From assembly GCA_007693965.1 (NCBI GenBank), contig RECQ01000046.1, forward strand, positions 1-64,000: 64,000 nucleotides of DNA. Reading direction: 5' to 3'. Below, piece by piece: positions 1 to 64,000 of the stretch; the first letter of the stretch is position 1; every line of letters starts with the position of its first letter. This DNA comes from Phycisphaeraceae bacterium (lineage in GTDB: Bacteria; Planctomycetota; Phycisphaerae; Phycisphaerales; UBA1924). A program made the translations under genes and the position numbers. A model generated the notes under the pieces. That model was given only the letters and a program-made list of their open reading frames with translations, had not been told where the DNA came from and made no database searches.

Positions 1-14
1 GCATTATCTTGAAA

Positions 15-85
15 GCGGGCGACCGGACTCGAACCGGCAACATTCAGCTTGGAAGGCTGACACTCTACCATTGAGTTACGCCCGC
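15..85 (-). tRNA. tRNA-Gly (anticodon TCC)
   Basis: Read on the minus strand the segment folds as a complete cloverleaf. The acceptor arms GCGGGCG and CGCCCGC pair perfectly, the D-arm lies around ACTC..GAGT, and the anticodon stem TCAGC/GCTGA encloses the loop CTTCCAA, giving anticodon TCC. The T-arm holds TTCGAGT. The discriminator base is U, as is usual for tRNA-Gly. CCA is not encoded. The gene runs toward the window's left edge and is divergent from the next CDS. Confidence 0.97.
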
Positions 86-304
86 GAGTGGAGCGATTCT
101 CGGCTCATCGGCGGGTCGGGTCAAGCTGGGGCGCCTTCCGGTCCGCCGCCACATCAGTTGTTGGGGAGCTGGGGCGCTGGGGTGATCCCCGGCTTGGGAC
201 GCCGGGGATCGCCGGGCGAAATCCGGGGCCAGAGCGGGTGAGTCTCCTACAATGTTGGATCCCCGGGGCCCGGCGTGCGAACACTGACGGAGAGGTATCG
301 ATTT

Positions 305-1630
305 ATGCGTAGAAACCTGACGCACAGCTTCATCGCCGCCATCGCCGCCGGCGCCGGCGCTCCCATCGCCTTGGCGCAGGTGTCTTGGGAGAACCCGTCC
401 GGAGGCAGCTACCACATCGGCGCCAATTGGAGCTCGATGGCCGTTCCCGGCCCGAGCGACCGCGTCGAATTCAACCTGGCCGATGCCTACACCGTCGACT
501 TCAGCGCCGCCGCGACAAACGAACGGCTCCGTGTGCGAAACGGGCAGGTGACCTTCGATCTGGGCGGCGCCACATACACGCTCACCCTCACAACCAGTGA
601 TTCAGCGCAGATCGGCCTGCTGTCAAACGAAGATGCGATGTTGACCATCCTCAACGGCCAGGTGCAGACACACGAGACTGTGCTCGGCCAGTTCGGCAGC
701 TCGAAAGGCGAACTGATCGTCGATGGCGCCGCGGCCCGATGGGATTGTGCGGCGGGGATGATTGTCGGCGCCTCCGGAGAGGGCGCGCTGCGGGCTCTGA
801 ACGGCGCCCAGGTGACATGCGTCGGCATGATGATCGTCGGGGGCGAGTCCGGCTCCGACGGTCTGGTCGAGATCAGCGGCGAAGATTCACACCTCTCGAT
901 CGGCGGCTCACTCTCGATCGGTCCATCAACATTTTCATTCATTGATGGCGACGCCGGAAGTGGCGACGCCCGCGGCTTTGCCTTCTCGGAGGGCCGGGTC
1001 GATCTTGCGCCTGGCGCGATGATCACGGCGTCCAGCGTAATCATCGGCCCCAACGGCTCGTTGCAGGGCGCAGGCGTCATCGACGCTCCAATGGTCAGCA
1101 ATAGTCAGGGTCTGCTGCGAGTCCGGCCCGGAGAGCCGCTGCGGATCGAGGGGGAATACTTTGATACGCAGGGCGCCCTGGTCGAAATCGAAATAGGCGG
1201 TGCAACGCCCGGCCTCCAGCATGGCGTGCTGGATGTCGCAGGGCAGTTCTCGCCGCAAGGCAACCTGATGGTGACGCTCGTGAACGACTATGTTCCCAAT
1301 CCCGGCGCTGCTTTTACGATTGTCATGAGCTCCAGTTTCGGAAGCCTTTTCAACGCGATCATGCTTCCCGATCTTCCCTTCGGCCGTGAATGGGTCGTGC
1401 AGTACAGCGCCGACACGCTCACATTGCTCGTCGAAGGCGAGTCGTCGATTCCGGCCGACCTCAATGGCGATGGGCGTGTCAACGCACAGGATCTCTCGAT
1501 CCTGCTCGGCTCATGGGGCTTCTGTCCGGACCCGCCTGCCGAGTGCATCGCAGACATCAATAACGATGGCCGCGTCAATGCGCAAGATCTTGCTGTGCTG
1601 CTGAGTTTCTGGGGTTTCGATTCGAACTGA
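305..1630 (+). CDS. Secreted protein with T5SS/PEP-CTERM-type repeats and a C-terminal dockerin module
   Basis: This is a 441-residue exported protein. Residues 1-24 form a signal peptide ending ALAQ. The middle (about 80-210) carries repeated blocks of the type xVGxxGxGxLxVxxGAxxxx, typical of the T5SS/PEP-CTERM-associated repeat that builds a beta-solenoid. The last 55 residues hold two EF-hand-like dockerin segments (DLNGDGRVNAQDLSILLGSW and DINNDGRVNAQDLAVLLSFW) separated by a Cys-containing linker. The ATG at 305 is chosen because GGAGAGG lies just upstream and the signal peptide starts there; a GTG 30 bases earlier is in frame but lacks both. The function is unknown; a cell-surface or extracellular role is inferred from the signal peptide and modules. 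Confidence 0.88.
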   Translation: MRRNLTHSFIAAIAAGAGAPIALAQVSWENPSGGSYHIGANWSSMAVPGPSDRVEFNLADAYTVDFSAAATNERLRVRNGQVTFDLGGATYTLTLTTSDSAQIGLLSNEDAMLTILNGQVQTHETVLGQFGSSKGELIVDGAAARWDCAAGMIVGASGEGALRALNGAQVTCVGMMIVGGESGSDGLVEISGEDSHLSIGGSLSIGPSTFSFIDGDAGSGDARGFAFSEGRVDLAPGAMITASSVIIGPNGSLQGAGVIDAPMVSNSQGLLRVRPGEPLRIEGEYFDTQGALVEIEIGGATPGLQHGVLDVAGQFSPQGNLMVTLVNDYVPNPGAAFTIVMSSSFGSLFNAIMLPDLPFGREWVVQYSADTLTLLVEGESSIPADLNGDGRVNAQDLSILLGSWGFCPDPPAECIADINNDGRVNAQDLAVLLSFWGFDSN

Positions 1631-1660
1631 CATACGCCTCGCACCGGCGCTTCACCACTT

Positions 1661-2560
1661 TCAGAATCGCATGCCTCGCATGGAAGGCTCACCGCCGCGA
1701 GGCGAAGCTGATGATCCGGGACTGCGCTCACGCGCCTCCATCGCACGGTTGTACGCCATCACGCACATCACCACCGGCATCCACGCCTTCTCGCCCGCCA
1801 GCTCAGCCACCGCCTCGATGTTGCGGCAGCGCCCGGCGCGCACGTCCGCCGCCAGCTCGTCCACCGCACGGTCGATCACCTCGACCAGCGAGGCCACGAT
1901 GGCCCATTCCTCGCGCGTCTGCGGCATGTAGCGCGAGATGAACGGCAGCCGCAGCGGCAGCATCACCTGCCAGCGATCGTCCTCGAGCCGCATGGTGAGC
2001 CCGAGGCCGAATGCGGGCTTGCCGTCGACCATGATCGCCGCGGTGTTGTCCGCGGTCTGGATAACGGTCATGCGTGTGCGGTTGCGCTCGATCCAGGCGA
2101 AGGGATCCGCAAGCAGCGGCTGCAGAAAGCCCCCGCCTCCCGCCGTCGACCATGGAGGCCCCCCGCGGCCGCCCCGCTGCCTCTGCGGCGCTCCTGCGAA
2201 GAGCGACTGCATACCGCCATTCGCACCAGCGGCGCTCTCGGCCTTCGCCCGCATCTCGGCGACCTCATCAGGAAAACGAGTCTGTATCTCGTCGGCCAGC
2301 ACATGGAGGCGTTGCAACAGCGAGCCGACCCGATTCAGCACAGCCCGCATCTCGTCTGAATCGGCGTGAATCAGTTCGGTCAGTCGCCCCACCTCGCCGT
2401 CCTCGACCATCTGCAGTGCCGAGATGAGCACGGCGTCAGGTGTGGACTGGTCGTACGCTCCGCCACGCGAAGGCCGGTCGGAGGCGCCGCTGACGAGCAC
2501 GGCCAGTCCGAGCAGCACCGCGGTGAGGCCAACGATCGCTCCGGCGAGAATCCATCGCAT
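1661..2560 (-). CDS. Membrane-anchored protein of unknown function
   Basis: This 299-residue protein has one N-terminal hydrophobic segment (about residues 4-25) followed by a soluble region, so it is probably anchored in the inner membrane or exported. The first half is helical and acidic. Around residues 125-145 there is a glycine/arginine-rich stretch (RQRGGRGG). The second half has alternating hydrophobic residues that suggest a small alpha/beta domain. I do not recognise the family. The start MRWILAG at 2560 is preferred because the hydrophobic anchor begins there; a 12-codon upstream extension is possible. It converges with the dockerin gene, leaving about 30 bp between the two stops. 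Confidence 0.7.
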   Translation of the reverse strand: MRWILAGAIVGLTAVLLGLAVLVSGASDRPSRGGAYDQSTPDAVLISALQMVEDGEVGRLTELIHADSDEMRAVLNRVGSLLQRLHVLADEIQTRFPDEVAEMRAKAESAAGANGGMQSLFAGAPQRQRGGRGGPPWSTAGGGGFLQPLLADPFAWIERNRTRMTVIQTADNTAAIMVDGKPAFGLGLTMRLEDDRWQVMLPLRLPFISRYMPQTREEWAIVASLVEVIDRAVDELAADVRAGRCRNIEAVAELAGEKAWMPVVMCVMAYNRAMEARERSPGSSASPRGGEPSMRGMRF

Positions 2561-2807
2561 GTCGAACGTCCTCCTGCTCCCGTCCCATGGTCCCACGATC
2601 CGCCGGGGGGCCAGGGCCTCAGGCGCCGAGCCGCGGCTCTACGCACAGAGTGTATGGGCCGATTCCTTCCCGATTGCACCTGCGGACCGGGATTCTGTCT
2701 CAACTATCGGGTGGTTCTCCCGATCGGGCCACGGGGATTCAGCCTCCCGACGGTTCCCGCCGCTTCCGCGGCGGCGCCCCCCCGCCTTCCTACAATGCCG
2801 ACCAGCC

Positions 2808-3008
2808 ATGAAGATCATCGTCAACGGCGAATCACGAGATATTCCGGAGCGTCTGACAGTCGCGGAGCTGATCGAGCAGCTCGGCCTCTCCCGGGCGGCG
2901 TGCGCCGTCGAGATCAACCAGTCCCTCGCCCCCCGCGCCACGCACGCGGAACGCCAACTCGCGGACGGAGACGCCGTCGAGATCGTCACGCTCGTCGGAG
3001 GCGGCTGA
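2808..3008 (+). CDS. thiS: Sulfur carrier protein ThiS
   Basis: This is a 66-residue ubiquitin-fold protein with the beginning MKIIVNGE, the middle segment VAELIEQLGL and the terminal double glycine (VGGG) where ThiF/ThiI chemistry forms the C-terminal thiocarboxylate. It donates sulfur to the thiazole moiety of thiamine. Its length fits the family. It lies 78 bp upstream of thiG on the same strand, the usual pairing. No thiF, thiE or thiH is visible nearby. Confidence 0.95.
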   Translation: MKIIVNGESRDIPERLTVAELIEQLGLSRAACAVEINQSLAPRATHAERQLADGDAVEIVTLVGGG

Positions 3009-3086
3009 TCGCCTCACGCCGACACCCACACACCTCCGGAGCCCGCCGCGGCCGGCGCCGCTCCCTCAGCGACACACACCGACGCC

Positions 3087-3950
3087 ATGCACACCGCACC
3101 CACCGCTCCCTCCAACATCGCCGACCCCGCCCAGCCGCCGCTGACCATCGGCGCCCGCGCCTTCACCAGCCGCCTGATCGTGGGCACCGGGAAATATCCC
3201 GACCACGAGACAATGGGCGCCGCCCTGGAGGCCGCCGGCGCCGAGGTCGTCACCGTCGCCATCCGGCGCGAGCGGCTGATCAACGAGAAGGGCGAGAACC
3301 TGCTCGACTTCATCGACACCGGGCGGATCACCATCCTCCCCAACACCGCCGGCTGCTTCAGCGCCCAGGATGCAGTACGCGTGTCGAAGCTGGGACGGGA
3401 AATCCTCGAGCAGCTCGGCAACCCCGGGGCTTCGTGGGTGAAGCTCGAAGTGCTGGGCGACAAGAAGACGCTGCTGCCCGATCCGAACGGCACGCTCGAA
3501 GCCTGCCGCGAGCTGGTGAGCGACGGCTTCGAGGTGCTGGCCTACACCAGCGACGACCCCATCGCGGCGATCCGCCTGAAGGAAGCCGGCGCCGCGTGCG
3601 TGATGCCTGCCGGCTCGCCCATCGGCTCCGGCCAGGGCGTGCTCAACCCCGCCAACATCGCCCTGTGTCTCGAACTCCTCAAGGAGCAGGACGAGCGCTA
3701 CCCGGTGATCGTCGATGCGGGCGTCGGCACGGCGAGCGATGTGACCATCGCCATGGAGCTTGGCGCCGACGGCGTGCTGCTTAACACCGGCATCGCCCAC
3801 GCGAAAGATCCAGTCACCATGGCCCACGCCATGCGCCACGCCTGCATCGCCGGGCGCCAGGCGTACCTCTCCGGGCGCATACCCAAGCGCAAGTACGCCA
3901 CCGCCAGCAGCCCGTGGGAAGGCGTGATCTCGTACATCCCGGGAGAGTGA
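3087..3950 (+). CDS. thiG: Thiazole synthase ThiG
   Basis: This 287-residue TIM-barrel enzyme condenses 1-deoxy-D-xylulose 5-phosphate, dehydroglycine and the ThiS thiocarboxylate to form the thiazole phosphate of thiamine. Family signatures are clear: [12 protein letters not shown] near residue 27, LPNTAGC near residue 84, VKLEVLGD with the Schiff-base lysine at about K119, and GSPIGSGQG and [12 protein letters not shown] in the C-terminal half. It sits directly after thiS and they probably form one transcription unit. A 25-residue Pro/Ala/Thr-rich N-terminal extension precedes the conserved fold. No TPP riboswitch motif was found upstream of the pair. Confidence 0.96.
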
Positions 3951-3958
3951 GAAGAGAG

Positions 3959-3986
3959 GCACTGGGCACTGGGCAATAGGCAATGG
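3959..3986. repeat. Heptamer tandem array (GCACTGG/GCAATGG)
   Basis: Four consecutive 7-base units, GCACTGG, GCACTGG, GCAATAG and GCAATGG, begin eight bases after the thiG stop. The period is exactly 7. It belongs to a group of unrelated heptamer arrays found at several gene ends in this window. Confidence 0.85.
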
Positions 3987-4015
3987 GATTGCTTCATTCA
4001 CAGGTGTGCGTGAAG

Positions 4016-4044
4016 AACGAGCCCGAAGCGCCAGCGAGGGACTC
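4016..4044 (+). repeat. Dispersed 29-bp element, copy 1 (AACGAGCCCGAAGCG type)
   Basis: The element reads AACGAGCCCGAAGCGCCAGC followed by GAGGGACTC. A 27-base exact match lies at 10491-10517, and a copy with two differences lies inside a coding region at 49235-49263 (minus strand). Here it sits between a heptamer array and a CTCACCG array in the gap between two convergent genes. Confidence 0.85.
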
Positions 4045-4050
4045 TCTTAC

Positions 4051-4097
4051 CTCACCCCTCACCGCTCACCGCTCACCGCCCCCCTCACCGCCTCACC
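4051..4097. repeat. Heptamer tandem array (CTCACCG)
   Basis: Units CTCACCC, CTCACCG, CTCACCG and CTCACCG follow one another, then two looser copies. The array runs into the 3' end of the minus-strand gene at 4085: the TCA that gives that gene its TGA stop lies within a CTCACCG unit. Confidence 0.8.
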
Positions 4098-4738
4098 ACA
4101 ACCGCACCCACATCCTCCGCCAGCGCCCCGTTGAAACGCCACCGCGCCACTTCCTCAATCCGCGCGACCGCGTTCTCCGCCGACTGGCGCAGCGCCGCAT
4201 CGATGAGATGCTTGCGATCAACATGCCCCCACACGCCGCTGGTCATCAGCAGCAGCGCCCCGCCGCCGCGGCCATCTTCGTCGGGGCCCGCGATCGTCGT
4301 CTCGAAAAAACGTCCCGCCGCTTCGCCCGAGCCGATCAGCGGCGAGCGGTCCTGCAGCCCCGCAAGATCCTGCTCCACGCCGCGGGCAAGAGCCCACGCG
4401 GCGCAGCGGCCGACGCATGCGCCGTAGACGTGCGCGCCGCGCATCGCGACCGCCACCAGCGACGCCTCGCCCGCCTGCGGCTGGTCGGCCACGCGTGCAT
4501 CGATGTCGCGCATCATCCGCTCCCACGCCTTGCGCTTGCGCCACTTGCGCTCCCCCATCGCCCGCATGGCGTCGATCGCCAGCTCGACGGCGAAGGCGGA
4601 CGCAAGGTCGCCACCGCGCTCGACAGCGACGGCGTCGGCGAGCGCCAGCAGCGCCGACTGCCCATCCAGCCGCTCAATGCGCACAGCATCCTCGCACGCA
4701 TCGTCACGCCGACCTGCGAGGAGACTGGCGATGTCCAT
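4085..4738 (-). CDS. PP2C-like protein with eroded metal-binding motifs (probable pseudophosphatase)
   Basis: This 217-residue protein follows the PP2C-type Ser/Thr phosphatase plan, but the acidic metal ligands look changed. The usual DGMGG-type loop appears as ADAVAVERGGDLAS, the usual GDSR strand as VGRCAAW, the usual SDG as TSG, and the C-terminal DN pair as ED. Strand order and flanking hydrophobics are retained. If the alignment is right, the protein would bind a partner or phosphopeptide rather than hydrolyse it; this is inference. The start MDIASLL at 4738 is chosen because the 43 upstream codons run through repeat sequence. It lies downstream of a membrane NTPase on the same strand, separated by an inverted repeat. 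Confidence 0.62.
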   Translation of the reverse strand: MDIASLLAGRRDDACEDAVRIERLDGQSALLALADAVAVERGGDLASAFAVELAIDAMRAMGERKWRKRKAWERMMRDIDARVADQPQAGEASLVAVAMRGAHVYGACVGRCAAWALARGVEQDLAGLQDRSPLIGSGEAAGRFFETTIAGPDEDGRGGGALLLMTSGVWGHVDRKHLIDAALRQSAENAVARIEEVARWRFNGALAEDVGAVVVRR

Positions 4739-4768
4739 GAGCGTGAATATAACTGGGGAGAGTGGATC

Positions 4769-4906
4769 ACCACAGAGACACAGAGGCACAGAGGAGGAGA
4801 AAGGATACGGATCTGAAACAGGGCGCGATGTGCGCATACGCGCTCGCATCCTGTACTCACTCTCCACTCTCCCGACTCCCTCTCTGAGCCTCTGTGTCTC
4901 TGTGGT
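4769..4906. repeat. Inverted repeat, CACAGAGA/CACAGAGG type, arms 26 bp
   Basis: The left arm (4769-4794) is built of CACAGAGA, CACAGAGG, CACAGAGG (period 8). The right arm (4881-4906) is its reverse complement with two mismatches. The 86-bp centre holds no convincing gene. The element separates the PP2C-like gene from the upstream NTPase gene and could fold in RNA from either strand. Similar CACAGAGACACAGAG elements are, from memory, widespread in planctomycete and acidobacterial genomes. Confidence 0.85.
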
Positions 4907-4918
4907 TTTCCCCCGGAT

Positions 4919-6499
4919 TCAAGCCGGCCGCACGCCGCGATAGAGCTGCTCGATCCGATCGCTCTGGCTGCGGCGAACCACCTCGAGCACGTGCCGCGGG
5001 ATGCGCCACTTGGGCTCTTCCTGCGTGAAGCTCGAACAGTGCTGCTGGATGCACTGGTAGAGGAACTTGAAGGCGTCGCGCGGCTGGCGCATGTGCTCCA
5101 GCGACTCGACCAGATCCTGCCGCGACACGTCTTCCTCGAAGAGGTCGATCAGGCTGATCGGCTCCGCCGCCGGGTTCTGGCAGGCGATGAGTCGGGCGTT
5201 GCACAGGTCGTAGAGCGTGGCGCCGGTCCATGAGAGGCGCTCGATGTAGTTCTGCTTGTCCAGCCGCGCCTCCTGGAAGAAGACGGTGGACTCGCGCAGC
5301 AGCGAATGACGCAGCTCCAGCGGCAGCAGCAGCTTGAAGCCGACGCCCTCCATCTGCAGGAACTTGTTGTTCAGCATCGGCCACACCACCGCCTGCATGC
5401 GCTCCGGATGGCCGCTGACGAGCGTGGGCTCGTCCACACGATCAAAGACGACGATCGCGCCCACGAAGCCCATCGGGGCGCCGGCGCGCAGCAGGCGTGT
5501 GAACATGGCGTAGCGCGAGTCGTCCGAATCGTCCACGGGATAGATCGAAGCCTCGCGATCGCTCGCGGGCAGCGCTGCGAGCAGCCGGGCCGTGACGCCG
5601 GTCGAGCGCTTCACCACGCGCACGCCGCGGTGGATCTTCGATGCGATGCGGCGCATCCGCCACGGGTCGACTAGCACGCGCTTCGCCATCAGCAGTCCCC
5701 ACACCGCCAGGGCGCCGAAGAAGACCTCCATCCACGGAAATTCGGGCTGCGACTCGCCGAGCCACAACCAGATCGCGATCACGCCCATCGGCAGAATCCA
5801 GCCGAACCAGGCCATCAGCTCCCACGCGATCACATCCTTCGCCCGCGGCGCCCGAATGCGCCTGCGCAGCGAGGAAGCCCGCTCCGCCGCATGCTCGGCG
5901 CGGTCGTAGCACGCCTGCAGGATCATCAGTTCGCGCCGGGCCGAGCGATCGGCCTTGCGCAGCGAGCGGACCGTCTCATCGTCGATGCCGAGCTGGGCCC
6001 GGGCCTCGACATCGCCGAGCAGAGCGTCGACCAGCATCGCGGTGGCGACGTGCAGGATGCCGTCCATGTGATCGACCAGACGAAGTCGGCGCAGCGCCTG
6101 CAGCGAAAGATCGGGGTCGGTCTGGTCGCTGTCCTGCTCCCGCCGGCGCCGCCGGCGCTCCCCTGCGGGCGGATGCTCCTCCAGCGAGGCGACGAAGCCA
6201 TCGAGGATCGGGTTCAGATCGTCGTACGGGATCAGCAGCAGGCGCCGGACGGACTGGTCGCGGTTGTGCCGGGCGATGCGCCGCTCGATCTGGATGCGGA
6301 TGGCGGTCTTGCCGCTGCCCTTCTCGCCGAACAGGATCGAGGTGGAGGCGCCGTGGAGATCGCCGAGGATCTTCTCGAAGTCGGGGTGGGTGGCGTCCTG
6401 CGCATCGAGGCGATGGAAGACCGAGTCCTGCCTGGCCTCTTCGGCCCGGAAGGGATTTTCGGCGATGCCCCAGTGCTGGAAGAACTGGCTGGTGTTCAT
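4919..6499 (-). CDS. Membrane P-loop NTPase, KAP-like
   Basis: This 526-residue ATPase begins with a motif common in KAP/AAA-type regulators (WGIAENPF). Walker A is GEKGSGKT at residues 58-65. A Walker B-like strand, GAIVVFDRVDE, lies near residue 355. Between them are two hydrophobic helices (about 230-250 and 255-272), the insertion pattern that defines the KAP family of membrane-associated NTPases. The region between Walker A and the membrane helices is arginine-rich and charged. The C-terminal third is helical and may sense or dock a partner. The substrate is unknown. KAP placement is by architecture only; a STAND or AAA16-like ATPase is the alternative. The ATG at 6499 precedes the conserved N-terminus. 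Confidence 0.7.
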   Translation of the reverse strand: MNTSQFFQHWGIAENPFRAEEARQDSVFHRLDAQDATHPDFEKILGDLHGASTSILFGEKGSGKTAIRIQIERRIARHNRDQSVRRLLLIPYDDLNPILDGFVASLEEHPPAGERRRRRREQDSDQTDPDLSLQALRRLRLVDHMDGILHVATAMLVDALLGDVEARAQLGIDDETVRSLRKADRSARRELMILQACYDRAEHAAERASSLRRRIRAPRAKDVIAWELMAWFGWILPMGVIAIWLWLGESQPEFPWMEVFFGALAVWGLLMAKRVLVDPWRMRRIASKIHRGVRVVKRSTGVTARLLAALPASDREASIYPVDDSDDSRYAMFTRLLRAGAPMGFVGAIVVFDRVDEPTLVSGHPERMQAVVWPMLNNKFLQMEGVGFKLLLPLELRHSLLRESTVFFQEARLDKQNYIERLSWTGATLYDLCNARLIACQNPAAEPISLIDLFEEDVSRQDLVESLEHMRQPRDAFKFLYQCIQQHCSSFTQEEPKWRIPRHVLEVVRRSQSDRIEQLYRGVRPA

Positions 6500-6551
6500 G
6501 TGCTCCGACAGATTGTCGGCCTCTCCCGACCCCCGCCTTGACCTCGTTGTA

Positions 6552-7973
6552 TCAATGTTCGGATCGTTCTCCGAGCATCGGAGCGATTTCCTCGAGCATC
6601 TCGTCCAGGAGCTTCTGGTTGCGGGCCTCGATGTTCAGCCGCAGCAGCGGCTCGGTGTTGCTCTTGCGGACGTTGCACCACCAGCCGGCGCTCTCGAAGC
6701 AGTCGACCGTCACGCCGTCCAGCTCGTCGATCTCGCCCTCGTTGGCGAAGCGGGCCTTGAGATCGCGCAGGGCCTCGTCCTTGTCCTCGACGGTGAAGTT
6801 GATCTCGCCCGACTGCGTGTAGCGCGACGCGATTGGTTTGATGATTTTGCTCATCGGCTTGTTCGAAGCCGCCAGCGCCGTGAGCACCGTCGCCAGCGCG
6901 ATGGCGCCGGAGTCGCAATTAAAATTGTCGCGGAAGTAGAAGTGCCCCGACAGCTCGCCGCCGAAGACGGCGTTGTGCTCGGCCAGCGCCTGCTTCATGA
7001 AGACGTGCCCGACGCGCCCACGCACCGGTTTGCCGCCCGCCTTCTTCACCTCTTCCTCCACCGCCTTGCTGGAGCGCAGGTCGTACGCGATCGCCGAGCC
7101 CGGCGACTTCTTCAGGAACCACGACGCCAGCCACGCCGTCAGGTGATCGCACCCGACGACCTCGCCCTTTTCATCGATGATCATGCAACGATCCGCGTCG
7201 CCGTCGAAGCAGACGCCGAGATCGGCCCCCTCCTTCACCACGCGCTCGCGCACGTCCTTCAGATTCGCCTTCACCAGCGGATCGGGCGGATGGACGAATT
7301 CGCCCTTCGTGTTGTCGTAATACAGCTCGATGATCTCGAGCCCCTCCACCGCCTCGCCGCGCCGGCCGAAGACCTTGGGCGCCATCGTGCCCGCCATGCC
7401 GTTCGAAGCGTCCACCACCACCTTCAGCTTCGCGCCGCCCGTCTCGAGAAACGTATGCACGTGCTGGATGTACGCGTCCCACAGGTCGCGCTCCTCGATG
7501 CGCCCCTTCGCATCCGGCTCGGCCTTGTGCTTGTTCGGGTCCGCCATCGCCGCGGCCTTGCGGATCTCGGCCAGGCCCGTCGCCTCGCCCACCGGCTTCG
7601 CCTTGCGGCGCGAGATCTTGAACCCGTTGTACTGCGGCGGGTTGTGGCTCGCCGTCGTCATGATGCCGCCGGCGCAGTCGAGCCGGTTGATCGCAAAGTA
7701 GATAAACGGCGTATCCACAAGCCCCACATCAATCACGCTGCCGCCCTGATCGGTGATCCCCTCCGCAAGTGACGCGGCCAGCGAGGGACTCGAGGTGCGC
7801 ATGTCCCGCCCCACCACCACGTTCTTCAGCATCGGCGTCGGCTGCCCTGAACCGGCTGCCTCCGCCAGCAGAAACGTCGAGGCGCCGTAGCCGATCTGCC
7901 AGGCCATCTTCTCAGTAATCAGATCGGGGTATACACCCCGGATGTCATAGGCCTTGAAGGCGTTTCCGAGCAT
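6552..7973 (-). CDS. manB: Phosphomannomutase/phosphoglucomutase
   Basis: This 473-residue alpha-D-phosphohexomutase interconverts hexose 1- and 6-phosphates for envelope polysaccharide precursors. The catalytic phosphoserine loop is TTASHNP at about residues 106-112, the metal loop is CFDGDADR near residue 250, and the sugar-binding GGELSGH follows. The C-terminal phosphate-binding loop reads VRKSNTEPLLR. The start MLGNAFKAYDIRG at 7973 is where the conserved domain begins; a 15-codon upstream extension has no support. It lies 52 bp upstream of the membrane NTPase on the same strand, but no functional link is evident. Confidence 0.93.
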   Translation of the reverse strand: MLGNAFKAYDIRGVYPDLITEKMAWQIGYGASTFLLAEAAGSGQPTPMLKNVVVGRDMRTSSPSLAASLAEGITDQGGSVIDVGLVDTPFIYFAINRLDCAGGIMTTASHNPPQYNGFKISRRKAKPVGEATGLAEIRKAAAMADPNKHKAEPDAKGRIEERDLWDAYIQHVHTFLETGGAKLKVVVDASNGMAGTMAPKVFGRRGEAVEGLEIIELYYDNTKGEFVHPPDPLVKANLKDVRERVVKEGADLGVCFDGDADRCMIIDEKGEVVGCDHLTAWLASWFLKKSPGSAIAYDLRSSKAVEEEVKKAGGKPVRGRVGHVFMKQALAEHNAVFGGELSGHFYFRDNFNCDSGAIALATVLTALAASNKPMSKIIKPIASRYTQSGEINFTVEDKDEALRDLKARFANEGEIDELDGVTVDCFESAGWWCNVRKSNTEPLLRLNIEARNQKLLDEMLEEIAPMLGERSEH

Positions 7974-8044
7974 GAAATGGTCGCTCCCAGCTTGGCGTTC
8001 AGGGTTGGTTCCACCCACAAGATACCCGCCGGGGCAGATCGCGT

Positions 8045-8071
8045 CTCCGGGGGCTCCGGGGGCTCCGGGGG
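8045..8071. repeat. 9-bp tandem repeat (TCCGGGGGC x3)
   Basis: Three perfect head-to-tail copies lie between the 3' end of the DinG-type helicase gene (stop at 8079) and the start of the phosphomutase gene (7973), in the latter's 5' leader. It could be slippage-prone; no function is evident. Confidence 0.75.
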
Positions 8072-8078
8072 CAGGGCC

Positions 8079-10151
8079 TCAGTCGGCGCGGGTCGCCAGC
8101 CGCACCGGGACATCCTCCGGCAGCACGCGGAGAAAGGCCCGCCCATAGCGCTTGGTGACCACGCGCGGATCGAGCACCACCACCCGCCCGGAGTCCGAGG
8201 CGCTCCGCACCAGCCGACCGATCCCCTGCTTGAAGCGGATCACCGCCCGCGGCAGCGAGTCCTCCATGAAGGCGTTGCCGCCGCGCTGCTGGATGCGCTC
8301 CAGCCGCGCCTCGGTGAGTGGCCGGTCGGGCGGCTCGAAGGGAAGTCGCGTGATGATGACGTTGCGCAGACCGTGGCCGCGCACATCAACGCCCTGCCAG
8401 AAGCTGGCGACGCCCATCAGCACGCTGCGCTCGTCACGGCAGAAGCCTTCGAGGATCGCGCCCCGGGGCCCATCGCGCCCCTGCACCCACAGCGGGATCT
8501 CCCACTCGTCGAACGCGGGCGCCAGCCGCTCCGCCGCGGCCCGCATGAGCGCGAAGCTGGTGAACAGAACGAAGGCGCCGCCGTCGGTGGCGCGCACGTG
8601 CTCGCGCACCCGCTCGCACAAACGCCCGATGTACTCATTCGAACGCGGATCGGGCATGTCGTCTTCGATGTAGACCTCGATGAGCGACGCCAGATCGAAC
8701 GGGCTTCCGAGCGCCAGCGTCTCCGCCTCATCGCACCCGAGTCGACTGCATATATGTGCAAACGCCTCCCCGGCGGCCCGGCTCTCGGAGTCGGGATCAG
8801 TTGCATCCGAACCCACAACACCCGTCGTCAGAGTCGCGGACGTCAGCACCACGGTGGGCCCGGACTCGAACAGCCGCTCGCGCAGCAGCGGCCCCACCTC
8901 GACGGGCGAACACGCGAAGGCGATGCGCCCCGGCCCCTCGCCCCCGGCCCGCGAGCGCTCCACCCAGTACGCGCACCCCTCCAGCCCCTGCGACACCAGG
9001 ACTTCCGCCTCCTGCGAGATGGCGAGCGCCCGCTCGGCGTAGGCGTTCAGCTCGTAGCGATCCTCCTCGCTCGCGACGTGCTCGCGTAAACGCTTCAGCC
9101 TGAGGGAGAGGTCACGAAAGACGGGCGTGACCGGGTTCTCGACGACCCCCGGCTCGCGGATGCGCACCGTCGCCGCGGCGCCCGGCTCGGCGCCTCCCGA
9201 CGGCGCAATCCGCGAGAGCGAATCAAAGAATTCATCAGCCGCCTCACCCGCATCCATCACCGCATGAATCACGCCGTCGTGCAGCGCCGTCCCGTCGCTC
9301 ACCACGCCAAGCTGCGGCAGAAAGCCCCGCTGCGTCCGCTGATGGTGCAATGTCGTGAGCAGGTGGCGCACGCGCCCCTGCGTCAAGGAAAGTCCGAAAT
9401 GCTCGCTCGCGACATCCTCCGCGCTGTGGGCCTCATCGAGAATCACATGGTCATACTTCGGGAGAAATCCGACATCGCGCTCCCGCAGCGCCAGATCGCT
9501 GAAAAAGAGCGCGTGGTTGCAGATGAGCACGTTTGCCTGCTCCATCTCCCGCCGCGCGTTCTGATAGAAGCAGCGCTTGTTGTTGCGGCAGCGCCGGCCC
9601 ATGCAGTTGCCCGAGTCCGACTGCACCCGGTCCCACACCCCCGGCCGTTCAAGCTGCGGCAGCGTCGCCAGCGTGCCGTCATTCGTCGAATACGCCCAGT
9701 CCTCGATCGCATGCAGCGATCGCCGCGAGGGCTCGTCGTAGAAGAGCTTGTCCTGCTTCTGCGAGGCCAGCTCGAGGCGGCGCACCGAGATGTAGTTCCC
9801 GCGCCCCTTCACCAGCACGATCTTGAGAGCCGCATCGTCCGGTTCGACCCCCAGGGCGGCGCGGATGACGGGGGCGTCCTTCTTGATGAGCTGCTCCTGC
9901 AGCGCAATGGTGTTGGTCGCGATGACGACCCGTTCCTTGCCGCCCATCACGCGCAGCATGGCCGGTGCGAGATACGCGAAGGACTTGCCCACGCCCGTCC
10001 CCGCCTCGACCAGCAGACGCCCCCGCGACGCCAGCGCCGCCTCGACCGCCTGCGCCATGCGCACCTGCTCGGGGCGCGGCTCGAAGGCGTCCCCCAGTCG
10101 CTCAGCGACGGGTCCCCCAGCGGAGAGCAGCGTTGTGGCGTCGATGGTCAC
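8079..10151 (-). CDS. dinG: DinG/YoaA-type ATP-dependent DNA helicase
   Basis: This superfamily 2 (XPD/DinG-like) 5'-3' helicase has about 690 residues. Walker A is EAGTGVGKS near residue 50. Four cysteines of an iron-sulfur cluster region are visible (NCMGRRC, then KRCF, with the last partner near LICNHALFF). The DEAH box is VILDEAHSAED, and helicase motifs near the C-terminus include SFWQGVDV and QGIGRLVRS. There is no N-terminal exonuclease domain, so it resembles E. coli YoaA/DinG rather than the Bacillus fusion. A GTG at 10151 is taken as the start because homology begins there; a TTG at 10214 is also open. The 407-bp upstream gap holds repeats. Confidence 0.9.
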   Translation of the reverse strand: MTIDATTLLSAGGPVAERLGDAFEPRPEQVRMAQAVEAALASRGRLLVEAGTGVGKSFAYLAPAMLRVMGGKERVVIATNTIALQEQLIKKDAPVIRAALGVEPDDAALKIVLVKGRGNYISVRRLELASQKQDKLFYDEPSRRSLHAIEDWAYSTNDGTLATLPQLERPGVWDRVQSDSGNCMGRRCRNNKRCFYQNARREMEQANVLICNHALFFSDLALRERDVGFLPKYDHVILDEAHSAEDVASEHFGLSLTQGRVRHLLTTLHHQRTQRGFLPQLGVVSDGTALHDGVIHAVMDAGEAADEFFDSLSRIAPSGGAEPGAAATVRIREPGVVENPVTPVFRDLSLRLKRLREHVASEEDRYELNAYAERALAISQEAEVLVSQGLEGCAYWVERSRAGGEGPGRIAFACSPVEVGPLLRERLFESGPTVVLTSATLTTGVVGSDATDPDSESRAAGEAFAHICSRLGCDEAETLALGSPFDLASLIEVYIEDDMPDPRSNEYIGRLCERVREHVRATDGGAFVLFTSFALMRAAAERLAPAFDEWEIPLWVQGRDGPRGAILEGFCRDERSVLMGVASFWQGVDVRGHGLRNVIITRLPFEPPDRPLTEARLERIQQRGGNAFMEDSLPRAVIRFKQGIGRLVRSASDSGRVVVLDPRVVTKRYGRAFLRVLPEDVPVRLATRAD

Positions 10152-10254
10152 CGGCTGAGTGTACGTGGTCGGCCCGGTCCGCTGACGATGGAAGGCGCTC
10201 CGGAGATGGGACAACCCTGGAATTCATGCGCAGGCGCGGAATCGAACGCCGTTC

Positions 10255-10463
10255 CCGAGGCTTCGTCGAAGACTCCTCAGCCTCGGCGTCTCGGGCGCCC
10301 CCCGGCGATGTCGTCGCCCGAACAGACATCGGGGCCCGAACAGACTTCGGGACCCGAACAGATGTCGGGGCTCGAACAGACGTCGTCGCCCGAGCAATAG
10401 ATGGCCCCTGTTTCACACGGTCGCGCACCATCAGACGCCGAGGCTGAGTCTTCGAAGCCTCGG
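10255..10463. repeat. Composite repeat locus A: inverted pair of palindromic elements
   Basis: The left element (10255-10291) and right element (10433-10463) are inverted copies of one sequence whose core reads CCGAGGCTTCGAAGACTCAG and ends CCTCGGCGTCT; the left copy carries short insertions (TTCGTCGAA, CTCCTCAG). Each element is itself partly palindromic (CCGAGGCT..AGCCTCGG). The same inverted arrangement with similar spacing occurs at 53188-53381, which suggests a REP/BIME-like unit. Confidence 0.88.
10316..10387. repeat. 18-bp tandem array (GCCCGAACAGACATCGGG)
   Basis: Four consecutive 18-base units vary at a few positions: GCCCGAACAGACATCGGG, GCCCGAACAGACTTCGGG, ACCCGAACAGATGTCGGG, GCTCGAACAGACGTCGTC. 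A partial fifth follows. Because 18 is a multiple of 3, three frames stay open as hexapeptide repeats, but no start or domain supports translation. There are no spacers, so it is not a CRISPR array. Confidence 0.85.
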
Positions 10464-10490
10464 TCCGGAGGTCCGGATCGCGCCGCCCGT

Positions 10491-10517
10491 AACGAGCCCG
10501 AAGCGCCAGCGAGGGAC
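10491..10517 (+). repeat. Dispersed 29-bp element, copy 2
   Basis: This is a 27-base exact match to the element at 4016, beginning AACGAGCCCGAAGCGCCAGC and ending GAGGGAC. It lies downstream of the composite repeat locus, 42 bases before the rsmG stop. Confidence 0.85.
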
Positions 10518-10558
10518 CGAACACCCATTTCGCTCAAAACCGGGCATCGTCTGGCCCG

Positions 10559-11311
10559 TCACAACGGCGCCCGCTTTGGCTCGCCCGGCCTTCTCGGATA
10601 GTCCCTGGGCGTCTTCGCCAGCTTCTCCAGCACGACGATCCGGCCCGTCGGGGTCTCGACCACGCCGGCGCAGGAGGCGCGGAGCAGATCCAGCGCCCCC
10701 GCCGCTGCCTCCAGCTCCTCCGGCGCCTTCTCCCCCTTGATGAGCAGGATCTGCCCTCCCACCTTCGCCAGCGGAACCGTCAGCTCGGCGACGACGGCGA
10801 TCTTCCCCACCGCCCGCGCGGTGACGGCGTCGTACACCTCGCGCCGGCGCTTGTGGTCCTGTCCCACCGTCTCGGCCCGCTCATTCACGACCTCGATGTT
10901 CTTCAGCCCGAGCCGCTTCGCCGCATCGCGCAGGAAGTCCGCCTTCTTGCCGGTTGCCTCGATGAGCGTGAAGCGCAGATGAGGCATCACGATCGCCAGC
11001 GGGATCGCCGGCGCCCCCCCGCCGCTGCCGATGTCCGCCACGCGCGCCCCCTCGGGCAGCTCCGCCAGCAGGGCCATGAGCGTGAGCGAATCGAGGATGT
11101 GGCGATTCCATGCCTCCTCGGGCTCCGTGATGGAAGTGAGATTGAAGGCGCGGTTGGCCTCCAGCAACAGCGCAAGGTACAAGCCCAGCCGCTCGACATC
11201 ACCGTCATCAAAGACGACTCCGAGCGCATCGGCGGCGCTCAGAAACGATTCCGGCGCAGCAAGCGGCTCAAGGGGCACGGGCGGCGCAGGGCGGGGCGAG
11301 GCGTCAGTCAT
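10559..11311 (-). CDS. rsmG: 16S rRNA (guanine-N7) methyltransferase RsmG
   Basis: This 250-residue Rossmann-fold SAM methyltransferase methylates G527 of 16S rRNA (E. coli numbering). Family signatures are FNLTSITEPEEAWNRHILDSL, then the SAM-binding ADIGSGGGAPAIPLAI, the strand FTLIEATGKKADFL, and AVTARAVGKI in the C-terminal half. The ATG at 11311 overlaps the 3' end of the upstream rodA gene, whose TGA lies within the first codons of rsmG, so translation is probably coupled. Three tandem ATGs upstream make the exact start uncertain by up to four codons. Confidence 0.94.
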   Translation of the reverse strand: MTDASPRPAPPVPLEPLAAPESFLSAADALGVVFDDGDVERLGLYLALLLEANRAFNLTSITEPEEAWNRHILDSLTLMALLAELPEGARVADIGSGGGAPAIPLAIVMPHLRFTLIEATGKKADFLRDAAKRLGLKNIEVVNERAETVGQDHKRRREVYDAVTARAVGKIAVVAELTVPLAKVGGQILLIKGEKAPEELEAAAGALDLLRASCAGVVETPTGRIVVLEKLAKTPRDYPRRPGEPKRAPL

Positions 11312-12560
11312 CATCATCCTCATTGTCGAACTCGAACGATTGCCGCTGAAGGTACGCAGGGTGGCGCATCCCGATGTTGCAGAGAAGCCCCACCATAAGG
11401 AATCCTGCGACCAGGCTCGACCCGCCGTAGCTCACGAAGGGCAGCGTCATGCCCGTGATGGGCAGTATGCCGATCGTCATGCCGATGTTGATCGTCATCT
11501 GCGTGATCACGATCACGCCGAGTCCAACGGCCACCAGCCTTCCCACCGGCTCGCGGCACAGGGCGGCGGTCCAGATGGCGCCGATGATCCACAGCATGTA
11601 GAGCCCGATCACACCCAGCGCGCCCAGCAGCCCGAAGCGGTTGGTCGCCACCGCAAAAATCATGTCGTTGTGATCTTCGGGTAGGTGGTTGAAGTGGATC
11701 ATGGCCCTGCTCTTCTCGGCGCTGTGGCCCCGCAGCCCACCGGCGCCCGCGACGGTCATGGCGAGGTTGCCCTGGTAGTTGATCGAATCCTGGTGCCGAT
11801 CGTCGCCGATGAACTGGTAATAGATCGCGCGGATGCGGTCCTTCTGGTGCGGCTGGAGCAGCGGATACATCGCCGGCGCCATCGCGCTCGCCACCACCAC
11901 CACCAGCAGCAGGTGCTTCAGCCGCGCCCCCGCCACGATCAGCATCGCGAAGAGCGTGGGCAGAAAGAGCAGCGCGGTCCCGAGGTCGGGCTCGACCAGA
12001 ATGAGCGCCATCGGCACGAAGGTGATGATCGCCGGTGGCGCCAGGCCCAGGAATCGCCGGTGGTTCTTGCGATAACGTAGGTAACGCGCCACCGCCAGCA
12101 CATACACGATCTTCGCCAGCTCACTGGGCTGGAAATCGAAGAAGCCGAGATTGATCCACCGGCGCGCCCCTTTCCGCGGCGATACGATCGACTCGGGAAC
12201 CATCGGGATGAGCAGGAAGATGAGCATCGCCAGCACCACCACCGCCAGCAGCGGCGTCAGGCGCGCGATGAACTTGTAATGAGGCACGGCCACGAAGGCC
12301 GCCGCGAGCAGACCGAAGAACGCGAAGGCGATCTGCCGCTTCGCCAGCGGGCTCACGCCCTCGGCGTCCACGCCTCCGGTCAGGTCAATGCAGTGAATTC
12401 CCACCGCGCACAGCCCCAGCGTCGCCAACAGCGTGAGCCACGCGGGATTCCAGATGACGATGGGAAACCGCCTTGGGGCGTCGCCCATGCGGCGCAGGCG
12501 ACCGAACTGCCCTTCCGCGATCTGTTCGGCGGACTCCAGCCGCGCGCCGGCGGAGCTCAC
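11304..12560 (-). CDS. rodA: Rod-shape determining SEDS glycosyltransferase RodA
   Basis: This polytopic membrane protein of 418 residues belongs to the SEDS family (RodA/FtsW), which polymerises lipid II glycans during elongation. About ten hydrophobic helices are visible, with family signatures GARRWINLGFFDFQPSELAK, LVEPDLGTAL and the C-terminal TGMTLPFVSYGGSSL. It ends in an acidic tail (NEDDDD). The start is a GTG at 12560 that overlaps the mrdA stop as GTGA; 53 codons of upstream open frame are mrdA shadow. It lies in an mrdA-rodA-rsmG unit, so it most likely partners the adjacent PBP2. This supports a genuine peptidoglycan wall. Confidence 0.95.
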   Translation of the reverse strand: MSSAGARLESAEQIAEGQFGRLRRMGDAPRRFPIVIWNPAWLTLLATLGLCAVGIHCIDLTGGVDAEGVSPLAKRQIAFAFFGLLAAAFVAVPHYKFIARLTPLLAVVVLAMLIFLLIPMVPESIVSPRKGARRWINLGFFDFQPSELAKIVYVLAVARYLRYRKNHRRFLGLAPPAIITFVPMALILVEPDLGTALLFLPTLFAMLIVAGARLKHLLLVVVVASAMAPAMYPLLQPHQKDRIRAIYYQFIGDDRHQDSINYQGNLAMTVAGAGGLRGHSAEKSRAMIHFNHLPEDHNDMIFAVATNRFGLLGALGVIGLYMLWIIGAIWTAALCREPVGRLVAVGLGVIVITQMTINIGMTIGILPITGMTLPFVSYGGSSLVAGFLMVGLLCNIGMRHPAYLQRQSFEFDNEDDDD

Positions 12561-14803
12561 GGCGCCCCCCCGCCGAGGTAGCCCTCGCTGATGAGCGCAT
12601 GGACGATCTGGTTGGTCACGGGTCCCGCCACGCGCCCGCCGCTGCCGGCGTGCTCGACGACGACCGCGATCGAGTATCGCAGCGGCCCGCCCTTCGGCCC
12701 CACCAGCGCCACCGTCCATGCGTGCTCGACCGATCCCGGCCCCGCCTGGGCCGTGCCGGTCTTGGCCAGCACATCAACGCCGGGCGCGTTGAAGATCGGC
12801 TCGCGCCGGCCGGAGATATTCAGGTAGTTCGCGGTGCCGACATCGGCGATCACGCCCAGCCGGAGGCCTTCGAGCGACTCCTCGATGGCGCGCCCGTCAA
12901 GGCGGAAGTCGCGCGGCTCGCGTTCGAGGTCCGCCACCACGCGCGGCTCGAGCTGCACACCGTGGCGCGCCAGCGTGGCGTATGCATCGGCGGCGTGCAG
13001 CGGCGTCCAGCTCACCGGCCCCTGACCGATGCCCATCATGATCGCATCGGTGCTCGTGAGCGCCATGTCGCTCCCGAGATGGCCGAGAAAGCCGCGCACC
13101 GCGCCGGTGGGCGATGGCGAATCGCCTGTGGAGGCGCCCAGCCCGGTCTCGATCGCCCGACCAAGTCCGTAGCGCCGGTACACATCCTCGACGCCGCGCA
13201 CGCCCAGCAGCCGTCCCAGCGTGTAGAAGTAAATGTTGCACGATCGGGCCAGCGCCTCGGGAGCGAAGAGCGGGCCGCCCACCTGCTGCGTGTGTGTGGC
13301 CAGACCGAAGCGTTCTCGATAAATCCAGCAGCGCAGGATGTCGGCGCGATTGGGCAGAAAGTGTCCGTTGCATTCGATGCCGCGGTCGAGCGTATGCAGC
13401 CCGCGCGACACCGCCTCGACCAGCATGATCGGCTTGACGATCGATCCTGGCTGATAGGGGCGCGCGATGGCCCGGTTCACCCAGCGATGCGTCGCCTCGT
13501 CCTCGAAGATCGAGGAAGGATCCTCGCGCATCTGCCTGCGTGTGAAGGTCGGGTGCGAGGCCATCGCCAGGATGTCGCCCGTCTCGATGTCGATCACCAC
13601 CACCGCGGAATTGAGCGGCGAGCCCGGGGCGAGCGTTGGGCGTCCATCCTCGGGGTCGCGCTGCACGGGATCGTGCCAGTCCTGCACGGTGGTGAGGCCG
13701 AAGGCGGGATCGATGATGGCCTGTGTCTTGGCCTGCAGCTCGATGTCGATCGTGAGCGCGATGTCCTCGCCGGGCGTCGCGTCGATGATCTCGCGCTCGC
13801 CGGTGTCGAGGTGTTCGACGGTGCGTCCGCGCAGGCCGCGCAGGCGGCGCTCGTAGGTCAGCTCAACACCGGCGGAGCCCACCGTATCGCCGATCTGGTA
13901 ATGGCCGCGATCCACCTCGCCGGTGAGGGGATCGATGCGGGGACGCCCCTCGATGTCATCCCGCTGCACACCGGTGCGCATCCATCCCAGAATGTGCGTC
14001 GCGACGCCCTGAACCGGATACGCCGTGAAGCCGTCGCCTCGCATCGGGCTGGGGAGCGTGGTGCGATCGAGCAAAGCCTCCATCGTCTCGTGCGGATACT
14101 CGCGCTCACTGGCGTCAGTGACGACGATGCCGGGAAGACTCTCCGAGAGCGATCGCAGGCGGAAGGCGATGCGGTCGTCCACGTTCCGGAGCAGCACGTG
14201 CGGCTGGCGCTGCTCGCGAATCGGCCGGCGCGGTATGGTCACATCCACCGCCGTCTCCATCTGGCGAACCCGCTCCTGCTCCAGACGCCGATCCCACACT
14301 GCCGAAGCCATGCGCTGCACACGCTCCACCACGCGCGACTTGCGCTCCTCGATCTCGGCGCGGTCGATCCGCGCCATCTCCGCCACCAGCTCCCACATCT
14401 CGTTGAGGCGAGCCTCGTACAAAGTCAGGTAGCGCTCAATGAGGGCGTCGCGCTCTATAGCGCTGAGCTGCACCCAGTCATCCTGGTGATCGCGCCGGGC
14501 GTGGGCCGCGGCCTCGGAGTAGGCCCACACTCCGGTGATGACGCGGTAATCAAAGGCGACATCGAAGCTGGGCCGGTCCACGGCGAGCACCCGGCCGCGT
14601 CGATCGAGGATGCGGCCGCGGAAGGTGGGCGTCCACCGCTCGGTCACCAGGCGGCTCTCCGCCACCCGACGCCGCTCAGCGCCCTCGACCACCGTCAGGC
14701 GCATCAACTGGCTGATAAGCGCAATGGCGGCCAGGCCCGCGAAGACGAGCAGCAGCGCCAGGCGCCGGTGGAACATGCTGGGGATGAGCGGGGCGCGTTT
14801 CAT
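12557..14803 (-). CDS. mrdA: Penicillin-binding protein 2, peptidoglycan transpeptidase
   Basis: This 748-residue class B PBP forms 3-4 cross-links with RodA in lateral wall synthesis. It has a single N-terminal anchor (about residues 12-35), a PBP dimerisation domain starting near RGRILDRRGRVLAVD, and a transpeptidase domain. The catalytic motifs are the SxxK serine in QPGSIVKP, the SxN in RSCNIYFYTLG, and KTGTAQ. It is longer than typical PBP2 (about 630), with extra arginine- and glutamate-rich sequence after the dimerisation start (about 100-200). The ATG at 14803 begins MKRAPLIPSMF. The 4-base overlap with rodA implies co-translation. Confidence 0.94.
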   Translation of the reverse strand: MKRAPLIPSMFHRRLALLLVFAGLAAIALISQLMRLTVVEGAERRRVAESRLVTERWTPTFRGRILDRRGRVLAVDRPSFDVAFDYRVITGVWAYSEAAAHARRDHQDDWVQLSAIERDALIERYLTLYEARLNEMWELVAEMARIDRAEIEERKSRVVERVQRMASAVWDRRLEQERVRQMETAVDVTIPRRPIREQRQPHVLLRNVDDRIAFRLRSLSESLPGIVVTDASEREYPHETMEALLDRTTLPSPMRGDGFTAYPVQGVATHILGWMRTGVQRDDIEGRPRIDPLTGEVDRGHYQIGDTVGSAGVELTYERRLRGLRGRTVEHLDTGEREIIDATPGEDIALTIDIELQAKTQAIIDPAFGLTTVQDWHDPVQRDPEDGRPTLAPGSPLNSAVVVIDIETGDILAMASHPTFTRRQMREDPSSIFEDEATHRWVNRAIARPYQPGSIVKPIMLVEAVSRGLHTLDRGIECNGHFLPNRADILRCWIYRERFGLATHTQQVGGPLFAPEALARSCNIYFYTLGRLLGVRGVEDVYRRYGLGRAIETGLGASTGDSPSPTGAVRGFLGHLGSDMALTSTDAIMMGIGQGPVSWTPLHAADAYATLARHGVQLEPRVVADLEREPRDFRLDGRAIEESLEGLRLGVIADVGTANYLNISGRREPIFNAPGVDVLAKTGTAQAGPGSVEHAWTVALVGPKGGPLRYSIAVVVEHAGSGGRVAGPVTNQIVHALISEGYLGGGAP

Positions 14804-14983
14804 GACAGGCCGCGGCTCCGACGAGGTGGTCGGCCCGCAGACACTCTATCGAGCGACAACGCTGCTCCGCTTGTGAACTGGCCCGATTCCGGTGAAACCG
14901 ATAGAGAGATCGTGGCTGCCGACGGCGCCTCGGGGTGGTCGACGGGCGCCGGGGCGGGCCCGGCCCGAAGGCGCTGCAGGGCT

Positions 14984-15829
14984 TCAGGCGCCGCTCTCGC
15001 GCTTGTCCCGCGTGATCTCGGCGTAGGCGTTGTGATTGTGGATCGACTCGAAGTTCTCGCTGTTGATCGAGTACCAGGTGATTCGATCGTCGTTGTCGAG
15101 GGCGCCGGCCAGGTCGCGGACGATGTCCTCGACGAACTTGGGGTTCTCGAATGCGACCTCGGTCACGAACTTCTCATCCGGGCGCTTGAGGACGGCGTAC
15201 ACCTCGGCCGAGGCGGCGCCTTCCAGCAGACGCACGACATCTTCGATCCACAGCGTGCCCTTGAAACGGACGCTGGCGCTGATGAGGCAGCGCTGGTTGT
15301 GCGCGCCGAAGCGGCTGATTTCCTTCGAGCAGGGGCACAGGCTGGTCGCCGGCGCCGCCACCGTCATGACGAAATCCTCGTGAGAATTCGAATCGCACTC
15401 GAAGGTGACGCGGTAATCCATCAGGCCCGGCATCTTGGTGACGGGGGCCAGCTTGCGGATGAAGTAGGTGAAGTCGAGGCGGAGGTGGGCGTTCTCGGCT
15501 TCGAGGCGGCGCCGGATCTCGCGCGTGATGTGCGGGATGCGCTCCGGGGTGACGCACTCGGCGTGCTCGTTGAGGACTTCGAGAAATCGGCTCATGTGCG
15601 TCCCCTTCTGGTGGTGGGGCAGGGAGACGTACATGTCGATCGACGCGACGGTGCTCTGGTGGCCTCCGTCGGGGGTGTGGAGGGTGACCGGATAGGTGAC
15701 CTCCTTCACGCCCACTTTGTCGATGGCGATGCGGCGGGCGTCGGAGGAGGCCTGGACATCGGGCATGGCCAGCGGCCCGGCGAGCGGAGCGGCGTCGGAG
15801 GGAGCATCAGCGCAGGGCTGCTTTCGCAT
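14984..15829 (-). CDS. folE2: GTP cyclohydrolase FolE2 (type IB)
   Basis: This 281-residue enzyme converts GTP to dihydroneopterin triphosphate, the entry step for folate (and queuosine-type 7-deazapurines). The family is distinguished from FolE by motifs seen here: LPHHQKGTHMSRFLEVL, the zinc-ligand cysteine in SLCPCSKEIS, GAHNQRC and the C-terminal ENFESIHNHNAYAEI. FolE2 uses diverse metals and is often kept for zinc-poor conditions. The ATG at 15829 has AGGAA nine bases upstream. The gene is oriented like the mrdA cluster but separated from it by 180 bp without a gene. Confidence 0.95.
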   Translation of the reverse strand: MRKQPCADAPSDAAPLAGPLAMPDVQASSDARRIAIDKVGVKEVTYPVTLHTPDGGHQSTVASIDMYVSLPHHQKGTHMSRFLEVLNEHAECVTPERIPHITREIRRRLEAENAHLRLDFTYFIRKLAPVTKMPGLMDYRVTFECDSNSHEDFVMTVAAPATSLCPCSKEISRFGAHNQRCLISASVRFKGTLWIEDVVRLLEGAASAEVYAVLKRPDEKFVTEVAFENPKFVEDIVRDLAGALDNDDRITWYSINSENFESIHNHNAYAEITRDKRESGA

Positions 15830-15918
15830 TGAAGGGCGTTCCTGTGGTTCGAAGGGGATGAAGGGCGAGGGAGATCCTCGATCCATACTAGGCGATTCGC
15901 CTCACCCCCGGCCCGGAT

Positions 15919-16770
15919 TCATGCCTCGGCGCCGGCCTGACGCTTCTCCAGCATCGAGCCGCCCCAGGCCATGCCCATCGGGACACCGAAAAAGGCCCCG
16001 GCGACCCAGTCCAGTGGCGCCACCCATCCCAGCGGGAAGAGCGTGTTGGCGTTGGCCCGAACCAGCGCCTCAGAGCCATGCAGGACGGTCGTGACAATGG
16101 GGCCGATCACGGCCAGCGCACACACCCCGGCGATGAAAGCCGCCGGTGAGGAACGGTGCGAGACGACGCAGCCGACCATCGCGCCGAAGACGCCCGCGAA
16201 GGCCGCCGCCGCGAAGGTCTGCCCCTTCAGCCCCTCCCGCGCGATCAGCCACGCCAGCACAGCGCCGACCAGCAGGGCGCCGGCGAAACCCACCAGCGAG
16301 GTCGGGCTGAACAGTGAATCGTGCTCGCGAGGCGGTTGGTCCGGCCCGATTGGCGGCGACTTGTGAGCCGCGCGGAGAATCAGCAGCGCCATCCCCGTCG
16401 CCGCGACTGCGAGCAGGGCGCCCTCAATCGCAAGGAAGATCAGCGGCTCACCGGAGCGGGACCATCCAATCACGCCCTTCACAGTCGCGCTCTGGAAGGC
16501 GGGCCAGATCAGCACCAGTCCCGCGGCGAAGAAGCCCGACCGAAGGCCCGCCAGACGAGCGACGACAACGCCGGCGCCCGTGCTCAGCGCCAGGGCCGCA
16601 AGCGTTCCGAAGATCGCCACGAAGCGCGTGGTGGACAGGAGCATGGTCGCGTCCGGCCCGCCGTCGGGAGCCTCGGCCATGGCGACCAGCCGACCGGCGA
16701 TCGGCCCGACCACCATCAGTGCGATCACCAGCAGCGTCCAGCGGAGCACTTCCTTCATAGGGCTGGTCAT
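15919..16770 (-). CDS. Polytopic membrane protein of unknown function
   Basis: This 283-residue protein has about eight hydrophobic segments spread over its full length, with small glycine/alanine-rich helices and short charged loops (for example RAAHKSPPIGPDQPPREHDS between helices 4 and 5). No catalytic motif is recognised. The start MTSPMKEVL at 16770 has AGGCGGG just upstream; an internal ATG at 16758 is the alternative. It is divergent from hutH, with 84 bp between the two starts, so promoters for both may lie in that short gap. Confidence 0.75.
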   Translation of the reverse strand: MTSPMKEVLRWTLLVIALMVVGPIAGRLVAMAEAPDGGPDATMLLSTTRFVAIFGTLAALALSTGAGVVVARLAGLRSGFFAAGLVLIWPAFQSATVKGVIGWSRSGEPLIFLAIEGALLAVAATGMALLILRAAHKSPPIGPDQPPREHDSLFSPTSLVGFAGALLVGAVLAWLIAREGLKGQTFAAAAFAGVFGAMVGCVVSHRSSPAAFIAGVCALAVIGPIVTTVLHGSEALVRANANTLFPLGWVAPLDWVAGAFFGVPMGMAWGGSMLEKRQAGAEA

Positions 16771-16854
16771 ACCCGCCTGGATAGATCGAGGCAAACCGGC
16801 CGGAAGGACCCCCTGCCCCTTGCTGGCGCCGCCGCGCCGACGCACACTGACGCC

Positions 16855-18429
16855 ATGAAGAAGCCCGGCGCCGAACAATCCAACCCGGCGAGCCCGCATG
16901 ACGGGCCGCTCACACTCTCCGGCGCCCCGCTCACGGTCGCCGAGGTCGAGGCGGTCGCCAGGCGCGTGGGCGGCGTGGAGATCGGCAAAGACGCCGCGGC
17001 TCTGCTGGAGAAGTCGCAGGTGGGCCTCCAGGCGGCGATGTCGCAGGGGCGGGCGATCTACGGCGTCAACACCGGCTTCGGCTCGCTCGCGCGCCGGCGC
17101 ATCGGCGAGGCGGACGCCCGCAATGTGCAGATCAACCTGCTGCGCTCGCACGCCTCGGGTGTGGGCCAGCCGCTCGACGAGGAGCTGGTGCGGGCCATGC
17201 TGCTGCTGCTGGCGGCGTCGCTGTGCCGCGGACGCTCCGGCGTGCGCCGGGAGCTGGTCGAGGCCCTCGTCGCCATGCTCAACGCGGGTGTGACGCCGGT
17301 CGTGCCCGAGATCGGCTCCGTCGGCGCCTCGGGCGACCTGGCGCCGCTGGCCCACGCCACGCTGCCGCTGATCGGTGAGGGCGAGGCGTACTACAAAGGC
17401 GAACGCCTGCCCGGCGCCGAGGCCCTGAAGCGCGCACGCCTGACGCCATACGAGCTCGGACCCAAGGAGGGCATCGCCCTCATCAACGGCACACACCTGA
17501 TGGCCGCGTACGGCGCGCTGCTCGCGGCGGACATCGATCGCCTGCTCAGCGCCGCCGCCTGCGCCGCGGCCATGTCCATCGACGCCTGCAAGGCCAGCGA
17601 TTCATACCTCGATGATCGCGTCTACCAGGCGCGCAACCAGCCCGGTCCGGCCCGCTTCGCCGCGACTGTGCGCACACTGCTGCGCGGCAGCGAGATCGTG
17701 CCCAGCCACCGCGAGAACGATCCGCGCGTGCAGGACCCGTATTCCTTCCGCTGCATGGCGCCGGTGATCGGCGCGGCCCTCGACCTGCTCGACTACGCCC
17801 GCGCCGCCATCGACCGCGAGCTCGGCGCCGTCACCGACAACCCGCTCGTCTTCCCCGATGGCGACGCCGGCGCGACGGTGATCTCGGCGGGCAACTTCCA
17901 CGGCATGCCCATCGCGATGCCGCTGGACTGCATCGCGCTGGCGATGACGCACATCGCCGGCGTCTCCGAGCGGCGCACGTTCTTTGCGCTCAGCGGCACC
18001 GACCCTGAGAGCGGGCTCACACCCCACCTGAGTCCGGAGCCGGGATTGCACTCGGGGCTGATGATCACGCAATACGCCGCGGCGGCGTGCTGCAACGAGC
18101 TGATCGGCCTCGCCAACCCCGCATCCAGCGCCAACATCTCGACGTGCGCAGGGATGGAGGATTACAACTCCTTCGGCCCCCGCGCTGGCGCCAAGGCCCG
18201 GCGCGCTGTTGAACTGACGAGGCAGGTTGTGGCGATCGAACTCCTGTGCGCCGCCGAGGCGCTGGAACGGCAGCGCCCGCTGCGCTCGGGCGCGGGCGTC
18301 GAGCAGGCCCACGCCCTCGTGCGCACCGTCGCGAAGAAGCTCGACAAAGACCGGCCCCCGGCGCCCGATATCGCGGCGATCGCGGAGTTGATACGGGAGG
18401 GGCGATTCCTCAACATCGCCGATCTCTGA
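16855..18429 (+). CDS. hutH: Histidine ammonia-lyase
   Basis: This 524-residue enzyme deaminates L-histidine to trans-urocanate, the first step of histidine degradation. The Ala-Ser-Gly that cyclises into the MIO electrophile is at residues 158-160 within [14 protein letters not shown]. Other family blocks are [32 protein letters not shown], and the C-terminal [15 protein letters not shown]. The MKKPG start at 16855 matches the family's domain boundary; the long upstream open frame is antisense to the membrane protein gene. hutU follows after a 154-bp gap that contains a strong inverted repeat. Confidence 0.96.
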
Positions 18430-18438
18430 TCACAAATC

Positions 18439-18514
18439 AGCGAGCCGGGGCGTCCCGCCCCGAGTACGGCTCCACGAGCGAATTGAATCCCGGGGCGAGA
18501 CGCCCCGGCTCGCT
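18439..18514. repeat. 24-bp inverted repeat between hutH and hutU
   Basis: The arms at 18439-18462 and 18491-18514 match at 23 of 24 positions and read AGCGAGCCGGGGCGTCCCGC followed by CCCG. The loop is 28 bases. The RNA would form a very stable GC-rich stem just after the hutH stop. There is no U-tract, so it is not a standard intrinsic terminator; it could stabilise the hutH 3' end, attenuate hutU, or be a dispersed repeat. Confidence 0.9.
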
Positions 18515-18583
18515 TCCCGCTCCGGGCTCCGGGTATCGTGTGTGGTTCCGCGGACGGCTGCCTCGAAACCGGAGCGAGACGAC

Positions 18584-20260
18584 ATGACAACCACACCCAC
18601 ACTCTCCACCAAATCACAGAACCGCACCATCCGCGCCCCGCGCGGGCGCGACATGTCCTGCAAGACATGGCAGGCCGAGGCCGCGCTGCGCATGCTGATG
18701 AACAACCTCGACCCCGAGGTGGCGGAGAACCCGTCCCAGCTCGTCGTCTACGGCGGCCGCGGCCAGGCGGCCCGCTCGTGGGAGGCCTTCGACGCCATCT
18801 GCGACACGCTCCGACGCCTCGAACCGGATGAAACACTGCTCGTCCAATCCGGGAAACCCGTCGGCGTGGTGCGCACACACGAGGACGCCCCGCGCGTCCT
18901 CATCGCCAACTCCAACCTCGTCCCCCACTGGGCCACGCAGGAGCACTTCGACGATCTCGCCCGCAAGGGGCTCATCATGTACGGCCAGATGACGGCCGGA
19001 TCGTGGATCTACATCGGCACGCAGGGCATCCTGCAGGGCACCTACGAAACCTTCGCCGAGTGCGCCCGCCAGCACTTCGGGGGCGATCTGTCCGGCCGGC
19101 TCTGCGTCACCGCGGGCTGCGGCGGGATGGGCGGCGCCCAGCCGCTGTCGATCACCATGAACGGCGGCGTCTGCCTCATCGCCGATGTCGATCGCGAAAA
19201 GCTCGAACGCCGCTGCCACAACGGGTATCTCGATGAGATCATCAAGGGCGTGGACAAGGCGATCGACGCCGCGATGGATTACGCCGAGAAGCGCATGGCC
19301 GTCTCCGTCGGCGTCGAGGCCAACGCGGTGGACCTGCTCGAGGCCCTCATCGATCGCGAGATCACGCCCGATGCGCTCACAGACCAGACATCCGCACACG
19401 ATGCGCACAGCTACGTCCCCAGCGGCATGACGCTGAAAGAAGCCGACACACTCCGCGGCGCCCACCCCGAGGAATACACCTCGCGCAGCCTCGACACCAT
19501 GAAGCGGCACGTCGAGCTGATGGTGGAGCTGCAGAAACAGGGCGCCATCACCTTCGACTACGGCAACAACATCCGCCAGCGCGCCCTCGAACGCGGCTTC
19601 AAGGACGCCTTCGCCTTCCCCGGCTTCGTCCCCGCGTACATCCGCCCCCAGTTCTGCCGCGGGCGCGGGCCGTTCCGCTGGGCGGCCCTCTCCGGCGACC
19701 CCGAGGACATCTTCGCCACCGACCGCGCCCTGATGGAGCTCTTCCCGAACGACGAGCCGCTGCACCGCTGGCTCAAACTCGCCGGCGAGCGCGTGCAGTT
19801 CCAGGGACTGCCCTCGCGCATCTGCTGGTTCGGGCTCGGCGAACGCGAGAAGGCGGGGCTGCTCTTCAACGACATGGTGAAGCGCGGCGACGTCTCGGCG
19901 CCAATCGTCATCGGCCGCGACCACCTCGACTGCGGCTCCGTCGCATCGCCCAACCGCGAGACCGAGGGCATGAAGGACGGCACCGACGCGGTGAGCGACT
20001 GGGCCATCCTCAACGCGATGGTGAACATCGCCTCGGGCGCGAGCTGGGTCAGCTTCCACCACGGCGGCGGCGTGGGCATCGGCTACTCGCAGCACGCCGG
20101 ACAGGTGATCGTCGCCGACGGCACGGAAGAGGCCGCGGAACGACTGGCCCGCGTGCTGACGAACGACCCGCTGATGGGCGTGATCCGCCACGCGGACGCG
20201 GGGTACGAGGACGCGTGGGAGTGCGCGCGGGCGCATGAGGTGGATATTCCGATGGAGTGA
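18584..20260 (+). CDS. hutU: Urocanate hydratase
   Basis: This 558-residue enzyme adds water to urocanate to give imidazolonepropionate, using tightly bound NAD+. Family blocks are [36 protein letters not shown], the NAD-binding [12 protein letters not shown], and a C-terminal [20 protein letters not shown] with [16 protein letters not shown]. Full family length is kept. The ATG at 18584 begins MTTTPTL; the conserved domain starts near residue 15. It follows hutH and precedes a toxin-antitoxin pair and then hutI. Confidence 0.97.
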
Positions 20261-20288
20261 TGCGGGCCGACCGCGGGTCAGCACATTG

Positions 20289-20309
20289 ACTCACACACTG
20301 GAGTGTGTA
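20289..20309. promoter_or_regulatory. Palindrome upstream of vapB, possible autoregulatory operator
   Basis: The stretch CACACACTGGAGTGTGTAG contains an imperfect dyad (CTACACAC.. / ..CACACACT) centred about 20 bases before the vapB start. VapB antitoxins commonly repress their own operon by binding such a dyad, so an operator is plausible. The assignment rests on position and symmetry only. Confidence 0.4.
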
Positions 20310-20319
20310 GAATATCGTC

Positions 20320-20541
20320 ATGGCGACCAACCTTGACCTGGACGACCGACTGATCGAGGAAGCCCGCAAGGCCGGCGGCCACCGGACCAAAAAGGCCGCC
20401 GTCACCGCGGCGCTCAAGGACTATGTCCACCGGCGCAAGTCGCGTGAAGTGCTCGACATGTTCGGGCAAGTCGTCTACTGGCCCGACTACGACTACAAGG
20501 CCGCTCGCAGACGCGGACCCGGCGCCTCGCGATCCCGGTAA
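20320..20541 (+). CDS. vapB: VapB-type antitoxin
   Basis: This 73-residue protein opens with MATNLDLDDRLIEEARKAGG and continues with KKAAVTAALKDYVHRR, the pattern of short ribbon-helix-helix VapB antitoxins that bind DNA with the N-terminal part and wrap the toxin with the C-terminal tail. The stop is 8 bp before the vapC GTG. Sequence 20285-20310 (ACTCACACACTGGAGTGTGTAG, palindromic core CACAC..GTGTG) directly upstream is a plausible operator. The pair separates hutU from hutI. Confidence 0.88.
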   Translation: MATNLDLDDRLIEEARKAGGHRTKKAAVTAALKDYVHRRKSREVLDMFGQVVYWPDYDYKAARRRGPGASRSR

Positions 20542-20549
20542 CGCTCCGC

Positions 20550-20966
20550 GTGACGACCCTGGTGGACACGTCCGTCTGGTCGCTCGCGCTGCGGCGGCGG
20601 CCATCCGATCTCAACCGGCGCGAACGACGAGTCGTCGACAACCTGCGCCGTCTGATTGAAGATGGAGACGCCGCGATCATCGGGCCCATCCGGCAGGAAT
20701 TGCTCTCCGGCGTGCGCGATGAATCCCAGTTCCATCGCCTGCGTGAAACGTTCGGGCACTTCTCGCACATCATCATCGAAGACGCCGATTACGACGCCGC
20801 GGCGGAATGCTTCAACACATGCCGAAGCGCCGGCCTCGCTGCGACCGCGATCGACATGCTCATCTGCGCGGTGGCCATGCGCGTGGGGACCCGGCTCTTC
20901 ACCATCGATGCGGACTTTGACAGGTACGCGAAAGTCATCGGCCTGGGCCTGCACAAAGTCGCCTGA
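20550..20966 (+). CDS. vapC: VapC-type PIN-domain ribonuclease toxin
   Basis: This 138-residue PIN-domain nuclease keeps the acidic catalytic set: Asp in LVDTSVW, Glu in IRQELLSG, Asp in ATAIDMLICA and Asp in TIDADFD. VapC toxins cleave tRNA or rRNA when not neutralised by VapB. The GTG start at 20550 gives the family N-terminus MTTLVDTSVW. All four acidic positions are present, so it is probably active. The gene lies 8 bp after vapB and ends 71 bp before hutI. Confidence 0.92.
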   Translation: MTTLVDTSVWSLALRRRPSDLNRRERRVVDNLRRLIEDGDAAIIGPIRQELLSGVRDESQFHRLRETFGHFSHIIIEDADYDAAAECFNTCRSAGLAATAIDMLICAVAMRVGTRLFTIDADFDRYAKVIGLGLHKVA

Positions 20967-21037
20967 TGCTCGATCGCTCTCAGAGCCCCCCCCCGCATCG
21001 CCCGAGCGGCGCCAAAAGAAAGCTACCCTGTCCACCC

Positions 21038-22279
21038 ATGCCCATCCTCATCCAGAATGCCCGCGTCCTCACGCTCGACTCCGGCGCCATCCCCCGCCGC
21101 GGCTATGCCCTCGGGCTGCTGGCGCCGCTGGACCCTGGCGATGTGCTGATCGACGATGGCGTCATCGTCGCGGTCGAGCCGTCGATCCAGCGTGACGACC
21201 CGCGCTCGCCCACCTTCGTGGCGCCGGGGCAGCCCGTCGACATCGTCGAGGCCGGGGGGCGCGTGCTCATGCCCGCCTTCGTCGATGCGCACACGCACGC
21301 CCTGTGGGCCGGCGACAGGCTGGATGAGTGGGACCTGAAGCGCGGCGGGGCGAGCTACCTCGACATCCTCAAATCCGGCTGCGGGATCATGTCCACCGTG
21401 CGGGCCGTGCGCGAGGCCAGGCTGGGCCAGCTGCGCGATGCGCTGCTCGAACGCCTCTTCATCATGCTCAGCGAGGGGACGACGACGGTCGAGGTGAAGT
21501 CCGGCTACGGGCTGAGCACCGATGACGAGCTGAAGATGCTGCGCGCCATCGCCAAGGCCGCCAAGAAGTGGCCGGGCACGATCGTACCGACGGCCCTCAT
21601 CGGCCACGCCCTCGACCCCGAGCAGGACGATTTCATCACGCGCACGATCGACCAGACGCTGCCCGCCGTGCACGAAGAGTTCCCCGAGATCGCCATCGAC
21701 GCCTACTGCGAGAGCGGCGCCTGGTCGCTGGACGACTGCCGGCGCCTCTTCGAGAAGGCCGCGGCACTTGGCCACCCGCTGCGCGTCCACGCCGACCAGT
21801 TCAATGCGCTGGGCATGACGAAGCTGGCGATCGAGATGGGGTTTTTGTGTGTGGATCACCTGGAGGCGACGGGGCCGGAGGAACTCGCGGCGCTCGCCGC
21901 GTCGGACACATTCGGCGTGATGCTCCCCTGCTCGGGCTTCCAGGTGGACGATCGGTATGCGGACGGGCGCACGTTCGTCGACGCCGGCGGCGCCCTCGCC
22001 ATCGCCACCAACTGCAACCCCGGCTCGGCGCCGACATCGTCCATGCCCTTCGCCATCGCTCTCGCGGTGCGCAAGCTGGGGCTGAGCCCGGCGGAGGCGA
22101 TCGCCGCGAGCACCGTGAACGGCGCTGCGCTGCTCGGATTCGAAGACCGCGGCGCCATCGCGCCGGGCATGCGCGCGGACGTGGTCCTGCTGCGTCATCG
22201 GGATGAGCGGATGCTGGCGTATGAATTCGGGGGAAATCCGATGGAGCTTGTGGTGTGCGGGGGAGAGGTCGTCGGGTGA
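21038..22279 (+). CDS. hutI: Imidazolonepropionase
   Basis: This 413-residue amidohydrolase opens the imidazolone ring to give formiminoglutamate, the third step of histidine degradation. The metal-binding DAHTHALWAGDR lies near residue 80, with KSGYGL, the substrate loop EVKSGYGL and the later HADQFNALG and DHLEATGPEE blocks. The start MPILIQNARVLTLD at 21038 is where the fold begins; 24 upstream codons lack support. It belongs to the hut series although vapBC intervenes. No hutG or hutF gene is seen downstream; the next genes are on the opposite strand. Confidence 0.95.
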   Translation: MPILIQNARVLTLDSGAIPRRGYALGLLAPLDPGDVLIDDGVIVAVEPSIQRDDPRSPTFVAPGQPVDIVEAGGRVLMPAFVDAHTHALWAGDRLDEWDLKRGGASYLDILKSGCGIMSTVRAVREARLGQLRDALLERLFIMLSEGTTTVEVKSGYGLSTDDELKMLRAIAKAAKKWPGTIVPTALIGHALDPEQDDFITRTIDQTLPAVHEEFPEIAIDAYCESGAWSLDDCRRLFEKAAALGHPLRVHADQFNALGMTKLAIEMGFLCVDHLEATGPEELAALAASDTFGVMLPCSGFQVDDRYADGRTFVDAGGALAIATNCNPGSAPTSSMPFAIALAVRKLGLSPAEAIAASTVNGAALLGFEDRGAIAPGMRADVVLLRHRDERMLAYEFGGNPMELVVCGGEVVG

Positions 22280-22321
22280 ATCGGGATGGGTGGGTGAATC
22301 CAGAGAATTCTGGCGCCACGC

Positions 22322-22804
22322 TTACTTCCAATCGACATCCCTCTCAATTCCATCGATATTCCACGCTCCGGTGCACTCGGGACAGACAGCGCAGCCATCT
22401 GCTTGAGGCTCGATCGCGCGCAGGTCATTCCCGCAAGCGGGGCACCAGCCTGCTCTGAGCATATATTCAAAGTAGTGCTCGGATCGCAGAGCTGCACGAG
22501 CGACGAAGATGAATGTCAGGCCCGCGGCGGCTCCCGTAACTACAGCCCGTACGGCATAGCTCCCCGGCGGATTGCCAGTTGGCAGAACTTCCGTGATCGC
22601 TCCCGCCAGGCCTGCCAAGATAATGATGACGAAGACATACTCCCCCCTCATCATCACGTCCCGATGAATCTTGTTGTAATCATCCAGCGCGATGAACCCG
22701 CTCTGGTCGCCGCGATTCTTCACCGCTTTCCGGCTCAGCGGCAGGAAGGGAGCGCCTCGCGCATCTCGGAATCCCCCGCTGCCGTTGTGGTATGCCAGAC
22801 TCAC
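22322..22804 (-). CDS. Zinc-ribbon membrane protein, third of a coupled trio
   Basis: This 160-residue protein has a soluble N-terminal part, one or two central hydrophobic helices (around EYVFVIIILAGLAGAI and AAAGLTFIFVA), and a C-terminal zinc ribbon with cysteines in CPACGNDL and CPECTGAW separated by DGCAV. The start is a GTG at 22804 that overlaps the stop of the upstream gene as GTGA, so translation should be coupled. The ribbon is nearly identical to those of its two neighbours while the rest differs. Similar CPxCG..CPECG tails occur in many planctomycete membrane proteins; the function is unknown. Confidence 0.78.
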   Translation of the reverse strand: MSLAYHNGSGGFRDARGAPFLPLSRKAVKNRGDQSGFIALDDYNKIHRDVMMRGEYVFVIIILAGLAGAITEVLPTGNPPGSYAVRAVVTGAAAGLTFIFVARAALRSEHYFEYMLRAGWCPACGNDLRAIEPQADGCAVCPECTGAWNIDGIERDVDWK

Positions 22805-23334
22805 CGTGTCTCGCTCCCGATCGGTCGGCGCCCGGGGATCCGCCACGCCCCGCCGCACTCGGGGCAGATTGTGCAGCCGTCGCTCTCCGCCGGCAGATCC
22901 GCAAGGCTTCGGGCGCAGGACGGGCAGCGCTGTTCGGCCAGCATCGCCTCGGTCAGCAGGTCGGGCCGAAATCGCGGCATGCGGTGGCGGAGCGTGACGG
23001 CGAAGAAGATCAGCAGCAATGCGGCCAGCAGACGAATCGGGGTGTGGATCGGATCGCGTTCGAACACAAGATCGAAGGCGATCAGGAACAAGGCGACGAC
23101 AACGAACAGCCAGACCGCGTGCGGCGAGTGCGTCAGCGCGGAGCTCAGGTCGCGCATCACGAGCTTGTCGCGTATGCGCTTGAACTCTTCCGCTGGAAAG
23201 TCCGCTCGCTCCTGATGGTCCCGCCATCGCTCACTCGAGCAGTAGAGTGGGAAAAAGCGGCCCCGGCCGTCCTCGACGCTGGCGGGAGTATGCCCGAGAC
23301 ACTTGTCGATGAGATCGGCTATGAATGCGATCAC
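22801..23334 (-). CDS. Zinc-ribbon membrane protein, second of a coupled trio
   Basis: This 177-residue protein has a soluble N-terminal half with charged segments, two adjacent hydrophobic helices (near AVWLFVVVALFLIAFDLVF and RLLAALLLIFFAVTL), then a C-terminal zinc ribbon: CPSCARSLADLPAESDGC, then CPECGGAWRIPG. The GTG start at 23334 overlaps the upstream stop as GTGA. It overlaps the downstream gene in the same way. No enzymatic motif is seen; a zinc-dependent docking or folding module held at the membrane is inferred. Confidence 0.78.
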   Translation of the reverse strand: MIAFIADLIDKCLGHTPASVEDGRGRFFPLYCSSERWRDHQERADFPAEEFKRIRDKLVMRDLSSALTHSPHAVWLFVVVALFLIAFDLVFERDPIHTPIRLLAALLLIFFAVTLRHRMPRFRPDLLTEAMLAEQRCPSCARSLADLPAESDGCTICPECGGAWRIPGRRPIGSETR

Positions 23335-23804
23335 GCCGTCGCTCCTTCGATCTTCCCGGGAACTCTCCATGCCCCGCCGCACTCGGGGCAGATTGTGCAG
23401 CCGTCGCTTTCGGGCGTCATGTCCGCGATGCACTGACCGCAGGCGGGGCAGTTTTCGCCGCAAAGCGCGACAAACGTGAAATGTCGACGCGCGGGAATCC
23501 ATTTCTTCGCAATCCAAAAGTATCCGGCCGCGACACCTCCAATTGCTGCCCCAGCGATCGCATACTGTTCGATCGTACTGCTTGGTCTAAAAACCTCCAT
23601 ACAACTGATCCACACGAAGTATGCAATCGGCGTCCATGCGTACCGCCAGCACACGATCCAGGTCTTCAACGAGCACTGAGATTCAAAGTGCTGCCTGGTT
23701 TTGAATCGGGTGTTCTTGTCAAAGTCCGGCAGCGCATCCATCCAACCGTCGGCCGCTCGCCGCTCGCCTCGATGATCCGTGATGGTTGGTCGAAAGAATC
23801 GCAC
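23331..23804 (-). CDS. Zinc-ribbon membrane protein, first of a coupled trio
   Basis: This 157-residue protein has hydrophobic helices near residues 50-70 and 80-100 and a C-terminal ribbon, CPACGQCIADMTPESDGC followed by CPECGGAWRVPG. The start is a GTG at 23804 with a GAGGGG Shine-Dalgarno sequence nine bases upstream, the only member of the trio with a clear independent ribosome site; the other two rely on GTGA overlaps. This suggests fixed-ratio expression of three paralogues that share the ribbon but have diverged membrane parts. The map gene is divergent, 72 bp away. Confidence 0.75.
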   Translation of the reverse strand: MRFFRPTITDHRGERRAADGWMDALPDFDKNTRFKTRQHFESQCSLKTWIVCWRYAWTPIAYFVWISCMEVFRPSSTIEQYAIAGAAIGGVAAGYFWIAKKWIPARRHFTFVALCGENCPACGQCIADMTPESDGCTICPECGGAWRVPGKIEGATA

Positions 23805-23875
23805 GCACTGTTTCCCCTCGATTCCGGCCGACGCCCCCGGCGCCGGGCCGCCGGCCTTTCTACCATACCACCCCC

Positions 23876-24697
23876 ATGGCCCAGCTCATCACGCCATCCG
23901 AGGTCGATCAGGCCCACGCCGCGGCTCAGAAGGTTGTCGAGACGCACCGGCGGCTCGTCGAGTTTCTGCGCACGGGGCAGACGCTGGCGCAGATCGACGC
24001 CTTCGTCGCCGAGACGCTGCGCGACCTGGGCTGCCGCTCCGCCTTTCTCGGCTACCGCCAGGCGCGGACGCCCGCCTTCCCCAGCCATGCGTGCCTGAGC
24101 CTGAACGAGTGCATCGTCCACGGCACCGCGGGCATGACGACCGAGCCGATGAGGCCCGGCGACATTCTGAAGATCGACATCGGCGTGGTCTACCGCGGCT
24201 GGATCGGCGACGCCGCGTGGACATACGCCTTTGAGCACGCGAGCGACGAGGCCCGGCGCCTCATGGACTGCGGCAAAGAGTGCCTCCGCCGCGGCGTCGA
24301 AACCTTGAAGCCCGGCGGCGTGTACCTCGACTTCGCCCGGGCCGTGCAGGAGCACGCCGAGACCGAGTGCGGATTCCACTGCGTCCGCGGCCTCGGCGGC
24401 CACGGCTACGGCCGCAAGCTTCACGCGCCCCCCTACGTCGCCAACCACGCCCCCAGCTATCCCGGCGAGTGGCCAGACGCCTTCACACGCATCGAGCCCG
24501 GCACACTCCTCGCCGTCGAGCCGATGCTCGCGGCGGGCACGGCCGAGGTGAGCCAGCAGAGCCGCCAGTGGCCCGTCTTCACCGGCGACGGCTCGCTCAG
24601 TGTTCACTATGAGCACGATGTGTATGTGAGCGAGGACGGGCCGCGGGTTTTGACGGAGGGGTTGGAGGAGTTGGAGGATGTTGTGGGAAAGGGTTGA
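23876..24697 (+). CDS. map: Methionine aminopeptidase
   Basis: This 273-residue type I MetAP removes the initiator methionine from nascent proteins. Metal ligands are visible as Asp in KIDIGVV and Asp in WIGDAAW, His in GGHGYGRKLHAPPYV, Glu in AVEPML and Glu in HYEHDVYV. The substrate-recognition LNECIVHG is conserved. The start MAQLITPSEVD at 23876 suits the family. The C-terminus ends EDVVGKG, and the TGA stop is formed by the first unit of a GGGTTGA/GGGGTGA heptamer array. Confidence 0.93.
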   Translation: MAQLITPSEVDQAHAAAQKVVETHRRLVEFLRTGQTLAQIDAFVAETLRDLGCRSAFLGYRQARTPAFPSHACLSLNECIVHGTAGMTTEPMRPGDILKIDIGVVYRGWIGDAAWTYAFEHASDEARRLMDCGKECLRRGVETLKPGGVYLDFARAVQEHAETECGFHCVRGLGGHGYGRKLHAPPYVANHAPSYPGEWPDAFTRIEPGTLLAVEPMLAAGTAEVSQQSRQWPVFTGDGSLSVHYEHDVYVSEDGPRVLTEGLEELEDVVGKG

Positions 24698-24746
24698 GGG
24701 TTGAGGGGTGAGCGATGAGGGGTGAGGGGTGAGGCCGGAGGGGTGA
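24691..24746. repeat. Heptamer tandem array (GGGGTGA), contains the map stop codon
   Basis: Eight units with period exactly 7: GGGTTGA, GGGTTGA, GGGGTGA, GCGATGA, GGGGTGA, GGGGTGA, GGCCGGA, GGGGTGA. The first unit provides the TGA of map (24695-24697). It is the reverse complement of the CTCACCC type seen at 4051 and 25201. Confidence 0.9.
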
Positions 24747-24755
24747 ACCCAAGTT

Positions 24756-25154
24756 TCAATCAGGCTCTGGGTCGATGGATTTTGGCTTTTCTTTTGACAT
24801 CTTCTTGACGGCGCGATGCAGACCAGACAGAACTCTGGCGGTTTCCTCGTACATGCTGTTCAACTGCTCCACCTGCTGATCGTTCAGATACCGCAGTCTG
24901 TGCGCAAGAGAGATGTAGTATCCGGCTTCTCTCAGCGACCCATGGGATATACCCAGAAAATGGGCAAATTCCTTGTCACCGCTTCTGCCGGCTCCTTCAA
25001 CAATGTTCGCGGCGACGGAGACCGCGGCGCGACGGAGCTGGGAAGTGAGTCCAAAGAGCTCTTCCTTCGGGAAGCCTCGAGTCTCTTCGTACACAGCCAG
25101 CACAAGCTCATCAGCAAGATTGAAAGCCTTCAAGTTCCGATGGTCCCTCGCCAT
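24756..25154 (-). CDS. Four-helix bundle protein (S23/IVP family)
   Basis: This 132-residue all-helical protein has the family signature LTSQLRRAAVSVAANIVEGAGR near residues 35-57, followed by the helix FAHFLGISHGSLREAGYYISLAHRL. The family was named from proteins encoded in 23S rRNA intervening sequences, but most members, like this one, stand alone in the chromosome. It is thought to form a five-subunit ring of four-helix bundles with unknown function. The C-terminal tail is Lys/Pro/Glu-rich. It lies between two GGGTGAG/CTCACCC-type heptamer arrays, a setting that could reflect mobility. Confidence 0.88.
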   Translation of the reverse strand: MARDHRNLKAFNLADELVLAVYEETRGFPKEELFGLTSQLRRAAVSVAANIVEGAGRSGDKEFAHFLGISHGSLREAGYYISLAHRLRYLNDQQVEQLNSMYEETARVLSGLHRAVKKMSKEKPKSIDPEPD

Positions 25155-25200
25155 GCGAGCCTCCTGCTATGAAAGCAACGGAAACCGAAACGCCACACAC

Positions 25201-25235
25201 CTCACCGCTCATGCCTCACCGCTCACATCTCACTC
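25201..25235. repeat. Heptamer tandem array (CTCACCG type), contains a stop codon
   Basis: Units CTCACCG, CTCATGC, CTCACCG, CTCACAT and CTCACTC run with period 7. The TCA at 25230-25232 is the TGA stop of the minus-strand asparaginase gene. Together with 24691-24746 the array flanks the four-helix-bundle gene in inverted orientation. Confidence 0.85.
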
Positions 25236-26177
25236 CTCCAGCTCCACCCCCGGATCCTCCACCCTTGTCCCGCCGCCGTCGGTGAACGTGTGGCGGAAGC
25301 CGGGGCGGAGGGCGCCGCTGCCCCAGTTGCCACGCGCATCGGCGGCGATGAAGGCGACCTGGTGCTCATCAACCAGTTTGTAGCGCTTCCGCACGCGCTC
25401 CAGTGTTTCTGTGATGGCTTCTTCGGGCGTGGCGCCGCGGCGCATGAGTTCGACGATCAGGAACGCGCCGTTGACGCCGGTGATCAGCTCGCCGGTGCCC
25501 GTCGCGACGGCGGCGCCGGCCTCCTGATCGCAGTAGAGACCCTGGCCGATGATGGCCGAATCGCCGACGCGCCCGGGGACCTTGAAGGCCATGCCGCTGG
25601 TCGTGCACGCCGCGGCGAGGCGGCCCTGCACATCGCGCGCGATCATGCCGACCGTGTCATGGCTGCCGGCGGGCCCGCCGCGGCGCTTGGTCTGGTCGAT
25701 GCCCTCCAGCTCCTCGATGTTGATCGGCGGCAGCCAGCCCTGGTACATGTCGCGATCGATGGCGCTGGGATCGGTTCGCCACTGCATCCACACCTCGCGT
25801 GCGCGTTCGACGAGCAGCTCGCGCCGCTGAAAGCCCTCGCGCTCGGCGAAGCGCTCGGCGCCGTCGCCGACGAGCGTGATGTGAATCGTCTTCTCCATGA
25901 CGCGCCGGGCGATCTGCACCGGGTTGGCGAAGTGGTTGACGAAGCACACGGCGCCGCAGCGGTTCGGATCGGTCATGATGGCGCCGTCGAGCGTGACGAC
26001 GCCGTCGGCGTCGGGCAGGCCGCCGACGCCGACCGAGTCAATCGAAGGATCGTCCTCGAAGACGGTGGCGGCGTGGACGACGGCGTCGAGGGCTTCGCCC
26101 CCCGACGCGAGACCGGGAAAGGCCGCGTCATTGCCGACGGGGCCGAAGGACCAGGTTGTGAGCATGAATGGACCCAT
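25230..26177 (-). CDS. N-terminal nucleophile asparaginase (glycosylasparaginase/isoaspartyl peptidase family)
   Basis: This 315-residue Ntn hydrolase is expected to be made as an inactive precursor and cleaved before Thr in GSHDTVGMIA (about residue 180), freeing the nucleophile. The family blocks GGEALDAVVHAA, VGVGGLPDADG, VTLDGAIMTD and the C-terminal GVNGAFLIVELMRRG are present. The AGA-like ending (ATGTGELI) suggests glycosylasparaginase or a broad beta-aspartyl peptidase. No signal peptide is visible at the start chosen (26177); MLTTWSF at 26165 is the alternative. The longer upstream open frame is antisense to the lipoprotein gene and is rejected. Confidence 0.85.
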   Translation of the reverse strand: MGPFMLTTWSFGPVGNDAAFPGLASGGEALDAVVHAATVFEDDPSIDSVGVGGLPDADGVVTLDGAIMTDPNRCGAVCFVNHFANPVQIARRVMEKTIHITLVGDGAERFAEREGFQRRELLVERAREVWMQWRTDPSAIDRDMYQGWLPPINIEELEGIDQTKRRGGPAGSHDTVGMIARDVQGRLAAACTTSGMAFKVPGRVGDSAIIGQGLYCDQEAGAAVATGTGELITGVNGAFLIVELMRRGATPEEAITETLERVRKRYKLVDEHQVAFIAADARGNWGSGALRPGFRHTFTDGGGTRVEDPGVELEE

Positions 26178-26254
26178 GGGGCAAACAGCGTAACGACGGG
26201 TCGGTCGCCGCGTGGTCGTGCGACGCGCGATTTTTTCTGTATGCTCCCCGGCCC

Positions 26255-26885
26255 ATGACTGTTTCAAAAACGACCGGATTTTCTTGCCAATCGACACTGC
26301 CTGCCCGCCGTCGCTGCGCTGCTGATTCTGGCCGGCGTCCTGCCCGGCTGCACCTCGACGCGCCTCACCGAGCCGCCGCGCACCGCCACCGAGCAGTTCC
26401 TGATGAGCTACGCGGCCATCCAGGCGATTGAGAACATCGATTCGGCCCCGCTGGAGGGGCGCCTCGCGTATCTCGAAGAGCGGTATTTCGAGTCGATCGA
26501 CTCGAAATTCATGCTCGGTGAGATCCGGGCGCAGCTGATGACGCAAGGCGTCGTTCTTGTGGACGATCCGAACGAGGCGGAAATCATCGTCGAGGCCCGT
26601 TCGGCGGGTGTCGGAATCAACCGACACGACACGCTGCTGGGCATACCGTCCTTGCCGATCCCGATTCCCTTCGCGGGCGTCTTCGAGACGCCGGAGCTCG
26701 CGATCTACAAGAACGCTCGCCAGCGCGGGCAGGCTTCGTTCGCCCTGCTCGCCTACGAACGCGAGAGCCGCCGCTTCCTCCACGCGACAGGGCCCGCGGT
26801 CGGTTCGACCGCCGCCCAGGACATCGCGGTGATCGGCATTACGATCGTGCGCAAGCGCGAACATATGCCGAAGCATGAAGAGTGA
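26255..26885 (+). CDS. Lipoprotein of unknown function, apparent frameshift in the signal sequence
   Basis: The mature part is a 160-180 residue soluble protein that binds no recognised ligand. The frame that encodes it contains a lipobox, LILAGVLPGC, just upstream of the only internal ATG (26403), but has no ATG for the signal peptide. The ATG at 26255 reads MTVSK and falls out of frame at a run of five A (26266-26270); removing one A gives MTVSKRPDF leading into the signal. So the start is shifted either by a true programmed or decayed frameshift or by a homopolymer error. The rest (YAAIQAIENIDSAP..) is intact to the stop. Confidence 0.6.
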
Positions 26886-26894
26886 GACGGGGCG

Positions 26895-26962
26895 GGAATG
26901 TGGAATGTGGAATATCGAATAAGGTTCATGCGACACAGTCCATCTTCCACATTCCACATTCC
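26895..26962. repeat. Inverted heptamer repeat (GGAATGT/TTCCACA)
   Basis: The left arm (26895-26912) is GGAATGTGGAATGTGGAA; the right arm (26945-26962) is its perfect reverse complement, 18 bp. Each arm is a 7-base tandem (GGAATGT, GGAATGT; TTCCACA, TTCCACA). The 32-base loop holds no gene. It lies between a plus-strand lipoprotein gene and the 3' end of the minus-strand phosphatase gene, so it may end transcription from both. Confidence 0.9.
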
Positions 26963-26966
26963 TGCT

Positions 26967-28604
26967 TCACAGCGGCCGATACATCTCGACAATCAGCGTG
27001 TCATCCGCAGCGGGGCCCCAGCGGTGCTGATCGACGGCCTCCAGAACGGCGCCGGCCCAGCCGCCGTCTGCGACGGCGCGGGGGTTGATGGTGTGGATGA
27101 TGGCCTGCAGACCCTCGACGCGCAGCATCCCGCCGCGCTGGTCGCGGGCCTCGATCGCGCCATCGGTGTAGGCGATGAGCGTGTCGCCGGGGAGGAAGCG
27201 CAGCGAGCGCTGGTCGGATTGAAAATCATCGCCGTGGCAGGCGCCGAGGACGAAGGCGGTCGAGTCGAGCCGTTCGAGGCGTCCGTCGACGGAGCGGACG
27301 AAGGCGGGCGGATGCCCGCCGCTGGCCCATTCGAGTGTGTTCTGACGCGGATCGACGCGGAGGCACAGCGCCGTCGCGTACACACTGTGGTTGGCGAGCG
27401 TGAGGTGCACATAGCTGTTGAGGGCGGTGAGCACATCGCCGGGTGAGATGTCGGGCTCCTCGCCGAAGAGGCGCTCCAGCTCGCCGTGCAGACGGTTGAC
27501 AGTGAGGGCGGCGGGCACTCCGTGACCGGTGACATCGATGATGACGACGCTGACGGGCTCGCGCTTCGCATCGTCGCCAAGGCCGGGGAAGCGGTGGCAG
27601 TAGAGGTAGTCGCCGCCAATCTGGCGCATGGGCTCGTACACGAAGTCGAAGCGGACATCGCCGTCGCGGATCGGCTCGGGGAAGAGCGCCTCGTGGATGC
27701 GCCGGGCGTCGGTCAGCTCGCGCTTCATCTCGCCGTAGCGGCCTCGCAGTGCGGAGAGGTGATAGCGCTTGCGGAACCGGCTGTGGCGCCACCAGCAGAT
27801 CGCGGCGCCTGGCGCGGCGACGAGCGGGGAGAACGCGATCAGCAACGTCGGCGCCAGCCAGCCCGGCAGGTAGAACAGCACAATCAGAGCATTCAGGCCC
27901 AGCAGCGGCAGGAGCGGCCGAAAGGACTCCCGCGGCGTCCATGGCAAAAAGAGACAGGCGAAGAAATGTGCGAAGAAGATCTGCGACAGAGAACCCGCGG
28001 TTGTCTGCACGCGCTCGCGCAGATCAGACTCCGGCGCCGGCTCGCCGCGATCAACGGCCTCGGCAGTCTCGCGATCGTCGGCCGCGCCGTCCGACGCCGC
28101 CTGCTCCGGCGCCGCCACGTCTGCATCCGAACCCGCGATCTCCTCAGCGGCGTCCGGAGCGGCTTCAGCAGACTCCTCAAGCGCTTCTGGTTCGTCTGCG
28201 CTCGCGGCCTCGTCGGACAGTTCGATCTGGATCTGCGAGCCGAACCCGGTCTCCACCATCGCAACGTTGGTGATGAGTGAGAGCGCGCCGGGAAGCACGA
28301 TGAGCCAGTAGACCAGCCGAAGCGCCGCCTGCTGCGAGAGCAGCGTCCGCTTCACCTTCAGAAAAGCCCAGATGTAGAACAGGATCACCGGGATATTCAC
28401 CACCGACGTGATCAGGAACGCCATGGTGAACACGGCGCTGACTCCGACCGACAACAGGAACATCTGCGCGATCAAGGCGCCGAGCACCCCCAACGCGCTG
28501 AGACCCAGCATCACGCCGATGTACCACATCAAGCGCCGGCGCAGCCACCGCCCGCGCTCCTGCTCGAATTCGCGCCCGAACTCGCTGGTGAAAGTAGATG
28601 TCAT
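26967..28604 (-). CDS. Membrane-bound SpoIIE/RsbU-type serine phosphatase
   Basis: This 545-residue protein has about seven transmembrane helices in two groups (near 20-130 and 215-285) separated by a long acidic, alanine-rich linker (SDEAASADEPEALEESAEAA). The C-terminal half is a SpoIIE-type PP2C domain with the ligands intact: VVIIDVTGHGVPAAL, LIAYTDGAIEA and DDTLIVEM, plus ASGGHPP. It probably dephosphorylates an anti-sigma antagonist. It differs from the eroded PP2C-like protein at 4085 in keeping its metal aspartates. The ATG at 28604 gives MTSTFTSEF. Confidence 0.9.
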   Translation of the reverse strand: MTSTFTSEFGREFEQERGRWLRRRLMWYIGVMLGLSALGVLGALIAQMFLLSVGVSAVFTMAFLITSVVNIPVILFYIWAFLKVKRTLLSQQAALRLVYWLIVLPGALSLITNVAMVETGFGSQIQIELSDEAASADEPEALEESAEAAPDAAEEIAGSDADVAAPEQAASDGAADDRETAEAVDRGEPAPESDLRERVQTTAGSLSQIFFAHFFACLFLPWTPRESFRPLLPLLGLNALIVLFYLPGWLAPTLLIAFSPLVAAPGAAICWWRHSRFRKRYHLSALRGRYGEMKRELTDARRIHEALFPEPIRDGDVRFDFVYEPMRQIGGDYLYCHRFPGLGDDAKREPVSVVIIDVTGHGVPAALTVNRLHGELERLFGEEPDISPGDVLTALNSYVHLTLANHSVYATALCLRVDPRQNTLEWASGGHPPAFVRSVDGRLERLDSTAFVLGACHGDDFQSDQRSLRFLPGDTLIAYTDGAIEARDQRGGMLRVEGLQAIIHTINPRAVADGGWAGAVLEAVDQHRWGPAADDTLIVEMYRPL

Positions 28605-28685
28605 GGGGAACGGACCGGATCACGCTGCAGATGCGACGCTCCGGCGCCGCGACGCTCAGGGTATCAGATACCGGCTCGCCCTCGC

Positions 28686-29279
28686 TCAGTCGCGGCCGGC
28701 GCCGGGTTTCCACAGGACATCGCCCTTCCCACCGTCGTTCGCCAGTCGGGCGAGGACGAAGAGCAGGTCCGAAAGGCGATTCAGGTAGATCAGCGGCTCC
28801 GGCGAGGTCGCCTTGTGCTCGGCGTCGATCAAGGATGCGACGCGGCGCTCGGCTCGGCGCACGACGGTGCGCGCCATGTGCAGCCGCGTCGCGAGCGGCG
28901 AGCCGCCCGGCAGCACGAACGACCGCAGCTCGCCGAGTCCGGCGTTGTGCTCGTCGATGAGCTTCTCGATCCGCTCGGTCTGGCCGGCGGTGATGCGGAG
29001 CTTCTCCCCCGGCTTCTCGTCCTTGCCGATGGGCACGCACAGATCGGCGCCGAGGTCGAAGAGCTCGTTCTGGATGGTGAGAAGGATGAAGCGGATGGCC
29101 CGCCCCGGCTCGGATTCCTGATCGCAGGCGCCGACGGCGAGGCCGAGGGAGGCGTTGGCCTCGTCAACCGCGCCGTACGCCTCGACGCGCACGCTGGTCT
29201 TGGGGACGAGGGCGCCGTCGCCGAGCATGGTGCGGCCGCCGTCGCCGGTCTTGGTGTAGATCTTGGTGAGTTTGACCAT
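28686..29279 (-). CDS. Cob(I)alamin adenosyltransferase, PduO type
   Basis: This 197-residue enzyme transfers the adenosyl group of ATP to cob(I)alamin to form adenosylcobalamin. The N-terminal ATP-binding signature KIYTKTGDGGRTMLGDG and the helix GAVDEANASLG are clear, and the C-terminal block is RTVVRRAERRV followed by YLNRLSDLLFVLARL. It lies 114 bp downstream of fusA on the same strand, beyond a strong terminator, so it is probably transcribed separately. A cobalamin-dependent enzyme is not visible in the window. Confidence 0.94.
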   Translation of the reverse strand: MVKLTKIYTKTGDGGRTMLGDGALVPKTSVRVEAYGAVDEANASLGLAVGACDQESEPGRAIRFILLTIQNELFDLGADLCVPIGKDEKPGEKLRITAGQTERIEKLIDEHNAGLGELRSFVLPGGSPLATRLHMARTVVRRAERRVASLIDAEHKATSPEPLIYLNRLSDLLFVLARLANDGGKGDVLWKPGAGRD

Positions 29280-29323
29280 GTCGCACGCTATGGTACTCGC
29301 GGGATCGCGCGTTGGTCAGAAAT

Positions 29324-29358
29324 GAAAACCGGCCCGGAGGCGAGGCCTCCGGGCCGGT
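29324..29358 (-). terminator. Rho-independent terminator of fusA
   Basis: A perfect 14-bp GC-rich stem (29328-29341 with 29345-29358, ACCGGCCCGGAGGC) closes on a GAG loop. On the minus strand it is followed by TTTTCATTT. It begins 36 bp after the fusA stop and is oriented to end fusA transcription before the adenosyltransferase gene. Confidence 0.9.
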
Positions 29359-29393
29359 GAAACTTCTTCAGATTGTCCCGTTCATCGCCCGGC

Positions 29394-31499
29394 TCACACC
29401 GCGGCGACGATCTCCTTGGCGAGGTTCGGGGGCAGCGGGCGATACTCCAGCGGCTCCATGACCGAGGTGGCCCGGCCCTGGGTCAGGCCGCGGAGCGTGG
29501 TGGCGTAGCCGAACATCTCGGAGAGGGGCACCTCGGCGGTGACGAGCTTGATGACGCCGCGATCTTCGGTGCCGACGATGAGGCCGCGACGGGAGCTGAG
29601 ATCGCCGGAGACGGAGCCGAGGTATTCCTCGGGCGTCGTGACCACGACCTTCATGATGGGCTCCAGCAGCGTCATTCCGGCCTTCTGGCAGGCGTCGGAG
29701 AGGGCCAGGCGGGCGGCCTGCTCGAAGGCGACCTGCGACGAGTCCACCGGGTGGTAGGAGCCGTCGATCAGGCTGACCTTGATGTTGATGAGCGGGTAGC
29801 CGGCCATGACGCCGGAGACGGCTGTCTGGCGGACGCCGGTCTCGACGGAGGGGATGAACTCCTTGGGCACCGAGCCGCCGATGATCTTGTTCTCGAAGGC
29901 GACGTTGTCCTTGAAGTTCAGCTCTTCCTGCTCGGCCATTTCCTTGGTGAAGGGCTCGATGTTGATGATGACATCGCCGAACTGGCCGCGTCCACCGGTC
30001 TGCTTCACGAAGCGGCCGCGGATGTTGTTGGCCGATCCCATGATGGTTTCGCGGTAGCTGACGCGCGGCTTGCCGACCTCGACGTTGATCCGCATATCGC
30101 GGACCAGCTTGTTCTTGATGATCTCGAGATGCAGCTCGCCCATGCCGGCGATGATGGTCTGGCCGGTCTCGGCGTCGTAGCTGGCGCGGAAGGACGGATC
30201 CTCGCGCCGGATGGTGGCGAGGGCGTTGCCGAGCTTCTGCTTGTCGTCGGCCGTGCGGGGCTCGATGGACATCGAGATGACGGGCTCGGGGAACTTCATC
30301 TGCTCGAGCTTGATGGGGTGCTCGGGGTCGCAGATGGTGTCGCCGGTGCCGGTGTCCTTGAGGCCGACCACAGCCACGATGGCGCCGGCGCCGATCGAAT
30401 CGAGCGGGCGACGCTCCTTGGCGTGCATCTCGAAGATGCGGCTGACGACTTCGCGCTTGCCCGTCGTCGAGTTCAGCACGCGGCTGCCCTTGGTGAGGGT
30501 GCCGGAATAGATGCGGCAGTAGGTCAGGTCGCCGTGGGAGTCGCTCACGACCTTGAAGGCCAGCGCCGACAGCGGCGCCGACGGGTCGTGCGGACGCGTC
30601 ATCTTGATCTTGTCGTCCTTCACATCCACGCCCTGCACCTCCACCACTTCGATGGGCGCGGGCAGGTAGTCGATCACGCCGTTGAGCAGGCGCTGCACGC
30701 CGATGTACTTCAGGGCCGAGCCGCAGAAGACCGCGACGCACTTGTGGCTGAGCACGCCCTGGCGGATCGCGGACTTGATCTCCTCGACGGTCGGCTCCTC
30801 GTCGGCGAGGAACTTCTCCATGAGGTGGTCATCGAACTCGGACGCCTTCTCGATCATGTCGTGGCGCCACAGCTCCGCGGTGTCACGCAGATCGTCGGGA
30901 ATCTCGCCTTCCTCGACCTTGGCGCCAAGCTCCGACGAATCGAAGTAGTACGCCTTCATCGTCACCAGATCGATCAGGCCCTGGAAGGTGTCCGCCTGGC
31001 CGATGGGGTACTGCACGGCGACGGGGTTGGCGCCGAGGCGCGTCCTGATGGTGCCGAAGCTGAAATCGAAGTCGGCGCCGAGCTTGTCCATCTTGTTGAT
31101 GAAGCACAGCCGGGGAACGCGGTAGCGATCCGCCTGGCGCCAGACGGTCTCGGACTGGGCCTCGACGCCTTCCTTGCCGTCGAAGACGGCGATGGCGCCG
31201 TCCAGAACGCGCAGCGAACGCTCGACCTCGATGGTGAAGTCGACGTGGCCGGGGGTGTCAATCAGGTTGATGACATAGTCATCGCCATCGTAGATCCACG
31301 GGCAGGTGGTGGCGGCGGACTGGATCGTGATGCCGCGCTCCTGCTCCTCCACCAGGAAGTCCATCGTGGCGGTGCCCTCGTGGACCTCGCCCATCTTGTA
31401 GTTCTTCCCGGTGTAATAGAGGATGCGCTCGGTCACCGTCGTCTTGCCGGCGTCGATGTGTGCGCAAACCCCGATGTTTCTGACTTTGAGAAGGTCCAT
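29394..31499 (-). CDS. fusA: Translation elongation factor G
   Basis: This 701-residue translational GTPase moves the ribosome during elongation. The G1 loop is AHIDAGKTT at residues 12-20, the switch I region is RGITIQSAATT, G3 is DTPGHVDF, G4 is NKMDKLGA, and GSALK gives G5. Domains II-V are complete, with the domain IV block GRGQFGDV and the C-terminal TQGRATSVMEPLEYRPLP. The start MDLLKVRN at 31499 has AGGA upstream; the longer frame to 31553 starts at no supported codon. No rpsL/rpsG/tuf genes are adjacent, so the str operon order is not kept here. Confidence 0.97.
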   Translation of the reverse strand: MDLLKVRNIGVCAHIDAGKTTVTERILYYTGKNYKMGEVHEGTATMDFLVEEQERGITIQSAATTCPWIYDGDDYVINLIDTPGHVDFTIEVERSLRVLDGAIAVFDGKEGVEAQSETVWRQADRYRVPRLCFINKMDKLGADFDFSFGTIRTRLGANPVAVQYPIGQADTFQGLIDLVTMKAYYFDSSELGAKVEEGEIPDDLRDTAELWRHDMIEKASEFDDHLMEKFLADEEPTVEEIKSAIRQGVLSHKCVAVFCGSALKYIGVQRLLNGVIDYLPAPIEVVEVQGVDVKDDKIKMTRPHDPSAPLSALAFKVVSDSHGDLTYCRIYSGTLTKGSRVLNSTTGKREVVSRIFEMHAKERRPLDSIGAGAIVAVVGLKDTGTGDTICDPEHPIKLEQMKFPEPVISMSIEPRTADDKQKLGNALATIRREDPSFRASYDAETGQTIIAGMGELHLEIIKNKLVRDMRINVEVGKPRVSYRETIMGSANNIRGRFVKQTGGRGQFGDVIINIEPFTKEMAEQEELNFKDNVAFENKIIGGSVPKEFIPSVETGVRQTAVSGVMAGYPLINIKVSLIDGSYHPVDSSQVAFEQAARLALSDACQKAGMTLLEPIMKVVVTTPEEYLGSVSGDLSSRRGLIVGTEDRGVIKLVTAEVPLSEMFGYATTLRGLTQGRATSVMEPLEYRPLPPNLAKEIVAAV

Positions 31500-32053
31500 G
31501 ACTGATGTCCTGCCCGGGCTGACCCGGCGATCACCCCCTGCAATGGGGGCCAAGAAAAGAATGAAACTGTGACGGAGACGCCGCCGCTGCGGCGTCTGAA
31601 ATCTCGATCGGCGCCGGGGCCACGCCCCACCGGCCGTTCATGACTGCTTGTGTATCGGACGCCGCCCGGACTGACTCAACCAGTCAGCGAAGCGGCAAGT
31701 TGCATGACTCGCTCCGGCCCGCCGGAAGGCGAGCCGCTTTTCGCGAGCACCCTCAGTGCGAGCCGGCCTCGTCGTCCTCGTCTCGGGACTCCATGGCCGT
31801 CAACTCCAGTATGTGTTCCGCCAGCGCCGCTCTCGGAGCCACCTCCGGCCGACGCAGACGCTCTCGCAAACCCCGCTGCGCAGACCCGAAGCGGGTACAC
31901 AGCGATTCGATCGTATCTTGTTCAGGGTCCCCGTCAAGGCAAACTGCCTCGAACCGGGCAGAAATCAACGTTTCCTGAACACGAACGCCCCCGTCCGCGA
32001 CTCCGACCCCCGCCGCCGGGCCGGTTCCGCCGAGCAAAATCCGCTCGAAGCCC

Positions 32054-34246
<2,193 letters not shown>

Positions 34247-34386
34247 GGATGGGACTCCGAGGAAAAGACTGGGCCCCGGGTCATGGGGCGCGAGCGACGA
34301 ACAGTTGTCAGGATACAGAACTCAACAACGTACGTCCGAACCTCGCCCCAGTTGCATCCCCCACCGATCAAGCCTGACTGCCGTCC

Positions 34387-35373
34387 TCACTGCACCAGCC
34401 CCTTGGTCAGGCGCATGAACGCCGTCTCCAGGTTCACCGACTCCTCGGTGAAGCGGGTGATGCGAAAGCCCGCGTTGATCAGGCGGTTGGGCAGGTCGGT
34501 GGACATGTCCGGCGTCGACTCATCCAGCGTGACGTGCATGATGCGCTCGGAGCCGGAGCCCGCGGACTCGCCATTGGTGTACGGGCCGTGGGATTCCTCC
34601 GTGATCGACACCTTGGAAACGCCCGGCGTCTGCTGCAGCATTTTGGCGGCGTCCACCACGCGCTCGGCGACGCCCACCTGGAAGACGCGCCCCATCCGCG
34701 CCTGGCGGATCGCCTCGCGCACCGTGCCGCAGAAGAGCATCTCGCCGCGCTCAATGATCCCCACCGTGTTGCACAGCTCCGCCAGTTCATGCAGGATGTG
34801 GCTGGAGATGAGAATCGTCTTGCCCATCCGCTTGAGCTCCTTGAGCAGCTCGCGGATCTCGATGCGGGCCCGCGGGTCGAGCCCCGAGGCAGGCTCGTCC
34901 ATCAGCAGCACCTTGGGATCGTGCAGAAGCACGCGGGCGACGCTCAGCCGCTGCTGCATGCCGCGGCTGAGGGAGTTCACTTCCGACTCGGCCTTGTAGT
35001 GCAGGTCGGTGAGATCGAGCACATCGGTGACGACGCGTTTGCGCTGCTCGCCGTGGATGCCGTAGGCCGCGGCGAAGAATTCGAGATACTCCGTCACCAC
35101 CATATCTTCGTACGCGCCCATGAAGTCGGGCACGTAGCCGATCACGGGGCGGATCTGCCGGTTCTGATAGCCGATCGTCAGCCCGTCGATGGACGCCTGA
35201 CCCGAGGACGGCTTGAGCAGCGTGGCGAGGATCTTGATCGTCGTCGTCTTGCCGGCGCCGTTGGGGCCGATGAAGCCGAAGCAGTCGCCCTCGCTGATCG
35301 ACAGATTCAGGCTGTTGAGCGCGACGAACTCGCCGTACCGCTTCGTCAGGTTGACCGTCTCGATCATCGCCAT
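34387..35373 (-). CDS. ABC transporter ATP-binding protein
   Basis: This 328-residue ATPase has Walker A GPNGAGKTT (residues 39-47), the Q-loop region, signature LSRGMQQ, Walker B LLMDEPASG and the H-loop SSHILHEL. It belongs to the drug/gliding type that pairs with ABC-2 permeases. The C-terminal 100 residues, after the H-loop, form an extra domain of the kind found in ABC-2-linked ATPases. It begins 10 bp after the end of the large membrane gene upstream, so the two form a unit. A separate ABC-2 permease gene is not seen. Confidence 0.93.
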   Translation of the reverse strand: MAMIETVNLTKRYGEFVALNSLNLSISEGDCFGFIGPNGAGKTTTIKILATLLKPSSGQASIDGLTIGYQNRQIRPVIGYVPDFMGAYEDMVVTEYLEFFAAAYGIHGEQRKRVVTDVLDLTDLHYKAESEVNSLSRGMQQRLSVARVLLHDPKVLLMDEPASGLDPRARIEIRELLKELKRMGKTILISSHILHELAELCNTVGIIERGEMLFCGTVREAIRQARMGRVFQVGVAERVVDAAKMLQQTPGVSKVSITEESHGPYTNGESAGSGSERIMHVTLDESTPDMSTDLPNRLINAGFRITRFTEESVNLETAFMRLTKGLVQ

Positions 35374-35383
35374 GCAGGACGCC

Positions 35384-37735
35384 TTATCTTTCTTCGATCC
35401 GCGTCGGCGCCACCGGATCCGGCGCGAGCGGAAATACCCAGCGCACCACCGTGCGCCCAGAACTCATCACCGGACGCCCGTCCACCCGCACCGGCACCGG
35501 CGACTCAGCGTCCACCAGGTGCCCCACGATGATCAGGCTCGGCTGCGTGAACCACATTCCAAGATCGTACCCATGTGCGGCACGGCGCTGCAGCATCGGC
35601 TTGGCGCCGCTGCGCGTCGATCGCCAGTCCGGAGGCGCCAGCATCGGGTGCCACGCCAGCATCGAGAACTTCGTGGGCGCGTGTCGCAGATCGCCTGTCT
35701 GTCCGGGCAGACCGAACTCGCTGCCGAACTGCTGCCCACGGCCCGCCAGCGTCGCGAAGAACTGGTCGCCGAGCGCCATGTCCGACTGGGCGCCGGACGC
35801 GGTGAGCTCGCCGAGATCGAGCGGGGTCTCCGGCTCCCACGGACGCGGCAGACTCCATGCCAGCGACTGGGCCAGCAGCGGCCCGCCCCGGCCCGTCGCC
35901 GTCAACGGCCGCTGGCGGCGCACAAGCACGATCTGCACATCCTCCAGTGACGCCGGCAGCCCGTGATCGAGCACGCCCGCCAGCCGGTCCTGCTCGTCAA
36001 TGCGCACGGAGTTGTTCGGATCCGGCGTCGGCATGCGCCACGGCGGACCACCCATCCAGTCGGCCTGAAACTGCTTCACCGTCGAGCGCGTCGGCGCTGT
36101 GATGGTCTCCGGCCGGCGCGAATCGATTGCATACTCGCGCGCATCCGGGAAAGCGCCCCCTTCCAGCCGCTGCGGCGGGGACCATGGCGTCAGCGCCTGG
36201 CGCCACAGCCCCATCCCCGGCTCCATCTCCCCGACGCTGATCTCCTGAGACCCGTATGTCGGCAACAGAACGCTGAACCAGGACCGGGCCCGGTCGACCG
36301 GCTGCCCGTACACATGATCAATGAACGTCAGATGGCGCACTTCGACCGTCGTCGGGCGCAGCGTGGTGGCGCCTCCCCATGCGATCAGCGTGAAGAGCCC
36401 GGCCATCGCCAGGAAGCCGACCCAGGCGTGCTGCTTCATGTTCCGCGCCTTGAGCACTGCGAATCCAAGCGGACCGGCCAGCAGCAGATACGCCGTGAAG
36501 ACCACCAGCGCCAGCAGCACCCCCGCACCGGCTCGCCCTGTCATGTTGATCTGGCCGGCGATGTCGTCATCAAGCCAGACGCGCGTGCGATTGGTGAAAT
36601 CGGCGGCGCCCTCGTTCTCAAGGTCGACCATTTCTGCAGAAGAAAGCGCATCAAAACGCTTGCCCAGCACACGGTGCCAGAACTGCTGCGGATGCACGCG
36701 GCCCGCAAGGCGCGAGCTTGTCAGATCGAAGCCGACCATGGTCACGGCGCCGAGGCCGACGATCCGGCGCATGACGACGTGTTCGCCTCCCGGACCACTC
36801 AGGATCGGCGTCGCCTCGCCGGGCTGGGCGCCCTCGTCGGCGATGAAGCTGTGCACCACGCCCGTGCGCGGCAGCGGCGCCGTTTCGCTGCGCGTCAGCA
36901 GGGCCCGGTAGGATTCGATGTCCGCCTGTTCACGGCGCTCGATGCGGGACGCCGGCGTCAGGTCGATGAGCGGGTTTCGCGGGTTGGTCCACGTCTGCCC
37001 GACAGGCGGCAGCACCACGACGAGATGGCCGCCGCGGTACACCCATTCGCGCAATGCTTCGGCGGCTTCGTCCGCCAGCTCGCTCGGTTCGCCTTCAGCC
37101 CAGACCAGCGTCTCGAAGGGCGCCAGACCCATCCATGCGTCCGGAAGATCAGACGGCGTGAGGTCGATGACCAGCTCGACGGACTCGTGCGCCGTGCCAG
37201 GGTAGTCCGAGCGGCGCGGCCCGCGCGAGCTGTAGTGCTCGAGCCCCATCCGCTGACGCCCGAGCACGCCGATCATCGCCGAGCCGGAGTCGATGACGCT
37301 GCGGGCATTGAAACGGGCCGCCCCGATCTGTCGTCCGACTTCGAGACCTCCCGGCGCCACATCATCACCCGGCGCCGCGTGGACAGTCACGGTGAGAATG
37401 TCGCCGGAGGAGAACGAGAAGGGAAACTGCGGATACAGCCACACCGGCAGCACACGGCCCGGATTGAGCACCACCGACCGCTGGTGGAATGCGGTGTCGC
37501 CATCGGCGTCGCGGAGCTGAAGCCGCACCACGGCGGCTCGAACCCGGTCGCTGCGATCCAGCAGCGTGAGCCGGACGCCGGTCCAGTCGCCGGGCCGGAT
37601 CACATCCCCCACCCCGAGCAGGTCAGCCCGGATCTCGACCTCGCTGCCGGCGCCCGCAGCCTGGGCTTCCTGCGCACGGGCGCCGGGCAGGGCGGTGAGC
37701 AGCGTGAGAAACAGGCAGAGGAGTCCCCGTGGCAT
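35384..37735 (-). CDS. Large exported membrane protein linked to the ABC ATPase
   Basis: This 783-residue protein has a signal peptide (MPRGLLCLFLTLLTALPGARA) and a long extracytoplasmic region with beta-rich sequence. A glutamine-amidotransferase-like segment around VYRGGHLVVVLPPVGQTW resembles GldG/DUF4350-type proteins. Two hydrophobic helices near residues 420-470 (GVLLALVVFTAYLLLAGPLGFAVL and VGFLAMAGLFTLIAW) are followed by another extracytoplasmic part. It lies immediately upstream of the ABC ATPase, which suggests a membrane component or accessory of that transporter. Recognition is by architecture, not by a clear family match. Confidence 0.72.
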   Translation of the reverse strand: MPRGLLCLFLTLLTALPGARAQEAQAAGAGSEVEIRADLLGVGDVIRPGDWTGVRLTLLDRSDRVRAAVVRLQLRDADGDTAFHQRSVVLNPGRVLPVWLYPQFPFSFSSGDILTVTVHAAPGDDVAPGGLEVGRQIGAARFNARSVIDSGSAMIGVLGRQRMGLEHYSSRGPRRSDYPGTAHESVELVIDLTPSDLPDAWMGLAPFETLVWAEGEPSELADEAAEALREWVYRGGHLVVVLPPVGQTWTNPRNPLIDLTPASRIERREQADIESYRALLTRSETAPLPRTGVVHSFIADEGAQPGEATPILSGPGGEHVVMRRIVGLGAVTMVGFDLTSSRLAGRVHPQQFWHRVLGKRFDALSSAEMVDLENEGAADFTNRTRVWLDDDIAGQINMTGRAGAGVLLALVVFTAYLLLAGPLGFAVLKARNMKQHAWVGFLAMAGLFTLIAWGGATTLRPTTVEVRHLTFIDHVYGQPVDRARSWFSVLLPTYGSQEISVGEMEPGMGLWRQALTPWSPPQRLEGGAFPDAREYAIDSRRPETITAPTRSTVKQFQADWMGGPPWRMPTPDPNNSVRIDEQDRLAGVLDHGLPASLEDVQIVLVRRQRPLTATGRGGPLLAQSLAWSLPRPWEPETPLDLGELTASGAQSDMALGDQFFATLAGRGQQFGSEFGLPGQTGDLRHAPTKFSMLAWHPMLAPPDWRSTRSGAKPMLQRRAAHGYDLGMWFTQPSLIIVGHLVDAESPVPVRVDGRPVMSSGRTVVRWVFPLAPDPVAPTRIEER

Positions 37736-37789
37736 GTCGAAGATTGTACGCCCCTCAAGGCCCCCCCATCTTCGCCCGATGTCCGGGGC

Positions 37790-38089
37790 ATGGTCCAGCT
37801 CCCCCTCCTCATCTGGCTGCTGGTGGCGATGATCGCCGCGATCGCGTGTCTCGGCGCCCTCTACGCGCTCGCCGCCCGCGTCCGCGACGAGATGGCGATC
37901 CGTGATGTCCGGGAACGGGCCCATGTCATCCGCGAGAACTACAAGCGGTACCTCGAATCGCTCCACGGAGGCGGCGACGACGTCGACATCATCGACACCG
38001 AGCCCGTCGGGGTGGACTTCATCGATGAACCCGCCACGGCCACTGAACCCGCCACCGCAATCGAGGAGCCCATGCGCGCCGCCGCCTGA
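37790..38089 (+). CDS. Small membrane protein with acidic tail
   Basis: This 99-residue protein has one N-terminal hydrophobic helix (PLLIWLLVAMIAAIACLGALYALA), then a charged helix (RDEMAIRDVRERAHVIRENYKRYLESL) and an acidic alanine/threonine-rich tail. It does not match a family I recognise. The ATG at 37790 follows TCCGGGGC. It is divergent from the ABC-linked gene (54 bp apart) and converges with the M20 peptidase gene, whose stop is 20 bp away. Confidence 0.6.
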   Translation: MVQLPLLIWLLVAMIAAIACLGALYALAARVRDEMAIRDVRERAHVIRENYKRYLESLHGGGDDVDIIDTEPVGVDFIDEPATATEPATAIEEPMRAAA

Positions 38090-38108
38090 AGGCCGATCGC
38101 GCCCCGGC

Positions 38109-39533
38109 TCACATGCGCATGAATTCATCGATCAGCCGCGCGTGGGCCCGCGCCCCGAGCCGCCACGATGTGAGCTCGAATTTCTCGTTGGGCGAATGAA
38201 CGCGGTCATCCTCCAAACCGAAGCCCATCAGGATCGTGTCGAGACCGATGATCTGCTTGAAGAGCCCGACCACCGGGATCGAACCACCGCTGCGGATGAT
38301 CGCGGGCTTCACGTTCGAAGCCTTCTCCAGCGCCCGCAATGCGGCCTGGAGGTGCGGTGAGTCGGTCGAGACCGTGGCGGGCGGGCCGCCACCGTGATCG
38401 TGGAACTCCCAACGGCATCCGGGAGGCGTGCGCTCCTCCAGCCAATCTTGGAACTGGCGCATGATCTTCGCGTGATTCTGCTCATCGACGAGACGGAAGC
38501 TCACCTTGGCGCCGGCGTGGGCGGGAATGACAGTCTTGGCGCCGGCGCCCTGGTAGCCGCCGAAAATCCCGTTGATGTCGCACGTCGGCCGGGCCCATTC
38601 GCGTTCAACTGAAGTGAAGCCTTCTTCGCCGACGTTCGCGTCCGGCTCCAGTCCGATCTTCGCCAGCGATTTCTTCGCATCCAGCGGCAGGGCGCGCCAC
38701 TGCTCGCGCAGCGACGGCTCAATCTCATGAACGCCGTCATAGAAACCGGGAATCGTCACGCGGCGCTTCTCGTCCCAGAGTTGCGCCAGCACTTTCGTCA
38801 ATTCGTTGATCGGGTTGGGGCAGCGCCCGCCCCACAGGCCGGAGTGCAGATCCTGGTTGGCGGCGTGCAGCACGACCTCGGTGTAGACCAGGCCGCGCAT
38901 GCCGGAGGTGATCGCAGGCGTCTCGCGGTTGAGCATGCCCGTGTCGCTGACGAGGCAGACATCCGTCTTCGAGAGCTCCTCGGAGTGATCGCGCACGAAC
39001 TTTTCGAGGTTCACGCTGCCGGACTCTTCCTCGCCCTCGATGAGAATCGTGAATCGCACCGGGATTTCACCCGCCGCGTTCTTCCACGCGCGAAGAGCCT
39101 CCAGGAACGTATGCACCTGTCCCTTGTCGTCCACCGCGCCGCGGGCAACGATGCGCTCGCCGGGGCCGTTGGGGTCGGCGGGCTTGATGACCGGCTGGAA
39201 TGGCGGGCTCTCCCACAGGTCCAGCGGATCGGCGGGCTGCACGTCGTAGTGGCCGTAGAAAAGAACGTGCGGCCCGGTGTACTCCGGCGATCCGGGATGC
39301 TGCGCCCACACGATCGGGTTGCCGGGCCGACCGGGCTCGCCCGTCTCGCGAAGCTCCGCCGCGATGCCGACCTCGCGAAGCTGGGTCACGGCCCACTCCG
39401 CAGCGCGGCGCGTGTCCGCGGTGTAGGCGGGGTCGGTGCCCACGCTGGGAATGCTGAGCCACTCGATCAGACGCTCCAGAGCCGCCTTCTCACCGGATTC
39501 CAGCTTCGCAATCACCTGTTCAACTGACATCAT
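38109..39533 (-). CDS. M20 family dipeptidase
   Basis: This 474-residue metallopeptidase of the M20/CNDP-like type cleaves dipeptides. Metal ligands are in YGHYDVQP, GAVDDKGQV, EGEEESGS and VSDTGML, with the later His in the VHSPNEKF block. A lid domain sits in the middle (ITSGMRGLVYTEVVLH). The start at 39533 gives MMSVEQVIAK and has AGGAG upstream; the GTG two codons upstream is in frame. No signal peptide is seen, so it is probably cytoplasmic. Confidence 0.93.
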   Translation of the reverse strand: MMSVEQVIAKLESGEKAALERLIEWLSIPSVGTDPAYTADTRRAAEWAVTQLREVGIAAELRETGEPGRPGNPIVWAQHPGSPEYTGPHVLFYGHYDVQPADPLDLWESPPFQPVIKPADPNGPGERIVARGAVDDKGQVHTFLEALRAWKNAAGEIPVRFTILIEGEEESGSVNLEKFVRDHSEELSKTDVCLVSDTGMLNRETPAITSGMRGLVYTEVVLHAANQDLHSGLWGGRCPNPINELTKVLAQLWDEKRRVTIPGFYDGVHEIEPSLREQWRALPLDAKKSLAKIGLEPDANVGEEGFTSVEREWARPTCDINGIFGGYQGAGAKTVIPAHAGAKVSFRLVDEQNHAKIMRQFQDWLEERTPPGCRWEFHDHGGGPPATVSTDSPHLQAALRALEKASNVKPAIIRSGGSIPVVGLFKQIIGLDTILMGFGLEDDRVHSPNEKFELTSWRLGARAHARLIDEFMRM

Positions 39534-39635
39534 GGTCACTCCTCGCTCCGCGTTGCGCGGACGAAGAGTTTACGCGATCCTTGGTCGGAACGACGGAGAT
39601 GCTGAGATCAGCGGCTTCAGGCGCCAGATTCGGGT

Positions 39636-40019
39636 TCAGACGAGAAGGAGCAGCGTGATCGCCGTCAGGGCGGCGGCGAGGACCATCGCGGACGTCAGGG
39701 CGCCGGCGAGCATCGCCATGTGCAGGAATCGCTCGCGCCGTCGCCGCGACTCCGCGTGCGGGTCGCTGGTTGTGAGCATCAGCGTCGAGAGACGCTCGAA
39801 AGTCGAGTACCGCCCGGTCGGAGCTGTGCTGAAACCTTCCATCTCTGCGTACGATCTCGCCGGCCGGGCGTACAGATCGGCGCCGCAGGAAGGACACTCA
39901 TAGACATGAACGCCCTGCTCACCCTGAAGCCGCGAGTCGGCGCGACCGCACGAGAGGCACATCCTCTTGTGAAGTCGATCCGGCGCCAGGCGACTGGTGC
40001 TGGGCATGGGTGGCATCAT
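39636..40019 (-). CDS. Small zinc-ribbon membrane protein
   Basis: This 127-residue protein has a C4 zinc ribbon near the N-terminus (CLSCGRADSRLQ, then CPSCGADL) and a single hydrophobic helix at the C-terminus (ALTSAMVLAAALTAITLLLLV). A tyrosine/serine-rich segment lies between. It resembles a membrane-tethered zinc-binding module, with the order of ribbon and helix reversed compared with the trio at 22322-23804. The start MMPPMPSTSR at 40019 is preferred; the upstream frame runs into the divergent gene. Confidence 0.65.
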   Translation of the reverse strand: MMPPMPSTSRLAPDRLHKRMCLSCGRADSRLQGEQGVHVYECPSCGADLYARPARSYAEMEGFSTAPTGRYSTFERLSTLMLTTSDPHAESRRRRERFLHMAMLAGALTSAMVLAAALTAITLLLLV

Positions 40020-40087
40020 ACCAACCGTCCCGCTGATTCCTCCATCCCAATTGAGTGAAAATCTCCGCCAGCGCAGAGCCCCCACGG

Positions 40088-40708
40088 ATGAACGCAAACG
40101 AAATCATATTATGGGCCGATCACCTTGAGCGACTCGCCGCCCAGGCCGCGACGGACCGGCTCGACCGAGCTCCGGCGCCGCGGGGCTTCTTGGCGTGGCG
40201 GGGCGTCATTGAGAATGACGACTCCGCGCAGCGCTCCGGCGCCGAGCCCCGGCTCGATGAACTGCTGTGGTCCGCCGTCTGCCGACCGGAAGAGCTCGGG
40301 GCGAGCCTGGATCAGGCGCTCCCCGAACGCAGCGACCCCGGGCCGCTCTTTCCACAAAGCGCCAGCGCCGCCATCGAGGTGTGGACCGAGCGCGATCTCT
40401 GCGGCCTGCACGCGCTGGAGCGTCTGGCCCGCCAGCGCCGCCGCGATGACTGGTCGCGCCTGGTGCAGAATGTCGCCCGCTGGCACCTCGAACACACCCA
40501 GCCCGACAACGCCACCAACCGGCCGTGGGCCCTGCACGTCTTCCTGTTGTTGTCGCATGAGTCCGACCCGCCCGACCCCGAGCCGCGCCTCTACGCCGAA
40601 ACACTGCTGCACAACTGCATGGTGATGCAAGGCAGGCCCGATCCGCTCGGCGCCCTCATCCTGATCGACGCGGCCGCAACGCTCCGCGAGGCGATCGGCG
40701 CACGATGA
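40088..40708 (+). CDS. Conserved-looking protein of unknown function
   Basis: This 206-residue soluble protein is rich in Leu, Ala, Arg and Glu and probably mostly helical. No signal peptide or membrane helix is visible. Short blocks such as PWALHVFLLLSHESD and RLYAETLLHNCMVMQGRPDPLGALILIDAA suggest a repeat-like alpha structure, but I do not recognise a family. The ATG at 40088 begins MNANEIILWADH. It lies between two divergent/convergent neighbours (a zinc-ribbon gene and tatA) with no operon partner. Confidence 0.65.
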   Translation: MNANEIILWADHLERLAAQAATDRLDRAPAPRGFLAWRGVIENDDSAQRSGAEPRLDELLWSAVCRPEELGASLDQALPERSDPGPLFPQSASAAIEVWTERDLCGLHALERLARQRRRDDWSRLVQNVARWHLEHTQPDNATNRPWALHVFLLLSHESDPPDPEPRLYAETLLHNCMVMQGRPDPLGALILIDAAATLREAIGAR

Positions 40709-40761
40709 GCGCGTTCAAGCCCTGAAATTTTCGATGAATTGAGAGAGACCCTCGCCCCGGA

Positions 40762-41091
40762 TCAGCCCGACGCGGGCCGCGGCTGCTCGGACGAAGACTG
40801 CGGCGCCGGCTCGGCCTCGCCGTGGCTGACGCGACGCTCGTTCTCCGACCATTGCTCCGGCTCACGCAGCGAAGGCTTGGCGCCGGACGAAGCGCCCTCG
40901 ACCTGCTTCTTGTCGTCGCCGGCCGTTTCCACCTCGTCCTGGATGTCCTTGAGGCCCTTCTTGAACTCAACGATGCCCTTGCCCAGGCTGCGGCCCACCT
41001 CGGGCAGACGACGACCGAAGAGGAGCAGACCGATGGCGCCGATGATCAGCCATTCCCAGCCGCCGGGCATTCCGAACGCGAGCGTGGACAT
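40762..41091 (-). CDS. tatA: Sec-independent translocase protein TatA
   Basis: This 109-residue protein has the TatA/B plan: a short N-terminal membrane helix (WLIIGAIGLLLF), the hinge FGRRLPEVGRSLGKG, and an amphipathic helix (IVEFKKGLKDIQDEV), then a charged Ser/Glu/Pro-rich tail. TatA forms the pore of the twin-arginine route for folded proteins. The FGxxxLPEVGRSLG hinge favours TatA over TatB. tatC is not in the window, so this copy is stand-alone. Confidence 0.93.
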   Translation of the reverse strand: MSTLAFGMPGGWEWLIIGAIGLLLFGRRLPEVGRSLGKGIVEFKKGLKDIQDEVETAGDDKKQVEGASSGAKPSLREPEQWSENERRVSHGEAEPAPQSSSEQPRPASG

Positions 41092-41247
41092 ACGGTCTCC
41101 ATCCTGAAAAGGGCGTGAAATCCGCCGGAGTCAACCTATTCAACCCGCCCCGGGGGACGGAGTCAAACAGGCGTCGCCGGAAGTCCGAATTCGGTATTCA
41201 GCCCACGCAACCGCCAAAAGTACGCGGCTGCACACCAGATCCCCACC

Positions 41248-41387
41248 ACTCAGCACCCAGAACTCAGAACTCGGCACTCAGAACTCGGCACTCAGAACTC
41301 AGGTCTCAGAACTCAGAACTCGCGACTCAGCACCCAGAACTCGGTACTCGGTACTCGGAACTCGGTACTCGGAACTCAGTGCTCCCC
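41248..41387. repeat. Heptamer tandem array (ACTCAGA/ACTCGGN, about 20 units)
   Basis: About twenty 7-base units follow each other with no change of phase, drawn from ACTCAGA, ACTCGGC, ACTCGGT, ACTCGGA, ACCCAGA and ACTCAGC. The array fills most of the gap between tatA and folD and ends two bases from the folD stop. It is degenerate but the register is kept, so it looks maintained by slippage or selection. Confidence 0.92.
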
Positions 41388-41389
41388 GC

Positions 41390-44607
<3,218 letters not shown>

Positions 44608-44644
44608 ACCCCGGCTCCCTATCCAGCCGATAGACGCAACAGCA

Positions 44645-45154
44645 ATGCAGAACATCGAGTTCAAATGCGAGCTGCGCGATCGTGAACTGGCCGACGCCGT
44701 CTGCCGTCGCCTCGGCGCCGTCCATGTGGCCACGCTGGAGCAGACCGACACCTATTTCCGCATCCCCGACGGGCGCCTGAAGCGGCGCGAGTGCGTCGGC
44801 GAGCCGACGGAATGGATCTTCTACAGCCGCGAGGACATGTCGCGCCCGCGCGTCAGCCGCTTCACCCTCTACAGCGACGACGAAGCCCGCGAACGCTTCG
44901 GCGAGCGCCCGCTGCCGGTGTGGGTCGTGGTGAGCAAGACGCGCGACCTGTGGCTCAAGGGCGCCGTGCGCATCCACCTCGACCGCGTCGACGGCCTCGG
45001 CGAGTTCTTCGAGCTCGAAGCGATGGTGAGCAAGAAGCACAACGCCGGGCGCTGCCAGAAGTCCATCGATGAATTGCGCGCCGCCTTCGGCCCCGCGCTC
45101 GGCGAGCCCATCTCGCGCAGCTACAGCGATCTCATCGCCGCTGAATCCGTGTAA
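44645..45154 (+). CDS. CYTH-domain protein (class IV adenylate cyclase/thiamine-triphosphatase-like)
   Basis: This 169-residue protein carries the CYTH tunnel fold. The N-terminal signature NIEFKCELRD matches the ExExK pattern; downstream are TDTYFRIPDGRLKRRE, WVVVSKTR and VDGLGEFFELEAMV. CYTH enzymes act on triphosphates with divalent metals; which one cannot be told from sequence. It follows ligA by 37 bp on the same strand but no joint function is evident. Confidence 0.9.
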   Translation: MQNIEFKCELRDRELADAVCRRLGAVHVATLEQTDTYFRIPDGRLKRRECVGEPTEWIFYSREDMSRPRVSRFTLYSDDEARERFGERPLPVWVVVSKTRDLWLKGAVRIHLDRVDGLGEFFELEAMVSKKHNAGRCQKSIDELRAAFGPALGEPISRSYSDLIAAESV

Positions 45155-45194
45155 CTGTTCCGGCATTGCGCTGCAGCCCGCGCACAATCATCGC

Positions 45195-46454
45195 TCACGG
45201 CGCCACGACCACTCCATGCGGGCTCCTGCCTGTCGTGATATTGACGCCCGTATACACCAGCCGTTCGCGATCGATTCGCCACATCTGCACTTCGCTGTTG
45301 CCCAGGTCTGTCACGAAGAGCGTGCGCCCCGCCGGGTCGAACGCCAGCGCAGAGGCCAGCGAACCGGCCCGTTTTTCATCGAGCCCCGTCAGCCCGCCGC
45401 GGGCCCGGTCGAATCCGAGCAGCGTGAGCCGCCCACCTTCGCGCTCGGCGCCGGGGCGTCCCACATCGTCGGCGCGACGCGAGGCGATGACCAGACGCCG
45501 TCCGTCCGGGCTGATCGCGATCGCATCCGGCGCCAGTGGCAGCGTCATGCGATCGGCGCGGTCGTGGCCCAGATCGCCACCGAGATCGATCGTGTCCGAC
45601 ACGCGAATCACCGTGATCGATCCGCCCCCCTGATAGACGCGAACGCCTTCATCTGCATCACTCCAGCGCCTGTCGGCGGTGATGAAGAAGCGCCCGTCAG
45701 GCGACCACATACCCTGAACCGGACGCCGCCCGGTCGGCGTAGCGCGGCCCCAGGGGCGGACCGTGTAGGCGCCGCTGCGTTCCTGAAACTCGAGGAAAGC
45801 CGCCTGGTTGCGCCCCGGCAGCGTCAGCCCGATGAAATAGCCTCCCGGATGCCATGCGATGGACGAGGGCGCCGCATCATCCCCCAGCGACCACCCGAGG
45901 GGCCACGACTCCAGCACGCGCACGCCTTCGGCTGAAACCTCTAGCAGCCGCAGCGATGCATCCTCGGCGCTCAACGCCGCGGCGAGCCGCCCCTCGGGGT
46001 GAAACGCCACGCTCACCGGAGTTCCTCCCACCTCCACCGCGCCCACAATGCGGGCGGCGGGACCCTGCAGATCGACCAGCGTCACACCTTCGTCGCCGGC
46101 GACCAACGCGAAGCGTCCATTCGGCGACAGCGCCACCGCGCCCTGGGCCCGCAGCGCCGAGTTGGAGACCGTGACCTGCTGGTAATTCACCAGGGCAGCT
46201 TCGTCCGCCGGATCGGGCAGCGGCAGATCGAAGATCGTGAGGCCGCCGACGTCGTGGCGCTCGACTTCGCCCCCCGACAGACCCACGAACGCCTCGGGCG
46301 ATGTCGTCGGGTCTTCGAGCGTAATGAGCAGACGGCCCTGTTGGGGGGTTGTGCTCGGCGCAGCGCATCCGGACAACGCCGCGGCGGCGAAGCAGAGCAG
46401 CGGACCGAGCGCGAGGCGCGACTGTCCCCGGGTTGTGTTGTGCTTGCGTGTCAT
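45195..46454 (-). CDS. Beta-propeller lipoprotein
   Basis: This 419-residue protein has a lipobox signal (FAAAALSGC) and then repeated beta-propeller strands with ALSPNGRFALV, AFHPEGRLAAAL, AISPDGRRLVIAS and AFDPAGRTLFVTDL motifs. This is the pattern of seven-bladed lactonase/YncE-like propellers. No lactonase metal ligands were picked out, so a protein-binding or surface role is equally likely. The start MTRKHN at 46454 is chosen for the signal peptide. Confidence 0.82.
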   Translation of the reverse strand: MTRKHNTTRGQSRLALGPLLCFAAAALSGCAAPSTTPQQGRLLITLEDPTTSPEAFVGLSGGEVERHDVGGLTIFDLPLPDPADEAALVNYQQVTVSNSALRAQGAVALSPNGRFALVAGDEGVTLVDLQGPAARIVGAVEVGGTPVSVAFHPEGRLAAALSAEDASLRLLEVSAEGVRVLESWPLGWSLGDDAAPSSIAWHPGGYFIGLTLPGRNQAAFLEFQERSGAYTVRPWGRATPTGRRPVQGMWSPDGRFFITADRRWSDADEGVRVYQGGGSITVIRVSDTIDLGGDLGHDRADRMTLPLAPDAIAISPDGRRLVIASRRADDVGRPGAEREGGRLTLLGFDRARGGLTGLDEKRAGSLASALAFDPAGRTLFVTDLGNSEVQMWRIDRERLVYTGVNITTGRSPHGVVVAP

Positions 46455-46505
46455 GGCGCCATCGTACCGCACTCGCGCCGGAGCGCGTTGACGACCGGCG
46501 CCCGA

Positions 46506-47720
46506 TCAGGGCCGGGACACGATGGCGTCCAGATCCAGTGCGGCGCCGCCCATCTCCACCGGCCCGGCGCCGGGACGATGGCGCCGGAGCAGCTCGACCA
46601 GCTCCGCCATGTCGGCGGGCGCCGGCGCGGTGAATGTCATGCGCTCGCCTGAGATCGGATGGGTGAAGCGAATCAGCGCGGCATGCAGCGCCTGGCGCGC
46701 CATGAGCGACTGCTCTCCGGCCGGCGCTTTCTCCCCGGTGATGGCCGAGCGCTCCAGCCGACGCCCGCCATACATTTCATCGCCGACGATGGACCAGCCC
46801 AGGTGGCTCAGGTGGACACGGATCTGGTGGGTGCGCCCGGTCTTGAGGTCCAGCTCCAGCAAGGCGTAGCCGTCGTACTGCTCGCGGACGCGGTAGATCG
46901 TCACCGAGGGCTTGCCCAGCTCGTCGTGGCGAACGACGTACTTCTCGCGCATCCCTTTGGCCGTACTGGGGTGCGGCCCGAGGGGCAGCTCGATCACATC
47001 CGCCTGCGGCTCGACGACGCCGTGCACAACCGCGACATACCGCTTGTCCACCGTGCGATGCTCGAACTGGCGCCCGAGCTTCCAGTGGGCCTCATCGCTC
47101 TTGGCGAAGACGATCACGCCGCTGGTGTGCCGATCGAGTCGGTGGACCACACCGGGACGGGCGAACTCGGTCCCCACGGTTGAAAGGGCGCCGCCGGTGG
47201 CGGAAGCGTTCTGAAAGTGCCACGCCAGCGCGTTGATCATCGTCCCGGAGAGATGGCTGCGGGCCGGATGCACGATGATGTCCGGCTGCTTGTTGAGCAC
47301 GATCAGGTGCTCGTCTTCAAAGAGGATTTCAAGCGGGATCCGCTCGGGCTGGATTTCCGTGGGAGGCGGAGGCGGCACCACCACCTCGATCACATCACCA
47401 AGCCGCAGCGTGGTGGACGGCTTGGGCGTGCGCCCGTTCACCGTGACGCCCTCGTGCTCGATGAGCTTCTGGAGCTGTGTGCGGCTCATGAAGGAGATGC
47501 GGTCGCCGAGATATTTGTCGAGCCGCTTGCGCAGATCGCGCGAGAGGACGAAGCGCACCCGGCGCAGGCCGTCATCATCGCCGGACGCATCCTCGACGTC
47601 CGCCGCGGCGCGAATGGCGTCCGCATCCACCCTGCCGCCCGGGAGGATGAGATCGCGGCCCGGCGGCCGCTGATCGGGACCTGGTTGTTCGGAGGCAGAG
47701 GCGCCCTCTGTCGCGGTCAT
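46506..47720 (-). CDS. rluD: Large-subunit pseudouridine synthase, RluD type
   Basis: This 404-residue enzyme has an S4 RNA-binding domain (RLDKYLGDRISFMSRTQLQKLIEHEGVTVNG) and a RluA-family catalytic domain with the catalytic Asp in VVHRLDRHTSGV, plus the C-terminal KTGRTHQIRVHLSHLG. RluD makes pseudouridines in helix 69 of 23S rRNA. A low-complexity acidic N-terminus of about 55 residues precedes S4. The stop of the upstream gene overlaps the ATG (ATGA), so the two are translationally coupled. Confidence 0.93.
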   Translation of the reverse strand: MTATEGASASEQPGPDQRPPGRDLILPGGRVDADAIRAAADVEDASGDDDGLRRVRFVLSRDLRKRLDKYLGDRISFMSRTQLQKLIEHEGVTVNGRTPKPSTTLRLGDVIEVVVPPPPPTEIQPERIPLEILFEDEHLIVLNKQPDIIVHPARSHLSGTMINALAWHFQNASATGGALSTVGTEFARPGVVHRLDRHTSGVIVFAKSDEAHWKLGRQFEHRTVDKRYVAVVHGVVEPQADVIELPLGPHPSTAKGMREKYVVRHDELGKPSVTIYRVREQYDGYALLELDLKTGRTHQIRVHLSHLGWSIVGDEMYGGRRLERSAITGEKAPAGEQSLMARQALHAALIRFTHPISGERMTFTAPAPADMAELVELLRRHRPGAGPVEMGGAALDLDAIVSRP

Positions 47721-48523
47721 TCCGGTTCGGGCTGCGAGTCGTCGGGCGTCTCGTCGGGAACCTCGGGCAGCGGAATATTGATGACCTCGGCGTCGTCGTC
47801 GAATGTGGGAAGCGGAATATTCACATCCGGCGCCGGAGACATATCAAAGGCGGCGGCGATGTCATCGACGCTGAGCAGGGGCGGCTGCGAAACCACCTCA
47901 TCGAAGCGGTCGAGACGCTGCCGGGTCCAGCGTGCGAGTTCGCCGAAACCCTTCTCCTCCGACGCGTCAACCGTGCGCTGGAGCAGCTCCCGGGCCCGAT
48001 CGTGATCGCCGAGGCTCATCGCCACGGAGGCAAGTCCAGAGAGCGCCGAAAGGTAGTGATGGGTCATCTCGTCGCGGTTCTGCGTCCGTCCCAGCACATC
48101 CTGGAACAGCTCCTCCGCCTGGCTCAGATAGCTGCGGCGTTGAGGCTCATCAACCAGGTCGTCGGCTTCACCGGGCACGCCGCCGGGAACAAGCCCGCGT
48201 CGAGCGGATTCCAAGTAGACCTCGGCCGCCTTCAGTGTGGCCAATTCATAGATCGAGCCGCGGCCGCGCCATTCCTGGGCGACTGAAAGCAGACCGTCCG
48301 GGTTCGAGGCCTCGACGGCGGCGTCCAGATCGAGGAACGCACGGTTGAGAAGCGTCGTCTGGTGGTTGCCCCACCAGCGCCACCCCATCCACGCCAGTGC
48401 GACGACCAGCACGCCCAGAAGGATCACAGAGCCCCACCGGTTCAGCCATTCGATGAACTCGGTGTTGTAGCGCGATTCCTGGAGGCCGGCGCCCTCTGTT
48501 ATTTGTCGTTCGCGATCGTCCAT
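47717..48523 (-). CDS. Membrane-anchored TPR-like protein
   Basis: This 268-residue protein has one N-terminal membrane helix (about 28-50, VILLGVLVVALAWMGWRWW) and an extracytoplasmic region of helical repeats (YELATLKAAEVYLESARRG, YLSALSGLASVAMSLGDHDRARELL) like the YfgM/TPR-21 family. The C-terminus is acidic and proline-rich with two similar INIPLP segments. It overlaps the rluD-type gene by 4 bases. A chaperone or envelope scaffold role is inferred by similarity of layout. Confidence 0.8.
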   Translation of the reverse strand: MDDRERQITEGAGLQESRYNTEFIEWLNRWGSVILLGVLVVALAWMGWRWWGNHQTTLLNRAFLDLDAAVEASNPDGLLSVAQEWRGRGSIYELATLKAAEVYLESARRGLVPGGVPGEADDLVDEPQRRSYLSQAEELFQDVLGRTQNRDEMTHHYLSALSGLASVAMSLGDHDRARELLQRTVDASEEKGFGELARWTRQRLDRFDEVVSQPPLLSVDDIAAAFDMSPAPDVNIPLPTFDDDAEVINIPLPEVPDETPDDSQPEPE

Positions 48524-48756
48524 CTGAGCGGTCTTCCTGCATTGAGAAGTACATGTCGCCCGGCCTCACGGGGGCGCGAGAACGCCCGGCGCCGCGGCCG
48601 CGACGGAACACGCAAGGGTAGGAGCCTCGCCCCATCCCCGCAAACCGCCGACGCCCGGAGAAATCGGCAGCCCCGGGGCGCCCCGGGGTTGTGGTCCAGG
48701 CAGCGTTATTCAGAGGTCGTGTGGCCCGTTGCCGGTCCGTGGCCGGTGGGCTGGGG

Positions 48757-48891
48757 TCATGCGCGCCGGCGACGGGTCGCCAGCAGGCCGGAGAGTCCGA
48801 ACAGTGCGAGGGCGCCGGGAGCGGGCTGGGGCTGGGGCCGATGCCAACCCGCATGAACGCTGTCTGTCCGCATGCAGCGATCAACCCGCAT
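48757..48891 (-). pseudogene. Orphan PEP-CTERM sorting tail (gene remnant)
   Basis: A 44-codon frame ends in PAPGALALFGLSGLLATRRRRA, the Pro-rich, hydrophobic and arginine-rich sorting signal seen intact at the end of the protein at 54682. Nothing recognisable of the exported part precedes it: the frame begins inside the 3' end of the MnmE-like gene. It is best read as the remnant of a deleted PEP-CTERM gene; a functional microprotein is less likely. Confidence 0.6.
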
Positions 48892-49942
48892 CGTGTCGCA
48901 AAGCAGTGGCCTTCCCACTGCTTGCGATCAATCGCTCATCGAAAGCCCACGGGCCCGGCCACCCCAGACCCGCCGCCGGCGCCAGCCGCTCGCGTACGGC
49001 GCCGATCAGCTCCTGCAACCCGTCGCCCGTCGCCGCGGCGGTGGCGATCTCCGCGCCGGGCGTCTCGCCGAGATCGGCGCGCGTGCCGATCCGCATCAGC
49101 TCCTGACCCGGCCTCGCGCCGACCTCGACAGGCTCGACACCGCCCTCGGTTGCGTCCACGCAGATGATCAGCAGATCAGCCGAGGCGGCGACCTCGCGAG
49201 CGAGCGCCGCGGCCTCGCGTTCGATGGCGTCGGATGATTCCCTCGCTTGCGCTTCGGGCTCGTTGGCGGGCGTCGGCCGGATTCCCGGCGTGTCGATCCA
49301 GCGCACCGCCAGCCCGTCAAGCTCCAGCGTCACGCCGACATGATCCCTCGTCGCGCCCGGCTCGTCGACGACGATCGAGACGCTCCGCCTCGCCAGCGCG
49401 TTCACCAGCGTGCTCTTGCCGACGTTTGGTCGCCCCACCGCGACGACGGTCGGCGGCGTGATGAGCCGGTTCAAAATCGACGAAACCCGGCGCACCTCGT
49501 TGGGGTGGGGCTCGGCGCCGTTCCAGGCACGCCAGCGTCGCGGTTGGTCAAGCAGCAGGTCGATCGCCAGCGGGCTGCGGGCCCGGGCCAGGGCGTCGAG
49601 CATCATCGCTTCGATGTCGTCCTCCGCCTCGGGCCAGCGCGATCGCAGCGCAGCGCGCTCCGCGCTTCCAACTTCGACGCCCGCATCCGCAAGGCGGTTC
49701 ATCAGCGCGAACGTCGTCGCCCGCCCGCCGTGCGGCGTGATCTGCGCGCACGACTCGCTCCAGCGGATGACAAGCCCGGTGTCCACGCCGCACAGATCGC
49801 GCAGCGCCACAGCGCCGACTTCCAACGGCTCAAGACCGACGCTGCGCAGACCGCGCTCAACATCGCCGATGAGTTGGATGATTGCGACCGCGCCGACGCC
49901 GCCCGGCGTCATCAGCTCGCAAATGCAGGCGGAGGCGCTCAC
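48881..49942 (-). CDS. MnmE-like GTPase, lacking the C-terminal motif
   Basis: This 353-residue protein has an MnmE-type N-terminus (TPGGVGAVAIIQL, ITPHGG) and a GTPase domain with G1 GRPNVGKST and G3 DTPG. The G4 position reads GTRADL rather than NKxD, and the C-terminal Cys-x-Gly-Lys of MnmE is absent, so it is unlikely to modify tRNA wobble uridine as MnmE does. Right after G3, in switch II, there is an insertion ANEPEAQARES encoded by a dispersed repeat found elsewhere between genes. The ATG at 49942 overlaps the coaX stop (ATGA). Called mnmE/trmE-like only. Confidence 0.78.
   Translation of the reverse strand: MSASACICELMTPGGVGAVAIIQLIGDVERGLRSVGLEPLEVGAVALRDLCGVDTGLVIRWSESCAQITPHGGRATTFALMNRLADAGVEVGSAERAALRSRWPEAEDDIEAMMLDALARARSPLAIDLLLDQPRRWRAWNGAEPHPNEVRRVSSILNRLITPPTVVAVGRPNVGKSTLVNALARRSVSIVVDEPGATRDHVGVTLELDGLAVRWIDTPGIRPTPANEPEAQARESSDAIEREAAALAREVAASADLLIICVDATEGGVEPVEVGARPGQELMRIGTRADLGETPGAEIATAAATGDGLQELIGAVRERLAPAAGLGWPGPWAFDERLIASSGKATALRHDAG
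49235..49263 (-). repeat. Dispersed 29-bp element, copy 3, inside the MnmE-like CDS
   Basis: On the minus strand this reads AACGAGCCCGAAGCGCAAGC then GAGGGAATC, differing from the 4016 copy at two positions. It is in frame and encodes NEPEAQARES, directly after the DTPG motif. The same element is noncoding at 4016 and 10491. Confidence 0.85.
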
Positions 49943-50739
49943 TCGTCGTCCTGGCCATCGCCCGGAACCATGGTTCGCGATGCGGCCAGCGCCACGCCGC
50001 GGAGCACAAGGTCATCCACGATGTGCTCGATGAGCTCATCGCCCTCGAAGAGCAGCCGGGCGTCGCCTCCGGTGGCGATGACCTGGGGATAAGCTCCATA
50101 GTGCTCCGCGTAGCGCTCGGCGAGTGCGCGAACCATGCCGCGGGCGCCGTAAAAGACGCCGTTGAGCATCGCCTGCGTGGTGTTCCGACCGTACGCATCA
50201 TTCTCATCGGGCCGGACAGGCTCGAGCTCCGGAAGCTGAGCAGCGCCCTGGTGCAGACTTCTCAGCATCATCTTCACGCCCGGGCCGATGGCGCCTCCGT
50301 GAAAGACGCCGACGCCGTCCACAAAATCGACCGTGATCGCCGTCCCCGCATCGACGACCACGCACGCCTGGCCCGCGTGGTTGAAGGCCGCAAAGGCCGC
50401 GAGCAGGCGATCCTGCCCGGTGGCGCTCACATCGTCCACCGTGTGATCCATCGGAATGGGCACTTCGGGGCCGATGCGGTAGATCCGCTCCTTCGTCGCC
50501 TTGCCCAGCTCCTCCGCGAGACGATCCGCCTGGGGCGGGTTCACAGACGCCATCACCAGCGCGCTGCGGTCCAGCTCCTCGATCTCATCCCACGCGGCGC
50601 CGATCGCCTGCACAAGGGCGGCGATCGAATCGTTCGGAAGCGCCCGGCTCCACGCCGGCTTGCCCCCCTCAAAGAGGCCGAAGCTCGTCCGCGTGTTGCC
50701 GACGTTGATGGCGATGATGTGCAGGCCCTGTTCGCTCAT
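49939..50739 (-). CDS. coaX: Type III pantothenate kinase
   Basis: This 266-residue enzyme of the ASKHA fold phosphorylates pantothenate, the first step to coenzyme A. Family blocks are the N-terminal phosphate loop, GQDRLLAAFAAF, VVDAGTAITVDFVDG, GGAIGPGVKMML and LP ahead of the C-terminal GGDARLL. The first phosphate-loop residue is Asn (INVGNT) where CoaX normally has Asp (DxGNT); this may change metal or ATP handling. It overlaps the MnmE-like gene by 4 bases. Confidence 0.92.
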   Translation of the reverse strand: MSEQGLHIIAINVGNTRTSFGLFEGGKPAWSRALPNDSIAALVQAIGAAWDEIEELDRSALVMASVNPPQADRLAEELGKATKERIYRIGPEVPIPMDHTVDDVSATGQDRLLAAFAAFNHAGQACVVVDAGTAITVDFVDGVGVFHGGAIGPGVKMMLRSLHQGAAQLPELEPVRPDENDAYGRNTTQAMLNGVFYGARGMVRALAERYAEHYGAYPQVIATGGDARLLFEGDELIEHIVDDLVLRGVALAASRTMVPGDGQDDE

Positions 50740-50745
50740 ATCGCC

Positions 50746-51627
50746 TCAGTGTACGCCTGATTCCGAGCGGTCGCGATCGATCGCGCGGAGCAGTGTGGCC
50801 ATCAGTTTCCGGCACGCCGGCCCCGGGCGCCCCGCGTGCTCACCCCGCCCCACCGGGCGCCCGTCGAGATGCGTCACCGCCGCCACCAGCGTCGTCGTCC
50901 CCGCCAGCATCACCTCGTCCGCCTGGCGCAGCTCTTCCTCACGGACCGGACGCTCCTCGATGGTCGGATCCTCCTCCAGCAGCAGCCCGCGCGTCACACC
51001 CGCCAGGATCGACGCCGAGTCCAGCGCCGGCGTCGCGACGGCGCCGTCCTTTGCGATGAAAACATTCGCGGCCACGCTCTCCGCGACCAGTTCATCGCGC
51101 ACCATGATCGCGTCCTCGGCGCCGGCCTCGTCCGCCTCGATCGCCGCCAGCACGCCGCCCATCAGCGAGACGCCCTTGATCATCCCGCGCCGCCAGCGCA
51201 GATCGGGAGCGATCACCGCCGTGCGCTCCCCCGGCGCCATCGCCGGTTCGATCCGCGGCAAGGGGGCGGCGTATCCGAAAATGGTGGGCTTCATGTTGGA
51301 ATCGCGCCCGGGAATCCGCACGCGCACCGGCTCTCCCGACGCCGGAGCGCCGCGGGTCGCCTGCCAGTAGATGAATGCGTTCTTCAGCTCGTTCGCATCA
51401 AGCAGCTCGCGCGTCATGGCGGGAAGCGCACCGGGATCAAAACCCTCGATCCTGGCGGCGGCCAGCCCTTCGCGCATGCGGCGCACGTGCGCCTCGATCG
51501 CAATGACATGACCATCCGTCGCGCGAAGCCCCTCGTACACGCCGTCGCCGAAGATGAAGCCGCGGTCAAAGACGCTGACGCGGGCCTGGTCGCCGGGAAC
51601 AAGTGAGCCGTTGAGGTGAACAATCAT
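50746..51627 (-). CDS. Class IV aminotransferase (D-amino-acid/branched-chain type)
   Basis: This 293-residue PLP enzyme has the family start VHLNGSLVPGDQARVSVFDRGFIFGDGVYEGLRA, the PLP lysine in RRGMIKGVSLMGG and the C-terminal phosphate-binding GVTRGLLLEED plus VAESVAANVFIAK. FGDGVYE is characteristic of D-alanine aminotransferase-type members, but branched-chain substrates cannot be excluded. The start MIVHLNG at 51627 begins the domain; the longer upstream frame is not supported. Confidence 0.9.
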   Translation of the reverse strand: MIVHLNGSLVPGDQARVSVFDRGFIFGDGVYEGLRATDGHVIAIEAHVRRMREGLAAARIEGFDPGALPAMTRELLDANELKNAFIYWQATRGAPASGEPVRVRIPGRDSNMKPTIFGYAAPLPRIEPAMAPGERTAVIAPDLRWRRGMIKGVSLMGGVLAAIEADEAGAEDAIMVRDELVAESVAANVFIAKDGAVATPALDSASILAGVTRGLLLEEDPTIEERPVREEELRQADEVMLAGTTTLVAAVTHLDGRPVGRGEHAGRPGPACRKLMATLLRAIDRDRSESGVH

Positions 51628-51706
51628 GGGCAGTATCGGCGCCGGGGTGAACGGGTGTCTGAAGCGATGTCCGCAAGCCGGGCATGTCTTTGTCGCGATG
51701 CCGGGC

Positions 51707-53092
51707 TCACGCCTTCTCGTTTCCAAGCGACGCCAGCGTCTCTCCCTCCATGCACGACATCCGCTCTCCCCAGACCTGTTCGATCGCCTTCCACGCATCG
51801 TCGTCTGTGGTCGATCCGCTCAGCTCCCGGGCCGCGTTGAGTATCTCCGCGATGGTGATCGACTCCGCCGGACGGGCCAGCGCCAGCCCCGTGCGCTCGC
51901 GGCCGTGCTCGACCCGCAGGAGCAGGCCGTGCTCTGCGAGCAACCCGGCCATGCGATCGACGGCCTCTTCCGGCAGACCCAGCGAGCGGGCGATGTCCTC
52001 GGTGGTCGCGACCTCCCCTTGGTTGAACCGGTCGGCCACCGCCCGCATGTAAACGACGAGCGCGGCCGGATCCATGAACGAGGCGCCGCGGCGTTTCTCG
52101 CGAGGCAGGCCGCTGTCCTCTCGCGTATAGAGCATCTGCAGCGCGTACGCCAGCTCCAGGCCGAACAGAATCACCAGCCACGTCACATACACCCACAACA
52201 GGAAGACCGGGATGAGCCCCAGCGATCCGTACAGCGTGGCGTACCCAGTCGAAAAGGCCAGGTACTGTCCGAACGCCCACTTGCCCAGCTCCCACAGCCC
52301 CGCTGCGACGAACGCGCCCGCCATCGCCGGCCGCTTGTGAACCCGCGTGTTCGGCATCACCGTGTACGCCAGCGCAATCAGCAGCCAGCTGATCACGAAC
52401 GTCACCACCACGCTCACAAGGCGCATGCTCGCCGCGCCCTCGAAGGCGGTGCTCAGCCGTTCACCCACGAAGAAGCTGGTGATGATCCCGATCGGCGCCA
52501 ACGTCAGCAGAGCCCAGTAGTTCGTCAGTCGCGAGATCATCCGCCGGCCGTGCGGCGCCCTGTAGATGATGTTGAACGCCCGCTCGATCTCGATGATCAG
52601 CGAGAGGGCCGCGTAGATCAGCACCAACGCCCCCGCCGCGCCGATGGCGGCGAAATTCAACTTCGCCACACGATCCACCAGCGCCTCGATCCACGCCGCG
52701 ACGGACGCCGGCGTTTCATCCGGGTCGATACCCGCCACCGGGTCCAGCGCTTCGTCCTCGTCGCCCCTCGGAAGCTCCGACTCATCGAACGCAATGTCGT
52801 ACAGACCCATGTAATCGAGAATGCGCTCCGTCGGCCCTTCGATTGCGCCCGGGCCGTAAAACGTCCCAAGCGCCACCATCACGATCACCAGCACCGGGAT
52901 CAGGCTGAAAATGGTTCGATACGCCAGCGCCGCGGCCATCTGCGGCGCCCGGTCCTCGCGCAGACCGACCGCCGCGATGCGAACAAAGCGAATGAACGTC
53001 CGCACCGTGAGCTGCCAGCGGTTCAGCTCCTCCTCCGGCTGCGTGATTACGCGGCGCACAAACTGCACAAGCTCGCGCACGCGCTGCCTCAC
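51707..53092 (-). CDS. YihY/RNase BN-family membrane protein with a C-terminal extension
   Basis: This 461-residue protein has the YihY fold: an amphipathic start (MAAALAYRTIFSLIPVLVIVMVALGTFYG) and about six helices including FVISWLLIALAYTVMPN and LIPVFLLWVYVTWLVILFGLELAYALQ. A 60-residue acidic insertion follows helix one (ESELPRGDEDEALDPVAGIDPDET). After the last helix is a cytoplasmic region resembling a winged-helix (TTEDIARSLGLPEEAVDRMAGLLAEHGLLLRVE). The GTG start is at 53092. Its function is unproven; despite the name YihY is not an RNase. Confidence 0.88.
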   Translation of the reverse strand: MRQRVRELVQFVRRVITQPEEELNRWQLTVRTFIRFVRIAAVGLREDRAPQMAAALAYRTIFSLIPVLVIVMVALGTFYGPGAIEGPTERILDYMGLYDIAFDESELPRGDEDEALDPVAGIDPDETPASVAAWIEALVDRVAKLNFAAIGAAGALVLIYAALSLIIEIERAFNIIYRAPHGRRMISRLTNYWALLTLAPIGIITSFFVGERLSTAFEGAASMRLVSVVVTFVISWLLIALAYTVMPNTRVHKRPAMAGAFVAAGLWELGKWAFGQYLAFSTGYATLYGSLGLIPVFLLWVYVTWLVILFGLELAYALQMLYTREDSGLPREKRRGASFMDPAALVVYMRAVADRFNQGEVATTEDIARSLGLPEEAVDRMAGLLAEHGLLLRVEHGRERTGLALARPAESITIAEILNAARELSGSTTDDDAWKAIEQVWGERMSCMEGETLASLGNEKA

Positions 53093-53486
53093 AACCGAAC
53101 CTTTCGTTGGAGCGAAGACCCGATGCGAGCATTGCGCCCGCGCAGTCCATCGCGATACGGAGGCGTCCTGAGACGCGCTCGCTGGATCCGAGGCTTCGAA
53201 GACTCAGCCTCGGCGTCTGTGTTTCGCATCTCAGATGCATCGGCGCAGGCGGAGGCGCACCGCTTCGCAACGTCCGACCAAAGCGCCTCTTCAATCCGAA
53301 ACGCCGTTTCAAACCCATGGACCGCTTCATATCGATAGACCGCTTCGAAGAGACGCCGAGGCTGAGTCTTCGAAGCCTCGGAGACCGCGCGCAGGCGCGA
53401 GCAGCCCGAGGACACGCTCCCCGACCGTCCCAGCCGGCCTCGTGAGACGCCCGTCTGCATCTCGCCCCGGTTGTCGCTCCGTGCCG
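53093..53486. other. 394-bp gap with palindromic repeats (composite locus B)
   Basis: No gene is seen between the YihY-type and RluB-type genes. It holds an inverted pair of the same palindromic element as at 10255 (53188-53218 and 53351-53381), with the central stretch showing short direct repeats (GACCGCTTC). Frames in it are Arg/Ser/Ala-rich and unsupported. Confidence 0.75.
53188..53381. repeat. Composite repeat locus B: inverted pair of palindromic elements
   Basis: The two 31-bp elements are perfect inverted copies of each other, beginning CCGAGGCTTCGAAGACTCAG on the left and AGACGCCGAGGCTGAGTCTT on the right, 132 bp apart. Locus A at 10255-10463 has the same arrangement. Perfect identity here against the small insertions at locus A suggests that locus B is the younger. 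Confidence 0.9.
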
Positions 53487-54410
53487 TCATCCTGCCGGAT
53501 CTCTCTTTCTGCGTGATTGCCCCTCCCCTTTCTCATCGTCACGCAGTTCGGTTTTCCCCACTTTGCGGGCCGCCTGATCGACGGTCTTGCGCAATCGCGA
53601 CACCTCATCCCGCGTCAACTCGCGCCACTCGCCCACACGCAGCCCCGTCAGACGCACCGGGCCCATCCCCACGCGGATCAGCTTCCGCACCGGGTGGCCG
53701 ACCGAGGCGAACATGCGGCGCACCTGGCGGTTGCGGCCTTCCTCGAGCTTCAGCTCCAGCACCGTCCGCTCGGCGTCGCGCTTGACGATGCTGATCCCCA
53801 CGTGGGCCGTCCGTTTGGCCCCGATCTTCTTCCGCCCCGCCTGCCGCGCCGCCTTCCGCTCGGCGAGGTAGACGCCCTCCTCGAGTTTCGAGAGATCCTC
53901 ATCCGCCACCCGGCCTCGGACGGTGGCGCGGTAGAGCTTGTGAACCCCGTAGCGCGGATGGGTGAGCAGGTTGGCCATCTCGCCGTCGTTGGTGAGGAGG
54001 ATGAGGCCGACCGTGTCGTAGTCCAGCCGCCCCACCGGGAAGAGCCGCACGCCGCCGGGAAAGCGGACCAGATCGGCCACCGTCCGCCGGCCCGAGGGAT
54101 CGGAGGCGGCGCTGAGTGTGTTCTTGGGCTTGTAGAGCATGACGTAGATGAGCCGACGCCCCCCCGCCTTCTTGGCGGGCCGGGCGATGACGCGCCCGTC
54201 GACGGCGATCTCGTCCTCGACGGGATCGACCCAGGCCGGCAGCTCCGTCACCAGCCGCCCGTTGACAGTGACCAGCCCCTCCTCGATCAGCTCCTCACAC
54301 CTCCGACGTGAGGCGATTCCGGCGTCGGCGAGCGCCTTCTGAAGGCGGATGCCGCGCGAGGCGTCGCGGAGGGGGTCGGACTCATGAGATGGCGAATCAC
54401 CCTGCGGCAT
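53487..54410 (-). CDS. rluB: RluB-type pseudouridine synthase
   Basis: This 307-residue enzyme has an N-terminal S4 domain (RLQKALADAGIASRRRCEELIEEGLVTVNG) and the RsuA/RluB catalytic domain with Asp in VGRLDYDTVG, plus YRATVRG and the arginine-rich LKLEEGRNRQVRRMFASVGH. It makes pseudouridine in 23S rRNA (position 2605 for E. coli RluB); RluE/F are alternatives. The C-terminus is Lys/Arg-rich. The start MPQGDSP at 54410 is chosen because the upstream 40 codons resemble noncoding sequence. Confidence 0.9.
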   Translation of the reverse strand: MPQGDSPSHESDPLRDASRGIRLQKALADAGIASRRRCEELIEEGLVTVNGRLVTELPAWVDPVEDEIAVDGRVIARPAKKAGGRRLIYVMLYKPKNTLSAASDPSGRRTVADLVRFPGGVRLFPVGRLDYDTVGLILLTNDGEMANLLTHPRYGVHKLYRATVRGRVADEDLSKLEEGVYLAERKAARQAGRKKIGAKRTAHVGISIVKRDAERTVLELKLEEGRNRQVRRMFASVGHPVRKLIRVGMGPVRLTGLRVGEWRELTRDEVSRLRKTVDQAARKVGKTELRDDEKGEGQSRRKRDPAG

Positions 54411-54604
54411 GTGGGCATGGTACGGGAGGGGGAGGGTGGATGCGGGAAAGTGGGAATCGACGGCGCCTGTTTGCGCGAACATGCTGAGCTGTTGACCTGC
54501 CCCGGATACCCCGGGCCAAAGAGCAGGCAAAGAAGAACACCGCCACGACGAAGCCCGGTCATACGCCGAGCGTGTTCCGTGAACAGGGAGGATGCTCTTG
54601 CTGC

Positions 54605-54640
54605 AAAAAAGAACGCGGCCCGACTTTCGCCGGGCCGCGT
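54605..54640 (-). terminator. Rho-independent terminator of the PEP-CTERM gene
   Basis: A perfect 10-bp stem (ACGCGGCCCG at 54613-54622 with 54631-54640) closes on an 8-base loop. On the minus strand it is followed by TTCTTTTTT (A-run 54605-54610). It lies 42 bp after the stop of the PEP-CTERM gene at 54682. Confidence 0.9.
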
Positions 54641-54681
54641 GGATCGCTACATACTCTGCTTACAAGACGATGCTTCGCATC

Positions 54682-55485
54682 TCAACGACGGCGACGAACG
54701 CCCGCGAGACCGGCGAGGCCGAAGAGGGCCAGGGCGCCGGGCGTCGGAACGATGATGCTGAAGTTGTCGTAATCGATGAAGGAGCCGGGAGCAAAGCTGA
54801 AGAAGTTGTCGGCGAACAGGATGGCCTGATCGACGGACGTACCGCCAAAGACGCTGCCGGTGTAGATGAGGGCGTTGTCGTAGTAATAGTCGATGGCGTC
54901 GTTCGCGGGGTCGAAGTCAACCTTCAGGTTCTTGTACTCACCCGGCGTCCAGCTTACTCCAGTGTCGACGAACTGGAGTCCAAGACCGATGTCGTCGAGA
55001 ACAAAGATGCCCCCCTCGAAGTTCAGGACGACCCGCCAGCTCGTTAAGCCATCGGTAGGAGTCTGGCCGACGATGTTGGCGTCGGCGCCATCGAGGTCGC
55101 TGTGGAAAATGTCGACAGAAGTGATCGAGCGCTTGTTTTGCGCGGTCTGACCAAAGTTCGGCGAGAAAGCGCCGTTGAAGCTGCCACCGGCGCCGGGTCC
55201 CTCGGTGATTCGCAGATGCTGGGCGCCGCTCGCGGGATTCGCGGTGGAGATGACAGGCGCATTCATGTTGGCCGTGAATGTCGTCCAACCGTTCTGTCCA
55301 CTGATCGGACCGGAAACGAAATCGGGCGCCTCGAAGCCCGTGCCCGCGTCCAGCGTGCGCAGCCCGACCTGGTCGGTGCTGAACATGTAGGGGCTCGGCG
55401 TGAGGTCCGTGACCCTCGTGTCCGCCATGGCCGTCGCGGCCAGCATGGGGACTGTCAAAAGTGCAATAACGTGTTTCACATTCAT
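54682..55485 (-). CDS. PEP-CTERM sorted exported protein
   Basis: This 267-residue protein has a signal peptide (MNVKHVIALLTVPMLAATAMA) and ends in the sorting signal PTPGALALFGLAGLAGVRRRR, which an exosortase is expected to cut. The exported middle is a jelly-roll-like beta domain with many Asp, Gly and Asn residues. It may be a carbohydrate-binding or matrix protein; no fold is certain. The start at 55485 has an ideal Shine-Dalgarno sequence, AGGAGG, six bases away. Its leader is a tandem duplication (55486-55688) and a terminator follows it. Confidence 0.85.
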   Translation of the reverse strand: MNVKHVIALLTVPMLAATAMADTRVTDLTPSPYMFSTDQVGLRTLDAGTGFEAPDFVSGPISGQNGWTTFTANMNAPVISTANPASGAQHLRITEGPGAGGSFNGAFSPNFGQTAQNKRSITSVDIFHSDLDGADANIVGQTPTDGLTSWRVVLNFEGGIFVLDDIGLGLQFVDTGVSWTPGEYKNLKVDFDPANDAIDYYYDNALIYTGSVFGGTSVDQAILFADNFFSFAPGSFIDYDNFSIIVPTPGALALFGLAGLAGVRRRR

Positions 55486-55688
55486 CCTCCTGTAATTGCG
55501 GGAACCGGCCGACACGCTCGTACGCCTCACGTGCAACCGCCCACTACGAAACCAACACGGAAACGACCACACGATGGTCGATTCCACCTCCTGTGTTTGC
55601 GGGACCCGACCGGCACGCTCGTACGCCTCACGTGCGACCGCCCACTACTCTGAATCAACAGTGAAACGACCACACGATGGCCGATTCC
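55486..55688 (-). repeat. Tandem duplication of the PEP-CTERM gene leader (about 101 bp x 2)
   Basis: Copies 55486-55586 and 55587-55688 align with a period of about 101 bases and about 85% identity by eye. Each starts next to CCTCCTGT (AGGAGG on the coding strand) and contains CGCTCGTACGCCTCACGTGC and CGACCACACGATGG. So two Shine-Dalgarno sites stand 101 bases apart upstream of one ATG. The upstream copy's AGGAGG is not followed by a start. Confidence 0.85.
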
Positions 55689-56234
55689 ACATCAAGACTG
55701 ATTGTGAGACCTGTATCCCTTGGCTGTCTCTATCAGGCGCGACCCTCCCAGATCGCCGTCCCGATCACAGTGAACCGTTCAAATCATTGAACCGAGCACT
55801 GAACGCCAAGTAAGAGTGACGTGTTTCATCCTTTCGTTGTAAGACCCGAAATACGAGCGTGAACGTATCACGATCTTCAAAAACAGAGTCTGCAAGAAAA
55901 TAACGGAGACGTCTCATTCCCGAAACCGTTCCGTAACACGAATCTAGGAAACAGTACCACGAAGTGTTCGTTTGCGAGAACGAAAAATCTGAAAATCTCG
56001 CTCCTCCGCATCCACAGCGGCCAGAGTGGCAGCCTGAATGTCGCCCTGCAACAGCTTTGACAGGAATCTGTTAGCGCTTCTTCCCCGCCGCTTCATGCTT
56101 ACAAATACCGAAAAAATACCCCGAGTCACCTCTCGCGTGCATCCCATGTTCCGCCCCGGCTGCATCCCTGACCAATCTCCGGCTTCTCACTTGTCCGATA
56201 GGAGTCCTGACATTCGCGAGCAACAGGAGGCCTC
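55689..56234. other. 546-bp gap with no gene seen
   Basis: The stretch is more A/T-rich than the surrounding genes, especially 55800-56110. No frame has a ribosome site plus a coherent protein. It should hold the promoters of the divergent PEP-CTERM and coiled-coil genes. A short inverted stretch (TTCGTTTGCGAGAACGAA, near 55965-55985) is present but too short to interpret. Confidence 0.6.
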
Positions 56235-57698
56235 ATGGGCAGCACGATCGAGAAAAAACCCACCGGGGCGGATCTGGACATCGGGGACGATGTATTCCTC
56301 TCCCCCCGCGTCGTCGATGAGGGCGTCTTCACCCAGTACGCCGGCGCCCTGCGCGAGCTGATCAACCGGGCCTCCGCCGCGGCGGAGCAGGCGAAGCAGG
56401 CCTCCGAGGCCGGAAAGCCGCTGCCCGCCCTCGTCTCCGCCCTGCGAAAGGATCTGGACGCCGCTTCGGCCCTTCTCTCCGCCGCAGAGGAGAAAGCGTC
56501 CGAGGCCCGCGCCCTGTGTGAGAAGGCTTCCGACCACTCCCTGCTCATCCAGCGGTTCGAGGAGGACGCCGCCCGCCTGATCGGCGAGGAAGAGGATCGG
56601 CTCCGGGCCATGCTGGCGGCGACGGCCGAGCTCGCCGAGCAGCAGGCGGCCCAGGTGAAATCGCGCCTCGACCAGTGGCTCCGCTCCCGACGCGACCAGG
56701 CCGATGCGCTCCGCACGCTCGCCGACACGATCATCACCGAGGCCCAGTCGCGTCTCGAAGGCATGCGCGGCGCCGTGGACACCACCGTCGCCCAGGCCGA
56801 CGAGCGGCTCGCCGCCCTCGACGAGACGCTGGGCTCGCTCTCGCTTGCGGTGCAGGGCAAGCTCGACGAGCTCGAAGACCGCAGCCGCGAGGCCCTCGAT
56901 GAAGCCGTCGCCTCGTGGGAGCAGCGGGCCGAGGTCGCGAGGCGCCGGTTGAACGAAGAGATCGGCCCCGATGTGCAGACGATCGAACGCGTCTGCGAGC
57001 AGGCGGGCGCCGCGGCGGAGAAGGCCGAGCGCGCCGGCGCCGAGGCCGAGGTCGCGCGCGAGCGATTCGATGCGATCCACCGCCAGGCCGACGAGGCCCG
57101 TCGTCTCCTGAGCCAGGAACTGCTCGACGGCGCCGAGGCGATCGACTCGCTCGCCGATCGCAAAACCGAGATCGAGAAACAGTCCCGCGAGGCGATGAAG
57201 CTCGTCAAAGCCGCGGAGAAGACACTGACGCAGCGCGTCGAAGAGGCGCGTTCCTGTTTCGAAGCGCCGGCGGCGGAACTTCGCGCCCTTGCAGAGTCCA
57301 TCGCCGGTGATGCGAACGTGCACATCGAAAGGCTGCGCCGGGAGCGCGAGGCGAGCGAAGCCGCGGCAGTGCGCCAGGAAGAGACCGCGCGCCGGCTTGA
57401 AGCCGCGCTCGAACAGCTTGAGCCCTGGCGCTCGGTGTTGCTGACGGACCAGGCCGAGGACGAACTGCCGCCGAAGCTGGCCGAAATTCTGAACCGGGCC
57501 CAGCGTGAACTCAGCCGCCCGCTGCGCGAGTTGGGCGCGATGATCCAGACCTTCGCGCTGCCGGAGCAGCAGGATGCGCCGAAACCCGATCGCGCTGTGG
57601 ACGGCGGCACTGCGAAGAAAAGCGTGAAGAGAACCACAACTGCGAAGCCGACACGAACCGCGAAAAAGACAAGCTCGAAGCGATCAGGCGGACGCTGA
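56235..57698 (+). CDS. Long coiled-coil protein with basic tail
   Basis: This 487-residue protein is almost wholly helical after residue 35, with heptad-rich Glu/Ala/Leu/Arg sequence (residues about 60-400) typical of long coiled coils, for example RARALCEKASDHSLLIQRFEED and EEARSCFEAPAAELRALAESI. It ends in a Thr/Lys/Arg-rich basic tail (KKSVKRTTTAKPTRTAKKTS), which could bind DNA or an acidic surface. No globular catalytic domain is seen. The ATG at 56235 has AGGAGGCCTC upstream. It converges on scpA, overlapping its 3' end by 15 bp. Confidence 0.75.
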   Translation: MGSTIEKKPTGADLDIGDDVFLSPRVVDEGVFTQYAGALRELINRASAAAEQAKQASEAGKPLPALVSALRKDLDAASALLSAAEEKASEARALCEKASDHSLLIQRFEEDAARLIGEEEDRLRAMLAATAELAEQQAAQVKSRLDQWLRSRRDQADALRTLADTIITEAQSRLEGMRGAVDTTVAQADERLAALDETLGSLSLAVQGKLDELEDRSREALDEAVASWEQRAEVARRRLNEEIGPDVQTIERVCEQAGAAAEKAERAGAEAEVARERFDAIHRQADEARRLLSQELLDGAEAIDSLADRKTEIEKQSREAMKLVKAAEKTLTQRVEEARSCFEAPAAELRALAESIAGDANVHIERLRREREASEAAAVRQEETARRLEAALEQLEPWRSVLLTDQAEDELPPKLAEILNRAQRELSRPLRELGAMIQTFALPEQQDAPKPDRAVDGGTAKKSVKRTTTAKPTRTAKKTSSKRSGGR

Positions 57699-58526
57699 TC
57701 CGTCTTCGTTCGGCGTCGCCGCTTCGTCGTCCGCATCCTGCTCGCGTAACCCGATCACGATCTCGCCCCCCTGCTCTTCCTGCTTCACACGCACCTCGCG
57801 CCGGCGCACCAGCTCGAGGATCGCGAGGAACAGGCCGATCATCTCCACGCGCGTGCGCCCTGTGAAGACATCGCGGAACGGGATCTCGGGCGCTGCGCCG
57901 GTGCGCAGGCGATCGAGCACATCCTCCATGTGCAGCTCGAGCGGCACATCCTCTTCGCCGGTCTCGACGCGGTGGTCGCCCAGCGTGTCGAAGTTCACCT
58001 GCTCGACGATGCGCCCGAAGGCCTCGACCAGGTCATAGAGCTCCAGATCCTCCAGCTCCATCTCCGCCCGGTGCTCGGACGCGGCGTCGAGCGCGGCGGC
58101 GTCGAACGCAAGACCCGCAGCGCCGTAGCGCCGGCTCCACTCATCGCGCATTCGCTCCAGCGTCTCCGCGGCGTCGCGCGAACGCTTGTATTCCAAGAGT
58201 TGCTGCACAAGCTCGGCGCGGGGGTCGAGGTCATACTCGTCCGATCCGCCCGTGCCTTCATCTTCGCCTTCTTCACCCTCGGCGCGCCGCCGGGGCGCCA
58301 GCAGGCGCGACTTGATCTCCATCAGCGTCGCCGCCATCACCAGGAACTCGCCCGCCAGCTCGATGTCGATCCGCTCGATCTCGCGCAGGTGCTCCATGTA
58401 CTGGTCGGCGACCGTCGAGATGGGGATGTCGGTGATGTCAACCTCGGCCCTGCGGATCAGGTGCAGCAGCAGGTCCAGCGGACCCTCGAAATTGTCGAGC
58501 CGGACTGTGTATTCTTGGCTGACCAT
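57684..58526 (-). CDS. scpA: Segregation and condensation protein ScpA
   Basis: This 280-residue kleisin bridges the SMC heads in the bacterial condensin. The N-terminal signature YTVRLDNFEGPLDLLLHLIRRAEVDITDIPIS and the following EFLVMAATLMEIKSRLL are clear; the C-terminal winged helix lies near VFTGRTRVEMIGLFLAILELVRRREV. An acidic insertion (EGEEGEDEGTGGSDEYDLDP) is present in the middle. scpB and smc are not in the window. The start MVSQEYTV at 58526 is chosen. The 3' end overlaps a convergent coiled-coil gene. Confidence 0.94.
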   Translation of the reverse strand: MVSQEYTVRLDNFEGPLDLLLHLIRRAEVDITDIPISTVADQYMEHLREIERIDIELAGEFLVMAATLMEIKSRLLAPRRRAEGEEGEDEGTGGSDEYDLDPRAELVQQLLEYKRSRDAAETLERMRDEWSRRYGAAGLAFDAAALDAASEHRAEMELEDLELYDLVEAFGRIVEQVNFDTLGDHRVETGEEDVPLELHMEDVLDRLRTGAAPEIPFRDVFTGRTRVEMIGLFLAILELVRRREVRVKQEEQGGEIVIGLREQDADDEAATPNEDGSASA

Positions 58527-58693
58527 AAGAAATGCCGGGGGGAGCGCCGGATCGGTCCGAGGGTCGATCCGGGTGATGAGAGGGCCAAATCGTGTGCGGC
58601 GGGGGCGTTTCGGGGAGTGTACCCTTTCCACATTCGGCGACTGCCACGAATCGGCCGCGTCGATCCCAACGCCGCCACGCCACGAGGTTTCGA

Positions 58694-59737
58694 ATGCCCC
58701 CCGGTACAACGCCCGCACGCCGCCCCGTCATGACCGAAACCGTTCAGGACGACATGCTCGATTTCGCCCGCCGCGCCCTCCGGGCCGAGGCGGACGCCAT
58801 TTTGCGCATGGCCGACGCCATCGGACCCGAGTTCGAGGAGGCAGTCGGCCTGATTGTCAAGACCGCCGACACCGGCGGCTCGGTGGTGGTCGCGGGCATG
58901 GGCAAGTCAGGGCTGATCGGGCAGAAGATCTCCGCCACGCTCGCCAGCCTGGGCGTCCCCTCGCACTGGGTGCATCCCGCCGACGCCGCCCACGGCGACC
59001 TGGGCCGGGTCCGCGCCGGCGACTGCCTGCTCGCCCTCAGCTATTCCGGAACCACCGAAGAAGTGGTCGCCTTCGCGGCGATCCTGCGCCAGGACGGTGT
59101 GCCGGTCATCACCATCACCAGTGGGCGGGGCGGTTCGCCCCTTGAGCGGCTGGCGACCATCAGCCTGGGCGTCGGCGTCGTTGAAGAGGCCTGCCCGCTC
59201 AGCCTGGCGCCGACCAGCTCGACGACCGCCACGCTCGCCCTCGGCGACGCCCTGGCGCTCGCCGCCAGCCGCAAGCGGTCTTTCAGCCCGGACGATTTCG
59301 CCAGGCGTCACCCCGGCGGCCTTCTGGGTGGTCTGCTCCGTCCGGTGACCGAAATCCTCCGCTTCACAGCGGGCGCCAACCTGCCTGTGGTGCCCGAGAG
59401 CCTCAGCGTGGCCGAAGCCCTGCGGCAGGCAAGTGAAATCGGCCGTCGCCCCGGCGCCCTGGTGGTGGTGGATGGAGAGGGCGCCCTCGCCGGCATCTTC
59501 ACCGACAGCGACCTGCGCCGACTGGTTCTGCGCGATGCGTCCGAACTGGCCCGCCCCATCGCCGAGGTGATGACGCGTTCGCCCCGCGCCCTCTCCCACA
59601 CCGCGCTGGTGCGCGACGCCGTGCATATGGTCCGCGAGCACCGACAGGACGAAATCCCGGTGATTGATGAGCGGCGTCGCCCCGTCGGCATTCTCGATGT
59701 GCAGGACCTGATCGCGATGAAGGTCGTGCGCGACTGA
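58694..59737 (+). CDS. kdsD: Arabinose-5-phosphate isomerase KdsD
   Basis: This 347-residue enzyme isomerises ribulose 5-phosphate to arabinose 5-phosphate for KDO and lipopolysaccharide synthesis. The SIS domain has VVVAGMGKSGLIGQKISATLASLG, LALSYSGTTEEVVAFA and the catalytic region HPADAAHGDLGRV. Two CBS domains follow (near ALVVVDGEGALAGIFTDSDLRR and IPVIDERRRPVGILDVQDLI). The start at 58694 has GAGG six bases upstream; MTETVQDD at 58730 is the alternative. It is followed by an LPS-export-like gene, consistent with its role. Confidence 0.93.
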   Translation: MPPGTTPARRPVMTETVQDDMLDFARRALRAEADAILRMADAIGPEFEEAVGLIVKTADTGGSVVVAGMGKSGLIGQKISATLASLGVPSHWVHPADAAHGDLGRVRAGDCLLALSYSGTTEEVVAFAAILRQDGVPVITITSGRGGSPLERLATISLGVGVVEEACPLSLAPTSSTTATLALGDALALAASRKRSFSPDDFARRHPGGLLGGLLRPVTEILRFTAGANLPVVPESLSVAEALRQASEIGRRPGALVVVDGEGALAGIFTDSDLRRLVLRDASELARPIAEVMTRSPRALSHTALVRDAVHMVREHRQDEIPVIDERRRPVGILDVQDLIAMKVVRD

Positions 59738-59801
59738 TACGGAACATGATCGACCGCATGCCCAGCACAGCCGCAATGACACACCCAAGGAGCGAGACGA
59801 A

Positions 59802-62800
59802 GTGAACGCCCGACGGACCGGACTCGTTCTCGTGATTTTCGCTGCGCTGGTGGCGGCGGGTCTTGTCGGCTGGTCGATCGTCAGCGGCCTGAACGCCGCT
59901 CCCGGCACGATTGTCGAGTCCGAAGAGATGGGCCCGGCGCCGACGAACACGGATGAAGCGACCTTCGTCGGGCGTCCCAGCGAAGTGCAGGACATCGTGA
60001 TGGAGGCCCGCGAAGGCGCGATCGTGGGCATGGATCGGAACAACCCCGAGCGCATTGCCTACAAACTCTTCTATGACACGCTCGATCCGCAGCCGGGTGG
60101 CCGGTTCCGCATGGAGCGGCCCCGCGCGTGGATCTTCCTCACGAACGGCATGCTGCACATCAGCTCCGAGGCGGGCGCCTTCCTGCATCCGCCCGAGAGC
60201 CGCGAGCCGCAGGCGGGCCGCTTCACCGGCGGCGTGCTCATCCAGTACTACGACCAGGACGCCGCCGACCGGGCTCTGACCGCCTCCGAAGCCGGCGAAC
60301 GCTCCGACGCCGAGCGCATCCTGCGCTCGGTCGAGCCGATGGCCACCATCAACACCGCCACGCTGCACTTTGACATGATCATCGGCGAGCTCAACGCGCC
60401 CGAGCGTGTGCTCATTGAAGGTCCCGAATTCAGGGCCGGATTCGATGGTCTCAAGCTGAACATCGATGAGCCCGCTCGGCGCCTGGCCTTCCTGCGCACC
60501 GAGCGCGACGGCTGGATTCACTGGACGCCCGCCGGTTCAGACGACACGACCGGCGCCTCCCCTCGCGCCGACGGCGCCGGTGAAGGCGCCCCAGCGTCAG
60601 AGCGGGCGCAAACGCCCGCCACGCGCGAGCACTGGTACCGCGCCGAGATGCGTCGGGAGGTTTCACTGACCGTCGGCGCCCGGGCCATCGAGGGCGACAC
60701 GCTCGAACTGTGGGCGCGCGTCCTGGACGGCGCGCTGCCGGAAGGCGCCATCGCCACATTGCGGACTTCCCGGGATCGCTCCGGAGATGGCGCCTCTGGC
60801 GAATCCGATTCCCGCCGCGCCGGCGACGTCGAAGCCGCACGTGACGAGGTGCGCATCGAGTGGGCCGGCCCCCTGACCATCCGCAGCCTCGACGCCGAGC
60901 CCGAAGAGCTGCGCACCGAGCACATCACCGCTCGCATGACCGCGCCCGATCGCGGGCTCGTGCGCGCTGCCGATGATGACGCCGGCGTCGACATCACCTG
61001 CACCGGCCTCGACTACGCCGCCACCAGCGCGGTCGTCACCCTCACCGGCCCCGGCGCCTCGGGCGTCTCCATCACGGCCCGCGACGCCTTCGAGCTTCTC
61101 TGCGGCCGGATCAGCCTGGACCTCATCGAGGGCCTGGCGCCGATTCCCGGCCCCGGCGTTCTGCGCGCGGTCGGCGCCGCCGCCCAGCCCGCGCTGCAGG
61201 ATCCCCTGGCGCCGGCGCCGACGCGGGAAATCTCCTGGCGCCGCCGTGCTGATCTGGTCTTCGCCACCCGCGATGGCTCGATCGATTTCAACGCCGCCGC
61301 CCCGCTGCGCGAAGCGCTCTTCAACGAAGGCGTGCAGGCTCGCTATGACAATGCATCCGCATCCGGTCAGTTCATGCGCTTCGTATTCGCTGAGCGCCCC
61401 GATGGAGATGGCGCCGCCATCGAGCGCGTCATGGTTGAGGGGTCGGCCCGCGCCAACGCCGGCGCCGATGGCTCCGTGGGCGCCGAACGGATCGAAGTCG
61501 GCTTCGACATCAGCGCCAGGGACGTCACCCCCCGCTTCGCCACCGCGCACGGCCGAGTTCGCGGCGAGCGCGACGGCGCCACCCTGCTCGCCGAACTGGT
61601 CGAGGCCACGCTCGAGCGCGATGAGCGCGGCTCGCTCCGCATCGATGATTTTGAGGCCCTCCACGCCGTGCGCGTCACCCGCGCCGACGGCGCCGAGGCG
61701 ATCGGCGACCGGCTCCGCCTCGATTCGAAGCGCCGCATCGTCGAGCTCACCGGCGAGCCCGCGGTGGCGCACCATCGTGGCGGATCCATCTCCGCAGGCT
61801 CGATGCGCTACGACGAGAACGAGCGTCTCCTGACCGTCTTCGGCGCCGGCGTCTTCAACTATTCCCAGCCGCGCGAGCTGGCGATGGGCTACGAACGCGT
61901 GCAGATCGAATGGGAGCGGGCCATGACCTACTCCGACTTCGCAGGCCGGGCCGAGTTCGCCGGCTCCTGCATTGCGACGGCGTCCCCCGACGAATTTTCG
62001 CACGATGTCGCAACCGGCGAGCGCATCATCCTTGATCTCACGCCGCGGTCAGGCGCCTTGGACGATGGTGATCTGTCGGAAGAGCGTCCCGAGACGCGCC
62101 TGCTCCGCGCGACCGTCTACGGCGCCGATGTCGAATCGCCCGACGGCCCGCTCGCGCGTGTCGAATCCCGCCGCTACGCGCCCGATGCCGACTCAGACAC
62201 GGGTCTGCGACTCAACCGCCTGGTCTATCTCGATGGCCCCGTCATCATCGCCGATGGCGAAGAGAACACACTCGAAGTCCCCGGCGCCGGACGCCTGCTC
62301 ATCGAGGATCGACGCCCCGACGAAGCCCAAGCGCAGCGCGACCAGGAGCGGCAGCCCGCCGATCTGCGCGGCACCACGCTCTTTGAGTGGGACGGCTCTT
62401 TCAATGTCGAGCGTGATCGCGGCTACGCGGTGATGGATCGGCGCGTCCGTCTGCGCCAGCGCGCCCCCGGCGCCGGCGCTGTCACCGAGCTCGAATGTGA
62501 ACAGCTCCGCGCCTGGATGGATCCGGACGCCATTGCCGAGAATGATGATCCCGAGATCGCTCCCGAACTTCGCCGCGTGGAGGCCTCCGGCGCCGTCTAC
62601 GCAGCCCAGCGCGGCAGGCAGCTCATCGGCGACACGCTCGTCTACGACGCCGTCAGCGGCCAGCTCGAAGCGCGGGCCGAGCCCGGCAACCTCGTCACCC
62701 TCTTCGATCAGGCCCAGCCCACGCCCCTCACCGGCAGCGTCCTCCGCTGGGACCTCCTCCGCGATCGCGTGGAATGGTTCGATGCGGGTGAAACGACCGC

Positions 62801-62810
62801 CCCGCGCTAG
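59802..62810 (+). CDS. Giant LptC/LptA-like envelope protein
   Basis: This 1002-residue protein starts with a membrane anchor or signal (TGLVLVIFAALVAAGLVGWSIV) and then consists of beta-rich, repetitive sequence. Several stretches follow the OstA/LptA pattern of short paired strands, for example AIGDRLRLDSKRRIVELTGEP near 625 and QLIGDTLVYDAVSGQLEARAEP near 935. It resembles an LptC-like anchor joined to several OstA-like repeats, which would suit transfer of lipopolysaccharide across the periplasm. It lies 64 bp after kdsD and its GTG start (59802) has GGAG upstream. Family assignment is an inference from pattern. Confidence 0.7.
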   Translation: MNARRTGLVLVIFAALVAAGLVGWSIVSGLNAAPGTIVESEEMGPAPTNTDEATFVGRPSEVQDIVMEAREGAIVGMDRNNPERIAYKLFYDTLDPQPGGRFRMERPRAWIFLTNGMLHISSEAGAFLHPPESREPQAGRFTGGVLIQYYDQDAADRALTASEAGERSDAERILRSVEPMATINTATLHFDMIIGELNAPERVLIEGPEFRAGFDGLKLNIDEPARRLAFLRTERDGWIHWTPAGSDDTTGASPRADGAGEGAPASERAQTPATREHWYRAEMRREVSLTVGARAIEGDTLELWARVLDGALPEGAIATLRTSRDRSGDGASGESDSRRAGDVEAARDEVRIEWAGPLTIRSLDAEPEELRTEHITARMTAPDRGLVRAADDDAGVDITCTGLDYAATSAVVTLTGPGASGVSITARDAFELLCGRISLDLIEGLAPIPGPGVLRAVGAAAQPALQDPLAPAPTREISWRRRADLVFATRDGSIDFNAAAPLREALFNEGVQARYDNASASGQFMRFVFAERPDGDGAAIERVMVEGSARANAGADGSVGAERIEVGFDISARDVTPRFATAHGRVRGERDGATLLAELVEATLERDERGSLRIDDFEALHAVRVTRADGAEAIGDRLRLDSKRRIVELTGEPAVAHHRGGSISAGSMRYDENERLLTVFGAGVFNYSQPRELAMGYERVQIEWERAMTYSDFAGRAEFAGSCIATASPDEFSHDVATGERIILDLTPRSGALDDGDLSEERPETRLLRATVYGADVESPDGPLARVESRRYAPDADSDTGLRLNRLVYLDGPVIIADGEENTLEVPGAGRLLIEDRRPDEAQAQRDQERQPADLRGTTLFEWDGSFNVERDRGYAVMDRRVRLRQRAPGAGAVTELECEQLRAWMDPDAIAENDDPEIAPELRRVEASGAVYAAQRGRQLIGDTLVYDAVSGQLEARAEPGNLVTLFDQAQPTPLTGSVLRWDLLRDRVEWFDAGETTAPR

Positions 62811-62942
62811 CGCCCGGCTGTTTTTCGGGGAATACGATCGCGTAAAGAATCTGTTTGATCTGTTGCGGGTCGAGCGATCCGCCGCCGACGCTGGTCGGCG
62901 AATCGCGACCAGACCCACCAGCCCACCCGGAGCGTCAGTTCC

Positions 62943-63692
62943 ATGCGCACACTCGTCGCGATCCCCGTCTACAACGAGCAGAAATATGTCAATCGCGTCC
63001 TGTGCCGTGTGCGCGAATTCGCGGACAACGTGCTCGTGATCGATGACGGCTCCACCGACGATACGCCCTGCCTGCTGGGCAAGCACCGGGTCGAGGTGAT
63101 CCGCCACGCCGAGAACCGCGGCTACGGTCGCTCCCTTCAGGACGCATTCCGCTGGGCCATGGTCGACGGCTATGACTGGGTCATCACCATGGACTGCGAC
63201 GAGCAGCACGAGCCCGCCGCGATTCCGCGTTTCATCGAGGCCGCCCGCGCCGACGCCCACGATGTCATCAGCGGCTCGCGCTATCTCGACCAGGAGCAGT
63301 CAGGCGACCGTCCGCCCGAAGATCGGCGCGCCATCAACAAGCAGATCACAGAGGAGATCAACCGGCGCCTCGGCTTCGAGCTGACCGACAGCTTCTGCGG
63401 CTTCAAGGCCTACCGCGTCGACGCCCTGCGCCGACTCTCCCTCGATGAAGACGGCTACGCCTTCCCGCTCCAGTTCTGGGTGCAGGCCGCGGCCCACCGG
63501 CTGCGCGTGAGCGAGATACCGGTTCGCCTGATCTACAACGACCCCAACCGCTCCTTCGGCGGCCCGCTTGATGTGCCCGAATCGCGCCTGAACCACTACC
63601 GGCGCGCCCTGCACTGTGAACTCCGCCGCTGCGCCGACATGCTCCCCGCCAGCGCCCTCAATGGCGAACTGATCGGAGCCTGTTGCCGTTGA
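62943..63692 (+). CDS. Family 2 glycosyltransferase
   Basis: This 249-residue GT-A fold enzyme has the nucleotide-sugar-binding start TLVAIPVYNEQKYV and VLVIDDGSTDDT, the metal-binding DCDEQHEP in the DxD position, and ISGSRY. It resembles dolichol-phosphate-mannose-synthase-like transferases (GT2/DPM1 type), probably making a polyprenyl-linked sugar or glycolipid. The lack of a C-terminal membrane helix suggests a soluble or peripheral enzyme. The TTGA overlap with the next gene suggests a shared transcript. Confidence 0.9.
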   Translation: MRTLVAIPVYNEQKYVNRVLCRVREFADNVLVIDDGSTDDTPCLLGKHRVEVIRHAENRGYGRSLQDAFRWAMVDGYDWVITMDCDEQHEPAAIPRFIEAARADAHDVISGSRYLDQEQSGDRPPEDRRAINKQITEEINRRLGFELTDSFCGFKAYRVDALRRLSLDEDGYAFPLQFWVQAAAHRLRVSEIPVRLIYNDPNRSFGGPLDVPESRLNHYRRALHCELRRCADMLPASALNGELIGACCR

Positions 63693-64000
63693 CGACGCCC
63701 GCCGACGCCATCGCGCCCGCGCACGAACCGGTGTCGAGCACGACGCAGCCGGAGCCGTCGCTCACCATTGATCCCGCGCCCGGGCGCTGGCGCGACCTGA
63801 TCCTGAACGCATGGAAGAATCGCAATGCCGAGCGCGCCCGGACCTTCCGGCACGAGCTCGGCCTGCCCATTGACCGGCCGATCGTCATGACCGGGCACCA
63901 GCTCGAAGTCTGGCATCCCGGCGTGCTCGCCAAGTTCTACGCCTGCGAAGCCGCGGCCCGGACGGCCGACGCCGCCACGGCGTGGGTGATGGTGGACCAG
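63689..64000 (+). CDS. Start of a gene resembling BshC-type enzymes (truncated by window end)
   Basis: The first 104 codons read in frame from a TTG at 63689 that overlaps the upstream stop as TTGA. After a Pro/Thr-rich lead the segment IVMTGHQLEVWHPGVLAKFYACEAAAR is similar in layout to the TGQQxGxxxGPxxxxYKA stretch of BshC (the bacillithiol cysteine-adding enzyme). The rest of the gene lies beyond the window. The family call is tentative. Confidence 0.45.
   Translation, partial: MTTPADAIAPAHEPVSSTTQPEPSLTIDPAPGRWRDLILNAWKNRNAERARTFRHELGLPIDRPIVMTGHQLEVWHPGVLAKFYACEAAARTADAATAWVMVDQ

Follow-up and report, generated by a model that had tools for sequence, protein, structure and literature searches.

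A candidate Phycisphaerales-specific family of membrane-anchored zinc-ribbon proteins encoded in tandem nests of variable copy number

Introduction

Three consecutive minus-strand genes lie at positions 22322 to 23804 of the window, the 64,000-nucleotide stretch of DNA from a Phycisphaeraceae bacterium (contig RECQ01000046.1, positions 1 to 64,000) that was analysed in this study. Their products end in almost the same zinc ribbon and carry membrane parts that differ. A preliminary description read them as paralogues made in a fixed ratio, sharing a docking ribbon and perhaps forming one membrane complex. The locus thus raises the question of whether the three genes are a fixed set, which parts of the proteins are really held in common, and what a tandem run of such paralogues might do.

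Results

Organization of the gene trio

The open reading frames bore out the trio as it had been described, with lengths of 157, 177 and 160 residues on the minus strand. Gene 1 (23331..23804), gene 2 (22801..23334) and gene 3 (22322..22804) all start with GTG, and in their own genome they matched the family profile with E values of 3e-25, 3.8e-31 and 1.8e-24, respectively. The GTG starts of genes 2 and 3 overlap the stops of genes 1 and 2 as GTGA, by 4 nt at both joints, in agreement with the preliminary description. The profile search found three full family members in this genome, all of them within this run, which is more than expected by chance. The statement that only gene 1 has a good Shine-Dalgarno sequence was mistaken, since gene 2 carries AAGGAG 7 nt 5' of its GTG and pairs with the anti-Shine-Dalgarno sequence at -8.5 kcal/mol, which exceeds the -7.8 kcal/mol of gene 1, and the GGGAG of gene 3 reaches -7.0 kcal/mol. 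The 16S rRNA end of the same genome carries CCTCC. These strengths are unexceptional, as 10% of random 20-mers from the window reach -8.6.

Architecture of the proteins

All three proteins share the pattern CPxC-x16-CPEC-xGAW at the C-terminal end, and a C4 zinc-ribbon layout with two CxxC knuckles and short strands is predicted in each from the sequence and from the model of gene 2. The ribbon runs from C119 to W146 in gene 1 (CPAC-x16-CPECGGAW; 23367..23450, minus strand), from C137 to W164 in gene 2 (CPSC-x16-CPECGGAW; 22843..22926, minus strand; pLDDT 94-96) and from C121 to W148 in gene 3 (CPAC-x16-CPECTGAW; 22361..22444, minus strand). As had been claimed, the ribbons are nearly identical and the membrane parts are unlike, their 27-30% identity being background.

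The ribbon is not the only shared part, as the preliminary description had supposed. An N-terminal DxRG motif, which that description overlooked, is a second conserved part; it occurs as DHRG at residues 10-13 of gene 1 (23766..23777, minus strand), DGRG at residues 22-25 of gene 2 (23260..23271, minus strand) and DARG at residues 14-17 of gene 3 (22754..22765, minus strand). The motif stands at -109, -115 and -107 residues relative to the ribbon in genes 1, 2 and 3, within a family range of 85-135. Of 119 related units recovered without DxRG as a filter, 86 have the exact motif, at a median of 112 residues ahead of the ribbon, whereas shuffled sequences have it at a rate of 4.0%; the rate of 86 in 119 is thus unbiased. 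In the family alignments the D, R, Cys and Trp residues are invariant and the membrane parts variable, the invariance of D and R being partly by construction because the alignments A1 and A2 were picked using the motif. The family unit therefore comprises a DxRG hairpin, a two-helix membrane hairpin and a ribbon.

The two predicted membrane helices between DxRG and ribbon are clear in gene 2 (residues 73-114; 22993..23118, minus strand; hydropathy 2.8 and 1.9; helices in the model) and in gene 3 (residues 56-102; 22499..22639, minus strand; hydropathy 2.3 and 1.8), and weak in gene 1 (residues 50-99; 23508..23657, minus strand), where the hydropathy is only 1.07 and 1.47. Two segments of hydropathy above 1.3 were found in 73 of 81 relatives. 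The flanks carry 0.20 and 0.21 Lys or Arg per residue and the loop 0.075, and this difference in charge places both protein ends, by prediction, in the cytoplasm.

The AlphaFold2 model of gene 2 had a mean pLDDT of 81.4 and a pTM of 0.67. The DxRG segment was modelled as a short hairpin (a predicted beta hairpin at residues 19-29 with the motif at its turn; pLDDT about 95 in residues 21-30), and both hairpin and ribbon reached a pLDDT of about 95. In a natural fusion of two units, the DxRG hairpin and the ribbon had a pLDDT of 90-96 in both halves, with a pTM of 0.57 and a linker pLDDT of about 45, and the model contained no packing between the units. The pLDDT values, taken by themselves, suggest that the DxRG hairpin probably packs onto the ribbon.

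Distribution and family membership

Scanned for the ribbon pattern, 84,980 species genomes yielded 93 confirmed relatives; the 80 that were kept come from records titled Phycisphaerales, Phycisphaerae, Phycisphaeraceae, Phycisphaera, Planctomycetota or unnamed bacterium. Among the genomes searched, full-length matches were confined to Phycisphaerales/Planctomycetota. In the family to which the window belongs, 116 of 120 genomes matched the profile at 1e-6, many of these matches being weak and covering only the helices and a generic ribbon; many tandem copies were found in same-family genomes. Among the phylum genomes sampled outside the family, only 3 matched, weakly.

Genes 1 to 3 reached no family cut-off in Pfam or NCBIfam, and no single family of these collections matched more than 7 of 81 relatives, and those only when E values up to 0.01 were admitted. 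The best E value against solved structures was 0.051 by sequence, and the fold search gave nothing significant (whole protein: Foldseek PDB, best E 3.1; VIA-align, best Z 5.4, helices only). No PADLOC model matched gene 2, and four models each matched 1 of 81 relatives, which is chance level. No relative was found on viral contigs. The literature search returned no paper joining Phycisphaerales and zinc ribbon, and broader searches nothing relevant. Judged from their sequences, the DxRG/two-helix/ribbon proteins are a new lineage-specific family of predicted membrane-anchored zinc-ribbon proteins in tandem nests.

Tandem runs and chromosomal slots

Runs contained one to seven units, and 59 of 117 runs held 2-7. 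The joints in 105 non-redundant loci comprised 28 ATGA/GTGA overlaps of 4 nt, 27 fusions into one ORF and 49 otherwise close joints; the fused neighbour pairs have one unit order, and the 27 fusions fit physical pairing of neighbours. Three-gene runs recur, including GTGA-coupled ones: at least three separate genes stood in a run in 17 of 83 genomes. Many genomes have single units.

The units occupy a few recurrent slots. In 20 of 20 purF loci, 1-5 units stand directly behind purF; further slots are the interval from mutS to an aldo/keto reductase gene, with 1-4 units, and the position behind ugd, with 1-2. The slot loci were found through family members, and these counts therefore say nothing on the frequency of empty slots. 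Slot labels cluster on the unit tree, with 20 changes against 53.2 in shuffles. In the window, the slot is bordered by the divergent map gene, encoding an M24 metallopeptidase (23876..24697, plus strand; Pfam PF00557, E 2.4e-38), and by the convergent hutI, encoding an imidazolonepropionase-like amidohydrolase (20966..22279, plus strand; Pfam amidohydrolase). The same order of map, unit(s) and hutI was found at four other loci, with one unit in L153, L157 and L158 and a two-unit fusion in L073, and at L065 two fusions, or four units, lie beside map. Among 60 further family genomes, 9 had a unit upstream of map, and many had map and hutI adjacent with nothing between. The empty slots include that of G102, the closest genome among those found when ranked by map protein (73%) and not by a genome tree. 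Across genomes the map-hutI slot thus holds 0, 1, 2 (fused), 3 or 4 units, which makes the trio of the window one copy-number state of a variable nest and not a conserved three.

A VapB-like antitoxin ORF (20320-20541, plus strand) and a PIN-domain, VapC-like toxin ORF (20550-20966, plus strand), both named from sequence, sit between hutU and hutI, within the histidine-degradation genes.

Sequence evolution

In close ortholog pairs dN/dS lay mostly between 0.1 and 0.5 for the membrane part and between 0.03 and 0.3 for the ribbon, and it was below 1 in every pair tested; the pairs are under purifying selection and are not decaying. The trio might have been a peculiarity of this genome, with unrelated neighbours and decaying frames in its relatives; instead, runs and slots recur and selection is purifying. 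A GTGA-coupled trio is conserved behind purF in L098, L143, L146, L060 and L133. Comparison of L098 with L143 gave 41% identity for its first member, 48% for the second and 94% for the third, rates which argue against an obligate complex evolving jointly. On the unit tree the window genes lie on long end branches, without supported neighbours.

The ribbons of genes 1 and 2 (23367-23450 and 22843-22926) share a 38-nt identical DNA run, the membrane parts being unrelated in sequence, and 15 of 19 synonymous choices in these ribbons are common. Gene conversion of the ribbons was considered. Adjacent units shared synonymous codons at 0.635, against 0.575 for units lying apart in one genome (permutation p 0.008; the pairs are not independent of each other); this is only slightly above the same-genome background and allows weak local conversion at most.

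Other ribbon arrays in the same genome

With a ribbon-only profile and an E value limit of 0.05, the window's genome gave 52 matches. At least 27 of its about 50 CxxC..CPEC ribbons fall in seven tandem arrays: C13 (at least 7), C70 (5), C14 (5), C18 (3), C12 (the window trio), C54 (2) and C17 (2). A ribbon of similar kind is found on at least four other membrane architectures. C13 (L254 2964-13737) consists of seven tandem genes of about 470-510 aa with the ribbon between two N-terminal helices, and a further ribbon match lies just upstream. C70 (L252 662-4361) is a tandem quintet with about four helices and a C-terminal ribbon; C14 (L255 2263-7390) is another, with an N-terminal ribbon, about six helices and two joints that are 4-nt overlaps. 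C18 (L007 3396-4973) is another trio, whose proteins have the ribbon at the C-terminus and a YPELALF-like motif at the N-terminus; its genes one and two overlap as ATGA.

Discussion

The explanation preferred here, to which we give an even chance, is that the genes encode co-translated, membrane-anchored zinc-ribbon adaptors with a shared cytosolic head, whose neighbours are able to pair and whose number is a local copy-number state. The trio would be one such state of a Phycisphaerales-specific family. Each protein may insert a two-helix hairpin into the membrane with both ends cytoplasmic, where the DxRG hairpin of the N-terminus and the ribbon of the C-terminus probably come together in one small head. 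The three genes would be carried by a single mRNA and their translation would be coupled. The conserved head may be the working surface, a docking or pairing face common to the paralogues, and through the diverged membrane hairpins each paralogue probably has a membrane partner of its own. Neighbours could pair, as in the natural two-unit fusions, without an obligate fixed trio, and tandem duplication would underlie the gain and loss of genes at a few conserved slots. The mechanism itself, pairing and docking of the cytosolic head, we regard as about equally likely to hold or to fail. The weak membrane segments of gene 1 count against this explanation, as do the fusion model without packing between units and the housekeeping neighbours purF, mutS, ugd, map and hutI, which give no functional hint.

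The original proposal, an obligate three-subunit membrane complex in which translational coupling fixes a 1:1:1 ratio, draws on the two GTGA overlaps of the window and on the coupled trio conserved behind purF in several genomes. It now appears improbable, because the number of units at a given slot ranges from 0 to 5 (1-5 behind purF, 0-4 at map-hutI), so that neither a fixed trio nor a fixed ratio is conserved, because single units stand in many genomes, and because one member of a conserved purF trio kept 94% identity against 41% and 48% in the others. These unequal rates fit better with non-pairing tandem duplicates, each with its separate membrane client and all using one cytosolic partner of the ribbon in common, as do membrane parts at background similarity (26-28%) beside ribbons that hold 50-57% and the similar ribbon on other membrane architectures of the same genome. 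The 27 fused pairs of neighbours, which have one unit order, suggest a use of physical coupling, and wholly independent paralogues are considered a credible but rather unlikely account. Variable copy number, together with membrane parts that change fast in some of the members (dN/dS about 0.5), could also recall a diversifying immunity, defence or variable-surface array with membrane parts in an arms race and a ribbon that is kept. This we consider very improbable, as dN/dS is under 1 wherever tested, any given PADLOC model matches 1 of 81 members at most, neither toxin nor defence genes were seen beside the slots and no phage relatives were found.

The preferred explanation, that of membrane-anchored adaptors able to pair, concerns an undescribed protein family whose full-length members were found in a high proportion of the sampled genomes from one planctomycete family, and the anatomy, the motif, the conserved slots and the natural fusions make pairing and docking directly testable. 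Furthermore, ribbons on varied membrane architectures make a shared docking role attractive. That the ribbon is a lineage-wide docking tag, by which arrays of several unrelated architectures, with 2, 4 and about 6 helices and the ribbon at either end, dock to one common cytosolic partner, is an improbable extension in our judgement; if true, the tandem arrays would be modular attachments of variable membrane anchors to a Phycisphaerales-specific shared machine, and the ribbon would point to a new cytosolic machine in a poorly studied bacterial order.

The C18, C70, C13 and C14 arrays resemble the window family in the kind of ribbon (CGYDLxGL...CPECG), in membrane helices and in tandem arrangement. 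Unlike the window family, their proteins have no DxRG that could be seen, and their ribbons lie C-terminally after two or four helices, N-terminally before about six, or between two N-terminal helices. Among described domains, the likeness to PF13453 (Zn_ribbon_TFIIB), PF08271 (Zn_Ribbon_TF) and PF12773 (DZR) consists in the two CxxC knuckles and the ribbon length; gene 3 matched PF13453 with an E value of 0.0027 and 17.5 bits, under the gathering cut-off of 22. These three models are without the DxRG hairpin, the membrane hairpin and the CPECGAAW end, whereas the family described here has all of them.
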